Shown in pieces: positions 1-64,000 of a stretch of 64,000 bases of DNA; position 1 is the first letter of the stretch; each line of letters begins with the position of its first letter. Origin of the DNA: an uncultured Paracoccus sp. (GTDB taxonomy: Bacteria; Pseudomonadota; Alphaproteobacteria; Rhodobacterales; Rhodobacteraceae); assembly GCF_947496875.1 (NCBI RefSeq), contig NZ_CANMEH010000002.1:124001-188000 (forward strand), in the 5' to 3' direction. The translations under genes were made by a program, and so were the position numbers. The notes beneath the pieces were generated by a model. It made no database searches. It saw only the letters and a program-made list of their open reading frames with translations, and had not been told where the DNA came from.

Positions 1-1896
1 CGCAGAGGCGAGCGCGTCGACGGCAAGCAGCGTCGCGGCCAGGGCGATCAGCCAGCCGCGCAGGTCGGTGCCGGTCGTCTGCCCCGGGTCCTCGACGACC
101 GCCCCCGGCCACTCCGCGCGGACCAGCCCGTGGCCCGCGTTCAGTGCCACGCGCCGTTCACCGGCGACATACAGCCCCGCGGGCACCCCGGGACCTGGTC
201 CCTGGGCCAGATCGTCGGCTGCCACCGGCGTCAGTCCGTCCGCGGGGACGGTCCGTCCGAACCCGTCCAACACCGTTTCCGCCGTCCAGAACGCCTGTTC
301 GCCGTCATCGCCTGCGGGTGCATCGGCGTGGCCGGTGCGCGCGGACTGGACCAGCCGCATCAGCATGTCCACGAACAGACCCGACAGCGGCAGGGTCGAC
401 CAGCCCGGGCTGGCCGCGGTGTGGACCAGCACCACCTGCCCCTGCCCCAGCTCCTCGCGGGTGACCAGCGGCGTGCCGTCGCTGAGCCGCACCAGCGTGC
501 GGGCATCCAGCTGCGGATCGGGATCGGCCATCAGCTGCGCGCGCACCGTCACATCGTCCGAGGGCAGCAGCCCGGCGAACGGACCCTCCGCGTCGAACCG
601 TTCGATCGTCTTCGGTTCGCCCCAGCTCAGCGCCCCCCCGACATCACGGCCGCCCGGGCGCAGCCGGGCCGGCAGCAGCGGGTCGAGGTCCAGGGTTTCG
701 GATGCCGCCATCCGTGGCCCGGCAAAGCGGATCAGCAGCCCGCCTTCCTCGATCCAGCGCGGCAGGGCCGCGTCGGCGAGATCGAGCACTTGGTCGGGCA
801 GGATGATGACGTCCGGTGCCGCCGGGAGTACCTCGGACAGTGTGCCTTCGATCAGGTCGGTCTGCGGGGCCAGCGCACGCCGCAGGTAGTGCGTGGAGGA
901 CAACAGCGCCTGTCCTTCGGTTTCGCGGGCGTCGCCGGCAATTGCGACCTTGCGCCGTCGCACCCGATCGTCGGCCAGCACCACTGCCCCGGCCCCGGGC
1001 TGGTCTTCCAGCACGAAGCGGGTGACCCGGTTGCGCAGTTCGGACGGCAGGTCGATCGGCAGGGTCGCGGTGGCGATCCCGTCTGCCAGGCTTGGCTCGG
1101 GCGGGTCCAGCCGGGCCAGCGTGCGAAACGTTCCCTGCGGGTCCGGGCCGGTCGCCAGCACGGCCGGCAGCGGGCCGCCCGCGGTCGACTGCATCGTAAG
1201 GACCGGAGTGGCGCCGGTGTCGATCCGCAGGCTGCGGACGGCAGATGTCGGCGGCACCACCGTGACGTCGCCGCGGGCAGACAGTGCCGCAAGCCAGTCC
1301 GCGCGCCCGGGGTGGTCCAGCCCGTCACTGAGCCACAGCGTCGAGAAACCCTCCGGCGCCTCCGCCAGGCTGGCGGCCGGGTCCCCGGGATAGCGCGTCT
1401 CCCATGGCTGGGGCTCGGCCGCGCGCAGTCGCGTCACCTGCTCTGCCGCGGCCTGGAACGGCAATGTGGTACCGCGACCGGGCGCGCCGTCGGCCAGCAG
1501 CACGGCGACCGGGCGGGCGGCCGCCGCTGCTGCATCAAGCGCCCCGATCGCCCGCGCCCTCATGGCGGCCCAGCCTGGCGCCGCCGTCCAGCCCGCATCC
1601 ACCACGACCAGCAACGGCGCGCGGCCCGGATCGGCCGGTGCGGGTTTCCACACGGGCCCGGCAAACCCCAGAATTGCCGCCCCAACGGCTGCGAGCCGCA
1701 GGGCGAGCAGCCACCATGGCGTTCGCCGCGCGACCGGCGCCGGGTCGGCCAGGCCGATCAGCAGGACGGTCCCGGGAAAGGTGATCTCTTTCGCCCGGGG
1801 CGGCACAGCGCGCAGCAGCAGCCACAGCAGCGGCAGGGCGATCAGCGCCGTCAGGACCCAGGGCGCGGCAAACCCCAGCGGGCCGAGTGTCAGCAC
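1..1896 (-). CDS. DUF4159/BatA-like N-terminal membrane protein (partial, runs off left edge)
   Basis: Open minus frame from GTG at 1896 to the window edge: MLTLGPLGFAAPWVLTALIALPLLWLLLRAVPPRAKEITFPG...; follows moxR and DUF58 in typical order. Absent from ORF track because it has no stop in the window. Confidence 0.8.
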   Translation of the reverse strand, partial: MLTLGPLGFAAPWVLTALIALPLLWLLLRAVPPRAKEITFPGTVLLIGLADPAPVARRTPWWLLALRLAAVGAAILGFAGPVWKPAPADPGRAPLLVVVDAGWTAAPGWAAMRARAIGALDAAAAAARPVAVLLADGAPGRGTTLPFQAAAEQVTRLRAAEPQPWETRYPGDPAASLAEAPEGFSTLWLSDGLDHPGRADWLAALSARGDVTVVPPTSAVRSLRIDTGATPVLTMQSTAGGPLPAVLATGPDPQGTFRTLARLDPPEPSLADGIATATLPIDLPSELRNRVTRFVLEDQPGAGAVVLADDRVRRRKVAIAGDARETEGQALLSSTHYLRRALAPQTDLIEGTLSEVLPAAPDVIILPDQVLDLADAALPRWIEEGGLLIRFAGPRMAASETLDLDPLLPARLRPGGRDVGGALSWGEPKTIERFDAEGPFAGLLPSDDVTVRAQLMADPDPQLDARTLVRLSDGTPLVTREELGQGQVVLVHTAASPGWSTLPLSGLFVDMLMRLVQSARTGHADAPAGDDGEQAFWTAETVLDGFGRTVPADGLTPVAADDLAQGPGPGVPAGLYVAGERRVALNAGHGLVRAEWPGAVVEDPGQTTGTDLRGWLIALAATLLAVDALASA

Positions 1897-1908
1897 GCGC
1901 CCACCTCG

Positions 1909-2904
1909 TCAGGCCTCTGCCGTGTTCCGGGCAACCGGCCGAATGGGTGCATTCGGATCGCGCCGCTCGGGCCGGTCCTGTGGAGACACGCCCCCCGTCG
2001 TGACCCGGCCCGGCGCCCGGTTGCCCAGGGTGCCGTGCAACCACAGCAGGGCGCCGGTCGCGGCGTTGCCGGTGTCGTGGGTGCCGAACTGCCAGCCCGC
2101 CGTCGCCGCGACCTCGGCCAGCGCCGCGCGCCGGTCGGCCAGGCGCGCCAGATACGCGTCGCGCAACGCAGCGGCGTTTCGGGTTTCGTGCGCCAGCACG
2201 CCGGCCGCGGAGCGGAACCGGACCGCGCCGGCAAAGGGAAAGCCCTCCTCGACCGGATCGAGCACCTGGAGCAGCGAGCCCGTGATCCCCTGCGCGGCAG
2301 CGCGCGCCAGATAGTCGCGCAGCGGCGCCGGGTCATCCAGGAAATCACCAATCAACACCTGCCGGCGAAACGGGCGCAGATCGGCGACGGGGGGAAGGTC
2401 GTCGTCCCCTGTTCCCTGTCCCTGTGACACCAGCAGCTGCGCGATCCGGTCCGCCTGTGCACGGCCGGGCTGCGGCGTGTGACCGGCCAGCCCGACCTTC
2501 TCGCCGCCGCGCAGCAGCACCAGCGCCAGCGCCAGCGCCAGCAGTTCGGCCCGTGCACGTTTCGTGGGACGGGACGGATCGCCGCGCCACGCCATGCCCC
2601 GGCTCGCCGACACCCAGATCATCGCCGTCTGCGCCGTTTCGGATTCCCGCTCGCGCACGAAGGTGGCGTCGGACCGCGCCGACCTGCGCCAGTCGATCTG
2701 GCGCATGGTGTCGCCGGGCGCGGCGGGCCGGTACTGCCAGAAATCCTCGCCGACGCCGGGGCGGCGCAGCCCGTGGACGCCCGGCTGCAAGGCTGCGGCC
2801 AGCCGCTCGGCTGACAGCAGCAGTTCGGGGACCGCAGCGGCCGCCGCCTCCGCCTCGGCGCGCAGCCGCGCGGCGCCGGGTTCCCGGGACACAGCCACGC
2901 TCAT
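1909..2904 (-). CDS. DUF58 domain-containing protein
   Basis: MSVAVSREPGAARLRAEAEAAAAAVPELLLSAERLAAALQPGVHGLRRPGVGEDFWQYRPAAPGDTMRQIDWRRSARSD; typical DUF58 motif; directly downstream of moxR. Confidence 0.88.
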   Translation of the reverse strand: MSVAVSREPGAARLRAEAEAAAAAVPELLLSAERLAAALQPGVHGLRRPGVGEDFWQYRPAAPGDTMRQIDWRRSARSDATFVRERESETAQTAMIWVSASRGMAWRGDPSRPTKRARAELLALALALVLLRGGEKVGLAGHTPQPGRAQADRIAQLLVSQGQGTGDDDLPPVADLRPFRRQVLIGDFLDDPAPLRDYLARAAAQGITGSLLQVLDPVEEGFPFAGAVRFRSAAGVLAHETRNAAALRDAYLARLADRRAALAEVAATAGWQFGTHDTGNAATGALLWLHGTLGNRAPGRVTTGGVSPQDRPERRDPNAPIRPVARNTAEA

Positions 2905-3902
2905 GCAGCCATCTGGCGCTGCCCTGCGGCCAGCCGGGCGATCACGTCGTCCACGCTGTCGCCCCGCGCGCGCGCCGCAAAGGACAGCGCCATGCGATGC
3001 CGAAGAACCGGCGCTGCCATTGCCGCGACATCGTCGAATGTCGGGGCAAGGCGCCCGTTCAGCACCGCGCGGGATCGCACCACCAGCGTCAGCGCCTGCG
3101 CCGCCCGCGGCCCCGGCCCCCACGCCAAAGTGTCGGACAGCCAGCCCGGCGCGTCGCCTGCCCCCGGGCGGGCGGATCGGACCAGGTCCAGGATGGCTTC
3201 CATGACCGTTTCCCCGACCGGCATCCGGCGGATCAGATGCTGGGCCGCGACCAGCCCCGCGGCGTCGAAGACGCCATGCGGCGCGTCCTCCTCGACCCCC
3301 GTGGTCGCCATCAGGATCGCCCGTTCGGTGTCCCGGTCGGGATAGTCGATGTTGATCTGCAGCAGGAACCGGTCCAGCTGCGCCTCGGGCAGCGGATAGG
3401 TTCCTTCCTGCTCGATCGGGTTCTGCGTCGCCAGCACGTGGAACGGTCGCCCGAGCGGTCGGTTCTCGCCGGCGACGGTAACCTCGCGTTCCTGCATCGC
3501 CTGCAGCAGTGCCGACTGGGTGCGGGGACTTGCCCGGTTGATCTCGTCCGCCATCAGCAGCTGCGTGAACACCGGACCCTTGATGAAGCGGAAGGCGCGG
3601 GTGCCGTCCGCCCGCACGTCCAGCACCTCGGACCCCAGGATGTCGGCGGGCATCAGGTCGGGCGTGAACTGGATCCGCGCCGTGTCCAGCCCCAGCACCG
3701 TGCCCAGCGTGTCGACCAGCATCGTCTTGCCGAGGCCGGGCTGACCGACCAGCAGGGCGTTCCCGCCTGCGAGGATCGCCGCCAGCACCTGCTCGACCAC
3801 CGCGTGCTGGCCGACAAAGCGGCGTTCGACGCTGCGCCTGGCCTCGGCCAGCCGGTCGGTCAGCGCCAGAATGTCGCCGACAAGCCTGTCGTCCTCGGCC
3901 AT
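2901..3902 (-). CDS. MoxR-family AAA+ ATPase
   Basis: MAEDDRLVGDILALTDRLAEARRSVERRFVGQ...GGNALLVGQPGLGKTMLVDTLG...LMADEINRASPRTQSALLQAMQE; Walker A/B and MoxR signatures. Confidence 0.92.
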   Translation of the reverse strand: MAEDDRLVGDILALTDRLAEARRSVERRFVGQHAVVEQVLAAILAGGNALLVGQPGLGKTMLVDTLGTVLGLDTARIQFTPDLMPADILGSEVLDVRADGTRAFRFIKGPVFTQLLMADEINRASPRTQSALLQAMQEREVTVAGENRPLGRPFHVLATQNPIEQEGTYPLPEAQLDRFLLQINIDYPDRDTERAILMATTGVEEDAPHGVFDAAGLVAAQHLIRRMPVGETVMEAILDLVRSARPGAGDAPGWLSDTLAWGPGPRAAQALTLVVRSRAVLNGRLAPTFDDVAAMAAPVLRHRMALSFAARARGDSVDDVIARLAAGQRQMAA

Positions 3903-3965
3903 GACAAAGCCCCTGAACTGTTCTATCGACAGCATAGGGACAGCCGCAGGAAGGCTCCACAGCCA

Positions 3966-4502
3966 ATGGCACAGGACAGTGACAAAACCGTGAGTTCTCT
4001 CGCCGCGGCCGCCAGTGAGGCGAGCCGAAAGGGTCCAGCCCCGGTGCATCTGTGGAACCCGGATTACTGCGGCGAAATGGATCTGACCATCCGGGCAGAC
4101 GGAACCTGGGTGCATGAGGGGCGGGTGATCGCCCGGCCCGAGATGGTGCGGCTGTTCGCTTCGGTCCTGAAGCGCGAGGGGGATCGGTTCTTCCTGGTCA
4201 CGCCGGTCGAAAAGCTGGGCATCACGGTCGAGGACGCCCCTTTTCTGGCGATCGATGCCGACATCACGCCGGACAGCATCACCTTTGCCACCAATGTCGG
4301 GGATCGGGTGACCGCCGGTCCCGACAATCCGATCCGCGTCGAAGATCCCGATCGAACGCCGCGCCCCTATGTGCATGTGCGCCGCGGGCTGGATGCGCTG
4401 ATCGACCGCAAGACGTTCTACCGCCTGGTCGAGGCGGCGGAGACCGGGTCAGATGGGCGACTGGTGCTGCGGTCCGCGGGGGCAGAATTCGAACTGGGCT
4501 GA
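3966..4502 (+). CDS. DUF1285 domain-containing protein
   Basis: MAQDSDKTVSSLAAAASEASRKGPAPVHLWNPDYCGEMDLTIRADGTWVHEGRVIARPEMVRLFASVLKREGDRFFLVTPVEK; divergent from moxR. Confidence 0.85.
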   Translation: MAQDSDKTVSSLAAAASEASRKGPAPVHLWNPDYCGEMDLTIRADGTWVHEGRVIARPEMVRLFASVLKREGDRFFLVTPVEKLGITVEDAPFLAIDADITPDSITFATNVGDRVTAGPDNPIRVEDPDRTPRPYVHVRRGLDALIDRKTFYRLVEAAETGSDGRLVLRSAGAEFELG

Positions 4503-4640
4503 TCCCGTCACCGGGTTTGCGCGCCAATCCGACGGTGTTGCTCAGTGGGGTGCGCAGGACCCGCGGCATGCACGACGACGGATCCAAAGCCGCGGTGAAT
4601 GCGGGAAGAAGCGGCTCGAGCTGCCGACTCGTCAAGGCAG

Positions 4641-4666
4641 GGAACCACGCCGCTCGCCGGATTGTT
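4641..4666 (+). promoter_or_regulatory. EcfG-type (general stress response) promoter-like motif GGAAC-N17-TGTT
   Basis: ggaac cacgccgctcgccggat tgtt; 56 nt upstream of the 24-aa ORF at 4723. Confidence 0.55.
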
Positions 4667-4722
4667 GGCCTGACATCCCACGCCGCGCTTTGCCGGCCCA
4701 AGTCACCAGAGGAAACCCTGAC

Positions 4723-4797
4723 ATGAATTCGATCATCTACATCGTCGGCCTGATTGTTGTCGTGCTGTTCATCCTGTCCATGCTGGGCCTGCGCTGA
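4723..4797 (+). CDS. 24-aa single-TM microprotein (paralog of 36534-36608)
   Basis: ATG to TGA: MNSIIYIVGLIVVVLFILSMLGLR; GAGGAAA RBS-like sequence upstream; 19/24 identical to the second copy. Confidence 0.75.
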   Translation: MNSIIYIVGLIVVVLFILSMLGLR

Positions 4798-4873
4798 CGG
4801 TCCGCGCGGCAGGGTCGGTGGATCGCCCGTCACCGAGGCGCGGGCCACCACCGACCGGGATCACCTGACGAAC

Positions 4874-4902
4874 GCCAGCCGGCCGACAGGCTTTCGGCTG
4901 GC
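4874..4902 (+). terminator. Stem-loop downstream of microprotein A
   Basis: GCCAGCCG ... CGGCTGGC inverted repeat, no clear U tract. Confidence 0.35.
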
Positions 4903-4954
4903 ATTCAGCCTGTTGCTGCGCTAACGGGGCCGCGCAACTCTGGAAGGCGCCCCC

Positions 4955-6775
4955 ATGGACATCCGCAACATCGCCATCATCGCCCATGTGGACCATGGCA
5001 AGACCACGCTCGTGGATCAGCTGCTCAAGCAGTCCGGCAGCTTCCGCGAGAACCAGGCCGTGGCCGAGCGGGCAATGGATTCCAACGACATCGAACGTGA
5101 GCGCGGGATCACGATCCTGGCCAAGGCCACGTCGGTCGAGTGGAAGGGCACCCGCATCAACATCGTCGACACCCCTGGCCACGCCGATTTCGGCGGCGAG
5201 GTGGAGCGGATCCTGTCGATGGTGGATGGCGTCTGCCTGCTCGTCGACGCGGCCGAAGGGCCGATGCCGCAGACCAAGTTCGTGACGTCCAAGGCCCTGG
5301 CACTGGGGCTGAAGCCGATCGTCGTTCTGAACAAGGTGGACAAGCCCGCGGCCGAACCCGACCAGACCCTGAACGAGGTCTTCGACCTGTTTGCCAATCT
5401 GGGTGCAACGGACGAGCAGCTGGATTTCCCGCATGTCTATGCGTCGGGGATCGGCGGCTGGGCCGACGAGGTGCTGGATGGCCCCCGCAAGGACCTGTCG
5501 GCGCTGTTCGACCTGATCCTGCGCCACGTCCCGCCGCCCGCGCAGCTGACTCAGCAGGACCAACCGTTCCGCATGCTGGCCACCACGCTTGGCGCCGACC
5601 CGTTCATCGGCCGGATCCTGACCGGTCGGATCGAGGCCGGTACCGTGCGCGCGGGCGACACGCTGAAGGCGCTGTCGCGTGAAGGCGAACGAATCGAGCA
5701 GTTCCGCGTCTCCAAGGTCCTGGCGTTCCGCGGCCTGACCCAGACCACGATCGACTCGGCCGGGGCCGGCGACATCGTGACGCTGGCGGGGATGAGCAAG
5801 GCGACGGTGGCCGATACGCTGTGCGCCCCCGAGGTCGATGCGCCGTTGCAGGCCAAGCCGATCGATCCGCCCACGATCAGCGTGACCTTCGGCATCAACG
5901 ACAGCCCGCTAGCCGGGCGGGACGGCACCAAGGTCCAGTCCCGGGTCATTCGCGAACGGCTGATGCGCGAAGCGGAAACCAACGTGGCGATCCGGGTCGA
6001 GGACACGCCGGGCGGCGACGCCTTCGTGGTGTCGGGCCGGGGCGAACTGCAGATGGGCGTGCTGATCGAGAACATGCGCCGAGAGGGCTTCGAACTTTCG
6101 ATCAGCCGTCCGCGGGTGATCTTCCGCGAGGAGAATGGCGAAAGGCTCGAGCCGATCGAAGAGGTCATCATCGACGTCGATGACGACTATACCGGTGCCG
6201 TCATCGACAAGCTGACCGGCGCACGCCGCGGTGATCTGGTCGAGATGCGTCCGGCCGGTCACGGCAAGACGCGGCTGGTCGCCCATGTCCCGTCGCGCGG
6301 GCTGATCGGCTATCAGGGCGAGTTCATGACGGATACCCGCGGCAACGGGGTGCTGAACCGCATCTTCCACGACTGGGCCCCCTACAAGGGCCCGATCGCC
6401 GGACGCCGTCAGGGTGTACTGATCTCGATGGAGGATGGCGTGTCCGTCGCCTATGCGCTGTGGAACCTGGAAGAGCGCGGCAAGCTGTTCATCGGCGCGC
6501 AGGAGCAGGTCTATCAGGGCATGATCATCGGCGAGCATTCCCGCGACAACGACCTGGAAGTGAACCCGCTGAAAGGCAAGAAGCTGACCAACGTGCGCGC
6601 CTCGGGCACGGACGAGGCGGTGCGCCTGACCACCCCGGTTAGGATGAGCCTCGAGGAAGCGATCGCCTATATCGACGACGACGAGCTGGTCGAGGTCACG
6701 CCCAAGGCGATCCGGCTGCGCAAGCGGCATCTGGACCCGCATGAGCGCAAGCGACAGGCCCGCGCCGACGCCTGA
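4955..6775 (+). CDS. typA: Translational GTPase TypA/BipA
   Basis: [28 protein letters not shown]...[15 protein letters not shown]...[16 protein letters not shown]; classic TypA. Confidence 0.97.
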
Positions 6776-6846
6776 ACCCGGGGTGCGGGCCTGCCCGGCG
6801 GGTCCTGCAGGGTCTATGATTCCGCCGGACCCGCGCGCATCCTGAA

Positions 6847-6869
6847 CGCAACCGCCTCTGGCGGTTGCG
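6847..6869. terminator. Stem-loop between convergent typA and purU
   Basis: CGCAACCGCC-TCT-GGCGGTTGCG perfect 10-bp stem. Confidence 0.6.
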
Positions 6870-6877
6870 GCGCCTGT

Positions 6878-7762
6878 TCAACCCATTCGTTCTGACGCGT
6901 AGCCGCCGGGGCTGGCCGGAAAGACGACGGTCTTGTTGCCGTTGGAAAAGACCCGGTGATGGATATGGGCGTGAATGGCGCGGGCCAGCACCTGCGCCTC
7001 GACGTCGCGGCCAAGGCTGACATAGTCAGCGGGTGACTGCGCGTGGGTCACGCGCACGGTGTCCTGCTCGATGATCGGGCCCTCGTCGAGATCCGCGGTG
7101 ACGTAATGCGCGGTGGCACCGATCAGCTTGACCCCGCGTTCATAGGCCTGCCGATAGGGGTTTGCCCCCTTGAAGCTGGGCAGGAAGGAGTGGTGGATGT
7201 TGATGATCCGGCCGGCCATGCGGCTGCAGAACTGGTCGGACAGCACCTGCATGTAACGCGCCAGCACCACCAGCTCGGCGCCGCTTTCCTCAACGAGGTC
7301 CAGCAGCCGCGCCTCTGCTGCTTCCTTCGTCTCGGGCGTGACCCGGATGTAGTGGAACGGGATGTCGGCATTCACCACCACCTTCTGGTAGGTCAGGTGG
7401 TTCGACACGACGCCGACGATGTCGATCGGCAGCGCCCCGATCCGCCACCGATACAGCAGGTCGTTCAGACAATGGCCGAAGTTCGATACCATCAGCAGCA
7501 CGCGCATCCTGTGGCGGGCCTCATGGAATTCGGCGGCCATCCCGAACTCGTCGGCGACCGACGCGAACGCCGCACGCAGCTGGTCCGCGGTCTCGCCCAG
7601 TTCGGACCGGAAGCTGACGCGCATGAAGAAGCGGCCGTTCTGCTGGTCGTCGAACTGCGCCGAATCCGTGATGTTGCAGCCATGCTGCGCCAGAAAACCG
7701 GCAACCGCCGCAACGATGCCGCGGCGGGTCGGACAGGCGACGGTCAGAACGAGGTCGGTCAT
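6878..7762 (-). CDS. purU: Formyltetrahydrofolate deformylase
   Basis: ACT-like N-terminus MTDLVLTVACPTRRGIVAAVAGFLAQHGCNITDSAQF plus formyltransferase domain (INIHHSFLPSFKGANPYRQAYERGVKLIGATAHYVTADLDEGPIIEQD). Confidence 0.96.
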   Translation of the reverse strand: MTDLVLTVACPTRRGIVAAVAGFLAQHGCNITDSAQFDDQQNGRFFMRVSFRSELGETADQLRAAFASVADEFGMAAEFHEARHRMRVLLMVSNFGHCLNDLLYRWRIGALPIDIVGVVSNHLTYQKVVVNADIPFHYIRVTPETKEAAEARLLDLVEESGAELVVLARYMQVLSDQFCSRMAGRIINIHHSFLPSFKGANPYRQAYERGVKLIGATAHYVTADLDEGPIIEQDTVRVTHAQSPADYVSLGRDVEAQVLARAIHAHIHHRVFSNGNKTVVFPASPGGYASERMG

Positions 7763-7815
7763 GGCAGGTCCACCGCCTGATGCAGAAGGGCTGTGCTGCA
7801 GACTCGCCGCCGCGG

Positions 7816-9742
<1,927 letters not shown>

Positions 9743-9746
<4 letters not shown>

Positions 9747-10006
9747 CCCTTCGCGGCCACGAGCTTTGCCACTGCCGAGCTAATCGACCCGACCGACCTC
9801 AGGTCGAAGTCCGACTGTACGGGTTCATTGACATTGTAGGGGATCGAGATGTCGAAGGCTTCCTCGATGGCAAACAGCGCCTCGACCATCCCGAGACTGT
9901 CGATCCCCAGATCGGTGGGGCTCATCTCCGCATGTATCTGGCCCGGCTCGAGCATCGCCTGTTCCGCGATGATCGTCACGATCCGGTCATGGACGTCCAG
10001 TGCCAT
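9743..10006 (-). CDS. Acyl carrier protein
   Basis: MALDVHDRIVTIIAEQAMLEPGQIHAEMSPTDLGIDSLGMVEALFAIEEAFDISIP; LGIDSLGMVE phosphopantetheine site; overlaps ketosynthase start by 4 nt. Confidence 0.93.
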
Positions 10007-10016
10007 CTGACAACCC

Positions 10017-11117
10017 TCATTTCCCGTCGGTCAGTGTTGCGACCGTTTTCTGAAGTTCGGCCACCTGCCTGGCCAGTCGCGGCAGTCGACGGGTCGCCTT
10101 CTGGATTTCCACCTGCGTGTCCATCCGGGTCGCGGGCGACCCCAGCACCACGCGGCCGGCCGGAACGTTGGTAAAGATCTTGCTGGCGCCACCTGCGATC
10201 ACGTCGTCGCCGACGAAGATGTTGTCGCTGACGCCGCACTGGCCACCCAGCACCACCCGGTCGCCGATGCGGGACGATCCGGCGATGCCCACCTGCCCGG
10301 CCATCAGCACATCGGCGCCGATCTGCACGTTGTGTCCGACATGCACCTGGTTGTCGAGCTTGCTACCCGACCCGATCGAGGTGGCGCGGATCGTGCCGCG
10401 GTCGATCGTCGCGTTCGCGCCGATCTCGACGTCATCGCCGATCTCGACCCCGCCCAGCGAATGGATCCGGACCCAGTGCTGGGATCTCGCCTCGCCCCTG
10501 CTGCCGAGCGTCCTGCGGATTTCCTCGACCCCCGACTCCTCGGGTGTGACAAAGGAAAACCCGTCGCTGCCGATCACCGCACCAGGCTGCACGATCAGCC
10601 GATCGCCGGCGGTGACGTGATGGCCGATGCGGACCCCCGCCCCGATCAGCGCGTCGTCCCCGATCACCGTCCCGCGGCTGACGGACACATGCGCGCCTAT
10701 CCGGGCACCCCGGCCGATGCGCACCCCGGCGCCGATCACCGCAAAGGGCCCGATCGAGACAGGATCGTTGATCTCCGCATCGGGCGCGATGATCGCCGAC
10801 GGATGGATCCCCGGCCAGGCATCGGGGCCCTGGTCGAACGTCCGGGTCAGACCCGCCATCGCCAGCCGGGGGCGATTGACCAGAACCGCTGCGGTCAGCC
10901 CGTAGGCGTCGGGGTCCATTCCCTGGGCGAGCAGCGCGATGCTGCCGGGCCGCAGGGCCTGCGCATATTTCGGCGCCATGGCCAGCGCAATGCGTCCGGT
11001 GCCGCCCTCGACCGGCTCCACCTCGGACGGTTCGCCCGCGCCGGTGATGCGGATCGCAGCATCGCCCCAGGGCTGCGCGTCAAGCGCACGGGCCAGTTCG
11101 GCCAGGGTCACGGTCAT
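10017..11117 (-). CDS. lpxD: UDP-3-O-(3-hydroxyacyl)glucosamine N-acyltransferase LpxD-like
   Basis: N-terminal LpxD domain followed by left-handed beta-helix hexapeptide repeats ([40 protein letters not shown]). Confidence 0.88.
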
Positions 11118-11140
11118 CCGGATTCCTTTCGCCCGCGGTG

Positions 11141-12835
11141 TTAACCGCCGCCGTCACCGGTTTCCAGTCCGGCCTCCTGCAGCGCCTCCCACAGGCGCGC
11201 GTCCCGGCCGTAGATGTCCGGATAGCTGCGGATGCTTCCGTCATCGTCGGGAAAGCTGGTGAAGTACACGAGATGCACCGGGATCGTGGGCTCCAGCGGC
11301 AGCCAGCGCTCCCGTCCGGAGCGCAATGCGGTGGCGTAGGTCGCCGTCGGATCGGCCACCTGTCCGCGCAGCAATTCATAGGCAAGCTCCTGCGGCCGTC
11401 CGACCCGCACGCAACCATGTGAAAAGGTGCGGCGGCGTTCGGAAAACAGCCCCTTGGTCGGGGTGTCGTGCAGATAAATGTTCCAGGGATTGGGGAAGAT
11501 GAACTTCACCTCACCCAGCGCATTGTCGTCGCCGGGCTTCTGCCGCATGCGATAAGGAAAACTGCGCGGGGTGTACTTGGCAAAGTCGATCTGGTCGCGC
11601 GGGATAACCCTTCCGCGCTGGTCCACGACGTCCAGATGACCCACTGAATGGCGGTTCTGCTGCAGCCGGGGCAGGTATTCAGCGATGGTGATCGATCGGG
11701 GAACGTTCCAGGCGGGATTGACCACCAGGTATTCCATCTGGTCGGAAAACTCGGGCGTGCGCAGATTCGGGTCGGTCTTGCCGATCACCACGCGGGTTTC
11801 GAAGATGGTCTGCCCGTGCTCGACCACCCGGGCGGTGAACTCCGGCAGGTTGACCCACACATGGCGGGCCGACAGGTCGTGGCTACCCATCCATCGCATC
11901 CGCTCCAAGGCGATCAGCAGCGCCTTTCGCCGCGTCTCGTCCCCGTGGTTCAGCTGTGCGATGGTCTGCGGCCCCGCGATCCCGTCGGGCTGCAAACCTG
12001 CCCTATCCTGAAACTGCCGGACGGCGGCGGACAGCGGCTCGTCGAAAATCTCGCCGTCGCCCGCCGACAAGCCCAGCGCCGCCAGACGTCCGCGCAAAGC
12101 CACGATCGCCGGGCCCCGGTCCCCGGGTCTCCACAAGCCAGCGGGAACTGGCGGCGTGCCGGGCGCGGGCAGTTCGTCCTGCAGTTCCGCCAGCGCAGCC
12201 TGCAGCGCACGATAGCGAGGATCACGCGGCTCGATCAGCCGCAACGCCTCTGCGGGATCGTTCGAGCCGGCGAACGTCGCCAGCACCTCGTCCAGGGGCG
12301 GCCGCCGCACGTCGCGGTGTATCCCGCTGTCGACGCGGTCCGGCTGGACGATCCCGCCGGTCACATCGTTGACCCATCGGGCGAACGTCATGGCAAAGGC
12401 AAGCTCGGCGTCCGCTCCGCTCGCGCCAGCCTGGTGGACGCGCTCCAGATCCGGACCGCGGTAGCGCGCAGGCGGCAGACCGTGGATCGATGCGCGCTCG
12501 ATCGCGGCCAGCAGTGCGATGCGTCGGGCGGCGCCGGCGGCTCCCGAGAACACGGGGTCGAGGTTGCGGCCGCCATAGAACGCCGCCAGTCCGGGTTCGA
12601 TTGCGATCGCCTCGGCAAAGGCCCATTCGGCTGACGAGAACTCGATTCGCGGCGCCGGCGCCGCGGCCGCCTGTCCGGCGCCACTCAACCAGCAGGCGAA
12701 CAGCGCTGCGGCGGTTATCACCCCGAAATCAGGGCGAACATGTCTGCGCTGGAAGCTTGGCACGGATCGGCCTCGTGTGAATAGTCGCTGTTCACCCAAC
12801 GTTACACGGAGCCTCGTTTCCGAAAGGTTCCGCAT
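11141..12835 (-). CDS. L,D-transpeptidase family protein (YcbB/LdtD-like) with peptidoglycan-binding domain
   Basis: YkuD catalytic motif [25 protein letters not shown]-binding domain [24 protein letters not shown]...[21 protein letters not shown]. Start may be internal. Confidence 0.9.
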
Positions 12836-12966
12836 CTTTTGTCCGTAGGCAGATTTTTGCCGATTGTGGCAAATTCCCGTCAGGGCTGTAAACAGCCGGG
12901 TTTCGCGGCTCGCGGTACGGTGACATACTGTTAGGTGTTCCGGAATAAATCGGACCGGCCATCACG

Positions 12967-13563
12967 ATGGCAAGCAGAACGAACGCAGGACAGGCGGATC
13001 AGAACATGACCTTCGAACTATCGCGTCGCGGCCTCCTCGGCGTGTTTGCGGCTACCTCGGTCGCTGCAGCACCCGTGATGGCGAACGCGTTCGGGATCAT
13101 CCGTGGGGCCGGTGACTATCGCCGGATCCGGATGTACTCCGGGCGGACAGGGGAAAGCATCGACACCGTATACTGGGTCGAAGGGAAATACATCCGCGAC
13201 GCGTTGAACGAGATCAACGTGCTGATGCGGGACTGGCGGACCGGACAGGTGATCGGGATCGACCCGCGCACCATCGACGTGGCGGCTGCATCGCACCGGC
13301 TGCTGCAGACGAACGAACCCTACATGATGCTGTCGGGCTATCGCTCGCCGAAGACCAACGCGATGCTGCGGGCGCGCAGCTCGGGTGTGGCGCGCAACTC
13401 GTTGCACACAAAGGGCAAGGCGGCCGATCTGCGTCTGAAGTCGCGCTCCGTCGGCCAGATGTACAAGGCGGCGATGACCTGCAAGGCAGGCGGCGTCGGG
13501 AAGTACACGCGCTCGAATTTCGTGCACATGGATTGCGGTCCGATCCGCAACTGGGGCGGCTGA
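12967..13563 (+). CDS. DUF882/YcbK-like M15 peptidase, Tat-type signal
   Basis: SRRGLLGVFAATSVAAAPVMANA signal; MLSGYRSPKTNAMLRARSSGVARNSLHTKGKAADLRL; HMDCGPIRNW. Start could be 13006. Confidence 0.9.
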   Translation: MASRTNAGQADQNMTFELSRRGLLGVFAATSVAAAPVMANAFGIIRGAGDYRRIRMYSGRTGESIDTVYWVEGKYIRDALNEINVLMRDWRTGQVIGIDPRTIDVAAASHRLLQTNEPYMMLSGYRSPKTNAMLRARSSGVARNSLHTKGKAADLRLKSRSVGQMYKAAMTCKAGGVGKYTRSNFVHMDCGPIRNWGG

Positions 13564-13598
13564 CCGGGTCCTTTTTCGTGCAGATGAGACGGATATGG

Positions 13599-13626
13599 CG
13601 CGGCCCGCATTTGCGGGCCGTTTTCA
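13599..13626 (+). terminator. Rho-independent terminator after DUF882 gene
   Basis: CGGCCCGC-ATTT-GCGGGCCG followed by TTTTC. Confidence 0.75.
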
Positions 13627-13783
13627 TTGACACTTGCACGGTGTCATCAATCCTGGCCACAAGGGTCCGGCGGTTCTGTCGGCGACAAGACCCGTGATCC
13701 GCCGCGCTGCGGAGCAGCCATGACCGGATTGCCCATGCGCGCCCCGCTGAACCCGAAGAGGCTTGCGCCTGAGGAGTGCCGCA

Positions 13784-15229
13784 GTGACCGAGGACGACCA
13801 GATCACCACCGTGACCCCGGTCCTGCTGGCAGGTGGATCCGGCACGCGGCTGTGGCCGGTGTCGCGCAAGTCGTTCCCCAAGCAGTTCGCCCGGCTGATC
13901 GGGAATCGCACCCTGTTCCAGGCATCGGCGCGCCGCCTGTCGGGACCGGGCTATGCCGCGCCGGTGGTGCTGACCAACGCGGACTTCCGGTTCATCGTCA
14001 CGGAACAGCTGGCGGAAAGCGGGATCGATCCTGCGGCGATCCTGATCGAGCCGGATGGCCGGAACACCGCGCCTGCGGTCTTGGCAGCCTCCCTGTACGT
14101 GGCAGGAAAAGAACCCAACGCGCTGCTGCTGGTCGCACCCTCGGATCACGTCGTCCCGGATGCCGCCGGCTTTCGCCAAGCGGTCGCGGCCGGTGTGCCG
14201 CTGGCATGCGCCGGACGGATCGTCACCTTCGGCATCCAGCCGACCCGCCCAGAAACCGGCTACGGGTATCTGGAGGTCGCGGGCGACGGGTCGGCAGAGA
14301 CCGCCGATCTGAAACGCTTCGTCGAAAAGCCTGATGCCGCCTCGGCAGCGCGCATGCTGGAAGAAGGCAATTTCCTGTGGAACGCCGGGATTTTCCTGTT
14401 CGCCGCGGGCACCATGATCGAGGCGTTCCAACAGCATGCGCCCGACTATCTCGCCCCTGTGCAGACCGCCCTTGCAGATGCCCGGCCCGACCTGGGGTTC
14501 CTGCGTCTGGCGCCCGGCCCCTGGGGGCAGGTCCAGGATCGGTCCATCGACTACGCCGTGATGGAAAAGGCCGACAACCTCTCCGTGGTCCGGTTTGCCG
14601 GCAAGTGGTCCGATCTGGGTGGCTGGGATGCGGTCTGGCGCGAGCTCCAGGCCGCCGGCCCGGCGCCGCGCGGCGTCGTGGTCGATGACCGCTCGACCGC
14701 GATCGACTGTGACGACGTGCTGCTGCGATCCGAGAATGACGATGTGGAGGTGGTGGGGATCGGGCTGAGGGACATCATGGTCGTGGCGACCAATGACGCC
14801 GTGCTGGTGGCCGATCGCAACCGCGCCCAGGACGTCCGGCTGGCTGTCGCAGCGCTGAAGGACAAGGGCGCACGACAGGCGGAAACCTTTCGCCGCGATC
14901 ACCGGCCGTGGGGCTGGTTCGAGACGCTCGTCCTGGGCGAGCGTTTCCAGGTCAAGCGGATCGTCGTCCACCCCGGCGCGGCGCTGAGCCTGCAGAGCCA
15001 TGTGCACCGATCCGAACACTGGATCGTGGTCAGCGGTACAGCCCGGGTGACCGTCGACGATCAGGTCACGTTGCTGTCGGAAAACCAGTCCGTGTATGTT
15101 CCCTTGGGTTCCGTGCACCGTCTGCAGAACCCCGGCAAGGTGCCGATGGTGCTGATCGAGGTGCAGACCGGCCCCTACCTGGGCGAGGACGACATCATCC
15201 GCTACGAGGACGTCTACGCCAGAAGCTGA
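13784..15229 (+). CDS. manC: Mannose-1-phosphate guanylyltransferase/mannose-6-phosphate isomerase
   Basis: TPVLLAGGSGTRLWPVSRKSFPKQF N-terminus; C-terminal cupin RPWGWFETLVLGERFQVKRIVVHPGAALSLQSHVHRSEHWIVVSGTARV. GTG start with GAGGAG upstream. Confidence 0.92.
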   Translation: MTEDDQITTVTPVLLAGGSGTRLWPVSRKSFPKQFARLIGNRTLFQASARRLSGPGYAAPVVLTNADFRFIVTEQLAESGIDPAAILIEPDGRNTAPAVLAASLYVAGKEPNALLLVAPSDHVVPDAAGFRQAVAAGVPLACAGRIVTFGIQPTRPETGYGYLEVAGDGSAETADLKRFVEKPDAASAARMLEEGNFLWNAGIFLFAAGTMIEAFQQHAPDYLAPVQTALADARPDLGFLRLAPGPWGQVQDRSIDYAVMEKADNLSVVRFAGKWSDLGGWDAVWRELQAAGPAPRGVVVDDRSTAIDCDDVLLRSENDDVEVVGIGLRDIMVVATNDAVLVADRNRAQDVRLAVAALKDKGARQAETFRRDHRPWGWFETLVLGERFQVKRIVVHPGAALSLQSHVHRSEHWIVVSGTARVTVDDQVTLLSENQSVYVPLGSVHRLQNPGKVPMVLIEVQTGPYLGEDDIIRYEDVYARS

Positions 15230-15421
15230 TGCGTCCGCTTACCGGCGGGACCACGCGGCCGGGTCGCTGCCCTGCCACAAGGTGCCAGCAGTCGGTGGCA
15301 CTCGTCGGGTCGCCGACGTGATACCGGATCGCAGCAATGCTGTCGCAAATGACAGGTGTTGACGCTGGTGCGGAAAGCAGCCGCAGCCTATGCTGCCCCG
15401 CAGACAGACAGAGGAGTTTCC

Positions 15422-16414
15422 ATGAACCGCATCCTGAAGACATGCCTGACCGCGCTGCTGGCGTCCGGTGTGGCCCTGCCCGCCCTGGCGCAGGACATCT
15501 CGATCAAGTTCAGCCACGTGGTCGCCCCGGACACGCCCAAGGGCAAGGCTGCCGCAAAGTTCAAGGAACTCGCCGAGCAGTACACCGAGGGCAAGGTCGC
15601 GGTCGAGGTCTACCCGAACAGCCAGCTCTACAAGGACAAGGAAGAACTTGAGGCGCTGCAGCTCGGCTCGGTCCAGATGCTCGCCCCGTCGCTCGCCAAG
15701 TTCGGCCCGCTGGGAATCGGCGATTTCGAGGTGTTCGATCTGCCGTTCCTGTTCGACGGCTATGACCAGCTGCGGCAGGTGACCGATGGCGAAATCGGCC
15801 AGCAGATGCTCGGCCGACTGGAAGAAAAGGGCATCAAGGGCCTGGCGTTCTGGGATAACGGATTCAAGATCATGTCCGCGAACTCGCCCCTGCAGTCGCC
15901 CGACGACTTCCTGGGGCTGAAGATGCGCATCCAGTCGTCCAAGATCCTGGAGGCGCAGATGGAAGCGCTGGGCGCATTGCCCCAGGTCATGGCTTTTTCC
16001 GAGGTATACCAAGGGCTTCAGACCGGTGTCGTCGACGGAACCGAGAACCCGCCCTCGAACATGTACACGCAGAAGATGCACGAGGTGCAGAAACACGCGA
16101 CCCTGTCCGACCACGGCTATCTGGGTTACGCGCTGATCGTGAACAAGGAGTTCTGGGACGGTCTGCCGGACGACGTGCGGGGGCAGCTGGACCGGGCGGT
16201 CGCCGAGGCGACCGAATACGGAAACGGCATCGCCAAGGAAGAGAACGACAAGGCGCTGCAGGCAATGCGGGATGCCGGCACGACCGAGTTCCACGAGCTG
16301 ACCGAGGAGGAACGCGCCGCGTGGAAGGAAAAGCTGGTTCCGGTGCATGAAGAAATGGCAGAGCGGTTCGGGGCCGAGCTGCTCGCCTCGATCAAGGCAA
16401 CGCTCGCGCAGTAG
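15422..16414 (+). CDS. dctP: TRAP transporter substrate-binding protein DctP
   Basis: Signal peptide plus DISIKFSHVVAPDTPKGKAAAKFKELAEQYTEGKVAVEVYPNSQLYKDKEELEALQLGSVQMLAPS. Confidence 0.95.
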   Translation: MNRILKTCLTALLASGVALPALAQDISIKFSHVVAPDTPKGKAAAKFKELAEQYTEGKVAVEVYPNSQLYKDKEELEALQLGSVQMLAPSLAKFGPLGIGDFEVFDLPFLFDGYDQLRQVTDGEIGQQMLGRLEEKGIKGLAFWDNGFKIMSANSPLQSPDDFLGLKMRIQSSKILEAQMEALGALPQVMAFSEVYQGLQTGVVDGTENPPSNMYTQKMHEVQKHATLSDHGYLGYALIVNKEFWDGLPDDVRGQLDRAVAEATEYGNGIAKEENDKALQAMRDAGTTEFHELTEEERAAWKEKLVPVHEEMAERFGAELLASIKATLAQ

Positions 16415-16432
16415 ACTTGACACAATGAGAAG

Positions 16433-16463
16433 GGGCCGGCTGCGATGCACCGACGGCTGGCCC
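16433..16463 (+). terminator. Intercistronic stem-loop between dctP and dctQ
   Basis: GGGCCGGC ... GCTGGCCC with one mismatch. Confidence 0.4.
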
Positions 16464-16501
16464 ACCCTCCTTTCCCCTAATCCTGCTCGGGGCTGACCCA
16501 G

Positions 16502-17152
16502 ATGTTGCTTCGCCTTCTCGACCGCTTCGAGGAGATCTTCATCTCGCTGCTGATGGCGGCTGCGGTGGTCCTGATCTTTGTCGCGGTCCTCCATCGGTTC
16601 TCGCTCGGCTGGCTCGCCGACCTGATGCGCTACGGGCGCACGAACGAGATCGCCTGGCTGGCCGAGAACAGTCGCAGCCTCTATTCCGCCGTCAGCGGGA
16701 TCAGGCTGACCTGGGCGCAGGAAGCCTGCATCTACCTGTTCGTCTGGATGGCCAAGTTCGGCGCCGCTTATGGCGTGCGGCTGGGCATCCATGTCGGGGT
16801 GGACGTGCTGGTCGAGCGACTGTCCCCGGAACAACGTCGGCCGGTCACGGTGATCGCCTTTCTGCTGTGCATCCTGTTCACGGCGCTGGTGGCGTTCATC
16901 GGGTTCGATTTCGTGCGCGAGATCTATCACACCGGGTCGGTGTCAGCCGATCTGGAGATCAAGATGTGGATCGTCTATCTGGCGGTTCCGGTCGGCTCGG
17001 CCCTGATGTGCTTTCGGTTCCTGCAGGCGCTGTGGACCTATCTCCGGACCGGAGAGCTGGCCCACCACGATCATGCGGTCGAGGGGCTGGCGGTGAGCCA
17101 GGGTAACGAAGGCGCCTCTGCCACCACTGCCGCAGGAGAGCCGCGCCCGTGA
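16502..17152 (+). CDS. dctQ: TRAP transporter small permease DctQ
   Basis: Multi-TM; position between dctP and dctM; overlaps dctM by 4 nt. Confidence 0.92.
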   Translation: MLLRLLDRFEEIFISLLMAAAVVLIFVAVLHRFSLGWLADLMRYGRTNEIAWLAENSRSLYSAVSGIRLTWAQEACIYLFVWMAKFGAAYGVRLGIHVGVDVLVERLSPEQRRPVTVIAFLLCILFTALVAFIGFDFVREIYHTGSVSADLEIKMWIVYLAVPVGSALMCFRFLQALWTYLRTGELAHHDHAVEGLAVSQGNEGASATTAAGEPRP

Positions 17153-18474
17153 CCCCCGTCATCATCTTCGGACTGCTCAGCGTCCTGCTGCTCACCGGCA
17201 TGCCGGTCTCGATCGCGCTGGGGCTGACGGTCTTCGGCTTCCTGTTCGCCTTTGCCGACATTCCCATGGACAGCATCGCGCTGAAGCTGTTCACCGGGAT
17301 CGAGAAGTTCGAGATCATGGCGATCCCGTTCTTCATCCTCGCCGGCAACTTCCTGACCCATGGCGGCGTGGCCCGCCGGATGATCAACTTTGCGACCTCG
17401 ATGGTCGGGCACTGGTATGGCGGGCTGGGCCTTGCCTCGGTCGTGGCCTGCGCCCTGTTTGCCGCCATCTCCGGATCGTCCCCGGCCACCGTCATGGCCG
17501 TCGGTTCGATCCTCATCCCCGCGATGGTCGCGCAGGGTTATCCGACCCGCTTCGGCACCGGGATCATTGCGACCTCGGGCGGTCTGGGCATCCTGATCCC
17601 GCCGTCGATCGTGATGGTCATGTATTCGGTCGCGACCTCCGGGATGGTCGTGACCGGCCCGGACGGAGAGCCGGTGATGGCCGCCTCCATCGGCACGATG
17701 TTCATGGCAGGCGTGGTGCCCGGCCTGATCCTGGCGATGATGCTGGGGACGACGACGTTCTGGCGGGCCTATTCCAACGGCTACCCCCGGATGACGCGGG
17801 CCAGCTGGGGCGACCGCTGGCGGGCGTTCCGGTCGTCGGTCTGGGGCCTGATGCTGATCGTGATCATCATGGGCGGCATCTATGGCGGGATCTTCACGCC
17901 GACCGAAGCGGCCGCGGTCAGCGCCGTCTATGCGTTCTTCGTCGCGGTGTTCATCTACAAGGACATCAGGCTGCGCGAAGTGCCCAAGGTCCTGCTCAGC
18001 TCGGCCGCGATGTCGGCCATGCTGCTCTACATCATCACCAACGCGGTGATGTTCGCCTTTGTCCTGACCAGCGAACAGATCCCCCAGGCGATGAGCGAGT
18101 TCATCACCGACATGGGGCTGGGCAAGATCGGGTTCCTGCTGGCCGTGAACGTGATCCTGCTGGTGGTCGGCATGGTGATGGAGCCGTCGGCGATCGTCCT
18201 TATCATGGCGCCAATCCTGTTCCCGGTAGCGGTCAAGCTGGGCGTCGATCCCGTGCATTTCGGGATCATGATGGTCGTCAACATGGAGGTCGGGCTGGCC
18301 ACCCCGCCTGTCGGATTGAACCTGTATGTCGCGGCATCCCTGTCCAGGATGGGCCTGACAGAGGTCACCCGCGCCACGATGCCATGGCTGCTGACCGCGC
18401 TGCTGTTCCTGATGCTGGTCTCCTATGTCCCCGCCATCTCGCTGTGGCTGCCCCACACGCTGGGGATGAGATAG
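17149..18474 (+). CDS. dctM: TRAP transporter large permease DctM
   Basis: FFILAGNFLTHGGVARRMINFA...AISGSSPATVMAVGSILIPAM...GGLGILIPPSIVMVMYSVAT; DctM signatures. Confidence 0.96.
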   Translation: MTPVIIFGLLSVLLLTGMPVSIALGLTVFGFLFAFADIPMDSIALKLFTGIEKFEIMAIPFFILAGNFLTHGGVARRMINFATSMVGHWYGGLGLASVVACALFAAISGSSPATVMAVGSILIPAMVAQGYPTRFGTGIIATSGGLGILIPPSIVMVMYSVATSGMVVTGPDGEPVMAASIGTMFMAGVVPGLILAMMLGTTTFWRAYSNGYPRMTRASWGDRWRAFRSSVWGLMLIVIIMGGIYGGIFTPTEAAAVSAVYAFFVAVFIYKDIRLREVPKVLLSSAAMSAMLLYIITNAVMFAFVLTSEQIPQAMSEFITDMGLGKIGFLLAVNVILLVVGMVMEPSAIVLIMAPILFPVAVKLGVDPVHFGIMMVVNMEVGLATPPVGLNLYVAASLSRMGLTEVTRATMPWLLTALLFLMLVSYVPAISLWLPHTLGMR

Positions 18475-18486
18475 GCTGTCTCATCC

Positions 18487-18512
18487 GGACGCGGCGGGCA
18501 TCTGCCGCGTCC
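18487..18512 (+). terminator. Stem-loop downstream of dctM
   Basis: GGACGCGGC-gggcatct-GCCGCGTCC. Confidence 0.5.
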
Positions 18513-18574
18513 CATCGCTTGACTGCCGTCCTGCCGCTGCTAGCGTCGCCGGGTCCCAGCAGGAAAGACAGATC

Positions 18575-19900
18575 ATGGCCCTGGATCACAAGCCCGCCCC
18601 GAACGACCTGCGTGCGTTCTGGATGCCGTTCACCGCGAACCGGCAGTTCAAGAGCCAGCCGCGCATGCTCGTCGCCGCAGAGAACATGCACTATACCTCC
18701 GCCGACGGGCGGCAGATCCTGGACGGGACCTCGGGGCTGTGGTGCTGCAACGCCGGACATTGTCGACCCCGGATCACCAGGGCCATCTCCGACATGGCCG
18801 GCACACTCGATTACGCGCCGGCGTTCCAGATGGGCCACCCGACGGCCTTCGAACTGGCCAACCGGCTGGTCGATATCGCGCCGGACGGGATCGACCATGT
18901 ATTCTACTGCAATTCGGGGTCAGAGGCCGTGGACACGGCGCTGAAGATCGCCCTCGCCTGGCATCGGGTCCGGGGTGAGGGCCAGAGGACGCGGCTGATC
19001 GGACGCGAACGCGGCTATCATGGCGTGGGCTTCGGCGGCATCTCGGTGGGGGGGATCGTCAACAACCGCAAGTTCTTCGGCACGGCGCTGAACGGCGTCG
19101 ACCACCTGCCGCATACGCATTTGCCGGAAAACCGGATGAGCCGCGGCCAGCCGAAGCATGGCGCGCACCTGGCCGACGAGTTGGAGGATCTGATCGCGCT
19201 GCATGGCGGCGACACCATCGCGGCGGTCATCGTCGAGCCGATGGCCGGATCGACCGGCGTCCTGTTGCCGCCCAAGGGCTATCTGGAACGCCTGCGCGAG
19301 ATCACGACTCGCCACGGGATCCTGCTGATTTTCGACGAGGTCATCACCGGTTTTGGCCGGCTGGGGTCGCCCTTCGCCAGCAAGCATTTCGGCGTCACGC
19401 CCGACATGATCACCTGCGCCAAGGGGCTGACGAACGGGGTGATCCCGATGGGCGCGGTGCTGGCGACCTCGGCGATCCATGACGCCTTCATGCAGGGCCC
19501 TGAACACGTGATCGAACTGTTCCACGGCTACACCTATTCCGGCAATCCGATCGCCTCTGCCGCGGCGATCGCAACCTTGGACACCTATGCCGACGAGGGG
19601 CTGCTGACTCGGGCCAAGACGCTGGAGGCTCACTGGGAAAAGGCGCTGCACGGACTTGCCGACCATCCCCATGTCGTCGACATCCGCAACATGGGCCTCA
19701 TCGGCGCGGTCGAACTGGCGCCGATCGACGGCCATCCCGGCAAACGCGCATTCGACGTCTTCGTGCGCGCGTTCGAAGCGGGGATCATGATCCGGGTAAC
19801 GGGTGACATCATCGCCATGTCGCCGCCCCTGATCATCAGTGAGGCGCAGATCGACGAGCTGGTCGGCACGCTGGGTGAGGTGCTGAAGGCGGCGGCGTGA
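18575..19900 (+). CDS. Class III aminotransferase (omega-amino acid:pyruvate aminotransferase-like)
   Basis: FWMPFTANRQFKSQPRML...GTSGLWCCNAGHCRPRI...LLIFDEVITGFGRLGSPFASKHFGVTPDMITCAKGLTNG (PLP Lys). Confidence 0.92.
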   Translation: MALDHKPAPNDLRAFWMPFTANRQFKSQPRMLVAAENMHYTSADGRQILDGTSGLWCCNAGHCRPRITRAISDMAGTLDYAPAFQMGHPTAFELANRLVDIAPDGIDHVFYCNSGSEAVDTALKIALAWHRVRGEGQRTRLIGRERGYHGVGFGGISVGGIVNNRKFFGTALNGVDHLPHTHLPENRMSRGQPKHGAHLADELEDLIALHGGDTIAAVIVEPMAGSTGVLLPPKGYLERLREITTRHGILLIFDEVITGFGRLGSPFASKHFGVTPDMITCAKGLTNGVIPMGAVLATSAIHDAFMQGPEHVIELFHGYTYSGNPIASAAAIATLDTYADEGLLTRAKTLEAHWEKALHGLADHPHVVDIRNMGLIGAVELAPIDGHPGKRAFDVFVRAFEAGIMIRVTGDIIAMSPPLIISEAQIDELVGTLGEVLKAAA

Positions 19901-19913
19901 GCCTGACCTGCAG

Positions 19914-20915
19914 GTGAGATGGAAAACTGCCCTGACGATTGCCGCCGTCGGGACGATGCTGCTGCCGCGCCCCGGTCACGCGGACGAGCCCTTAACCCTG
20001 CAGCTGAACTGGCTGCCGCGGGCGCAGCACGCGGGCTATCTGATGGCGCAGGCAAAAGGCCATTTCCGCGCCGAGGGGCTGAGCGTCATCCTCAAGCCCG
20101 GCGGGCCCGCGGTCGCCCCGGTGCAGGTCATTGCGGCAGGCGGCGCCGACATCATCATCGAGTCGCTGCCCACTGCTCTGGCCGCCCGCGCAGCCGGTCT
20201 GCCGCTCGTCAACGTCGCGCAGCCGTTTGCCGTTTCCGGATGGTGGCTGGTCTGTCGGTCCGACAGCGGCATCAGCGGGGCCGAGCCGGACCTGCGCGGC
20301 CACACGATCGGGGTCTGGCCGAATGGCAGCGAGGTGCCGCTGCGGTTGTGGCTGCAGAGCCGCGGCATCTCGGCCGATGGTGGCGCGGACGGGGTGACCC
20401 TGCTCGCGCAGGATGTCGGCATCGCGCAGCTGCAGGACAAGCGCGCCTCGTGCATCTCGGCGATGAGCCACGACGAGGTGATCCAGCTTGCCGAGGCCGG
20501 CATTCCGGACGACGCCTTAGTCAGCTTTCGTCTGGACGGGCCGCTTCTGCCGGATGGTCTCTATGTCCTGGATCATGCCCTGGGCGATCCGCAGATGCGC
20601 GACCGACTGGTGCGCTTTGTCCGGGCTGCGATGCGGGGCTGGCGAGATGTGCGCCAGAATCCGGAAGCGGCGGTGGACGTCCTGCAGGCGCACGGGGCGG
20701 GGATGATCGATGAGGAGTTGTTGTCCGACGCGCAGCAGCGGCGCCGGCTGGATGCGGTTCTGCCGCTTCTAAGCGATGAAGCCGGCAGACTGGACGACGA
20801 TGCCTTCCGCCGGGCTGTTCCTGCGTCCTCGCGCTCGGCCAATCACGCGGCAGCAACCGGCGGTGACGCCGCGGAGGCATTCACGCACGCGATCACCGAC
20901 GCGGCGCGAAACTGA
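19914..20915 (+). CDS. ABC transporter substrate-binding protein, NMT1/THI5-like, orphan
   Basis: Signal peptide then LTLQLNWLPRAQHAGYLMAQAKGHFRAEGLSVILKPGGPAVAPVQVIAAGGADIIIESLPTALAARAAGLPLVNVAQPF; no adjacent permease/ATPase. Confidence 0.85.
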   Translation: MRWKTALTIAAVGTMLLPRPGHADEPLTLQLNWLPRAQHAGYLMAQAKGHFRAEGLSVILKPGGPAVAPVQVIAAGGADIIIESLPTALAARAAGLPLVNVAQPFAVSGWWLVCRSDSGISGAEPDLRGHTIGVWPNGSEVPLRLWLQSRGISADGGADGVTLLAQDVGIAQLQDKRASCISAMSHDEVIQLAEAGIPDDALVSFRLDGPLLPDGLYVLDHALGDPQMRDRLVRFVRAAMRGWRDVRQNPEAAVDVLQAHGAGMIDEELLSDAQQRRRLDAVLPLLSDEAGRLDDDAFRRAVPASSRSANHAAATGGDAAEAFTHAITDAARN

Positions 20916-21003
20916 CCGCGAGAGGCTGAGGCGACCTGCTGACTGAAGGCCGTTTCCGGCGCGCCGGCTTGCCAGTGATGCGCCCGGCCAGCTAAGCGCA
21001 GGC

Positions 21004-21678
21004 ATGATCAAGCGATCCACTCCCCCTCAGAGCCCGGCCCCCCACGGGCTCGACACCGGTCCGGTGCCCCTGCGGGTTCCGAACCCGCCGAAGCCGCACA
21101 GCCGGCTCGAGGACGCGCAGGGTATCGCCTACGGCAGTTTCATGGCGGCCGTGGCGATCCTGCTGCTGACCCATCTGGGCTTTGTGACGGGCCAGACCGC
21201 AGGTGCGGCCATCCTGATCTCCTATGCGACCGGCTGGGCATTCGGACCGGTTTTCTTCGCGATCAACCTGCCCTTCTACTGGCTGGGATATCGCCGCTTC
21301 GGCACGACCTTCGTCGTCAAGAGCGTCCTGGCCGTCGGCCTGCTGTCACTGCTGACGGCATGGCTGCCCGCGCATCTGGTCTTCGGCCATGTCGACTCGT
21401 TCGTCGGCGCGGTGCTCACCGGGGCTCTGACCGGCAGCGCCCTGCTGGCGCTGTTCCGGCACGGCGCCAGCCTTGGCGGCATCGGGATCGTCGGGCTCTA
21501 TGTGCAGGAAGCGACGGGCTTCCGGGCCGGGTGGGTGCAGCTGATCTTCGATGCGCTGCTCTTTGCGCTGGCGCTGACGCTGCGCGACCTGCCGACGGTC
21601 GCGTGGTCCTTTCTTGGCGCCGTGATCCTGAACGCGGTCATCGCCGTGAATCACCGCCGCGACCGCTACCTCGCGTGA
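21004..21678 (+). CDS. YitT family membrane protein
   Basis: Multi-TM; GQTAGAAILISYATGWAFGPVFFAINLPFYWLGYRRFGTTFVVKSVLAVGLLS...GASLGGIGIVGLYVQEATGFRAGWVQLIFDALLF. Confidence 0.8.
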   Translation: MIKRSTPPQSPAPHGLDTGPVPLRVPNPPKPHSRLEDAQGIAYGSFMAAVAILLLTHLGFVTGQTAGAAILISYATGWAFGPVFFAINLPFYWLGYRRFGTTFVVKSVLAVGLLSLLTAWLPAHLVFGHVDSFVGAVLTGALTGSALLALFRHGASLGGIGIVGLYVQEATGFRAGWVQLIFDALLFALALTLRDLPTVAWSFLGAVILNAVIAVNHRRDRYLA

Positions 21679-21698
21679 GCGTCATGCCGCGAAGGATC

Positions 21699-22043
21699 TC
21701 AGGCGGGGACCCCAAGCGCCCGCTTGACGTTCGCGGTCCAGCCCAGCAGGTGCTGATCCTCGGCAATCATGGCCGGGCGTTTCATCAGCGCCGGCTTGGC
21801 CGCGATCATGTCAGTGGCAGGGGCGGCGCGCTCCTCCTCGGACATGCCCCGCCAGGTCAGGCTGGCGCGGTTGACCAGCTTGTCGCCGAAACGCTGCAGC
21901 AGCGCCTGACGTTCGGTGTCGTCCAGTGGATCCTTGCCGACGTCGCGGAATGCGACGGTCCAGCCGGCCTCGGTCAACGCCGCCTGCGCCTTCTGGCAGG
22001 TCGAACAATGCGCCAGACCGTACATCTGCAGCGTACGTGCCAT
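21699..22043 (-). CDS. ArsC/Spx-family thioredoxin-fold protein (arsenate reductase-like)
   Basis: MARTLQMYGLAHCSTCQKAQAALTEAGWTVAFRDVGKDPLDDTERQALLQRFGDKLVNRASLTWRGMSEEER. Confidence 0.88.
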   Translation of the reverse strand: MARTLQMYGLAHCSTCQKAQAALTEAGWTVAFRDVGKDPLDDTERQALLQRFGDKLVNRASLTWRGMSEEERAAPATDMIAAKPALMKRPAMIAEDQHLLGWTANVKRALGVPA

Positions 22044-22052
22044 TCCGCCGGA

Positions 22053-22127
22053 TCAGATCAGCGGCACAAAGGGGATGCCGCAGGCGGACAGCGCCATCAG
22101 CGCGGCAAGTGACATAATGACCTTCAT
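22053..22127 (-). CDS. 24-aa predicted micro-lipoprotein
   Basis: MKVIMSLAALMALSAC|GIPFVPLI; LSAC lipobox; GAGAGG RBS-like sequence upstream; sits between two same-strand genes with short gaps. Confidence 0.65.
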   Translation of the reverse strand: MKVIMSLAALMALSACGIPFVPLI

Positions 22128-22157
22128 CGCGAACCTCTCTCGCTTCCGGGGACGTCT

Positions 22158-23468
22158 TCAGTGACCATCCGGGCCGTCATGCAGCCGTGCCCTGATCCGA
22201 CGGATCGCCAGCCACACGCCCAGCACGACCACCGGGGTCAGCGTAGCCAGCAACAGCGTCTTGTCCATCCCCACCGCTGCCGCGACCGGATGCACCGCAT
22301 AACCGAGCAGACCCACCGCATAATAGCTGATCGCCACGACCGACAGGCCCTCGACCGTGTGCTGCAGCCGCAGCTGCAGGTCGGCGCGCCGGTCCATGCG
22401 GGCCAGCAGCGACTGGTTCTGCGCGCTGCGCTGCACGTCGACGCGGGTGCGCAGCAATTCGCCCGCGCGGCCCGCACGGTCGATCATGGTGGCAAGCCGG
22501 CGCCGCGCCGACTTGACCGTCCGCATCGCGGGCTCATAGCGGCGGGCCATGAACTCCTGGATCATCTGCCGCCCCTCGAAGCGATCCTCGCGCAGAGCGG
22601 CGATGCGATCATGAACGATCGCCTCATAGGCCTCGGTGGCGCCGAACCGGAAGCTGTGCTGCATCGCCGCCCCTTCCAGCCGCGACGACAGGTCCAGCAG
22701 TTCGTGCAGCACGGCCTCGGGCACGCTGGCATCCGAGGCCATGCCCTCGACCAGCCCGGTCAGGCGGGGGTCCAGCGTGTTCAGTCGTTCCGTCAGGTCG
22801 CGGGCCCGGGGCAGGCCGAGCATCGACATGGCCCGGTAGGTTTCCAGTTCGAGCAGCCGCTGCACGACCCGGCCGATCCGCCCCGGTCCGATGCCCGGAG
22901 GGACAAACACCGCGAACCGCATCCATCCGGCCGGGTCGATGCGGAAATCCCCGGCTGCCACGCCAGCCCCGTCCAGCACCCAGCTGACTGCCAGCCCTTC
23001 CGGCGCAAACCACTGTTCCACCAGCGGCAGCACCTCATCGGGATCGTCCGGCAGCATCTCGACCTGGATCATGACCGCGGCCAGTCGCCTGCCCGGCGCG
23101 CGAGCCTGCCAGTCGGCGGGAAAAATGTCCGCCAGTGCCGGGTCAAAGGGCCGCGGCGGTGACCCGGGCTCGATGGCGGTATAGCTGACGAACTCGGCAT
23201 GGCCCTCCCATCGAAGGGCGTGACGGCCGAGCGTCGCGGTGTAGTGGCTGGTGCCGGGCTGGGGATCCGGCGCCCCGTGGCGGCGGGTCAGATCGGCCAG
23301 ATGGGCCAGATCGCGGCCCCTGTCGCGATTTACCGCGTCGCGGGGTTCCTTGAAGCCCAGCATCACCACCGTACAGGGCGCCTTGATCCGCGGACTGGGA
23401 CGGGCGTGCAGTTCGTTGACCAGCGGGTAGCGCAGGGGGTGATCGGGGCCGATGGGCGTGTCTGTCAT
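22158..23468 (-). CDS. DUF3422 family protein
   Basis: MTDTPIGPDHPLRYPLVNELHARPSPRIKAPCTVVMLGFKE...; two C-terminal TM helices. Confidence 0.88.
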   Translation of the reverse strand: MTDTPIGPDHPLRYPLVNELHARPSPRIKAPCTVVMLGFKEPRDAVNRDRGRDLAHLADLTRRHGAPDPQPGTSHYTATLGRHALRWEGHAEFVSYTAIEPGSPPRPFDPALADIFPADWQARAPGRRLAAVMIQVEMLPDDPDEVLPLVEQWFAPEGLAVSWVLDGAGVAAGDFRIDPAGWMRFAVFVPPGIGPGRIGRVVQRLLELETYRAMSMLGLPRARDLTERLNTLDPRLTGLVEGMASDASVPEAVLHELLDLSSRLEGAAMQHSFRFGATEAYEAIVHDRIAALREDRFEGRQMIQEFMARRYEPAMRTVKSARRRLATMIDRAGRAGELLRTRVDVQRSAQNQSLLARMDRRADLQLRLQHTVEGLSVVAISYYAVGLLGYAVHPVAAAVGMDKTLLLATLTPVVVLGVWLAIRRIRARLHDGPDGH

Positions 23469-23604
23469 GGCGTGCAGCATAAATGTCCCGCTTGCCACCA
23501 CAATCCGCTGCTTCAGCAATCCTCGTTCTTTCGTGATCTTCGTGGCAGTTGTGCCAGCCGGACAGGAGCGGCAGACTCACGCGAAAAGGCGAGGGCAGGC
23601 ACAC

Positions 23605-24114
23605 ATGCGCAGATCACTCATCCTGACCGGGGCCACGCTGGTCGTCGCGATGGTCGCTTCGTGCGGCCCCAGCAAGTTCAAGACCTATGACGGACCGCCG
23701 GTGACCCAGATCACGGTGAACAAGTCGGCGCGGCAGATGCTGCTGTTCAGCGGCGATGCGCTGCTCGGCGCCTATCCTGTCGGCCTGGGAAACGAGCCGG
23801 TCGGCCACAAGACCGCGTCGGGTGACGGCAAGACGCCCGAGGGCACCTACTACATCGACCGGCGCAACCCCGACAGCGCCTATCACCTGTCCCTGGGCGT
23901 GTCCTACCCCGATCCCAACGACGTGGCCGCGTCGAACCTGCTTGGCGTTGACCCGGGCGGCGACATCTTCATTCACGGACAGGGTCCCGAAGGACGGGCC
24001 AAGGCGCCCCATCTGCGGGACTGGACCGCCGGCTGCATCGCCGTGACCGACGACCAGATCGAGGATCTGTATGCAATGATCCAGGACGGGACCCCGATTA
24101 CCATCAATCCGTGA
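23605..24114 (+). CDS. L,D-transpeptidase (YkuD) lipoprotein
   Basis: Lipobox MVASC; ITVNKSARQMLLFSGDALLGAYPVGLG...KTPEGTYYIDRRN...IFIHGQ...WTAGCIAVTDDQI. Confidence 0.92.
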   Translation: MRRSLILTGATLVVAMVASCGPSKFKTYDGPPVTQITVNKSARQMLLFSGDALLGAYPVGLGNEPVGHKTASGDGKTPEGTYYIDRRNPDSAYHLSLGVSYPDPNDVAASNLLGVDPGGDIFIHGQGPEGRAKAPHLRDWTAGCIAVTDDQIEDLYAMIQDGTPITINP

Positions 24115-24164
24115 TTGGTGCCGCGGTTCACGCCCGACAACACCAGCGACTGCCGATAATGAAA

Positions 24165-24189
24165 GAACCCCCGCCACTGGCGGGGGTTC
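24165..24189. terminator. Bidirectional terminator between convergent YkuD gene and pntB
   Basis: GAACCCCCGCC-act-GGCGGGGGTTC perfect stem. Confidence 0.75.
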
Positions 24190-24212
24190 GTTGTTGTCTG
24201 CTGCCGGTCAGG

Positions 24213-25778
24213 TCAGTCGATCAGCGGCAGCAGCGAGTCCACGGACTTTTTGGCGTCGCCATAGAACATTCGCGTGTTCTCCTTGTAGAACAGCGGGTTC
24301 TCGATCCCGGAATAGCCGGTGCCCTGCCCGCGCTTGCTGACGAAGACGTTCTTGGCCTTCCAGACCTCCAGCACCGGCATGCCGGCGATCGGGCTGTTCG
24401 GGTCTTCCTGCGCGGCCGGATTCACGATGTCGTTCGACCCGATGACGATCGCCACGTCGGTCGAGGGGAAGTCATCGTTGATCTCGTCCATCTCCAGCAC
24501 GATGTCATAGGGCACCTTCGCCTCGGCCAGCAGCACGTTCATGTGCCCCGGCAGGCGCCCGGCAACGGGGTGAATGGCGAAGCGGACCTGCTTGCCGGCC
24601 GCGCGCAGCTTGCGCACCAGCTCGCTGACGGATTGCTGCGCCTGTGCCACCGCCATGCCGTAACCCGGCACGATCACCACGCTGTCGGCTTCGTTCAGGG
24701 CCTGGGCCACGCTTTCGGCGTCGATGGCGATCTGCTCGCCCTCGATGGCCATGGCCGGACCCGCCTCGCCCCCGAACCCGCCCAGGATGACGCTGATGAA
24801 CGACCGGTTCATTGCGCGGCACATGATGTAGCTCAGGATCGCACCGGAGGAACCAACCAGCGCGCCGGTCACGATCAGCAGATCGTTCGACAGCGTGAAG
24901 CCGATCATCGCCGCGGCCCAGCCGGAATAGCTGTTCAGCATCGAGACGACCACCGGCATGTCGGCGCCGCCGATCCCCATGATCAGGCTCCACCCGATGA
25001 AGCCTGCCAGCAGCATGATCAGCACCAGCCAGAACAGGCCCGGGCCAACACCGGCCACGTAGAGGATCATGAACAGCAGCGACGCGAGCGCCGCGGCCAG
25101 GTTGGTCATGTGGCCGCCGCGGACCTTCTTCGGCTTGCCGTCGATCTTGCCGGCAAGCTTGCCGTAGGCGACTACCGACCCGGTGAAGGTCACCGCCCCG
25201 ATGAACACGCCCAGCGCAACCTCGATCTTGAGCATCGCGATCTCTGCCGGCGTCTTGTGCGCCAGCATCGCCGCAAAGCCCCTGAGCGAAGCCCATGCCG
25301 CGCCGGCACGCTCTAGCGCCACCGGGTCAGGGTTGGGCTCGAGGACGGTGCGGCCCAGGCGCAGGACGCGGCCCAGTTCGATCTGGGCGTTCAGCCCGAT
25401 CAGAACCGCGGCCAGACCCACCAAGCTGTGCATTCCCGCCACAAGCTGTGGCATCTCGGTCATCTGCACGCGCTTGGCGAGGAAGAACCCGACAGTCCCG
25501 CCGATTGCGATCATCAGGATCGACAGCCACCAGTTGCCGACCCCGGGGCCGAACAGCGTGGCCAGAACGGCCAGCCCCATGCCGACGATGCCGTACCAGA
25601 TCGCGCGCTTGGCGCTTTCCTGACCCGACAGGCCGCCCAGCGACAGGATGAACAGCACCGCGGCGACGACATATGTCGCAGTGGTGAAGCCATAGGCGGG
25701 CAGCGCCTCCATCAGGCCCGGCGCACCCTGGATGACGACCGCATTGTCGGGCGCCGTGGTGATCACAGTGGTCTCCAT
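24213..25778 (-). CDS. pntB: NAD(P) transhydrogenase subunit beta
   Basis: [69 protein letters not shown]; classic PntB dIII. Confidence 0.97.
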
Positions 25779-25788
25779 CAGCGCCTCC

Positions 25789-27360
25789 TCACGACTTCTG
25801 GAACATGGAGAGCATCCGGCGTGTGACCAGGAAGCCCCCGAAGATGTTGATGGCGGTCATCAGGACCGCCAGCGCGCCCAGGATTACGACCCAAGCCGAG
25901 CCCGAGCCGATCTGCATCAGCGCGCCAAGGATCACGATCGACGAGATCGCGTTCGTGACCGCCATCAATGGCGTGTGGAGCGAATGGGCCACGTTCCAGA
26001 TCACGTTGAACCCGACGAAGCACGCCAGCACAAACACGATGAAGTGCGACAGGAACGACGCCGGCGCGAACAGGCCGATCAGCAGCATGACTGCGCCGCC
26101 AGCGACCAGCATGCCGACCTGCGACCGGGTCTGCTCGCGGAACGCGGCGATCTCGTTGGCGCGGCGTTCCTCGACGGTCAGTTCACGCTGCCGTTCCTTG
26201 GGTTTGGCCGCCGCGATCGCCTGCACCTTGGGTGGCGGTGGCGGATAGGTGATGTCGCCCTGGTAGGTCACGGTCGAGCCACGGATGACGTCGTCATCCA
26301 TGTTGTGAACCAGCGTCCCATCCTTGCCGGGGGTCAGGTCGGCAAGCATGTGGCGGACGTTGTTGCCGTAGAGTTCGGACGACTGCGCCGCCATGCGCGA
26401 CGGAAAATCGGTATAGCCTATGATCGTCACGCCGTTGTCGGTCACGATCTTCTGGTCCGGAACCGTCAGGTCGCAGTTGCCGCCCCGTTCCGCGGCCAGG
26501 TCGACGACGACGCTGCCGGAGCGCATCATCTCGACCATGTCGGCGGTCCACAGCTTGGGGGCCGGCCGGCCAGGGATCAGCGCCGTGGTGATGACGATGT
26601 CCATGTCGGGGGCGAGTTCGCGAAACTTCTCCAGCTGCTTGGCAAGAAACTCCGGCGAGGAGGGCTTGGCATAGCCGCCCGTTTCCGACCCGTCCTGCGA
26701 GTCCTGGAAGTCGAGATAGACGAACTCGGCGCCCATGGACTCGATCTGCTCGGCCACCTCGGGGCGGACGTCGAAGGCATAGACCTGCGCGCCCAGGCTG
26801 GTGGCCGCACCGATCGCGGCCAGCCCGGCCACGCCGGCCCCGACGATCAGGATCTTGGCGGGGGGAACCTTGCCCGCGGCAGTCACCTGGCCGGTGAAGA
26901 ACCGGCCGAAATTGTTGGCCGCCTCGATCACCGCGCGATAGCCCGCGATGTTCGCCATCGAGGACAGGGCGTCCATCTTCTGCGCCCGGCTGATCCGCGG
27001 GACCATGTCCATCGCCAGAACGTTGACGCCCCGTTCGCGCGCCTTTTCCAGCAACTCGGCATTCTGACCTGGGTAGAAGAACGAGATCAGGTTCTGCCCC
27101 TCGTCCATGCGGCCCAGCTCGTCTTCGCTCGGCGGACGCACCTTGACGATGGTGTCGACCGCGTCGGTCAGCGCCGCGGCGTCGGGCAGCACGGTGACGC
27201 CGGCCCGTTCGTACAATGCGTCAGAAAAACCGGCCAGTTCGCCTGCGCCGGACTGCACGAATACCTCGTGGCCGAGTTTCTGCAGATGAGCAGCCGACGA
27301 AGGGGTGACGGCGACACGCGCCTCGCCCTCGGTCGTTTCCTTCAATGCGCCAACCTTCAC
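25789..27360 (-). CDS. pntA: Re/Si-specific NAD(P)(+) transhydrogenase subunit alpha
   Basis: [47 protein letters not shown]...[36 protein letters not shown]. Confidence 0.97.
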
Positions 27361-27473
27361 CGGCGATCTCCCCTTTCCGCATCAGCGTTGTCGTCCTAGC
27401 CCGCGCAAGAATCTTTCACAAGTGCGGCCGCTATCGTATGGAAACACGCCCCGGCCTTCGCCGGGACACGTTG

Positions 27474-29609
27474 TCAGCCCCGCGCCTTCGCCTGCTGGCG
27501 GCGGCGATGCAGTGCGGGTTCCGTATAGCCCGACGGCTGCGCACGCGCCTGGAAGATCAGGTCGCAGGCGGCCTGGAACGCCACTCCATCATAGCCGGGC
27601 CCCATCGGCCGATAGGCGGGATCGCCTTCGTTCTGGCGATCGACCACCTGGGCCATCCGGCGCAGCGTGTCCATCACCTGGGATTCGCTGATGATCCCGT
27701 GATGCAGCCAGTTGGCCAGCGCCTGGGACGAGATCCGCAGCGTTGCCCGATCTTCCATCAGGCCGACGTCGTGGATGTCGGGAACCTTGGAACAGCCGAC
27801 CCCCTGATCCACCCAGCGCACCACGTAGCCGAGGATGGACTGGCAGTTGTTGTCCAGCTCGGCCCGGATTTCCGCGTCCGAATAGTTCCGCCCCCGCGCC
27901 AGCGGCAAGGTCAGCAGGTCATCCAGCCGGTCGGGCCGGTTGGCGGCGCTGATTTCCGCCTGGCGCGCGGCGACGTCCACGAGATGGTAATGCGTGGCGT
28001 GCAGCGTGGCCGCCGTGGGGCTGGGCACCCACGCCGTCGAGGCCCCGGCCCGCGGATGGCCGATCTTGGCCTGCAACATGTCCGCCATGCGGTCCGGCAT
28101 TGCCCACATGCCCTTGCCGATCTGCGCCTTTCCGGCCAGTCCGCAGCGCAGGCCGATATCGACGTTGCGATCCTCGTAGGCCGAGATCCACGGCTGGTCC
28201 TTCATCTCGCCCTTGGCGAGCATCGGGCCGGCCTCCATCCCGGTGTGGATCTCGTCGCCGGTGCGATCGAGGAAGCCGGTGTTGATGAATGCGACACGAT
28301 GGCGGGCCGCATGGATGCAGGCGGCAAGGTTCGCCGAGGTGCGCCGTTCCTCGTCCATGATCCCCAGCTTGACCGTGTTGCGCGGCAGCCCCAGCACATC
28401 CTCGACCCGGTCGAAGATCTCGCCGGCAAAGGCGACCTCCTCGGGTCCGTGCATCTTGGGCTTGACCACGTAGACGGAGCCGTGAAGCGAGTTCCGGGGT
28501 CCCTCGGTCTTCTTCAGGTCGTGCATCGCGCAGAGCGTGGTGAGCATCGCGTCGAGCAGGCCCTCGAACACCTCCGCGCCGGTGTCGTCCAGCACCGCGG
28601 GCGTGGTCATCAGGTGACCGACATTGCGCACCAGCATCAGCGCGCGGCCCTTGGCCGTCACGGTGCCGCCGTCGGGTCCCGTAAAGGTCAGGTCGTCGTT
28701 CAGGCGGCGGGTGATCTCGCGGCCATTCTTCTGCAGCGTCTCGGTCAAGGTCCCGTCCATCAGACCCAGCCAGTTCGTATAGACCGTGGTCTTGTCGGCG
28801 CCGTCCACGGCTGCCACGGAATCCTCGCAGTCCATGATGACCGAGATTGCCGATTCCAGTCGGATGTCGGAAATCGCTGCCCTGTCCTGCTTGCCAACGG
28901 TGGTGGCCGCATCGATCACCAGCTGGATCAGCAGGCCGTTGTTGCGCAGGAACACCGCGTCGGGCCGATCGGCGCTGCCCTGATGTCCCGCGAACTGCGA
29001 GCCGTCGCGCAGGGCGGGCGTCAGGTTGCCGTCCCCGACGCTGATCGCGTCGATGTCACGCCACGATCCCCCCTGCAGCGGCACCGCCTTGTCCAGGAAG
29101 TCCCTGCCCCAGTCGATCACCTTCTGCCCGCGCGCCTGATCATAGCCGGCCGCATCCGCGGTGCCCTCGATCGCGTCGGTGCCGTAGAGGGCGTCGTACA
29201 GGGATCCCCAGCGGGCATTCGCCGCGTTCAGCGCATAGCGCGCGTTCATCACCGGCACGACGAGCTGCGGCCCTGCGATGTGGGCGATCTCGGGGTCGAT
29301 GCCGGTGGTCTCGATGCTGAACGGCGCCGGCTCGGGCACCAGGTAGCCGATCTCTTCCAGCATGTTGCGATACGCAGCCGGGTCGTCGAGCTTTCCCCGG
29401 TGCGCGCAGTGCCAGGCGTCGATCTGTTCCTGCAACTGATCGCGGCGGTCCAGCAGGCCCCTGTTGCGGGGGGTCATGTCACGGATCAGCCCGGCCAGGC
29501 CCTCCCAGAACCGTTCGGCGGAAACATCGGTGCCGGGCAGCGCGCGATCATCCACGAATCGGGCAAGAGCCTCGTCAACCTGCAGGCCGGCCTTGTTGAT
29601 CCTCGTCAT
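27474..29609 (-). CDS. glcB: Malate synthase G
   Basis: [67 protein letters not shown]...[29 protein letters not shown]. Confidence 0.96.
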
Positions 29610-29699
29610 CGTTCCGTCGCTCCTGCTTGGCTGAATCTGGCAGACGTTAATGGGACGGGCCGGAACCCGCAACCTGACAGGCATCTGCCGAAATGCGAA

Positions 29700-29728
29700 G
29701 CGGCCGCAGTGTCGAACACTGCGGCCGC
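29700..29728 (-). terminator. 13-bp perfect stem-loop downstream of the Thr-rich protein gene
   Basis: GCGGCCGCAGTGT-CGA-ACACTGCGGCCGC. Confidence 0.65.
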
Positions 29729-29759
29729 AACATGACCCGAACGGGTGTGCGCGAGGCGA

Positions 29760-30395
29760 TCAGTTGGTCGGCGTGACCGGGACCGTGGTGGTGGTCGTGT
29801 CCGCGTCCGCATCGGCCGCACCGTCGGTGGTCGCGGCAGCGTCAGCCGGCTCGGCAGCATCGGCGTCAGCCGGAGCGGTCGTGTCGGTGGTCGCGGTCGT
29901 GTCGGTCGTGGTGGTGTCCATAGTCGCCGTGTCGGCGGCTTCGGTATCAGTCACCGCAGTGTCGGTGGTCGCCGTGTCGGCTGCGTCCGCATCCGCGTCC
30001 TCTAGCGGCACGGTCGCGGTGTCGGTGGTCACGTCGGTCGTGGTCTCGGTTTCGACCTCGACGGCTTCGGTGTCGGTGGTCGTGGTCAGATCGGCGGCCG
30101 GCTCGGTCGTCGTTGCCGTGTCGGTCACGGCCGGGGTGGTGTCGACCGTGGTCGTCGTCGTCTCGGTCTCCTCGACCACGACTTCGTCGTCGCCCATGAA
30201 CGTCGACAGCAGCCACCAGGCCAGCGCGAGGGCCAGCAGGATCCCGATGATCAGCGGCAGCGGCGAGGCCTTCTTTTCGACCGGCTCGACATAGGTTTCG
30301 GTCACAACCGTGTTGTTGCGGGCTGCAGGGTCCACCGGACGGTTCGGGTCTGTCGCGTTGGTGCGACGGGGATCGTTGGGATCATAATTGGCCAT
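29760..30395 (-). CDS. Membrane-anchored low-complexity Thr/Asp/Ala-rich acidic protein
   Basis: MANYDPNDPRRTNATDPNRPVDPAARNNTVVTETYVEPVEKKASPLPLIIGILLALALAWWLLSTFMGDDEVVVEETETTTTTVDTTPAVTDTATTTEPA...; single TM then repetitive T/D/A/E tail. Confidence 0.8.
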   Translation of the reverse strand: MANYDPNDPRRTNATDPNRPVDPAARNNTVVTETYVEPVEKKASPLPLIIGILLALALAWWLLSTFMGDDEVVVEETETTTTTVDTTPAVTDTATTTEPAADLTTTTDTEAVEVETETTTDVTTDTATVPLEDADADAADTATTDTAVTDTEAADTATMDTTTTDTTATTDTTAPADADAAEPADAAATTDGAADADADTTTTTVPVTPTN

Positions 30396-30495
30396 GACAG
30401 CTCTCCTCAAACTCAATATGCGATGTGCGCGAGCGGCCCGGCCATGCGCAAGGCTGATGCCCGGCGCCGGCTTGCGACCCGGCTATCCTGCGCTT

Positions 30496-30520
30496 AACAC
30501 GTGCCCCTGACACAAGTTCC
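30496..30520 (-). promoter_or_regulatory. EcfG-type promoter-like motif GGAAC-N16-TGTT
   Basis: Minus-strand GGAAC TTGTGTCAGGGGCACG TGTT, about 100 nt upstream of the ATG at 30395. Confidence 0.55.
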
Positions 30521-30551
30521 GCGCGTGAAACCTTTTTTTGGGTGTGATCTC

Positions 30552-33164
30552 ATGACGGCAACAACCCGCCGACTGGCGGACTGGCAACCCTATCCGTTTG
30601 CCCTGACCGAAACGCGCCTGCGCTTCGACCTGCACCCGACACGCACCCGGGTCACCGCCGAACTCGACCTTGCGTCGCGGCGGCGGGGTGCCGACCTCGT
30701 GCTGAACGGCGCCGGGTTGCGCACCCTGTCTCTGCGACTGGACGGGATCGAACCGCCGCCCGATGCGGTGGTCCAGGACGCCGAGACGCTGACCATTGCG
30801 GCGTCTGCCCTTCCCGCCGGTCCCTTCACCCTGTCGACCGAGGTGGAGATAGATCCTGCCGGCAACACCGCGCTGGAAGGGCTGTACCTGTCCGGCGGCC
30901 TGTTCTGCACGCAGTGCGAGGCCGAAGGGTTCCGCCACATCACCTGGTACCCGGACCGGCCCGACGTCATGGCGCCGTTCCGGGTGCAGATCGGGTCGGA
31001 CCTGCCGGTGCTGCTGTCGAACGGCAACACGGTCGCACAGGAGCCCGGGCTGGCCGAATGGCATGATCCCTGGCCCAAGCCCAGCTATCTGTTCGCGCTG
31101 GTCGCAGGCGACCTGCAGGCGGTCCGCGACAGCTTCGTCACAATGTCCGGCCGGAACGTGGCGCTGAACGTCTGGGTCAGGCCCGACGACCTGCCGCGCG
31201 CCGGATTCGCCATGGAGGCGCTGAAGAAGTCGATGGCGTGGGACGAACGGGTCTATGGCCGGGAATACGACCTCGACGTGTTCAACATTGTCGCGGTGGA
31301 CGACTTCAACATGGGGGCGATGGAGAACAAGGGGCTGAACATCTTCAACTCCAAGCTGGTGCTCGCCTCGCCCGAGACCGCCACCGACGCCGATTACGAA
31401 CGCATCGAGGCGGTGATCGCGCATGAGTATTTCCACAACTGGACCGGCAACCGGATCACCTGCCGCGACTGGTTCCAGCTGTGCCTGAAGGAAGGGCTGA
31501 CGGTCTTTCGTGACCAGCACTTCACCAGCGACATGCGCTCGGCCGCGGTGAAGCGGATCGAGGATGTGGTGGCCCTGCGCGCCCGCCAGTTCCGCGAGGA
31601 TGCGGGACCCCTGGCGCACCCGCCGCGGCCCGACAGCTACGAAGAGATCAACAACTTCTACACCGCCACCGTGTACGAGAAGGGCGCCGAGGTCATCGGC
31701 ATGCTCAAGCGACTGGTGGGCGACGCAGGTTACGCGCGCGCGCTGGATCTCTACTTCACCCGCCACGACGGGCAGGCCTGCACGATCGAGGACTGGCTGA
31801 AGGTTTTCGAGGACGCGACAGGCCGCGACCTGAGCCAGTTCAAGCGGTGGTACACCGACGCGGGCACGCCCCACGTCGTGCTGACCGAGGACTGGGCCGC
31901 GGGGGACACCGGCGGCACCCTCACGCTTACCCTCAGCCAGTCGACCGCGGCGACTCCGGGCCAGCCGGACAAGCCGGCGAGGGTCATCCCGGTTGCCGTG
32001 GGGCTGATCGGCCCCAACGGCCACGAGGTCCGGTCGACCGAACTCCTGGAACTGACCGAGCCCACGCGGGAATGGCGGTTCGAGCAACTCGGGGCGCGCC
32101 CGGTCGTGTCCGCGCTGCGCGGCTTCTCCGCACCGATCGTGCTGCGCCGTCAGCTTTCCGAGGCCAACCGGGCGCTGCTGCTGGCGCATGACACCGACCC
32201 GTTCTGCCGCTGGGAGGCGGGACGATCGCTAGGGCTCGACGCCCTGATCGCGCGGGCGGGCGGTCAGATGGATGCGGGTGGTGCCTACATCAGTGCGATC
32301 GGCGATTTTCTGGGCGGCGCGGAATCCGACCCGGGATTTGCGGCGCTGGTCCTGCGCCTTCCGCCCGACGAAGAGGTCGCGGCGGTCATCTTCGACCGCG
32401 GCATGATCCCTGATCCGGACGCGATCCATGCGGCGCGCGAGGCCCTTGCGACCGATCTGGCCCGCGCACATGAACGGGTGCTTGCGCAGCTTCATGACGC
32501 CATGGCGGTCCCGGGCCCCTATTCCCCCGATGCGGCGGCGGCCGGTCGGCGGGCCCTCAGGCTAGACGCGCTCGGGCTGCTGTCGCGGCTGGATGGCGGC
32601 GGACGTGCCCGGGCCTTGTGGAACGATGCCAGCAACATGACCGAGAGAATGGGAGCCCTGGGCAACCTGGTTCGCCTGGACCAGGCCGCGGCTGCGCTGG
32701 CGGAGATGGAGGCGGAGTTCGCGGACAACCGGCTGGTCATGGACAAGTTCTTTTCCATCCAGGTGATGGCGGCACCCCGGGATCGGGCGGCGCAGGTTGC
32801 ACGGCAACTGGCCGAACGCCCCGATTTTGACTGGAAGAACCCCAATCGCTTCCGGTCCCTGGTCGGCGGGCTGGCCGCCAATCACGCGGCCTTCCATGCG
32901 CCGGACGGGTCGGGCTACGACTTCGTGGCGGACTGGCTGATCCGGCTTGATCCGGTCAACCCGCAAACCACCGCGCGGATGAGCGCGGTGTTCGAGACCT
33001 GGGTGCGCTATGACGAAGGGCGGCGCGATCGGGCGAGGTTCGCGCTGACCCGTCTGGCGGATCTGCCGGGCCTGTCACGCAACACGTCGGAGATGGTCAC
33101 GCGGGTTCTTGCCGCAGGCGATCCGGACGCGCTTGCGGGTTCGGGCGACCGGGGCGATAATTGA
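30552..33164 (+). CDS. pepN: Aminopeptidase N (M1 family)
   Basis: GAMENKGLNIF, HEYFHNWTGNR zinc-binding motifs, full PepN architecture. Confidence 0.97.
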   Translation: MTATTRRLADWQPYPFALTETRLRFDLHPTRTRVTAELDLASRRRGADLVLNGAGLRTLSLRLDGIEPPPDAVVQDAETLTIAASALPAGPFTLSTEVEIDPAGNTALEGLYLSGGLFCTQCEAEGFRHITWYPDRPDVMAPFRVQIGSDLPVLLSNGNTVAQEPGLAEWHDPWPKPSYLFALVAGDLQAVRDSFVTMSGRNVALNVWVRPDDLPRAGFAMEALKKSMAWDERVYGREYDLDVFNIVAVDDFNMGAMENKGLNIFNSKLVLASPETATDADYERIEAVIAHEYFHNWTGNRITCRDWFQLCLKEGLTVFRDQHFTSDMRSAAVKRIEDVVALRARQFREDAGPLAHPPRPDSYEEINNFYTATVYEKGAEVIGMLKRLVGDAGYARALDLYFTRHDGQACTIEDWLKVFEDATGRDLSQFKRWYTDAGTPHVVLTEDWAAGDTGGTLTLTLSQSTAATPGQPDKPARVIPVAVGLIGPNGHEVRSTELLELTEPTREWRFEQLGARPVVSALRGFSAPIVLRRQLSEANRALLLAHDTDPFCRWEAGRSLGLDALIARAGGQMDAGGAYISAIGDFLGGAESDPGFAALVLRLPPDEEVAAVIFDRGMIPDPDAIHAAREALATDLARAHERVLAQLHDAMAVPGPYSPDAAAAGRRALRLDALGLLSRLDGGGRARALWNDASNMTERMGALGNLVRLDQAAAALAEMEAEFADNRLVMDKFFSIQVMAAPRDRAAQVARQLAERPDFDWKNPNRFRSLVGGLAANHAAFHAPDGSGYDFVADWLIRLDPVNPQTTARMSAVFETWVRYDEGRRDRARFALTRLADLPGLSRNTSEMVTRVLAAGDPDALAGSGDRGDN

Positions 33165-34120
33165 TCACGATGACAACGCGCCTGACCCTAGGCGGCGACA
33201 CCGCCGCACCCCCTGCCGCCCGGCAGGAGATGCAGCAGCGCCTCGATCCCCTGATCGCAGAGCGGGCCCCTTGGCTGTATTCCGGACGACCGCACCACGC
33301 GCTGGCGAGATCGGTCATGATGCGCCTGCTGCGCTATCCGCGCACCATGGATCTGGCGACCGAATTTCGCGACCTGCCAACCGAGGAGATCATGCGCCGC
33401 ATCTCGGCGCTGATCGTGCGGGACCTGCGGGTCGAGGGGCTGGAAAACATTCCCGCGACCGGGCCGGCGCTGATCGTATCGAACCATCCCACGGGGATCG
33501 CGGACGGGATCGTCCTGCATGCGGTGGTGTCGGCAGTGCGCGACGACCTGTTCATCTATGCCAACCAGGACATGGTTCGGGTCCTGCCGCAGACCGAGGA
33601 ACTGATCGCGCCGGTGGAATGGCGTGTGGAAAAGCGCAGCCACGCCAAGACGAAGGCCACCATGGATTACACCCGCTCGGCGCTGGGTCAGGGCCGGATC
33701 GGGCTGATCTTTCCGTCCGGTCGGCTCGCCAAGCGGCACGGGCTGAAACTGCACGAACGCCCGTGGATGGCGAGCGCCGCGATGATCGCGCGCAAGTTCG
33801 GCGCGCCGGTCATCCCGCTGCATGTCCGGGCGCGGAACTCGGCGCTGTTCTATCTGCTCGACGCCATCCACCCGACCCTGCGCGACGTGACGCTGTTCAA
33901 CGAGGTGCTGAACAAGTCGGGCCACACCTACCGGATCACGATCGGAACGCCCCTCGACCCGGCGGACCTGCCCAAAAGCTCGGACGAGGGCATCGCGCTG
34001 CTGCGGCAGATGGTGCTGAACCTGCCGCCACCGGGCGCCAGTGCGGCGCGGATGTCGCATCTGCGCGAAGTGCGGCAGCGCCGCCGCGCCCGTCTGCACC
34101 GCCTGCCGAACGAAAGCTGA
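33161..34120 (+). CDS. 1-acyl-sn-glycerol-3-phosphate acyltransferase-like protein
   Basis: PATGPALIVSNHPTGIADGI (NHxxxxD-like), GRIGLIFPSGRLAKR; start could be ATG 33170. Confidence 0.82.
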   Translation: MITMTTRLTLGGDTAAPPAARQEMQQRLDPLIAERAPWLYSGRPHHALARSVMMRLLRYPRTMDLATEFRDLPTEEIMRRISALIVRDLRVEGLENIPATGPALIVSNHPTGIADGIVLHAVVSAVRDDLFIYANQDMVRVLPQTEELIAPVEWRVEKRSHAKTKATMDYTRSALGQGRIGLIFPSGRLAKRHGLKLHERPWMASAAMIARKFGAPVIPLHVRARNSALFYLLDAIHPTLRDVTLFNEVLNKSGHTYRITIGTPLDPADLPKSSDEGIALLRQMVLNLPPPGASAARMSHLREVRQRRRARLHRLPNES

Positions 34121-34148
34121 GGCGCATCGCGCCGGATCGGCCGGTGGC

Positions 34149-36334
<2,186 letters not shown>

Positions 36335-36453
36335 TCAGCCGTCCTGACCCGCCGTGACGGGCAAGGTGGTTGCCTAATACGTCCGCCTGACGGGCGCAAG
36401 ACGTGCGCGAGGAGACAAAGCCGTTGAAAACTCATCCATTTGCCGCCGCAACC

Positions 36454-36478
36454 GGAACTTGCGCCGTGGGCTGACGTT
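36454..36478 (+). promoter_or_regulatory. EcfG-type promoter-like motif GGAAC-N16-CGTT (exact consensus)
   Basis: ggaac ttgcgccgtgggctga cgtt; 55 nt upstream of ATG at 36534. Confidence 0.65.
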
Positions 36479-36533
36479 CCGTTGCATGGGGACCACCCGA
36501 CGCCGGTCCCACCCATTTCGCAAGGAGTTGGAG

Positions 36534-36608
36534 ATGAGTTCAATCATTTATCTCGTCGGCCTCGTCGTGGTCATCCTGTTCATCCTGTCGTTCCTGGGGC
36601 TGCGCTAA
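36534..36608 (+). CDS. 24-aa single-TM microprotein (paralog of 4723-4797)
   Basis: MSSIIYLVGLVVVILFILSFLGLR; strong AAGGAG RBS; TAATG overlap with next gene. Confidence 0.8.
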   Translation: MSSIIYLVGLVVVILFILSFLGLR

Positions 36609-37723
36609 TGGTGCGGGAAACGGCCGTGACGCCGCCGCGCGGACCAGGGCCCGAGGGCTCGGACCGCAGCTATATCGACTGGGCTGCCATCCTGGCGGGC
36701 GCCGCCATCGCCGCCGGCAGTTCGGTGGTGTTGACCACCTTTGCGGCAGGGCTGGGGCTTGGCGCCATCTCGGCCGATCCGACCGAGGGCATCAGCGGCT
36801 TCGGCCTGGTTCTGACCGCCCTCTTCACGGCCATCTCGATGGTCGCGGTCTACATGCTTGGCGGCTACATCGCCGGCCGCATGCGCAAGCGGGTCGATGC
36901 GGCCGACAAGGATGAGATCACCGCCCGCGACGGCATCCACGGGCTGGTCGTCTGGGCGTTGGGCATGCTGGTCGGCGGCATGCTGGCCATGAACGCCGTC
37001 GGCAGCGGCGCCCGCGCCGTGGGTTCGGCAGCGGGCACGGCCGTCGAGGCGGCGGGGTCCGCCGTCGGCGGCGTCGCGCAGGGCGCCGGGCAACTGGCCG
37101 GTGGCGCGATCTCGGGCGTCGGCCAGATGGTCGGCGGTGCGGCATCGGGGGCCGGTCAGCTGGCCGCCGGCGCAACCGAGAATGCGGGCGAGTTGAGCGA
37201 CATGCTGCCCGAAGGCATGCAGGCCAATCCGCTCGACTATCTCACCGACGGATTGCTGCGGCAGGACGAACCCGGCGCCGGCTATTCCGAGGCGGCGCTG
37301 CGCCGCGAGGTGTCGGGCATCATCATGACGCTGGTGCGCACGGGCGAGATCAGCGAGGCGGACCAGCAGTATCTGCGCTCCGCCGTCGCCGCGCGGACCG
37401 GTCTGTCCGAGGCCGAGGTGAACCAGCGCGTCCAGCAGGCAATCGCGCAGGCCCGGCAGATCCGCCAGGAGGCAGAGCAGCGGCTGGAAGAAGCCGAGCA
37501 GGCGCTGCAGCAGGCCCGCCAGGAAGCCGAGGCCGCGGTCGCGAACGCCAAGGAGGAGGCCATCCAGGCAGCCGAGAACACCCGCCAGGCCGGCGTGCTG
37601 ACCGCCTTCCTTCTCGCGGCCTCGTCGCTGCTGGCCGCGGTCGCCGCCTATATCGGCGCCGTTCGCGGTGGGCGTCACCGCGACGAAAACAAGCTGTGGG
37701 GCGGTCTGCGCTATCACCGCTGA
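36608..37723 (+). CDS. Membrane protein with Gly/Ala-rich linker and long coiled coil
   Basis: ATG overlaps microprotein stop; SYIDWAAILAGAAIAAGSSVVLTTFAAGLGLGAIS..., Ala/Gly/Gln repeats, coiled coil RQIRQEAEQRLEEAEQALQQARQEAEAAVANAKEEA, C-terminal TM. Confidence 0.82.
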   Translation: MVRETAVTPPRGPGPEGSDRSYIDWAAILAGAAIAAGSSVVLTTFAAGLGLGAISADPTEGISGFGLVLTALFTAISMVAVYMLGGYIAGRMRKRVDAADKDEITARDGIHGLVVWALGMLVGGMLAMNAVGSGARAVGSAAGTAVEAAGSAVGGVAQGAGQLAGGAISGVGQMVGGAASGAGQLAAGATENAGELSDMLPEGMQANPLDYLTDGLLRQDEPGAGYSEAALRREVSGIIMTLVRTGEISEADQQYLRSAVAARTGLSEAEVNQRVQQAIAQARQIRQEAEQRLEEAEQALQQARQEAEAAVANAKEEAIQAAENTRQAGVLTAFLLAASSLLAAVAAYIGAVRGGRHRDENKLWGGLRYHR

Positions 37724-37742
37724 ACCACATGAGACGCCAGAG

Positions 37743-37771
37743 AGACCCGCCACCCACGGCGGGTCTTTTTT
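37743..37771 (+). terminator. Rho-independent terminator
   Basis: AGACCCGCC-ACCCAC-GGCGGGTCT followed by a T run. Confidence 0.9.
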
Positions 37772-37816
37772 GTGTCCGATCTTTGAAATGCCCGCCTCGC
37801 AACCCAGATCAGGGGC

Positions 37817-39226
37817 ATGACAGCACCTCGGTTCGACAACAGCTATGCCCGACTCGGTTCCGGGTTCTTTTCCCGCACCGCGCCGACGCCGGTGCCCCAG
37901 CCGGAGTTGATCGCGCTCAATCGCGACCTCGCCCTTCGCCTCGGACTGGACGCCGACTGGCTGTCCGGACCCGATGGCGTGGCGATGCTGGCCGGCAACG
38001 CCCTGCCCGACGGGGCGGAACCCATAGCCCAGGCCTATGCCGGACATCAGTTCGGCGGGCTGTCGCCGCAACTGGGCGACGGTCGCGCGGTGCTGCTGGG
38101 CGAAGTCGTGGCGCCGGACGGCGCACGGTTCGACGTGCAGCTGAAAGGGTCCGGGCCGACCCCGTTTTCACGCCGGGGCGATGGCCGGGCATGGCTGGGC
38201 CCGGTGCTGCGCGAATATCTCGTCAGCGAGTTCATGGCCGCAATGGGCGTGCCCACCACGCGAGCCCTGGCCGCCGTGACCACTGGCGAGCCGGTGTGGC
38301 GGGAGACCGCCCTGCCCGGCGCCGTCCTGACCCGCGTGGCGTCAAGCCATGTGCGGGTCGGCACGTTCGAGTTCTTCGCGATCCGCGGGGATACCGACCG
38401 GCTGCGGGCACTGACCGAGCACGTGATCGCGCGGCACTACCCGGACGCGGGCGACGCGCTGGGGATGCTCAGGGGCGTGGTGGCGCGCCAGGCCGAGACG
38501 GTGGCACAGTGGATGGCCCTGGGGTTCATCCACGGCGTGATGAACACCGACAACATGGCCGTGTCGGGGGAAACCATCGACTATGGCCCCTGCGCCTTCA
38601 TGGACGCCTATCATCCCGAGACGGTGTTTTCGTCGATCGACCGGGGCGGGCGCTATGCCTGGGCGGAACAGCCCCGGGTGGCGGTCTGGAACCTTGCGCA
38701 GCTGGCCAGCTGCCTCATTCCGCTAATGGGTGAGCAGGAAAGCGCGATCAGGGACGCGACCGAGGTCGTGCATGGATTTCCGGGCCTCTACCAGGCGGCC
38801 TGGCTGCGCCGTTTCGGGGACAAGCTCGGGATTGCCGATGCGACCGAGGGCGATCGCCCGCTGATCGAACGGCTGCTCGATCTCATGGCCGCGCAGCAGG
38901 CCGATTTCACCCGGGTGTTCCACGGGCTTGCCGCGGATACGGCCGCGGCCGAGTTCAGCGATCCGGCGCCGTTCCGCGACTGGCAGGCGGACTGGCGCGC
39001 CCGCAAGCCCGATCTGGATCTGGCTGCACGGACGAACCCGGTCCGGATCCCGCGCAATCACCGCATCCAGCAGGCGATCGACGCGGGTCTGACCGGGGAT
39101 TTCGCCCTGTTCCACCGGCTGGCGCTCGCCTGGACTGCCCCGTTCGACACCCGCGCGGAATGGGAAGACTTGGCCGCGGCGCCCGCCCCGGGCGAGGAGG
39201 TTCGATTGACCTTCTGCGGTACCTGA
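37817..39226 (+). CDS. selO: Protein adenylyltransferase SelO
   Basis: [28 protein letters not shown]...[23 protein letters not shown]...[45 protein letters not shown]; ends TFCGT. Confidence 0.95.
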
Positions 39227-39266
39227 GGCTGGCAGCCGATCGATTCCCTGTGGCAGACTGGCCGGC

Positions 39267-40010
39267 ATGATCCTGCGACTGGCAAGCTATAACCTGCACA
39301 AGTGCCGTGGCCTGACGGGGCCGCATGCGCCCGAGCGCAACCTCGCGGTCATTGCTGACCTGAAGGCCGACATCGTCGCTCTGCAAGAGGTCGATTTCCG
39401 GTTTGGTGCCCGGCCCGAGGCGCTGCCGCGCGCGCTGATCCGCGAGGTCACCGGCCTTGTCCCCGCGCCCCATCTGGGCACCACCGCGCTGTCGCTGGGC
39501 TGGCACGGCCAGACCGTGCTGCTGCGCCCCGAGCTTGCGGCCGAGGCACGGCTGCGGCGGCTGCCGCTGCCCGGCATCGAACCGCGCGGCGCGCTGGCCG
39601 TGATTCTGCCGACGCTGACCATCGTGGCCGTGCATCTGGGGCTGGCCCGCTCGTCCCGTCGGGCGCAGTTGCAGCGGCTGATCGCCAAGGCCACCCGGAT
39701 CGGGGGCGAGGCCGTGGTCCTGACCGGCGATTTCAACGAATGGCGCGACGACCGCGGGCTCGAATCGCTCAAGCCGTTTACCGTGGTCGCGCCGGGGCCC
39801 AGCTGGCCCGCACCGTTCCCGCAGTTGCGATATGACCGGATCGCGGTATCGCCGGCACTGGATGTGACCGACTGTTCCGTCTTCGATTCCGCGCTGGCCC
39901 GGCGCGCTTCCGACCATCTGCCGATCTGGGCGGATCTGGAACCGGCGGCGCAGGCCGGCCGCGCGACCGGCGCCAGCGACGGGATCCCCGACGCGTCTGC
40001 GTTCGGGTAG
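39267..40010 (+). CDS. Endonuclease/exonuclease/phosphatase family protein
   Basis: LRLASYNLHKCRGLTGP...ADIVALQEVDFRF...VVLTGDFNEWRDDRGL...ASDHLPIWADL. Confidence 0.9.
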   Translation: MILRLASYNLHKCRGLTGPHAPERNLAVIADLKADIVALQEVDFRFGARPEALPRALIREVTGLVPAPHLGTTALSLGWHGQTVLLRPELAAEARLRRLPLPGIEPRGALAVILPTLTIVAVHLGLARSSRRAQLQRLIAKATRIGGEAVVLTGDFNEWRDDRGLESLKPFTVVAPGPSWPAPFPQLRYDRIAVSPALDVTDCSVFDSALARRASDHLPIWADLEPAAQAGRATGASDGIPDASAFG

Positions 40011-40094
40011 AATGCGCCGCGCCTCCGTTTGCCTCGCGTCGCGTTTCGCGGCTTTCCCTGTGGGGCGGCCGGGGCTAGAACCCGCCAAACCTGA

Positions 40095-41393
<1,299 letters not shown>

Positions 41394-41440
41394 AGCCCGC
41401 GGCGCAAGCCGACGCGACCCCCTTATCGAGAGGAGCGACC

Positions 41441-42004
41441 ATGCACCACGATCCCCTGAGCTTTCTGCGCCAGCGCCGGTCCCATCCACCCAGGACGCTG
41501 CAGCCGCCCGCCCCGGACCGGGAGGAACTGACCGACCTGCTGACGCTGGCGGCGCGGGTGCCGGATCATGGCAAGCTGGAGCCGTGGCGGTTCGTGGTCC
41601 TGGAACGCCCCGCCCTCGAACGGCTGGCACCGCTGCTGGCCGATCACGTCACGCGGACCGGGGGGGACGCGGCAGCCGCGCAGAAGGCGCGCGATGCGTT
41701 CGGGTCGCCCCTGATCGTGGCGGTCGTGTCGTCCCCCAAGGACCATCCCAAGGTTCCAGAATGGGAACAGTTCCTGTCCGCCGGCGCGGTATGCCTGTCC
41801 CTGCTCAACGGTGCTCTGGCCGCGGGCTATGGCGCATCCTGGCTGACCGGGCCCGCCGCCGAGCCGGATTTTGCCCGCGCGCATCTGGGATTGCAGCAAG
41901 GTGAACGGATCGTCGGGTTCATCCATATCGGCACCCGCGGCAGTGCCGAGATACCCGATCGGCCCCGTCCCGACGTGGCGTCGCGCACGACCTACCTTTC
42001 ATGA
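41441..42004 (+). CDS. Nitroreductase family protein
   Basis: FLRQRRSHPPRTLQPPAPDREELTDLLTLAARVPDHGKLEPWRFVVLER; YdjA-like nitroreductase. Confidence 0.88.
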   Translation: MHHDPLSFLRQRRSHPPRTLQPPAPDREELTDLLTLAARVPDHGKLEPWRFVVLERPALERLAPLLADHVTRTGGDAAAAQKARDAFGSPLIVAVVSSPKDHPKVPEWEQFLSAGAVCLSLLNGALAAGYGASWLTGPAAEPDFARAHLGLQQGERIVGFIHIGTRGSAEIPDRPRPDVASRTTYLS

Positions 42005-42696
42005 CCGCTGCGGTCCTCGCGCTGATCCGCGGCTGGCTCGACCTGCTGCGTCCGCGCATCTTCCGGGTTCTCGCGCTGGGGGTCGGGCTGACCCTGCTGC
42101 TGTTCGTGGTTCTGCAGGTGGCGGTGTTCTGGGCCATCCGCGCGATCGGCCCCGATCAGCTGACCCTGCCATGGGTCGGCCCGATCGAGATCGGCTCCGC
42201 CCTGTCATGGGGATCCCTGGCATTGTTCCCGGTCCTGGGCTTCTTCTTGATGGCGCCGGTCGCGGCAGGATTCGCGGGTCTGTTCACCGAACAGGTGGCC
42301 GACACTGTCGAGGCGGTGCATTATCCGGCAGATCGGGGGCGTTCCGGTGACTTCGCCGACGGTGTGCTGGAATCGCTAGCCGTTGTTGCCGCGGCGCTGG
42401 GGGTTGCCGTCGGCCTGCTGGTCCTGACTCCGCTGATCGGCCCGCTCGCCCCGGTCGCATTCTATCTGGCCAACGGGTGGCTGCTGGGTCGCGAGTTCTT
42501 TCAGATGGCCACGCGTCGACATCTTCCGGACGACCGCGCCGCCGACTTGCGGCGCAGGCGCGGGGTTGCGGTCACGCTGCTGGGCGTGGGGGTCGCGGTG
42601 CTGCTGACGATCCCGGTGCTGAACATCGCGGTACCGGTGCTGGCCGCCGCGTCATTCACCCATCTGTTCCACCTGGTCAGGCGCCCGGGCGATTGA
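42001..42696 (+). CDS. EI24/CysZ-like membrane protein
   Basis: Multi-TM EI24-type pattern: LIGPLAPVAFYLANGWLLGREFFQMATRRHLPDDRAADLRRRRGVAVTLLGVGVAVLLTIPVLNIAVPVLAAASFTHLFH. Confidence 0.85.
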   Translation: MTAAVLALIRGWLDLLRPRIFRVLALGVGLTLLLFVVLQVAVFWAIRAIGPDQLTLPWVGPIEIGSALSWGSLALFPVLGFFLMAPVAAGFAGLFTEQVADTVEAVHYPADRGRSGDFADGVLESLAVVAAALGVAVGLLVLTPLIGPLAPVAFYLANGWLLGREFFQMATRRHLPDDRAADLRRRRGVAVTLLGVGVAVLLTIPVLNIAVPVLAAASFTHLFHLVRRPGD

Positions 42697-42946
42697 AGTT
42701 CCGCATGTCGTCCCGGGTGATGATGTCGCCCAGGATGACCCAGGCGATCACCGCAAATATCAGCGTGGCCAACAGGGTCGCCCACAGCGCCTTGCGCAGC
42801 AGCTGGGGATCGTGCGGCGCCCCGGCGGGCGTGCCCGGGACCACCTCGCCCGCGTCTTCCTGGCTGCGATGTCCGAGGGGCAGCATCAGGAACAGGCACA
42901 GGAACCACAGTGTCACATAAAGAACCAGGCCGCCGGTGATCGACAT
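42677..42946 (-). CDS. DUF1467 family protein
   Basis: MSITGGLVLYVTLWFLCLFLMLPLGHRSQEDAGEVVPGTPAGAPHDPQLLRKALWATLLATLIFAVIAWV. Confidence 0.88.
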   Translation of the reverse strand: MSITGGLVLYVTLWFLCLFLMLPLGHRSQEDAGEVVPGTPAGAPHDPQLLRKALWATLLATLIFAVIAWVILGDIITRDDMRNFNRPGA

Positions 42947-42947
42947 C

Positions 42948-43352
42948 TCAGACCTGTTCCAGTTCGATCAGGCAGCCGTCGAAATCCTTGGGATGCAGGA
43001 ACAGGACGGGCTTTCCATGCGCCCCGATCCGCGGTTCCCCGTCGCCCAGCACCCGCGCGCCGCCGGCCTTCATCTGGTCGCGTGCAGAAAGGATGTCGTC
43101 CACTTCGAAACACATGTGGTGGATGCCGCCTGCCGGATTCTTGTCGAGAAACCCGAGGATCGGGCTGTCTTCGCCCAGGGGGTACAGCAATTCGATCTTG
43201 GTGTTGGGCAGTTCGATGAACACCACGGTGACGCCGTGATCGGGTTCGTCCTGCGGATCGCGGACCGTCGCCCCCAGCGTGTCGCGATAGCGCGCAGCCG
43301 CTGCCTGCAGGTCGGGAACGGCAATCGCGACGTGATTCAGACGACCAATCAT
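42948..43352 (-). CDS. mce: Methylmalonyl-CoA epimerase
   Basis: MIGRLNHVAIAVPDLQAAAARYRDTLGA...IELLYPLGEDSPILGFLDKNPAGGIHHMCFEVDDI. Confidence 0.95.
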   Translation of the reverse strand: MIGRLNHVAIAVPDLQAAAARYRDTLGATVRDPQDEPDHGVTVVFIELPNTKIELLYPLGEDSPILGFLDKNPAGGIHHMCFEVDDILSARDQMKAGGARVLGDGEPRIGAHGKPVLFLHPKDFDGCLIELEQV

Positions 43353-43429
43353 GCTGGTTTCTCCTTTGGCGTGGCCCGCTTCTAGGCCGCACCGAGGCGG
43401 GGGAAAAGGGGCCGCGGATCGCAGTCGCG

Positions 43430-43444
43430 TTAACGGGGCATTAG
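43430..43444. promoter_or_regulatory. CtrA-like motif TTAA-N7-TTAG
   Basis: TTAACGGGGCATTAG in the divergent mce/response-regulator intergenic region; one mismatch from TTAA-N7-TTAA. Confidence 0.35.
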
Positions 43445-43508
43445 GTCGCGCGACATAGGGTCTGACCTCAGCGATTCGTCGGTGCCGTGCGAAAGGAGCT
43501 TGCCGCCC

Positions 43509-44240
43509 ATGGACGACAGGAATGCCCCGGTCACGAAAGATCCTGCGCCGAAGGGTCGAGGCACCGTTCGCGACCGCCCGCTGACCGGACTGACGGTCCT
43601 GGTGGTGGAGGATTCCCGTTTCGCGTCCGAAGCATTGCGGCTGTTGTGCCTGCGTTCGGGTGCGCGCATCCGGCGCGCCGACAGCCTGCGATCGGCCGGG
43701 CGCCACATGCTGTCGCACCGTCCGGCCGTGGCGGTCGTCGATGTGGGCCTGCCGGACGGCAGCGGTGCAGAGCTGATCAGAACCTGGGCGGAGACCGGCC
43801 GCCGGGTGCCGGTGCTGCTGGGCATGTCGGGTGACCCCGACAACGAGGCCGTGGCAATGGCCGCCGGTGCCGACGGGTTCCTGCTGAAGCCGGTCGAGAG
43901 CCTGGCGGTGTTCCAGCAGGCCATCCTGTCGAAGCTGCCGCCCGAGGACCGCCCCGCCGGACCGCGTCTCGTGGCCGACGAGACCATCATTCCCGACAGT
44001 GGCGCGTTGCGCGACGATCTGGTCCACGTGGCCGAGGTTCTGGCGGCATCCGACACGACCGAGTCGATCGACTACATCGCCCGCTTCCTTGCCGGGGTGG
44101 CGCGGTCGTCGCACGATCCCGGCCTGACCGACGCGGCAAGCGCGCTCGCCCGCGATCATTCGGCCGGGCGGGCCCTGGCAGCCGACCTGGCGCGGGTCAG
44201 CGGGATGGTCCAGGACCGGCTGTCAGCTGCCAACCGCTGA
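43509..44240 (+). CDS. Response regulator (REC) with uncharacterised helical C-terminal domain
   Basis: LTVLVVEDSRFASEALRLLC...AVAVVDVGLPDGSGAELI...LLGMSGDPDNEAVAMAAGADGFLLKPV; conserved REC acidic, Asp, Ser/Thr and Lys positions. Confidence 0.85.
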   Translation: MDDRNAPVTKDPAPKGRGTVRDRPLTGLTVLVVEDSRFASEALRLLCLRSGARIRRADSLRSAGRHMLSHRPAVAVVDVGLPDGSGAELIRTWAETGRRVPVLLGMSGDPDNEAVAMAAGADGFLLKPVESLAVFQQAILSKLPPEDRPAGPRLVADETIIPDSGALRDDLVHVAEVLAASDTTESIDYIARFLAGVARSSHDPGLTDAASALARDHSAGRALAADLARVSGMVQDRLSAANR

Positions 44241-44276
44241 TCCCGCCGTGGGCCGAGCACGCGGCTGCCGGGCATT

Positions 44277-44545
44277 TCAGCCCAGCAAGCCCGGATCGCG
44301 CCCCAGATCCAGTCTCGGAAAGATCGTCCGTTCGATCATCCCTGCATCCGTCCCGAACAACCCCCGCATGGCCCAGCCCGCATAGGCGCGCACGTCGCGT
44401 CGGCATCAAGTCGCGCTGCTGATAGAGCGCATTATCCGCCAGACCCGGCCAGTCGCCGATCACCCGGGCGGACTGCCCCGCCCGCGAAAAGCAGCGCGCC
44501 CCCCGTGCCATGGTCCGTCCCGGCGGACCCGTTCTCGCGCCGGGG
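44277..44545 (-). pseudogene. Frameshifted C-terminal remnant of a DUF1501 family protein
   Basis: Three frames in series: RENGSAGTDHGTGGALLFAGGAVRPG / RVIGDWPGLADNALYQQRDLMPTR / DVRAYAGWAMRGLFGTDAGMIERTIFPRLDLGRDPGLLG*. Confidence 0.75.
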
Positions 44546-44581
44546 CGCATGTCACGGTTGGCTGAGCGACCGCGGGGCCGA

Positions 44582-46360
44582 TCAGCTTTCCCGCGGCAGC
44601 ACCCGCAGCCGCAATTCGCGCAGCTGTTCGTTCGTGGGCTCGCTAGGCGCCCCCATCATCAGGTCCTCGGCGCGCTGGTTCATCGGGAACATGATGACCT
44701 CGCGGATGTTCACCTCGTCGGCCAGCAACATCACGATGCGGTCGATCCCCGCCGCGCAGCCGCCGTGCGGGGGCGCACCATAGCGGAACGCCTTGACCAT
44801 GCCGCCGAACCGCTTTTCGACCTCGTCGCGTCCGTATCCCGCGATCTCGAAGGCCTTGAACATGATCTCGGGCTTGTGGTTGCGGATGGCGCCGCTGACC
44901 AGCTCGTAGCCGTTGCAGGCAAGGTCGTATTGATAGCCGAGCACCTGCAGCGGATCGCCGGCCAGCGCGTCCATTCCGCCCTGCGGCATCGAGAACGGGT
45001 TGTGGCTGAAGTCGATGCGGCCGTCCTCGCCCCTCTCGTACATCGGGAAGTCCACGATCCAGGCGAACCTGAACTGGTCTTCGTCGATCAGGCCCAACTC
45101 GCGCCCGATTTCGGTCCGCGCGCGGCCGGCGACGGCCTCGAAGGTCTCGGGCTTGCCGCCGAGGAAGAACACGGCGTCGCCCTGATCCAGAGCCAGGGCA
45201 GTGCGGAGGGCCTCGGTCTGCTCAGCGCCAAGCGCCTTGGCAACGGGGCCTGCGGCCTCGGTGGTCCCGTCATCGGCCTTGCGCCAGAAGATATACCCCA
45301 TCCCGGGCAGCCCCTGCTGCTGCGCAAAGGCGTTCATCCGGTCCGCGAACTTGCGCGATCCGCCGCCCGGCGCCGGGATGGCGCGGACCTCAGTCCCCTC
45401 CTGCTCCAGCAGCTTGGCGAAGATGCCGAAGCCACTGCCGCGGAAATGGTCGGATACGTCCACCATCTCGATCGGGTTGCGCAGGTCGGGCTTGTCGGTG
45501 CCGTATTTCCGCATCGACTCGGCGTAGGGGATGCGCGGCCAGTCGGGATCGACCCGGCGGCCGCCACCGAATTCCTCGAACAACCCCTGGATCACCGGCT
45601 GTACGGCCGTGAACACGTCCTCCTGCTCGACGAAGCTCATCTCGACGTCGAGCTGATAGAAATCCGTCGGGCTGCGGTCGGCGCGCGGATCCTCGTCGCG
45701 GAAGCAGGGGGCGATCTGGAAATAGCGGTCGAATCCCGCGACCATGATCAGCTGCTTGAACTGCTGCGGCGCCTGCGGCAGCGCGTAGAAGCGGCCGGGA
45801 TGCAGGCGCGACGGCACCAAGAAGTCGCGCGCGCCCTCGGGCGACGAGGCGGTGATGATCGGGGTCTGGAACTCGGTGAAGCCCGCATCCCACATCGCGT
45901 CGCGCAGCCATTTCACGACCCGCGACCGCAGCATGATGTTGTTGTGCAGGCTGTCGCGGCGCAGGTCGATGAAGCGATAGGCCAGCCGGGTTTCCTCAGG
46001 GTAGTCCTGATCGCCGAAGACCGGCAGCGGCAGGTCGTCTGCGGGGCCGAGCACCTCGACCGCGCTGGCATAGACCTCGATCTCGCCGGTGGGCAGCCGG
46101 GGATTGACCAGCGCGGCATTGCGCAGCTTGACCCGGCCGTCGATGCGGATGACGGTTTCGGCGCGCAGTCGCTCCAGCGTCGCAAAGGCGGGGCTGTCGC
46201 TGTCGGCGATGACCTGGGTGATGCCGTAATGATCGCGCAGGTCGATGAAGAGCACGCCGCCGTGGTCGCGGACCCGGTGCACCCACCCCGACAGACGGAC
46301 CTGCGATCCGGCATCGGCGGCGGTCAGCTGGCCGCAGGTATGGCTGCGATAGGCGTTCAT
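44582..46360 (-). CDS. aspS: Aspartyl-tRNA synthetase
   Basis: [51 protein letters not shown]...[24 protein letters not shown]...[17 protein letters not shown]. Confidence 0.97.
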
Positions 46361-46446
46361 CATCGATCCCCTTGACGTCAGGCCCCGCATCAACCTTTTT
46401 GCACTTGCGAAGTCAAGGCGGCCACCAGAACCGGGAAATCGCAGCG

Positions 46447-46785
46447 ATGGCGTATCTGATCCTGAAGGCTGCGATCTCGGGGGTCCTTGTCGCGCTCGCA
46501 TCCGAGGTGGCGCGGCGACACGCCGGGCTGGGGGCGCTGATCGCATCGCTGCCGCTGGTGTCGGTGCTTGGCATGATCTGGCTGTGGCGCGACACGCATG
46601 ACGCGGCGCGGCTGGCCGATCACGCGCAGGCCACGCTGTGGTATGTCGCGCCGTCCTTGCCGATGTTCCTGTTGATCCCGATGCTGCTGCGGAATGGCGC
46701 CGGATTCTGGGTCAGTCTGGGGGCGGGCTGCGTCCTGACGGTGGCGCTCTACCTGCTGGCCATGCGGATGCGGGGCGCCCTCTAG
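46447..46785 (+). CDS. DUF3147 family membrane protein
   Basis: [50 protein letters not shown]. Confidence 0.88.
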
Positions 46786-47450
46786 AACGGGCGCACCACG
46801 TTGCCCGACCAGAAGTACGCGCCCATTCCCACCGTGAACAGCACGTTCCCCGCGATCGCGTGCAGCACCCAGGCAGCCGGAAAGCCGCGCTTCAGATAGA
46901 CGTCGGCAAAGATCCAGCCGCCGACAAAGGTCATCACCGCGACGACCGACGACCAGTACATCAGATGCGCCAGCGCAAAGATGCCGGCGTTGGTCAGGCG
47001 TGCCGCGCGCATGCTGGGAAACAGCGGCGCGTAGCGATGAAAGAACAGCACGCGGAAGATCAGTTCCTGCGGCAGGGCCGAAAAGAACGGGTAAAGCAGC
47101 CACAGCAGCGGCAGGAATCGCAGCCGCTGAGGTGAGAAGTCGGGGACGAAGCCCGGATGGGTGACGATCATGACCAGCCATCCCGTGGCGCCGACCAGGA
47201 CCGCGAATGCCAGGGTGCGGCCCCACCGCACCCTGGCCCAGCCGGTGACCAGTTCGGACCACCGGAATTCCCCGGTCCACCAGATCAGCCCCAGCCCCAC
47301 CAGCGTGAACCCGAACAGCGCGGCGAACAGCCGTTCGGGCTCCAGGAACACCGCGATGGCGAGCGGCGCCCCGACGAACAGCGCCAGGAACTCGGTCCAC
47401 AGCGCCGTGCGCGACGGGGCCGTCAGCGCGACAGGTGGCTGTTCAGCCAT
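46782..47450 (-). CDS. CPBP family intramembrane metalloprotease
   Basis: FFSALPQELIFRVLFFHRYAPLFP...NAGIFALAHLMYWSSVVAVMTFVGGWIFADVY; CAAX-protease/CPBP motifs. Confidence 0.9.
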   Translation of the reverse strand: MAEQPPVALTAPSRTALWTEFLALFVGAPLAIAVFLEPERLFAALFGFTLVGLGLIWWTGEFRWSELVTGWARVRWGRTLAFAVLVGATGWLVMIVTHPGFVPDFSPQRLRFLPLLWLLYPFFSALPQELIFRVLFFHRYAPLFPSMRAARLTNAGIFALAHLMYWSSVVAVMTFVGGWIFADVYLKRGFPAAWVLHAIAGNVLFTVGMGAYFWSGNVVRPF

Positions 47451-48220
47451 TGCTGCCACTGGATCGCCGTGCCCGCAAACGCGTTCAGGTCCACATTGCC
47501 ATTGAACCCGGGCGCGGTGCCGGTGCCGGAGTACTGCCAGAACGTCCAGCGCTGTCCCGGGTAGGTGCTGCGCGGGTGATCGGCCACCGAGCGCAGCCAG
47601 AATTCTGCCGGAAGCTGCCTCAGGTCGGCCTCCCTGTAGAAATCCACGGTCGTGTAGACGATCGGCCGCTGGCCGTAATACTGCTGCAGCGCCGACATGA
47701 AGATCCCCACCTCGCGGTGGATCTCGGCGGGGGACGGGCGAAAGCGGCAGGTACGCGAGGTGTGGACCCATTCCAGGTCGACAACCGGCGGCAGCGTGCC
47801 GCGTTCCCGCGGGACATTAGCGATGAACCAAGCCGCCTGTTCCGCGCCCGAGCGGCAGAAGTAATAGAAATGATAGGCGCCGCGCGGCATGCCGACCGCG
47901 CGGGTCTGTTCCCAGTAGCGGCGAAATGCAGGGTCGGCGTGGTCACCCCCTTCGGTGGCCTTGAGGAAGGCAAAGCTGATCCCGGCCTGCCGGGCCCGCG
48001 CCCAGTCGACCTGCCCCTGATAGCGCGACACGTCGACGCCGTGGACCGGCAGGTTGTAGGGATGGCCGCTGGTCCAGACATGCGGCTTTGTATCGCCCAG
48101 CTGCGGGACCGCGCCGCCGATATAGCTGCCCGGCACCGGACCGACGGGGCCGCGGGGCCCGCCACATGCCGCAAGCACTGCCAGCGACAGGACCGCCGCC
48201 ACCTTCAATAGCCTTCTCAC
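47423..48220 (-). CDS. GH25 lysozyme-family lipoprotein
   Basis: Lipobox AVLAAC; VHGVDVSRYQGQVDWARARQAGISFAFLKATEGGDHADPAFRRYWEQTRAVGMPRGAYHFYYF...PPVVDLEW. Alternative start 48265. Confidence 0.92.
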   Translation of the reverse strand: MRRLLKVAAVLSLAVLAACGGPRGPVGPVPGSYIGGAVPQLGDTKPHVWTSGHPYNLPVHGVDVSRYQGQVDWARARQAGISFAFLKATEGGDHADPAFRRYWEQTRAVGMPRGAYHFYYFCRSGAEQAAWFIANVPRERGTLPPVVDLEWVHTSRTCRFRPSPAEIHREVGIFMSALQQYYGQRPIVYTTVDFYREADLRQLPAEFWLRSVADHPRSTYPGQRWTFWQYSGTGTAPGFNGNVDLNAFAGTAIQWQQWLNSHLSR

Positions 48221-48336
48221 GCCTCTATGTCCCTGTCCGCTCGTTTCTTGTTGGGGCTTTGTCACATGGTCGCGACGTGATCATCCAGCCGCCCGTGCGC
48301 GGGAACGATCACGAACGCGTCAGCAACCTGCGGTTG

Positions 48337-48357
48337 TGAACGGGCGACGCCCGTTCA
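48337..48357 (-). terminator. Stem-loop at the 3' end of the FAD-linked oxidase gene
   Basis: TGAACGGGC-GAC-GCCCGTTCA, overlapping the stop codon at 48355. Confidence 0.6.
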
Positions 48358-49734
48358 GTTCATGTCGGGGACCAGCTTGCCCGGATTCAGGATGTTGTTG
48401 GGGTCGAGGGCCTGCTTGATCGCCGCCATCACCTGCCAGCCTTCGCCATGCTGGGCCTGCATCAGACCCCGCTTGCCCAGGCCGATGCCGTGCTCGCCGC
48501 TGATCGTTCCACCGACCGCCATGGCGCGTTCGGCCATCCGGCCGGCGATCGCCTTCGCGGTGGCCAGTTCTGCCTCGCTCTCGGGGTCGATCAGCATCAG
48601 CGTGTGGAAATTGCCGTCGCCGACATGGCCCACGATGTCGCCGATCACCCCCTCGGCCGCCATGTCGGCGGCGGCCGCACTGACCTGCCCCGGCAGTTCC
48701 GTCATCGGCACGCAGATGTCCGTCACCACCCCGGTTGCGCCCGGCCGCAGCTTGAGACTCGCCCAGTACGAGGCGTGCCGTGCCGCCCACAGGCGGTTGC
48801 GATCCTCGAGGCTGGTGGCCCAGGTGAACCCGGTCCCGTGGCATTCATCGGCGAGGGCGCCGAACGCCTCGGCATCGGCCTTGACGGATTCCGGGCTGCC
48901 GTTGAACTCGATCATCAGGTGGGGCGCCAGCGGATAGTCGCTGCCCAGATGCAGGTTCACGGCCTTCATCGCCATCGGGTCCATGAACTCGATCCGGGCC
49001 ATGGGGATGCCCGACTGCATGGTCATCGCCACGCAGTTCACCGCGTCTTCCAGCGTGGGAAAGGCACAGACACCTGCCGCGACTTCCTCGGGCTGGCCAT
49101 GCAGGCGCAGCGTCAGTTCGGTGATCAGGCCCAGCGTGCCTTCCGATCCGACGACCAAGGCGGTCAGGTCATAACCGTTGCTGGATTTCGCCGCCCTTGT
49201 GCCGGTGCGGATCACCCGCCCATCGGCCAGCACCACCTCCAGCGCCAGGACGTTCTGGCGCATGGTGCCGTAACGTACCGCGGTGGTGCCGCTGGCCCGT
49301 GTGGCCGCCATGCCACCCAGTGTGGCATTCGCGCCCGGATCAACCGGGAACATCAGCCCGGTGGTGCGAAGCTCCTGGTTCAGGGCCTCGCGCGTCACGC
49401 CGGGCTGAACGACGGCCAGCATGTCGCCCGGACGGACCTCCAGCACCTTGTCCATGCGGGTCAGGTCCATCGTCAGCCCGCCCCGCACCGCCAGGGCGTG
49501 ACCCTCCAGCGAGGTTCCGGCGCCCCATCCGATCACCGGGACCCGGTGATCGTTGCAAATGCGCAGCACCGCCGACACCTCGGCCGTGGTCAGCGGCCAG
49601 GCGACGGCATCGGGCGGCGGGGCGCGGTGAAAGGTTTCCGATCCCCCATGCTGTTCGCGGTCGCTGTCCAGGGTGGACAGACGATCGCCGAGAACGGCGC
49701 GCAGGTCGGACAGGACATGGTCGGGGATGGGCAA
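48355..49734 (-). CDS. FAD-binding oxidoreductase (D-lactate dehydrogenase/GlcD-like)
   Basis: VPVIGWGAGTSLEGHALAVRGGLTMDLTRMDKVLEVRPGDMLAVVQPGVT...SGEHGIGLGKRGLM. Confidence 0.93.
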   Translation of the reverse strand: MPIPDHVLSDLRAVLGDRLSTLDSDREQHGGSETFHRAPPPDAVAWPLTTAEVSAVLRICNDHRVPVIGWGAGTSLEGHALAVRGGLTMDLTRMDKVLEVRPGDMLAVVQPGVTREALNQELRTTGLMFPVDPGANATLGGMAATRASGTTAVRYGTMRQNVLALEVVLADGRVIRTGTRAAKSSNGYDLTALVVGSEGTLGLITELTLRLHGQPEEVAAGVCAFPTLEDAVNCVAMTMQSGIPMARIEFMDPMAMKAVNLHLGSDYPLAPHLMIEFNGSPESVKADAEAFGALADECHGTGFTWATSLEDRNRLWAARHASYWASLKLRPGATGVVTDICVPMTELPGQVSAAAADMAAEGVIGDIVGHVGDGNFHTLMLIDPESEAELATAKAIAGRMAERAMAVGGTISGEHGIGLGKRGLMQAQHGEGWQVMAAIKQALDPNNILNPGKLVPDMN

Positions 49735-49853
49735 GGCGCTCTCCGCTTCGGACAGGACAGCGCAGCATCGCGCGACATGGGCCGCTGTTCAAGCGGACAA
49801 GCCCGGTCGGACCTGAGCACACGAGACAGATTGACGGGTTCGTCGGCGATGTG

Positions 49854-49873
49854 ATATTCATAGTACAGAATAT
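49854..49873. promoter_or_regulatory. SqrR/BigR-type operator ATATTC-N8-GAATAT
   Basis: ATATTC ATAGTACA GAATAT, 14 nt upstream of the first YeeE/YedE gene start. Confidence 0.6.
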
Positions 49874-49887
49874 GACAGGAGATGCTC

Positions 49888-50442
49888 ATGACCCTCGATT
49901 GGAAAAGCGGAGGCGTCCTGCTGGGCCTCGTGTTCTTCCTGGCCTTCTTGCTCGTGAAACCCATCGGCGTGTCCACCCAGTTCGTGGTCGCCGACGGCGT
50001 GATCTGGGACATGCTGAACCCGTCGCTGGTGGTGACCGGCGCGGATGGCACGGCCTCGTCGGCGGTGACCTATATCGACAAGAACGCCTCGAAGATCGCC
50101 AACCCGCTGAACTACGACTTCATCTTCGTGCTGGTGATGATCCTCGGCGCGGCCGCGTCCACCCTGGCGCGCGGCGGGCTCAGCCGTGAGGAGCGTCGGG
50201 TGCCTGCCCTGTGGGCCGCGAACCACGGCAACGATGCCACCAAGCGGTTCCTCGTGGCGTTCGCATCCGGGTTCATCGTGCTGTTCGGGGCGCGGCTCGC
50301 GGATGGCTGCACCTCGGGCAACATGATGAGCGGCATGGGCCAGACGGCCCTGTCGGGCTACATCTTCACGCTGGGTGCGTTCGCCGCGGCGATCCCGACC
50401 GCGATCGCGCTGTTCCCCCGCGACACCAGCCCCAATACCTGA
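49888..50442 (+). CDS. YeeE/YedE family protein, half-transporter
   Basis: GFIVLFGARLADGCTSGNMMSGMGQTALSGYIFTLGAF; SGNMMSG/GCTSG motif. Confidence 0.9.
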   Translation: MTLDWKSGGVLLGLVFFLAFLLVKPIGVSTQFVVADGVIWDMLNPSLVVTGADGTASSAVTYIDKNASKIANPLNYDFIFVLVMILGAAASTLARGGLSREERRVPALWAANHGNDATKRFLVAFASGFIVLFGARLADGCTSGNMMSGMGQTALSGYIFTLGAFAAAIPTAIALFPRDTSPNT

Positions 50443-50452
50443 GGAGAAACCG

Positions 50453-51043
50453 ATGCAAATCGTTCTTGCAATCATTCTGGGCGCGGCATTCGGCGCAGTG
50501 CTCGACCGCATCGGCGCCACGAATCCCAGCATCCTGAACCGCATGCTGGCGCTGCGCGACCTGCGCCTGGCCAAGGCGATCATGCTGGGGATCGGGGTCT
50601 TCTCGATCCTGACCTTCGCCGGCCAGATGCTCGGCCTCGTTGATGTCGGACACATGTCGGTCAAGGCGGCCAACGCCGGCGTGTTCCTGGGCGGCGTCCT
50701 GCTGGGAATCGGCTGGGCCGTCTCGGGGTACTGCCCCGGCACCGCGGTCTGTGCGGTGGGTGCGGGCCGGCGCGATGCGATCGGCTATGTGTTCGGCGGG
50801 CTGCTGGGCGCGCTGGCATTCACGCTGGTCTACGACGCGGTCACCGCCATGGGCCTGCTGGACGGCATCGCCGGCGGCAAGGTGACGCTGGGTCCGGTGC
50901 CCGGATCGGAATATGGCGGCGTGCTGAACATCCGCGGCGACGTGCTGGGCATCATCATGGGCCTGATCTTCGTCGCGGTGGCGTTCGTGCTGCCGGAACG
51001 GCTGCGCCCTGCCCCCGTCGTGGGTGAACCCGTTCGCGCCTGA
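50453..51043 (+). CDS. YeeE/YedE family protein (DUF6691-like), second half
   Basis: GGVLLGIGWAVSGYCPGTAVCAVGAGRRDAIGYVFGGLLGAL; GYCPGTA motif. Confidence 0.9.
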   Translation: MQIVLAIILGAAFGAVLDRIGATNPSILNRMLALRDLRLAKAIMLGIGVFSILTFAGQMLGLVDVGHMSVKAANAGVFLGGVLLGIGWAVSGYCPGTAVCAVGAGRRDAIGYVFGGLLGALAFTLVYDAVTAMGLLDGIAGGKVTLGPVPGSEYGGVLNIRGDVLGIIMGLIFVAVAFVLPERLRPAPVVGEPVRA

Positions 51044-51064
51044 TCAGAACCGGACTGCTGCAAA

Positions 51065-51090
51065 AGTGCCCCGCCGAGAGGCGGGGCACT
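51065..51090. terminator. Bidirectional terminator between convergent YeeE/YedE and aminopeptidase P genes
   Basis: AGTGCCCCGCC-GAGA-GGCGGGGCACT. Confidence 0.8.
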
Positions 51091-52931
51091 CACGTTTGAA
51101 GCACAGCGTGAAGCGGCGCCGTCGCCCTGTGCAGCCATGCCCGCAGATCAGCTGGCACCAGCGGGTCCAGCCGTTCACGGACCACAGCATGATAGCTGTC
51201 GAGCCAGTCGATTTCAGCCGGGCTCAGCATATTTCGGTCGATCAACCGTCGGTCAAACGGCACAAAGGTCAGCGTCGCGAACCCGAGCATGTCGCGCCCG
51301 TCGGGACTGTCGGCGGGTTGCACGGCGATCAGGTTTTCCAGGCGGATGCCCCATTCCCCCTCACGGTAGTAGCCGGGTTCGTTGGAAAATATCATCCCCG
51401 GTTCCAGCGGAATGTCCGACCGGCGCGAGATCCGGGCCGGGCCTTCGTGCACGCACAGCGCCGCCCCGACGCCGTGGCCGGTGCCGTGATCGAAGTCGAG
51501 ACCGGCGGTCCACAGCGGTGCCCGCGCCACGGCTTCGATGTCGCGCCCCGACAGCCCGCGGGGAAAGCGCAACCGGCTGAGCGCGATCAGCCCCTGCAGA
51601 ACCCGGGTAAAGGGATCCCGCGCGGCGTCCGGCACCGACCCGATCGGCAGCGTGCGGGTGATGTCCGTGGTGCCGTCCGGGTACTGCCCGCCCGAGTCGA
51701 GCAGCAGCAGGTCACCGGGTTGCACGGTGCGGTTCGTGGCCTCGGTCACCCGGTAATGCACGATGGCGCCGTTGGGCCCCGATCCGCAGATCGTGTCAAA
51801 GCTGATGTCGATGCAGCCCGCCTCGCGCCGGAATCCCTCCAGCGTACGGACCACGTCGATTTCCGTGAACGCCCCGGGGGTCTGGCTGTCGAGCCAGGCG
51901 AGAATTCGGACCATCGCGACGGCGTCGCGGAGTTGGGCGGCGCGCATGCCCGAAAGCTCGGCGGCGGTCTTTCGCGCCTTGGGCAGCGCAACGGGATCGG
52001 GCGCCTCGGCGATCGCGATTCCCGCCCCTTCAAGCAGCCGGAAGACCTGCTCGGGTGCGGTCTGCGGGTCCAGCCGGACCGGACCGGTCAGCGACACCAG
52101 CGTATCGGCCAGCCGGTCCGGCGGGGCGATCATCACGTCGGCCCCAAGATGATCGCGCAGATCATCGTGGATTTTGGCCCGATCGACGAACAGCGTGGCG
52201 CGCCCGTCATGTCCCAGAATAGCGAAGGCCTGGACCACCGGATTGCGCGGAATGTCCGAACCGCGGATGTTCAGCAGCCAGGCAATCGAGTCCGGCTGCG
52301 TAAGGACGGTTGCGCGCTGGTCCGCCTCGGCCAGCACCGCGGCGATCTGCGCGCGACGCTGCTGTGCGGTCGCGCCTGCAAGATCATCCGGATGACGTCG
52401 GGCGCGGCCACATGGCGGGGCCGGTCGGTCGGACCAGATGGCATCGACCGGGTTGTCGGTGCCGACCAGAGCGACGCCGGCCTTGTCCAGCCGTTCGCGC
52501 AGCGCACTGATCTCGGCCCGGGTGTGCAGCCACGGATCGAACCCGAGGCGGCCGCCGCCAGGTAAGGCATCGGCCACCCAGTCCGCCGCCGTCGTTTCGG
52601 GCCAGTTCACAGGTACGAACAGGGCGGGATCGGTTTCCGCACGGACCTGGACGCGATAGCGGCCGTCAACGAAGACCGCCGCCCTGTCGGCGGTGACGAC
52701 TGCAAAGCCCGCGCTGCCCGAGAACCCGGTGAGCCAGCGCAGGCGCGCATCGCAGTCGGCGACGTATTCGCCCTGATGCGCGTCAGCCCGCGGCACGATC
52801 ACGGCGTCGAGTCCCTGCGCGGCCATGCGCGCGCGCAGTGCCCCCACCCGTGGGGCCGCAACGGCAGGACTGCTCGGCGCGGAGAAATCCTGAAAGGCCG
52901 TGTCCTCCGGCGATCCGGCGCCGGTCCTCAT
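51090..52931 (-). CDS. pepP: Aminopeptidase P family (M24) Xaa-Pro aminopeptidase
   Basis: LLLLDSGGQYPDGTTDITRTLPIG...GTGHGVGAALCVHEGPARIS...EPGMIFSNEPGYYREGEWGIRLENL. Upstream start 52985 possible. Confidence 0.94.
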   Translation of the reverse strand: MRTGAGSPEDTAFQDFSAPSSPAVAAPRVGALRARMAAQGLDAVIVPRADAHQGEYVADCDARLRWLTGFSGSAGFAVVTADRAAVFVDGRYRVQVRAETDPALFVPVNWPETTAADWVADALPGGGRLGFDPWLHTRAEISALRERLDKAGVALVGTDNPVDAIWSDRPAPPCGRARRHPDDLAGATAQQRRAQIAAVLAEADQRATVLTQPDSIAWLLNIRGSDIPRNPVVQAFAILGHDGRATLFVDRAKIHDDLRDHLGADVMIAPPDRLADTLVSLTGPVRLDPQTAPEQVFRLLEGAGIAIAEAPDPVALPKARKTAAELSGMRAAQLRDAVAMVRILAWLDSQTPGAFTEIDVVRTLEGFRREAGCIDISFDTICGSGPNGAIVHYRVTEATNRTVQPGDLLLLDSGGQYPDGTTDITRTLPIGSVPDAARDPFTRVLQGLIALSRLRFPRGLSGRDIEAVARAPLWTAGLDFDHGTGHGVGAALCVHEGPARISRRSDIPLEPGMIFSNEPGYYREGEWGIRLENLIAVQPADSPDGRDMLGFATLTFVPFDRRLIDRNMLSPAEIDWLDSYHAVVRERLDPLVPADLRAWLHRATAPLHAVLQT

Positions 52932-52977
52932 GCCACCTATCGCAGCTTCGCCCGCCGCCCGAACCATCGGCCCGTCC

Positions 52978-54846
52978 TCAGCCAAAGCGGCGGCCCTGTC
53001 CCGCCATCGCGCGGGCGCGTTTGCGGGGATCGCTTTCGAACAGCGCGGCGAGTTGTTCGGTGATCGCGCCCGCCAGCTGTTCGGCGTCGGTGATGGTCAC
53101 CGCCCGGTTGTAATAGCGGGTCACGTCGTGGCCGATCCCGATGGCGATCAGTTCGACCTGCTTTCGACGTTCGACCATCGCGATGACGTCGCGCAGGTGC
53201 TTTTCAAGATAATTGGCGGGATTCACCGACAGGGTGCTGTCGTCGACCGGGGCGCCGTCGGAGATCACCATCAGGATCTTGCGGGCTTCGGCGCGCCGGA
53301 CCATCCGGCGATGCGCCCATTCCAGCGCCTCGCCGTCGATGTTCTCCTTCAGCAGGCCTTCCTTCATCATCAGCCCGAGGTTCGGACGAACCCGCCGCCA
53401 GGGCGCGTCGGCGCTCTTGTAGATGATGTGGCGCAGATCGTTCAGGCGGCCGGGGCCGGCGGGACGCCCGGCCTTCAGCCAGTCCTCGCGCGACAACCCG
53501 CCCTTCCATGCGCGGGTCGTGAACCCCAGGATCTCGACCTTGACCGAACAGCGTTCCAGCGTGCGCGCCAGCACATCGGCGCAGATTGCGGCGATGCTGA
53601 TCGGGCGCCCCCGCATCGAGCCCGAGTTGTCCAGAAGCAGGGTCACCACCGTGTCGCGGAACTCGGTGTCCTTCTCGACCTTGAAGCTCAGCGGCGTGGT
53701 CGGATTGGCAACGACGCGGGCCAGGCGGCCGGCATCCAGAACCCCCTCTTCCTTGTCGAATTCCCAGCTGCGGTTCTGCTGTGCCTGCAAGCGGCGCTGC
53801 AGCTTGTTGGCAAGCCGGGACACGGCCCCGCGCAGCGGGTCCAGCTGCTTGTCCAGATAGGCGCGCAGGCGTTCCAGTTCGGCCGGCTCGGCCAGATCCT
53901 CGGCCCTGATCTCCTCGTCATGGGCCTGGGTAAACACGGCATAGTCGGGATTGGCCTCGCTGACCGGGGGCGGCAGGTCCGGGGGCATGTCGCTGTCGGA
54001 CATCTCGGCATCATCGGCCAGCTCGTCCTCGGACTGCTCGTCCATGCTGACCTGGGCCTGACGCTCGTCCTGGGTTCGTTCCTGGCTCTGCTCGGGGCTG
54101 GCTTCGGCGTCGTCGCCCTCATCCTGCTGCTGGGACTGCTCCTGGCCGGAATCATCCTGCTCCTGCTCGGCGTTCTCGTCGGCCTCATCCTCGGGCTCGT
54201 CCGGGTCGTCGCCCAACTGGTCGCCATAGCCGAGATCCGCGATCAGGCGCCGGGACAGCCGCGCAAAGGCGCCCTGGTCGTCCAGCGAATGGGCGGCGGC
54301 ATCCAGCGTGTCGCCGCCCTGCTGTTCGACGAACGGTCGCCACAGATCGGCCACGTGCTGTGCTGCCTGGGGCAGCGGTCGCCCGGTTGCCGCCTGCCGG
54401 ACCAGATAGCCGGCCGCCACCGCCAGCGGCACGTCGGACGCCTGTCGCACTTGGCCGTAGCCCTTGCGCTCTGCCTCGGCGCCCATGCGGGCGTCGATGT
54501 TGGACAGGGCACCCGGCATGTCGCGCGCCCCCAGCGCCTCGCACCGCGCCGTCTCCATCGCCTCGTACAATTCGCGCGCGACCGGGCCCGAGGGGGTGTA
54601 GCGGGCGTGGGTCGCCGCGTCGTGGTGGCGGATCTTCATCGCCATGGCATCGGCGGCGCCGCGCGCCATCAGCACTTCGTCCCGGCTCATCCGCCGGCTG
54701 ACCTGCGGCAGCCGCATCGTGTCGCCGGAAAAGCCCGACGGATCGGCCGTGAAGGTCACGTTCAGTTCGTGCTCCTCGGCGAGCGCGCGCGTCGCCTCGG
54801 TCAGCGCCTTCTTGAACGGATCGGCGGGGTTGTCGGTCTTTTTCAT
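52978..54846 (-). CDS. cobT: Cobaltochelatase subunit CobT
   Basis: [32 protein letters not shown]..., acidic Q/E/D-rich linker, VWA domain [31 protein letters not shown]. Confidence 0.96.
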
Positions 54847-55047
54847 GCGGTGCTCGGGCGCGGCTCGGGGATGTCAGGGGCGGCGGTGCGGGCGTTGGTC
54901 CAAGCCCGACAAGCGACAGGACGGCCGCTGGAGATCGCGGCGGCATGAACCCTTGTCCGACATGTCGGGCGCCGTGTCGAGAGGTCGCGGCGGAACCGGT
55001 CGGGCGTCCCGCGACGTTGAGGCAGCAGCACCAAGAAGGAGACGCCG

Positions 55048-55638
55048 ATGACTGCGCATTTCGCTCGCCCGACTCGCCTGCTGGCAGCTGCGTGCCTTGC
55101 ATTCGTGCTACACGGCGGGGCCGCCGCTCTGGCAGAGACGGGGAGCCCCGCGCCCGCGCCGCAGCCAGTGCTGAATGCCGGGCCGGGCTGCGCGAAGGAC
55201 GTCAGGCAGGCCTATAATGACGGCTTTCTGCACGGCGTGGATGCAATTAGGGCGCAGCTGGCGCAGGCAACCGCAACGATGCAGACGCAGGTACAGGCGC
55301 AGGTGAACGCGCAGCTGAAACAGCTGCAACAGCAGTCGGCGGCAGAACTCGACACCCGTATCGCGGCCGCGCAGGAACGGGCGCTGGAGGAGCAGGCAAA
55401 CGCCGGAGCGGGCGCGACGATCCCGAAGGACGCCAGGATGCCGTCACTGACCGGAACGCTGCAAAGCCTGGACGCAGACACGGCGCGGGGCACAGCGGAA
55501 CCCCGCGAGCGCACCGCGTCGCCGGCAAGCGATGGTGGCCCGGCATCCCTGCCGCCCGGCAGCACCCTGACCATCACCGATCCGCAGAACCTGCCCCCGG
55601 ACCTCTATCGGGCGCTGATGGAGTACGCCGCGCAGTGA
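55048..55638 (+). CDS. Secreted coiled-coil protein of unknown function
   Basis: Signal peptide MTAHFARPTRLLAAACLAFVLHGGAAALAE; QAYNDGFLHGVDAIRAQLAQATATMQTQVQAQVNAQLKQLQQQ. Confidence 0.75.
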   Translation: MTAHFARPTRLLAAACLAFVLHGGAAALAETGSPAPAPQPVLNAGPGCAKDVRQAYNDGFLHGVDAIRAQLAQATATMQTQVQAQVNAQLKQLQQQSAAELDTRIAAAQERALEEQANAGAGATIPKDARMPSLTGTLQSLDADTARGTAEPRERTASPASDGGPASLPPGSTLTITDPQNLPPDLYRALMEYAAQ

Positions 55639-55653
55639 CGGAAAAGGCGACCG

Positions 55654-56631
55654 TCAGCCTGCCTTGGCAACGGCGCTTTCCGGCAGTTCCTCATCGAACA
55701 GGCGCTGGTAGAATTCGGCCACCGTTTGCCGTTCCAGTTCGTCGCACTTGTTCAGGAACGTCAGGCGGAACGCATAGCCGATGCTGTCGAAGATCCGGCT
55801 GTTCTGCGCCCAGCTGATGACGGTGCGGGGCGACATGACGGTGGACAGGTCGCCCTGCATGAACGCCGTCCGGGTCAGATCGGCCAGGGTGACCATCTGC
55901 CCGACCATCTTGCGACCCTTGTCGGTGTTCATCTGCGGCACCTTGGCCAGCACGATCGCCGTTTCGGCATCGTGGCTGAGATAGTTCAGCGTGGCGACCA
56001 GCGACCAGCGGTCCATCTGGCCCTGGTTGATCTGCTGGGTGCCGTGATACAGGCCGGTGGTGTCGCCCAGGCCCACGGTGTTGGCGGTGGCGAACAGCCG
56101 GAAATACGGGTTCGGGGTGATGACCTCGTTCTGATCCAGCAGGGTCAGCTTGCCGTCGGCCTCCAGCACGCGCTGGATCACGAACATCACGTCGGCGCGT
56201 CCGGCGTCGTATTCGTCAAAGACGATCGCGGTCGGGTTGCGCAGCGCCCACGGCAGGATTCCCTCGTGGAACACCGTCACCTGCTTGCCGCCGACGAGCT
56301 TGATCGCATCCTTGCCGATCAGGTCGATCCGGCTGACGTGACTGTCCAGGTTCACCCGCACGCAGGGCCAGTTCAGCCGCGCCGCCACTTGCTCGATATG
56401 CGTGGATTTTCCGGTGCCGTGATAGCCCTGGATCATCACCCGGCGATTATAGGCGAAGCCCGCGAGAATGGCCAAGGTCGTGTCGGGATCGAACTTGTAC
56501 GTCGTGTCCAGATCGGGCACCCGATCGGTGCGCTCGGCAAAGCCCTTGACCTTCATGTCGCTGTCCAGGCCGAAGACATCACGAAGGTCGATCTCTTCGG
56601 TGGGTTTCGCGTGTTCGTCCAGATCGGCCAT
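55654..56631 (-). CDS. cobS: Cobaltochelatase subunit CobS (AAA+)
   Basis: [89 protein letters not shown]. Confidence 0.97.
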
Positions 56632-56765
56632 CATCCCGTCCTTTCGCCTATCCTCCCGGGTCATGGAGGATAAGCAATCTGCGTGCAAGCTGAGAACCCG
56701 ATGCGGCTCTTGCGCGTTCCGCCAGTCGCGGGACAGTATGACACGAAGATGCACAAGGGGCAGGG

Positions 56766-57740
56766 ATGAGCGGACTGATTGCATTGCTGGACGACGTCGC
56801 GGGGATCGCGAAAGTCGCCGCGGCCTCTGTGGACGACGTTGCCGGCATGTCGGCCAAGGCGGGAATGAAGGCCGCCGGCGCGGTGATCGACGACGCCGCC
56901 GTGACCCCGAAATACGTCCATGGGTTCGACGCCAGCCGCGAACTGCCGATCGTGCTGAAGATCGCCCGCGGGTCGATCGTGAACAAGGTCGCCATCCTGC
57001 TGCCCGTCGCGCTTCTGCTCAGCGTGTTCGCGCCGTGGCTGATCACGCCGCTGCTGATGTTGGGCGGCTGCTATCTGTGCTTCGAGGGGGCCGAGAAGGT
57101 CTGGCACGCGATCAGCGGCGCGACGCACGAGGACGCGACGCATGACGTGGACGGGGGCGACAAGGCGCATCTGGAAGAGTCCAAGGTGAAGGGGGCGATC
57201 AAGACCGACTTCATCCTGTCGGCCGAGATCATGACCATCGCGCTGGCGACCATCCCCGCGGAACAGAGCCTGTGGATGAAGGCGCTGGTCCTGCTGGCGG
57301 TGGCGATAGGCATAACCATCGCCGTGTACGGTTCGGTGGCGCTGATCGTGAAGGCCGACGATTACGGTCTGTCACTGGCGAAGACGCGCGAGGGGTTCCT
57401 GGAAGCCGCCGGCAAGCGGATCGTCAAGATCATGCCGGGGTTCATGAAGGCGCTGACGATCGTGGGCACGGCCGCGATGCTGTGGGTGGGCGGCAACATC
57501 GTGCTGCACGGCCTCGACGTGCTTGGATTTTCCACCCCGTACGACACGATCCACCACTGGTCCGAGGGCGCGTCCCATGCAGCCCCCGAGTCGCTTTCGG
57601 GGATCATCGGATGGGCGGTCACCGCGTTCTTCGACGGCGTATTCGGGCTGGCTCTGGGACTGCTGCTGATCCCCGTCGCCACCCGTGTCGTCAGCCCGCT
57701 GATCGGCGCGGTCACCGGAAGCGAAGCCAAGGCCCATTGA
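56766..57740 (+). CDS. DUF808 family membrane protein
   Basis: [74 protein letters not shown]. Confidence 0.93.
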
Positions 57741-57955
57741 GCGCACGCCGGCCGCCGGCCGGATCGGAACGGACGGGGATGTGCGCCCGAGAAGGCCCAT
57801 GAAGCGCCTCGCCAGAGCGTCGCCCCCCTCACGATCTCACGGGCAAACGCGTGACCTGCACTCCCGGCAGGTCGGGGATGCGCTGACCCCCGCGCCCTTG
57901 CCCCCCGTCGGGGCTGCCCCTATCTGGGCCGGATCAAGTCGATCAGGGAACCGTC

Positions 57956-59053
57956 ATGCGCACCACATTGCAGTACATGAAGTGGCCCTTCATCGTCACG
58001 GTTGCAGGACTGATCCTGTCCGCCGCGCTGGGGTGGCAGTTTTCCGGCACCATCGCCGGCACGCTGTCGTTCTTCCTGATCGCTGCCGTCCTTGCCGTCC
58101 TGGAAATCTCGCTGTCCTTCGACAATGCGATCGTGAACGCGCAGAAGCTCAGGACGATGTCGCCCGTGTGGCAGCGGCGATTCCTGACCTGGGGGATCAT
58201 CATCGCCGTATTCGGCATGCGGATCATCTTTCCGCTGCTGATCGTCGTCATTGCCGCGCAGGTGGGCCCCTGGGCCGCGATGAAACTCGCCGCAACCGAT
58301 CCGGTTCGCTACGCCGAACTGATCGGCGACGCCCATCTGCCGATCGCCGCGTTCGGCGGGTCGTTCCTGATGCTCGTCGCGCTGAACTACTTCTTCGACC
58401 AGTCGAAGGACGTCCACTGGATCGAGGGGCTGGAGCGCCGCCTGCGCTCGGTCGGCAGCATCCGCGGCATGGAGGTGGGCTTCGTGCTGGTCTTCGTGCT
58501 GCTGTTCACCATCCTTCTCCCGCTGCCGGATGAGGCGCGGTTCATGTTTGCCGCCATGTGGGGGATCGTCACCTATCTGGCGGTCGACGCGCTGGGTCAC
58601 GTCCTCGACCGCTGGGGTCAGAGCAGCGCTAACGCGGCCGGTCAAGCGGGACTGGGCGGGTTCCTGTATCTGGAGGTGCTCGACGCCTCGTTCAGCTTCG
58701 ACGGGGTGATCGGGGCCTTTGCGCTGACCCAGAACCTGTTCCTGATCGCCATCGGACTAGGCATCGGTGCGATGTATGTCCGGTCCATGACGGTGATGCT
58801 GGTCGAACGCGGCACGCTTGCCGAGTTCCGTTTTCTGGAACACGGCGCGTTCTGGTCGATCCTGATCCTATCGGTGGTCATGTTCGCCCAGAGCATGTGG
58901 CACATCCCCGAGGTGATCACGGGCCTTGGCGGTGCTTTCGTGATCGGTCTGTCGTTCGTGTCGTCGCTGCGCTGGAACAGGAAGAACGGCCAACCGGACA
59001 TGGAAAGGGGCGCCGTGGAGGGCGCCCCTGGATCGTTCATCAGTTCGGACTGA
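57956..59053 (+). CDS. DUF475/TerC-like integral membrane protein
   Basis: AAVLAVLEISLSFDNAIVNAQKLRTMSPVWQRRFLTWGIIIAVFGMRIIFPL...LYLEVLDASFSFDGVIGAFALT. Confidence 0.93.
   Translation: MRTTLQYMKWPFIVTVAGLILSAALGWQFSGTIAGTLSFFLIAAVLAVLEISLSFDNAIVNAQKLRTMSPVWQRRFLTWGIIIAVFGMRIIFPLLIVVIAAQVGPWAAMKLAATDPVRYAELIGDAHLPIAAFGGSFLMLVALNYFFDQSKDVHWIEGLERRLRSVGSIRGMEVGFVLVFVLLFTILLPLPDEARFMFAAMWGIVTYLAVDALGHVLDRWGQSSANAAGQAGLGGFLYLEVLDASFSFDGVIGAFALTQNLFLIAIGLGIGAMYVRSMTVMLVERGTLAEFRFLEHGAFWSILILSVVMFAQSMWHIPEVITGLGGAFVIGLSFVSSLRWNRKNGQPDMERGAVEGAPGSFISSD
59004..59028 (-). terminator. csbD terminator embedded in 3' coding end of the DUF475 gene
   Basis: Minus strand GGGGCGCC-CTCCAC-GGCGCCCC-TTTCC. 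Confidence 0.6.
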
Positions 59054-59254
59054 TCACATGTGACGACGGAAGAAGTCGTTCATCTTCTCGTCGGCATCCG
59101 TCTTGGTCCAGCCATAGCGTTCCTGCAGCTTGCCGGACATGCGGTCGCGATCACCGGCGATCTGCGTCAACTCGTCGTCGGTCAGGTCGCCCCATTCCTG
59201 TTTCACGGACCCCTTGAGCTGGTCCCATTTCCCCTTGATGACATCCCAGTTCAT
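59054..59254 (-). CDS. CsbD family stress protein
   Basis: MNWDVIKGKWDQLKGSVKQEWGDLTDDELTQIAGDRDRMSGKLQERYGWTKTDADEKMNDFFRRHM. Confidence 0.95.
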   Translation of the reverse strand: MNWDVIKGKWDQLKGSVKQEWGDLTDDELTQIAGDRDRMSGKLQERYGWTKTDADEKMNDFFRRHM

Positions 59255-59286
59255 GTCGAACTCCTGTGTTGGTTCATTCGCATACC

Positions 59287-59312
59287 AACTCGTTCAACCC
59301 GCTGGCGGTTCC
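59287..59312 (-). promoter_or_regulatory. EcfG-type promoter-like motif GGAAC-N17-AGTT
   Basis: Minus strand GGAAC CGCCAGCGGGTTGAACG AGTT, about 33 nt upstream of the csbD start. Confidence 0.6.
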
Positions 59313-59386
59313 GCCGCCGGCACCCGGCCGCTTGAGGCCCGGGCGGGCAGTCGCTAACAGGGGTTGACCCGCAGAAAGGCCTTGCC

Positions 59387-60700
59387 ATGCCCGCGACGCT
59401 ATCCACCGCCGATGCCGCGTTCGAGCAGCAGTTCGCTGCGCTGCTGGCGGTCAAGCGAGAGGACGCGGCCGATGTCGGCGCCGCGGTGGCGACGATCATC
59501 GCCGATGTGCGAAAGCGCCGCGATGCGGCGCTGGTCGATCTCACGAATCGCTTTGACGGAGTGGATCTGACGGCGGACGAGCTGCGCCTGCCGGATGATC
59601 TGATCGCGTCTGCCGCCGCACGGGTTCCGGCCGATCAGGCAGACGCGCTTGATCTCGCCGCGGCACGGATCCGCAGCTATCATCAGCGCCAGATGCCGAC
59701 GGATGAAAGCTGGACCGACGGCATCGGCGCGGAACTGGGCTGGCGCTGGACGCCGGTCCGGGCGGCTGGTCTGTATGTGCCTGGCGGGCAGGCCAGCTAT
59801 CCTTCGTCTGTCCTGATGAATGCCATCCCTGCGCGCGTGGCCGGGGTCGAACGGCTGGTGGTCTGCGTGCCGACGCCGGGCGGTGTGATCAACCCGCTGG
59901 TGATGCATGCGTGTCGGCTCGCCGGGGTCGACGAGGTCTATCGCATCGGCGGCGCACAGGCGATCGCGGCGCTTGCCTATGGCACCGATACGATCGCCCC
60001 CGTGGACAAGATCACCGGCCCCGGCAATGCCTATGTCGCCGCTGCCAAGGCACAGGTCTTCGGCCGCGTGGGGATCGACATGATCGCGGGCCCGTCCGAG
60101 GTCCTGATCATCGCGCAGGGCGCGCAGAATCCCGACTGGCTGGCGCTCGACCTGCTCGCTCAGGCCGAACACGATGCCGATGCCCAGTCGGTCCTGATCA
60201 CCCCCGATGCCGACCTTGCAGCCGCGGTGCGGCAGGCCGTCGACCGGCTGATCCCTACCCTGCCCCGGGCGGAAATTGCCGGCGCAAGCTGGCGCGATCA
60301 CGGCGCGATCATCCTGTGCCGGGATCTGGTCGAGGCCGCTGCGCTCAGCGATCGGATCGCGCCGGAACACCTGGAACTCTGCGTCGACGATCCCGAGGCG
60401 CTGGCGGCGCAGACCCGCCATGCCGGCGCGATCTTCATGGGCAGCTGGACGCCCGAGGCGGCCGGCGACTATGTCAGCGGCCCGAACCATGTGCTGCCGA
60501 CCGCGCGCTCTGCCCGCTTCTCGTCCGGGCTGTCGGTCATGGATTTCCTGAAACGCACGACGCTGTCCCGGCTGAACCCCGCCGCGCTGGCCGCGATCGG
60601 GCCCGCCGCCGTGACTCTGGCCAGCGCCGAGGGTCTGTCGGCGCACGCCAGATCCGTTGCGGTCCGGCTGGACTTACTCAACGACAGGGGCGCCGCATGA
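59387..60700 (+). CDS. hisD: Histidinol dehydrogenase
   Basis: GLYVPGGQASYPSSVLMNAIPARVAGVERLVVCVPTPGG...YRIGGAQAIAALAYGTDTIAPVDKITGPGNAYVAAAK. Confidence 0.97.
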   Translation: MPATLSTADAAFEQQFAALLAVKREDAADVGAAVATIIADVRKRRDAALVDLTNRFDGVDLTADELRLPDDLIASAAARVPADQADALDLAAARIRSYHQRQMPTDESWTDGIGAELGWRWTPVRAAGLYVPGGQASYPSSVLMNAIPARVAGVERLVVCVPTPGGVINPLVMHACRLAGVDEVYRIGGAQAIAALAYGTDTIAPVDKITGPGNAYVAAAKAQVFGRVGIDMIAGPSEVLIIAQGAQNPDWLALDLLAQAEHDADAQSVLITPDADLAAAVRQAVDRLIPTLPRAEIAGASWRDHGAIILCRDLVEAAALSDRIAPEHLELCVDDPEALAAQTRHAGAIFMGSWTPEAAGDYVSGPNHVLPTARSARFSSGLSVMDFLKRTTLSRLNPAALAAIGPAAVTLASAEGLSAHARSVAVRLDLLNDRGAA

Positions 60701-61173
60701 CCCGGCTGATCCGCATCGCCATCGACGACAGCGCCCTGCCCCCGGCCACCCCCGAGATGGAGCAGGAGCGGCGGGTCGCGATCTTCGACCTGCTCGAGGA
60801 TAACAGCTTTACCCTGCCCGGCCGCGACGGTGTGGCGCCCGCGCCTGGCCCCTATGCGCTGCTGCTGGCGGTGCGGGACCGGCGCCTGGTCTTCGAGGTG
60901 ACGACCGAGGCGGGCGAGCTTGTCGCCGAGTTCCACCTGGCGATGTCGCCCTTCCGTCAGGCGGTAAAGGATTACTTCCAGATATGCGAAAGCTACTTCG
61001 ACGCGGTGAAGAAGCTGCCGACGGCGCAGATCGAGGCGATCGACATGGCCCGGCGCGGCATCCACAACGAGGGCGCCCGGACGCTGATGGAACGGCTGGA
61101 CGGCAAGGCCGAGATCGACATCGACACCGCCCGCCGCCTGTTCACCCTTGTCTGTGCCCTGCTCGCCGACTGA
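60697..61173 (+). CDS. UPF0262 family protein
   Basis: TRLIRIAIDDSALPPATPEMEQERRVAIFDLLEDNSFTLPG...VKDYFQICESYFDAVKKLPTAQIEAIDMARRGIHNEGA. Confidence 0.92.
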   Translation: MTRLIRIAIDDSALPPATPEMEQERRVAIFDLLEDNSFTLPGRDGVAPAPGPYALLLAVRDRRLVFEVTTEAGELVAEFHLAMSPFRQAVKDYFQICESYFDAVKKLPTAQIEAIDMARRGIHNEGARTLMERLDGKAEIDIDTARRLFTLVCALLAD

Positions 61174-61174
61174 C

Positions 61175-61630
61175 ATGGCGGACAGCTTCCCGGGCTCGGT
61201 CCTGTTCTGCTGCGATCACAATTCCATCCGCTCGCCCATGGCGGAGGGGATGATGAAGCAGTTCTATGGGCGGCGGGCCTATGTTCAATCCGCCGGAATC
61301 CGGAACGACATGGAAATCGACGGGTTCGCCGTGGCCGTCTGCGACGAGCTTGGCGTCGAACTTGGCCGGCACCGGACCCGCAGCTTCGAGGAAATGCGCG
61401 ACTGGGGCGATGATCTGGCCCAGTTCGACCTGATCATCGCGCTCAGCCCGGCCAGTCAGCGTCACGCGCTGGAACTGACGCGCACGTCGCATGTTGCGGT
61501 GGAGTACTGGCCGATCATGGATCCCACGGGCCTTGCAGAGGGCCGGGATGCCAAGCTGGCAGCATACCGCATGACCCGCGACCAGATCCGCAAACGGATG
61601 ATCGACCGGTTCGGCCCGCCGCAGCATTGA
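61175..61630 (+). CDS. Low-molecular-weight phosphatase family protein
   Basis: VLFCCDHNSIRSPMAEGMMKQFYGRRAYVQSAG; CX5R(S) P-loop. Confidence 0.9.
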   Translation: MADSFPGSVLFCCDHNSIRSPMAEGMMKQFYGRRAYVQSAGIRNDMEIDGFAVAVCDELGVELGRHRTRSFEEMRDWGDDLAQFDLIIALSPASQRHALELTRTSHVAVEYWPIMDPTGLAEGRDAKLAAYRMTRDQIRKRMIDRFGPPQH

Positions 61631-61720
61631 AGCGCATCAGCGACTGGCCGGGCGCGCTGCGCCAGCGGCGTCAGCCAGCCCTGTTCATCCCGGCCGCGGC
61701 CAGCGGCCGTATCGGTGACC

Positions 61721-62359
61721 TTACGGCGACCATTCCAGAAAGTTGCGGATGATCCGCAGCCCGACCTGCTGGGATTTTTCAGGGTGGAACTGGGTCCCGA
61801 CGATGTTGTCGCGGCCGATCACGGCGGTCACGGGTCCACCGTAGTCAACGGTAGCGAGCAGGGTTGACGGGTCGGCCGGCATGAACTGCCAGCCGTGAAC
61901 GAAATAGGCGTGGTCCCCCGTGGCGATCCCCGACAGAACCGGGTGGGGCTGCAGGATCTTCAGGTCGTTCCAGCCCATATGCGGAACCTTCAGCGCCGGA
62001 TCTGCCGGCTCGATCGCCCGGATCTCTCCCGCAATCCAGCCGAGCCCCGGCGTTTCGCCATGCTCGAAGCCGCGGTCGGCGAGCAGTTGCATGCCAACGC
62101 AGATCCCCATGAACGGCACGGCGCGGCGCAGGACTGCGTCGTCCAGCGCCTCTCGCAGGCCGGGCTGGGCATCGAAGGCTGCCCGACAAGCGGGGAATGC
62201 GCCGTCGCCCGGCAGCACGATCCGGTCCGCCCGGCGCACCGCGTCCGGATCGGCCGTGACCTCGACACGGTCGACGCCCACCTCGCGGCCCATGCGGGCG
62301 AACGCCTTTTCGGCCGAATGCAGGTTGCCGCTGTCATAGTCGATCAGCACCACCCGCAT
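61721..62359 (-). CDS. hisH: Imidazole glycerol phosphate synthase subunit HisH
   Basis: [22 protein letters not shown]...RIVLPGDGAFPACRAAF...MGICVGMQLLADRGFEHGETPGLGWIAG...GTQFHPEKSQQVGLRIIRNFL. Confidence 0.96.
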   Translation of the reverse strand: MRVVLIDYDSGNLHSAEKAFARMGREVGVDRVEVTADPDAVRRADRIVLPGDGAFPACRAAFDAQPGLREALDDAVLRRAVPFMGICVGMQLLADRGFEHGETPGLGWIAGEIRAIEPADPALKVPHMGWNDLKILQPHPVLSGIATGDHAYFVHGWQFMPADPSTLLATVDYGGPVTAVIGRDNIVGTQFHPEKSQQVGLRIIRNFLEWSP

Positions 62360-62964
62360 CACAGCGCACCTTTTGTCGACGGGACGTCATCGGCGCGGCG
62401 GGGGTCCTGTTCCACCGCCTCGCGCAAGGCGCGGGCCACCGCCTTGAAGGCGGCCTCTGCGATGTGGTGCGCATTGATGCCGTGGATCAGGTCCACGTGC
62501 AGGGTGATGCCCCCATGGGTCGACAGGGCCTGGAAGAACTCGCGCACCAGTTCGGTGTCGAAGCTGCCGATCTTGGGTGCCGCGAACGGCAGGTTCCACA
62601 CCAGATAGGGGCGTCCCGACAGGTCCAGCGCCGCCCGCACCAGCGTATCGTCCATAGGCAGGTGGCAGCTGCCATAGCGGCGGATCCCGCGCTTGTCGCC
62701 CAGCGCGCGCGCCAGCGCCTGCCCCAGGGCGATCCCGGTGTCCTCGACGGTGTGATGGTCGTCGATATGCAGGTCACCGGTTGCCGCGATCTCCATGTCG
62801 ATCACCGAGTGGCGGGAGAGCTGATCCAGCATGTGATCGAAAAATCCGACCCCTGTCCGGTTGGCGAAGCGGCCGGTCCCATCGAGGTCGATCGTCACCG
62901 TGATATCCGTCTCCGCGGTCTGACGGGTCAACGTCGCGCGTCGCATGGCGGTCCCCATTTGCAA
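62359..62964 (-). CDS. hisB: Imidazoleglycerol-phosphate dehydratase
   Basis: [49 protein letters not shown]. Confidence 0.97.
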
Positions 62965-63046
62965 GCTCTGGTCCGCTTACAGGATGGATCAGCCCGGCGG
63001 CAAGCAGGCGCCACGACCGATCAGACGAGCCAGAGCGACGCGGCCT

Positions 63047-64000
63047 TCAGCTTCTGACGGATGACCTGTTCGCGTGACGGCAACCGGGACCGGTCGAACG
63101 CGGGCGGATCAGGTCCCGTCCGTCGCCGCCGACAACCAGCCGATCCCAGGCGGGCCAGCCCGCCATAAGCGCCTGCAACGCCGACAGGCAGGCCAGCGCC
63201 TCGACCACCTCGACCGCGCTGTCGGGCGCCGCGGCATAGAGCAGGGGCAGCTTTCGCCAGTGCCACGCGACCGCGCCGTCCATGCCGGCAAATTCGGGCC
63301 CCGGCCGCCCGCCGCCAAGGCTGTGGATGACCAGGGGCAGGATCACCTGATCCAGCCAGGGCACAAGGGCCTGGGCCGCCAGCGCCTCGCCGGGATCACG
63401 CTGCAGGTCGGTCGCCCAGGTCAGGAAGCGCCGCCCGAACTCCGCCGGATCTGGCCCGCAGAACCAGCCCGCGTTGAAGTAGAGATATCGCTCCCAGTGG
63501 TCCTCGGGCTGGGACAAGTCGAGCGACGTGGCGAGGTCCAGCCCAAACCGGTCATACAGCGCGCTCCAGATTGCATTATAACCCGGGCCGTAAAGCGGCG
63601 GATCGGGCCATGTGCCTTCGCGGCGCATCGATGCGGTCGGGGGGCAACTACCGAGCGGCAGCCGGCCGATCGGCCCGGTGATGACCGTGTCGCTGTCCAG
63701 AAACAGGAACGGTTCGCCGGCGGGCAGCAGCGCCAGTGCCTCAATCTTGTTGCCGTGCGGATAGCTGTGCCCGAACGCGTGCGCATGCAGCGGCACGATC
63801 TCGGCCCCGAAGTCCGTCAAGGCGGCGCGGCCGGCGGCTGTCAGGCGAACATCCCGCCCCTGCCACGCGCCGGTGGGCTGCGGCTCGGCCACGATCAGCC
63901 GGCCCCGGAACCCGGGCGCGTTCCGGCGCAGGCTGGCGGCCAGCAACGCGGCCTCGCGCTCCAGCCGGCCCGCCTGCGCCACTGCGAGGATGTTGAAGAC
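63047..64000 (-). CDS. Glycosyltransferase-like protein (GT-A fold, partial at right edge; possible 3' frameshift)
   Basis: Open through the edge: ...VFNILAVAQAGRLEREAALLAASLRRNAPGFRGRLIVAEPQ...GEPFLFLDSDTVITGPIGRLP...YLYFNAGWFCGPDPAEF; DSD-type motif. Confidence 0.7.
   Translation of the reverse strand, partial: VFNILAVAQAGRLEREAALLAASLRRNAPGFRGRLIVAEPQPTGAWQGRDVRLTAAGRAALTDFGAEIVPLHAHAFGHSYPHGNKIEALALLPAGEPFLFLDSDTVITGPIGRLPLGSCPPTASMRREGTWPDPPLYGPGYNAIWSALYDRFGLDLATSLDLSQPEDHWERYLYFNAGWFCGPDPAEFGRRFLTWATDLQRDPGEALAAQALVPWLDQVILPLVIHSLGGGRPGPEFAGMDGAVAWHWRKLPLLYAAAPDSAVEVVEALACLSALQALMAGWPAWDRLVVGGDGRDLIRPRSTGPGCRHANRSSVRS

Follow-up and report, generated by a model that had tools for sequence, protein, structure and literature searches.

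Two copies of a 24-codon gene

The window, by which we mean the whole 64,000-nucleotide stretch that was analyzed, carries two copies of a microprotein gene on the forward (+) strand. Copy 1 (4723..4797) runs from an ATG at 4723 to a TGA at 4795-4797 and encodes MNSIIYIVGLIVVVLFILSMLGLR, and copy 2 (36534..36608) ends with TAA and encodes MSSIIYLVGLVVVILFILSFLGLR. A ribosome-binding site can be read from the sequence in front of both, AGAGGA at 4708..4713 (+) for copy 1 and AAGGAG at 36522..36527 (+) for copy 2. The two peptides are identical at 19 of 24 positions (79%) and their genes lie 31.8 kb apart; a whole-genome search with the copy 1 peptide returned copy 2 as the sole other match. Both the short reading frame and its near paralog some 32 kb away had been proposed in the sequence-only reading, and we find them at exactly these positions. 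The frame of copy 1 stays open farther upstream, up to an ATG at 4453 (114 aa). We place the start at 4723 because of the conservation and the ribosome-binding site, and the homologs begin at that codon.

The neighborhoods of the two copies differ. Copy 1 has a DUF1285 gene on one side and typA on the other, whereas copy 2 is neighbored by obgE on the opposite strand and by the gene of a 371-aa membrane protein, which we call YIDW (36608..37723, +) and whose ATG overlaps the stop codon of copy 2 (TAATG). A pattern search 3′ of copy 1 found no intrinsic terminator. There is a stable hairpin lacking a U tract at 4873..4902 (+; fold z = -2.9), which weakly suggests a possible end of the copy 1 transcript.

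A single-sequence search found the peptide in 59 of 61 Paracoccus genomes, among them P. tibetensis, P. sanguinis and P. xiamenensis, with one to three copies in nearly every genome. With a profile it was detected in 34 of 150 genomes of the family (E<=0.001), in 39 of 386 genomes of the class (E<=0.1; 31 are clear at E<1e-6) and in 54 of 398 genomes of the phylum (E<=0.001). Relatives on the alphaproteobacterial side include Bosea, Mesorhizobium, Methylocystis, Brucella/Ochrobactrum, Agrobacterium and Reyranella; further ones come from Polaromonas, Accumulibacter and many Halomonas/Vreelandella, the Burkholderiales being represented as well. The length is exactly 24 aa in 216 of 239 matches, and it stays the same between Paracoccus and Halomonas. 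Among the 183 distinct 24-residue loci G9, V12, L18 and G22 are invariant, Y6 is replaced in a single case, and S19 and R24 are found frequently. A Shine–Dalgarno-like sequence precedes 187 of 203 homologs. Some loci (L014, L016, L049, L054, G024:C78) contain the microprotein gene as a tandem pair, in which the second copy has diverged further and often lacks the terminal GLR.

We calculated pN/pS for 31 Paracoccus sequences and obtained 0.112 in frame; the two alternative frames of the same DNA give 1.84 and 10.8. The first, second and third codon positions have entropies of 0.20, 0.02 and 0.93 bits, and the flanks are unconserved with about 1.8 bits per column. The sequence-only reading had argued for selection on the peptide from the two copies in the window. 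This argument is weak when taken by itself, as the paralog pair shows 8.5 synonymous and 6.5 non-synonymous differences; selection is supported instead by the wide conservation, three proteobacterial lineages keeping the frame, together with the pN/pS of 0.11. The sequence result that would have refuted that reading, a frame not kept beyond the strain and a dN/dS close to 1, was not obtained. We therefore conclude that purifying selection acts on the peptide and that the gene is real, and we regard the selection on the 24 residues as settled by the sequence comparison. It could be objected that short open reading frames are common in GC-rich DNA and that the frame of copy 1 is open over 114 codons, so that a chance reading frame in GC-rich intergenic DNA might have been picked up. 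The pN/pS and the phylogenetic results refute this explanation, to which the codon-position pattern, the ribosome-binding site and the promoter are also contrary, and we consider it vanishingly improbable.

Searches of Pfam, NCBIfam, PHROGs and PDB with the microprotein gave chance-level matches only, and no PDB chain matched the family profile. An identity with MgtR was rejected (E 0.094, with one member). The open-access literature yielded no paper that describes the family or contains the peptide sequence strings, and searches there that combined EcfG with small ORFs or with small membrane proteins returned either no papers or unrelated ones.

A sigma-EcfG-type promoter motif and the general stress response

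Upstream of both copies we find a motif of the sigma-EcfG type. For copy 1 it reads GGAACcacgccgctcgccggattGTT (4641..4666, +) and lies 82 bp upstream of the ATG; for copy 2 it reads GGAACttgcgccgtgggctgacGTT (36454..36478, +) and lies 80 bp upstream. The copy 2 motif is followed by CC, which makes it a near-palindromic GGAAC...GTTCC with a second motif on the other strand at 36456-36480, and it can thus be read both ways, towards the microprotein gene and towards obgE. Nine other homologs are preceded by the same GGAAC...GTTCC arrangement. In the literature the EcfG motif is given as GGAAC-N17-20-GTT (PMC6599016).

We searched for the pattern GGAAC-N16..19-GTT within 220 bp upstream of the start. 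It is present at 111 of 178 homologs from outside the gamma and beta lineages; of 290 starts of other genes in the same loci, 7 have it. We write the promoter motif of the homologs as GGAAC-N17/18-GTT, and its positions cluster 40-100 bp upstream. A stricter pattern was found in 83 of 203 upstream regions, in 3 of 203 downstream regions and in 146 of 4646 random windows. The Fisher P values for the motif overstate the evidence because the Paracoccus loci are related to one another, and a sample of the family with one genome per genus is a cleaner test. There the motif precedes 26 of 30 matches from genomes with NepR and none of the three from genomes lacking NepR. The window itself contains 16 GGAAC-N16..19-GTT sites, more than every one of 100 shuffles (mean 4.0).

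In the alphaproteobacterial general stress response phosphorylated PhyR titrates NepR and sigma-EcfG is thereby freed. NepR is encoded in the source genome (profile match over the cut-off, 46.2 bits), and its gene is flanked by an ECF sigma factor ORF and a PhyR-type ORF, both of which were recognized by reading their sequences. The upstream region of nepR carries GGAACTGTTGGTGCTACCTATCTGTT, with the spacing and the TGTT ending of the copy 1 motif. In the family, sampled with one genome per genus, the microprotein is found in 31 of 65 genomes with NepR and in 3 of 85 genomes without it (P=6e-11), and in the class in 24 of 74 and 7 of 312 genomes, respectively (P=2e-13), these P values being optimistic because gene content follows phylogeny. 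All three NepR-negative family genomes with the microprotein lack the EcfG motif, whereas several of the seven exceptions in the class still have it, an indication that the search overlooked a divergent NepR in some of these genomes. As 34 of the 65 NepR-containing family genomes do not have the peptide, it is not indispensable to the stress response.

EcfG control of the microprotein is well supported by these comparisons, the assignment being a motif match. The sequence-only reading had guessed at a membrane stress peptide, and the stress part of this guess is now backed by the sigma-EcfG motifs and by the co-occurrence with NepR. PhyR of R. sphaeroides has been reported to be important under membrane stress but not in the general response (PMC5830050). 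Possibly PhyR has a specialized role in the Rhodobacterales; a PhyR acting mainly in membrane stress fits the reading as a membrane microprotein but does not prove it.

None of the 19 Halomonas-lineage (gamma) homologs and none of the six beta homologs has the EcfG motif upstream, and EcfG is not known from these lineages. Since Halomonas and the beta lineages keep the peptide without the motif, control by EcfG does not apply everywhere, and the peptide must have a broader function. In Halomonas-lineage loci (e.g., L159, L172, L173, L184) a CTGCTAG(GCT) element lies about 70-80 bp upstream and is kept in 11 of 19 cases. It could be the extended -10 box of another sigma factor.

A stress-type promoter in front of a small hydrophobic peptide, which moreover occurs in tandem in some loci, also brings to mind the type I toxins of the TisB, Ibs or TimP type, which are repressed by an antisense RNA and depolarize the membrane under stress. 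An Rfam search gave no match at either copy in the window, however, and the flanks, at about 1.8 bits per column, show no sign of a conserved RNA, although an antisense RNA of an unknown type may be present. Furthermore, one to three copies are kept in nearly every Paracoccus genome, and the interior of the helix is devoid of charged residues, unlike the amphipathic TisB. We therefore judge a toxin to be improbable.

The neighboring YIDW gene

YIDW was named after its N-terminal motif [ST]Y[IV]DWxAIxAG; GGYIAGRM and a C-terminal GGRHRDE are conserved as well. Neither Pfam nor NCBIfam has a family matching the protein. Its AlphaFold2 model is helical and of moderate confidence (mean pLDDT 77, pTM 0.52), and a fold search with this model gave no match at E below 0.1.

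The microprotein and YIDW genes form a pair in 39 of 111 loci across the alphaproteobacteria, and the pairing recurs in Brucellaceae, Rhizobiaceae, Mesorhizobium, Methylocystis, Reyranella and Rhodospirillaceae. In Paracoccus, YIDW was matched in 31 of 61 genomes (in one of them as a remnant), and by hand count a microprotein copy lies directly upstream of the YIDW gene or remnant in 28 of these 31. Four plasmid records were found with the YIDW protein as query and the peptide was then read from these loci; in all four it overlaps the annotated YIDW start (TGATG/TAATG) and is missing from the gene table, which is known to be incomplete. Plasmid-borne relatives have either a catalase gene or DUF892 and type 1 glutamine amidotransferase-domain genes nearby, and we count these neighbors in favor of the stress reading. 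The pair is also present on IMG/VR contigs called viral (L216-L227), where it is found beside bacterial-type genes. These copies might be cargo of a prophage or host sequence at its margins; they look like the latter because several carry the YIDW gene and bacterial-type neighbors.

This association raises the possibility that the microprotein is a dedicated small subunit or chaperone of YIDW, produced in a fixed ratio through translational coupling as in the case of KdpF or CydX. The position directly upstream in 28 of 31 Paracoccus genomes, the recurrence of the pair in the families and genera named above, and the repeated TGATG/TAATG overlaps, including that of copy 2 in the window and those of the four plasmid loci, all speak for such a role. 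A strict co-occurrence is not observed, however: the microprotein is present in 59 and YIDW in 31 of the 61 Paracoccus genomes, and 28 of the 59 microprotein-bearing genomes have no YIDW match. There is likewise no YIDW gene beside copy 1 in the window and none beside the microprotein in Halomonas, and one Paracoccus genome (G039) has kept the microprotein next to a mere YIDW remnant. We therefore consider an obligate subunit unlikely, and from the gene content YIDW would rather be an optional partner that the microprotein does not require. Several Paracoccus genomes have the microprotein gene together with the YIDW gene upstream of typA. Because such pairs precede typA elsewhere, the arrangement in the window may have arisen by duplication or movement of the pair, with YIDW being lost beside copy 1.

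The start–stop overlap with the YIDW gene and the location of copy 1 upstream of typA would also be compatible with a leader ORF, whose translation merely controls the downstream gene while the peptide itself is inert. A leader needs neither amino acids under purifying selection nor a fixed length, both of which are found here, and the genes downstream of the microprotein are unrelated to each other. We regard this explanation as very improbable, more so than a toxin.

Proposed function and comparison with known small proteins

Taken at the level of the sequences, the overlooked microprotein is very probably a real stress protein. We consider it likely that the two copies are genuine genes whose product is a microprotein that crosses the inner membrane once and belongs to the general stress response of alphaproteobacteria. 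Upon stress PhyR would be phosphorylated and NepR titrated away, and the released sigma-EcfG would transcribe the microprotein gene from the GGAAC-N17/18-GTT promoter. The 24-residue peptide would then be translated and insert as one transmembrane helix, with the C-terminal arginine, which is present in most members and is the sole basis for this topology, probably on the cytoplasmic side. Once inserted, the peptide might act as a small modulator that aids survival under stress, the most likely route being a change to the bilayer or to a complex residing in it, as has been reported for YohP. We favor a bilayer or general membrane action over an obligate YIDW subunit because the peptide persists without YIDW and outside the EcfG lineages. 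An analysis of conservation by helical face showed that no single face stands out (p=0.87), and a specific binding partner can therefore not be argued for from the sequence; a small-residue packing motif was dropped for the same reason.

The nearest studied functional parallel is YohP of E. coli, a membrane microprotein of nearly equal size (27 aa) which is made in starvation and stationary phase (PMC12719787). It has been reported to change the cardiolipin content, the fluidity and the potential of the membrane and to improve stress survival (PMC12719787). The gene context of YohP is unrelated to that of the microprotein. Scored against the family profile, YohP (MKIILWAVLIIFLIGLLVVTGVFKMIF) reaches 10.1 bits, whereas the copies in the window reach 48-50 bits; the alignment is limited to the ten residues IIFLIGLLVV and shifted by six, and 3 of 2000 shuffles of YohP score as well. 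With this low, out-of-register score, homology over the whole peptide was not found. By analogy, an action as a YohP-like membrane modulator can be put forward tentatively, somewhat short of an even chance.

Other known small proteins resemble the microprotein in part. KdpF, CydX and AcrZ are likewise single-span proteins of <50 aa and act on a larger membrane protein, and the microprotein often adjoins the gene of one; in contrast to them it does not have a fixed partner and persists without YIDW. The Thivi_2564 family (NCBIfam NF041949), at 51 aa twice as long as the microprotein, gave a weak match over the C-terminal half (15 bits, E 0.019; best member E 0.0053). As this is well below the curated cut-off of 33 bits, membership was rejected, and the match probably reflects a shared hydrophobic composition.

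Small stress-induced single-span membrane proteins are an already known kind. The family itself is new to Pfam and NCBIfam, has no relative in the PDB, and no descriptive open-access paper on it was found. EcfG regulons have mostly been mapped on annotated genes, and because a gene of 24 codons falls below the usual length cut-off of annotation, this mapping may have passed over a recurrent target of the alphaproteobacterial general stress response. If the comparison with YohP holds, two lineages have separately put a membrane helix of about 25 residues under general stress control. It is also conceivable, though we would not bet on it, that this one transmembrane helix of exactly 24 residues serves proteobacteria widely as an effector of the stressed inner membrane, with sigma-EcfG transcribing it in the alphaproteobacteria and a different promoter, perhaps of a stress type, in Halomonas. 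Few widely conserved stress proteins would then be smaller, and it often travels with an undescribed membrane protein family.

SEP6 of Sinorhizobium meliloti is described as a protein of <30 aa with one predicted transmembrane helix, which is found in the membrane/ribosome pellet and is conserved in Hyphomicrobiales (PMC10117765). Compared by this description only, it resembles the microprotein in size and in its single helix and may serve as a lead.

Follow-up and report, generated by a model that had tools for sequence, protein, structure and literature searches.

Among described systems, the locus analyzed here comes close to the promoters of the alphaproteobacterial general stress sigma factor EcfG (also named sigma-EcfG, RpoE2 or SigT) and, on the protein side, to small membrane proteins of one helix with stress or accessory roles, such as AcrZ, KdpF, CydX and YohP. 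The known EcfG regulons are rich in hypothetical genes, and open reading frames as short as the one considered here are usually missed. In Sphingomonas, the EcfG motif was described as GGAAC-N17-20-GTT (PMC6599016). In this work, we analyzed a 64,000-nucleotide stretch of DNA from an uncultured Paracoccus sp. (the window), which contains two copies of a 24-aa microprotein, A and B, each preceded by a motif of this kind (Table 1). The combined comparative evidence described below leads us to assign a probability of about 0.88 to the reading of the site upstream of copy B as a functional EcfG-dependent promoter driving a conserved operon of the general stress response, which encodes the microprotein and a coiled-coil membrane protein.

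Table 1. Features of the two microprotein loci in the window
Feature	Coordinates	Strand	Basis or context
EcfG-type promoter of microprotein B	36454..36478	+	exact match; conserved 5' of homologues
-35 GGAAC, N16 spacer, -10 CGTT	-35, 36454-36458; -10, 36475-36478	+	
Ribosome-binding site AAGGAG of microprotein B	36522..36527	+	sequence
24-aa single-helix microprotein B, MSSIIYLVGLVVVILFILSFLGLR	36534..36608	+	pN/pS, GRAVY, homologues
371-aa membrane/coiled-coil protein	36608..37723	+	hydropathy, AlphaFold model
Copy A promoter GGAAC-N17-TGTT	4641..4666	+	sequence
Microprotein copy A, MNSIIYIVGLIVVVLFILSMLGLR	4723..4797	+	5' of typA/bipA (4955-6775)

The initial annotation had pointed to an exact GGAAC-N16-CGTT sequence 55 nt before the start codon of microprotein B, and inspection of the forward strand confirmed both the match (GGAACTTGCGCCGTGGGCTGACGTT) and the gap between CGTT and the ATG. 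The transcription start is predicted from the promoter position at approximately 36484-36488. The unit is flanked by the divergent obgE gene (start at 36322) and by selO (37817), and neither a sigma-70-like promoter nor a terminator was found in the intergenic region. The leader gave no Rfam match, and the interpretation of this segment as an RNA element was rejected. A GGGACC/GGTCCC hairpin in the leader was also discarded as a candidate: its stability is no better than that of shuffled sequences (z -0.66), and copy A has no evident counterpart. The motif of copy A differs by one letter from CGTT and lies 56 nt before its ATG.

To assess conservation of the motif, 80 named loci were gathered by a scan for the microprotein coding sequence itself, so that their promoters were not selected for, and the 160 nt upstream of each of 103 non-redundant alphaproteobacterial copies were compared with Markov shuffles and with the reversed pattern. 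The GGAAC-N16/17-[CT]GTT motif is present in 50 of the 103 regions (0.27 in shuffles, 0 for the reversed pattern), and the relaxed form GGAAC-N16/17-NGTT in 69 (0.23 in shuffles). Since the same motif precedes the same microprotein in many Alphaproteobacteria, the promoter very probably belongs to the alphaproteobacterial stress response. Across the 12 Paracoccus loci compared, GGAAC does not vary and GTT is always kept; the pairwise identity is 1.0 for the -35 element and 0.81 for the -10 element, compared to 0.28-0.31 for the spacer and flanks. Retention of the core within a randomized spacer and flanks argues for a selected footprint rather than mere common descent. The close agreement between the two copies in the window (55 and 56 nt), which the initial annotation had emphasized, is correct as a measurement; conserved spacing is not a rule, however, because the motif-to-ATG distance at orthologous sites ranges from 24 to 84 nt.

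About one third of the alphaproteobacterial copies have no GGAAC-N16/17-NGTT motif, and some of these carry near-variants (GGAAC...CGATT or CGCTT, GCAAC...CGTT). This third includes two Cereibacter-like loci (L013, L014) with EcfG present, and the Brucella/Ochrobactrum group. Six copies of the latter group (L047, L055-L058, L060) have no GGAAC and contain at the corresponding place a GAAAC-N16-AGTT-like block, possibly a diverged promoter. The motif was found in none of the 10 copies from beta- and gammaproteobacteria. Near-identical microproteins lacking the EcfG motif occur in Accumulibacter, Halomonas/Vreelandella and Kushneria (L062, L068, L082, L084, L102, L108, L110, L112, L117); these copies are presumably transferred, ancestral or convergent and under other control.

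The regulatory genes expected for an EcfG promoter were identified by profile searches as an intact locus, with nepR, phyR and ecfG together on contig C4 of the same genome. The scores are 46 bits for NepR (PF18557), 45 bits for PhyR (PF22233), and 340 bits for EcfG (NF009198, cut-off 270). The nepR gene itself is preceded, at 39 nt, by GGAAC-N17-TGTT, a form identical to the promoter of copy A. Exact matches are also located upstream of two DUF892 genes, a PNPOx/GSP26-like gene, an Fe/Mn superoxide dismutase gene, an HU/IHF gene, and a DUF3072 gene. Among family genomes, the motif is present at 21 of 25 loci in those bearing EcfG/NepR versus 0 of 4 in EcfG-less ones (Fisher p=0.003), the latter sample consisting of four relatives only, with one 92%-complete draft in 370 contigs set aside (G155; motif present, EcfG not found). 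Two genomes that encode EcfG (G066, G187) were missed by the NepR search. The microprotein also co-occurs with NepR in the family (26/33 vs 59/165 genomes, p=6e-6). Altogether, the site combines the motif spacing, the cognate EcfG, NepR and PhyR, a short distance to the gene, and conservation upstream of the microprotein that tracks EcfG, which supports the original assignment to the EcfG type.

GGAAC-like -35 elements are common to several ECF groups, and the promoter could be real yet recognized by a different ECF sigma factor of similar -35 preference, outside the PhyR-NepR-EcfG response. Second EcfG-like factors encoded near the microprotein in three other genomes (G026, G051, G091) are in line with this explanation. 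However, the motif includes an EcfG-type -10 element of the same kind as that at nepR, the Paracoccus genome encodes a single EcfG-like factor at E<=1e-20, and motif presence tracks EcfG, so that control by another ECF factor appears unlikely. In the three genomes just mentioned, the gene for the second factor (46-48% identity) is located 2-7 kb from the microprotein (G026:C2, G051:C4, G091:C34), whose copies there have no motif and, in two of the genomes (G051 and G091), begin with GTG.

The product of the first gene is strongly hydrophobic (GRAVY 2.3). Its codon-position identities (0.70/0.93/0.49) and a pN/pS of 0.31 across 121 distinct coding sequences point to translation and to purifying selection on the product. 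Searches against Pfam and NCBIfam gave no match above cut-off, and a search of open-licence papers gave no match to its sequence. The microprotein is present in 33 of 198 genomes in the scan of the family Rhodobacteraceae and in 30 of 385 genomes of the class. Its usual site in Paracoccus is the 5' side of typA/bipA; about 13-15 Paracoccus and related loci retain this linkage, some of them with the 371-aa gene in between (P. sanguinis L091, and L039). In the window, copy A occupies the typA site without the larger gene, and copy B, with the larger gene, is located elsewhere. In the same-genus genome G023, both the microprotein and its promoter sequence are identical to those of P. sanguinis L091. 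At another uncultured Paracoccus locus (L109:2400-2575), two tandem microproteins, MHSIIYIVGLVVVVLAVISFVS and MNSIIYIIGLVVVVLFILSMLGLR, follow one EcfG motif.

The stop codon of microprotein B overlaps the start of the 371-aa gene (TAATG), a two-gene arrangement that the initial annotation of the promoter left out. The 371-aa protein contains four hydrophobic helices, a variable stretch rich in glycine and alanine, and a long charged coiled coil, and its AlphaFold model is helical with a mean pLDDT of 77. The best Pfam match was below cut-off and covered the coiled coil only, no NCBIfam family was found, and the fold search of the model returned no Foldseek match at E<=0.001 and no convincing PDB match. 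In Rhizobiales, Rhodospirillales and Rhodobacterales, 62 loci carry a homologue of this protein that starts between -8 and +51 nt relative to the end of the microprotein gene. Among homologues recovered independently from the class, those with better scores mostly follow the same microprotein; in front of several more distant homologues, the small protein is a different, hydrophobic one of 25-28 aa. At five loci with distant homologues (L162, L164, L166, L169, L171), the preceding microprotein is the unrelated MGRxILLWLLGxPIPxIILLALFW, and at L169 GGAAC-N17-CGTT lies 32 nt upstream of it. The occurrence of an unrelated microprotein at the same place before other members of the 371-aa family hints that the microprotein and the coiled-coil protein may form a functional unit with an exchangeable small subunit. 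The larger protein, nearly always adjacent, is encoded in only 8 of 30 family genomes with the microprotein; its absence from the other 22 indicates that the microprotein does not need it. Similar gene pairs also occur on Paracoccus plasmids. A tblastn search for plasmid copies of the microprotein gave no match, the query being too short; they were located via the neighboring gene, and in two Paracoccus plasmid records they are not annotated in the gene table.

The tight arrangement of the pair, with overlapping codons here and close spacing throughout the 62 loci, would also fit a case in which the promoter acts as described and the 24-codon frame serves mainly as a leader whose translation is coupled to, or adjusts, that of the 371-aa protein, its peptide sequence being irrelevant. 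Strongly conserved amino acids with free third positions speak against such a role, as does the existence of the microprotein without the downstream gene, both in 22 of the 30 relatives' genomes and as copy A, and we regard the leader function as quite improbable.

Counts of the bare pattern were rejected as evidence in their own right. The window contains two exact GGAAC-N16-CGTT sequences compared to 0.67 +/- 0.83 in shuffles, and the 3.95-Mb draft genome contains 67 compared to 50 for the reversed control; many of the genomic matches fall inside coding sequence, as judged by a rough codon-bias test. The other exact match in the window (34523-34547) falls, in antisense orientation, inside an apparent proB gene and is probably due to chance. 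Thus, the exactness noted in the initial annotation holds, but on these counts it is not by itself good evidence. For a single upstream stretch of 160 nt, the probability of containing an exact match by chance is approximately 0.0008, so that the position of the match before microprotein B is unlikely to be random. Taken singly, the exact match is weak evidence; it is the comparative data, themselves sequence-based, that make the case strong. A chance match in a high-GC genome, with the microprotein expressed from another promoter or not at all, would agree with the small excess over the reversed control and with the matches inside coding sequence, but is very improbable in view of the recurrence of the motif, with its spacer scrambled, at 69 of 103 homologous sites (0.23 expected) and of purifying selection on the microprotein.

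For the EcfG-dependent promoter, the following model is proposed. Under stress, PhyR would sequester NepR, and the freed EcfG would guide RNA polymerase to GGAAC-N16-CGTT. The transcript, beginning near 36485, would carry the microprotein and the overlapping 371-aa protein. The microprotein would insert in the inner membrane as a single helix and serve as a small stress subunit, acting with the downstream four-helix/coiled-coil protein where present, and elsewhere alone or with another partner. From the genomic data we infer the EcfG dependence of the start, its induction by stress, and translation of the microprotein.

As far as searches of open-licence papers show, the operon appears to be an undescribed conserved target of the general stress response; published EcfG regulons may already list the product of the larger gene as hypothetical. 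More tentatively, the locus could represent a widespread, essentially unannotated alphaproteobacterial stress module, in which an EcfG-driven 24-aa microprotein acts together with coiled-coil membrane proteins of a new family. The strongly conserved EcfG promoter across several orders would make the microprotein a specific candidate core effector of the general stress response, with the linked membrane protein as a testable partner.

Among annotated families, the Thivi_2564 family membrane protein (NF041949) shows a weak similarity (15.4 bits) between its final 23 positions and the microprotein family; membership was rejected at a cut-off of 33 bits, NF041949 being twice as long. The microprotein resembles AcrZ, KdpF, CydX and YohP in its very short length, its one hydrophobic helix, and its association with a larger membrane protein by operon or genetic linkage, and differs from them in that no sequence similarity was demonstrated and no Pfam or NCBIfam model matched above cut-off; by analogy alone, it might act as an accessory subunit in the manner of AcrZ, KdpF or CydX. 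Unlike the described EcfG promoters, the one reported here has an unannotated microprotein operon as its target and is predicted from sequence. Like them, it has the GGAAC-N16/17-CGTT form and a complete phyR/nepR/ecfG locus, and it shares its motif with other typical stress genes of the same genome.
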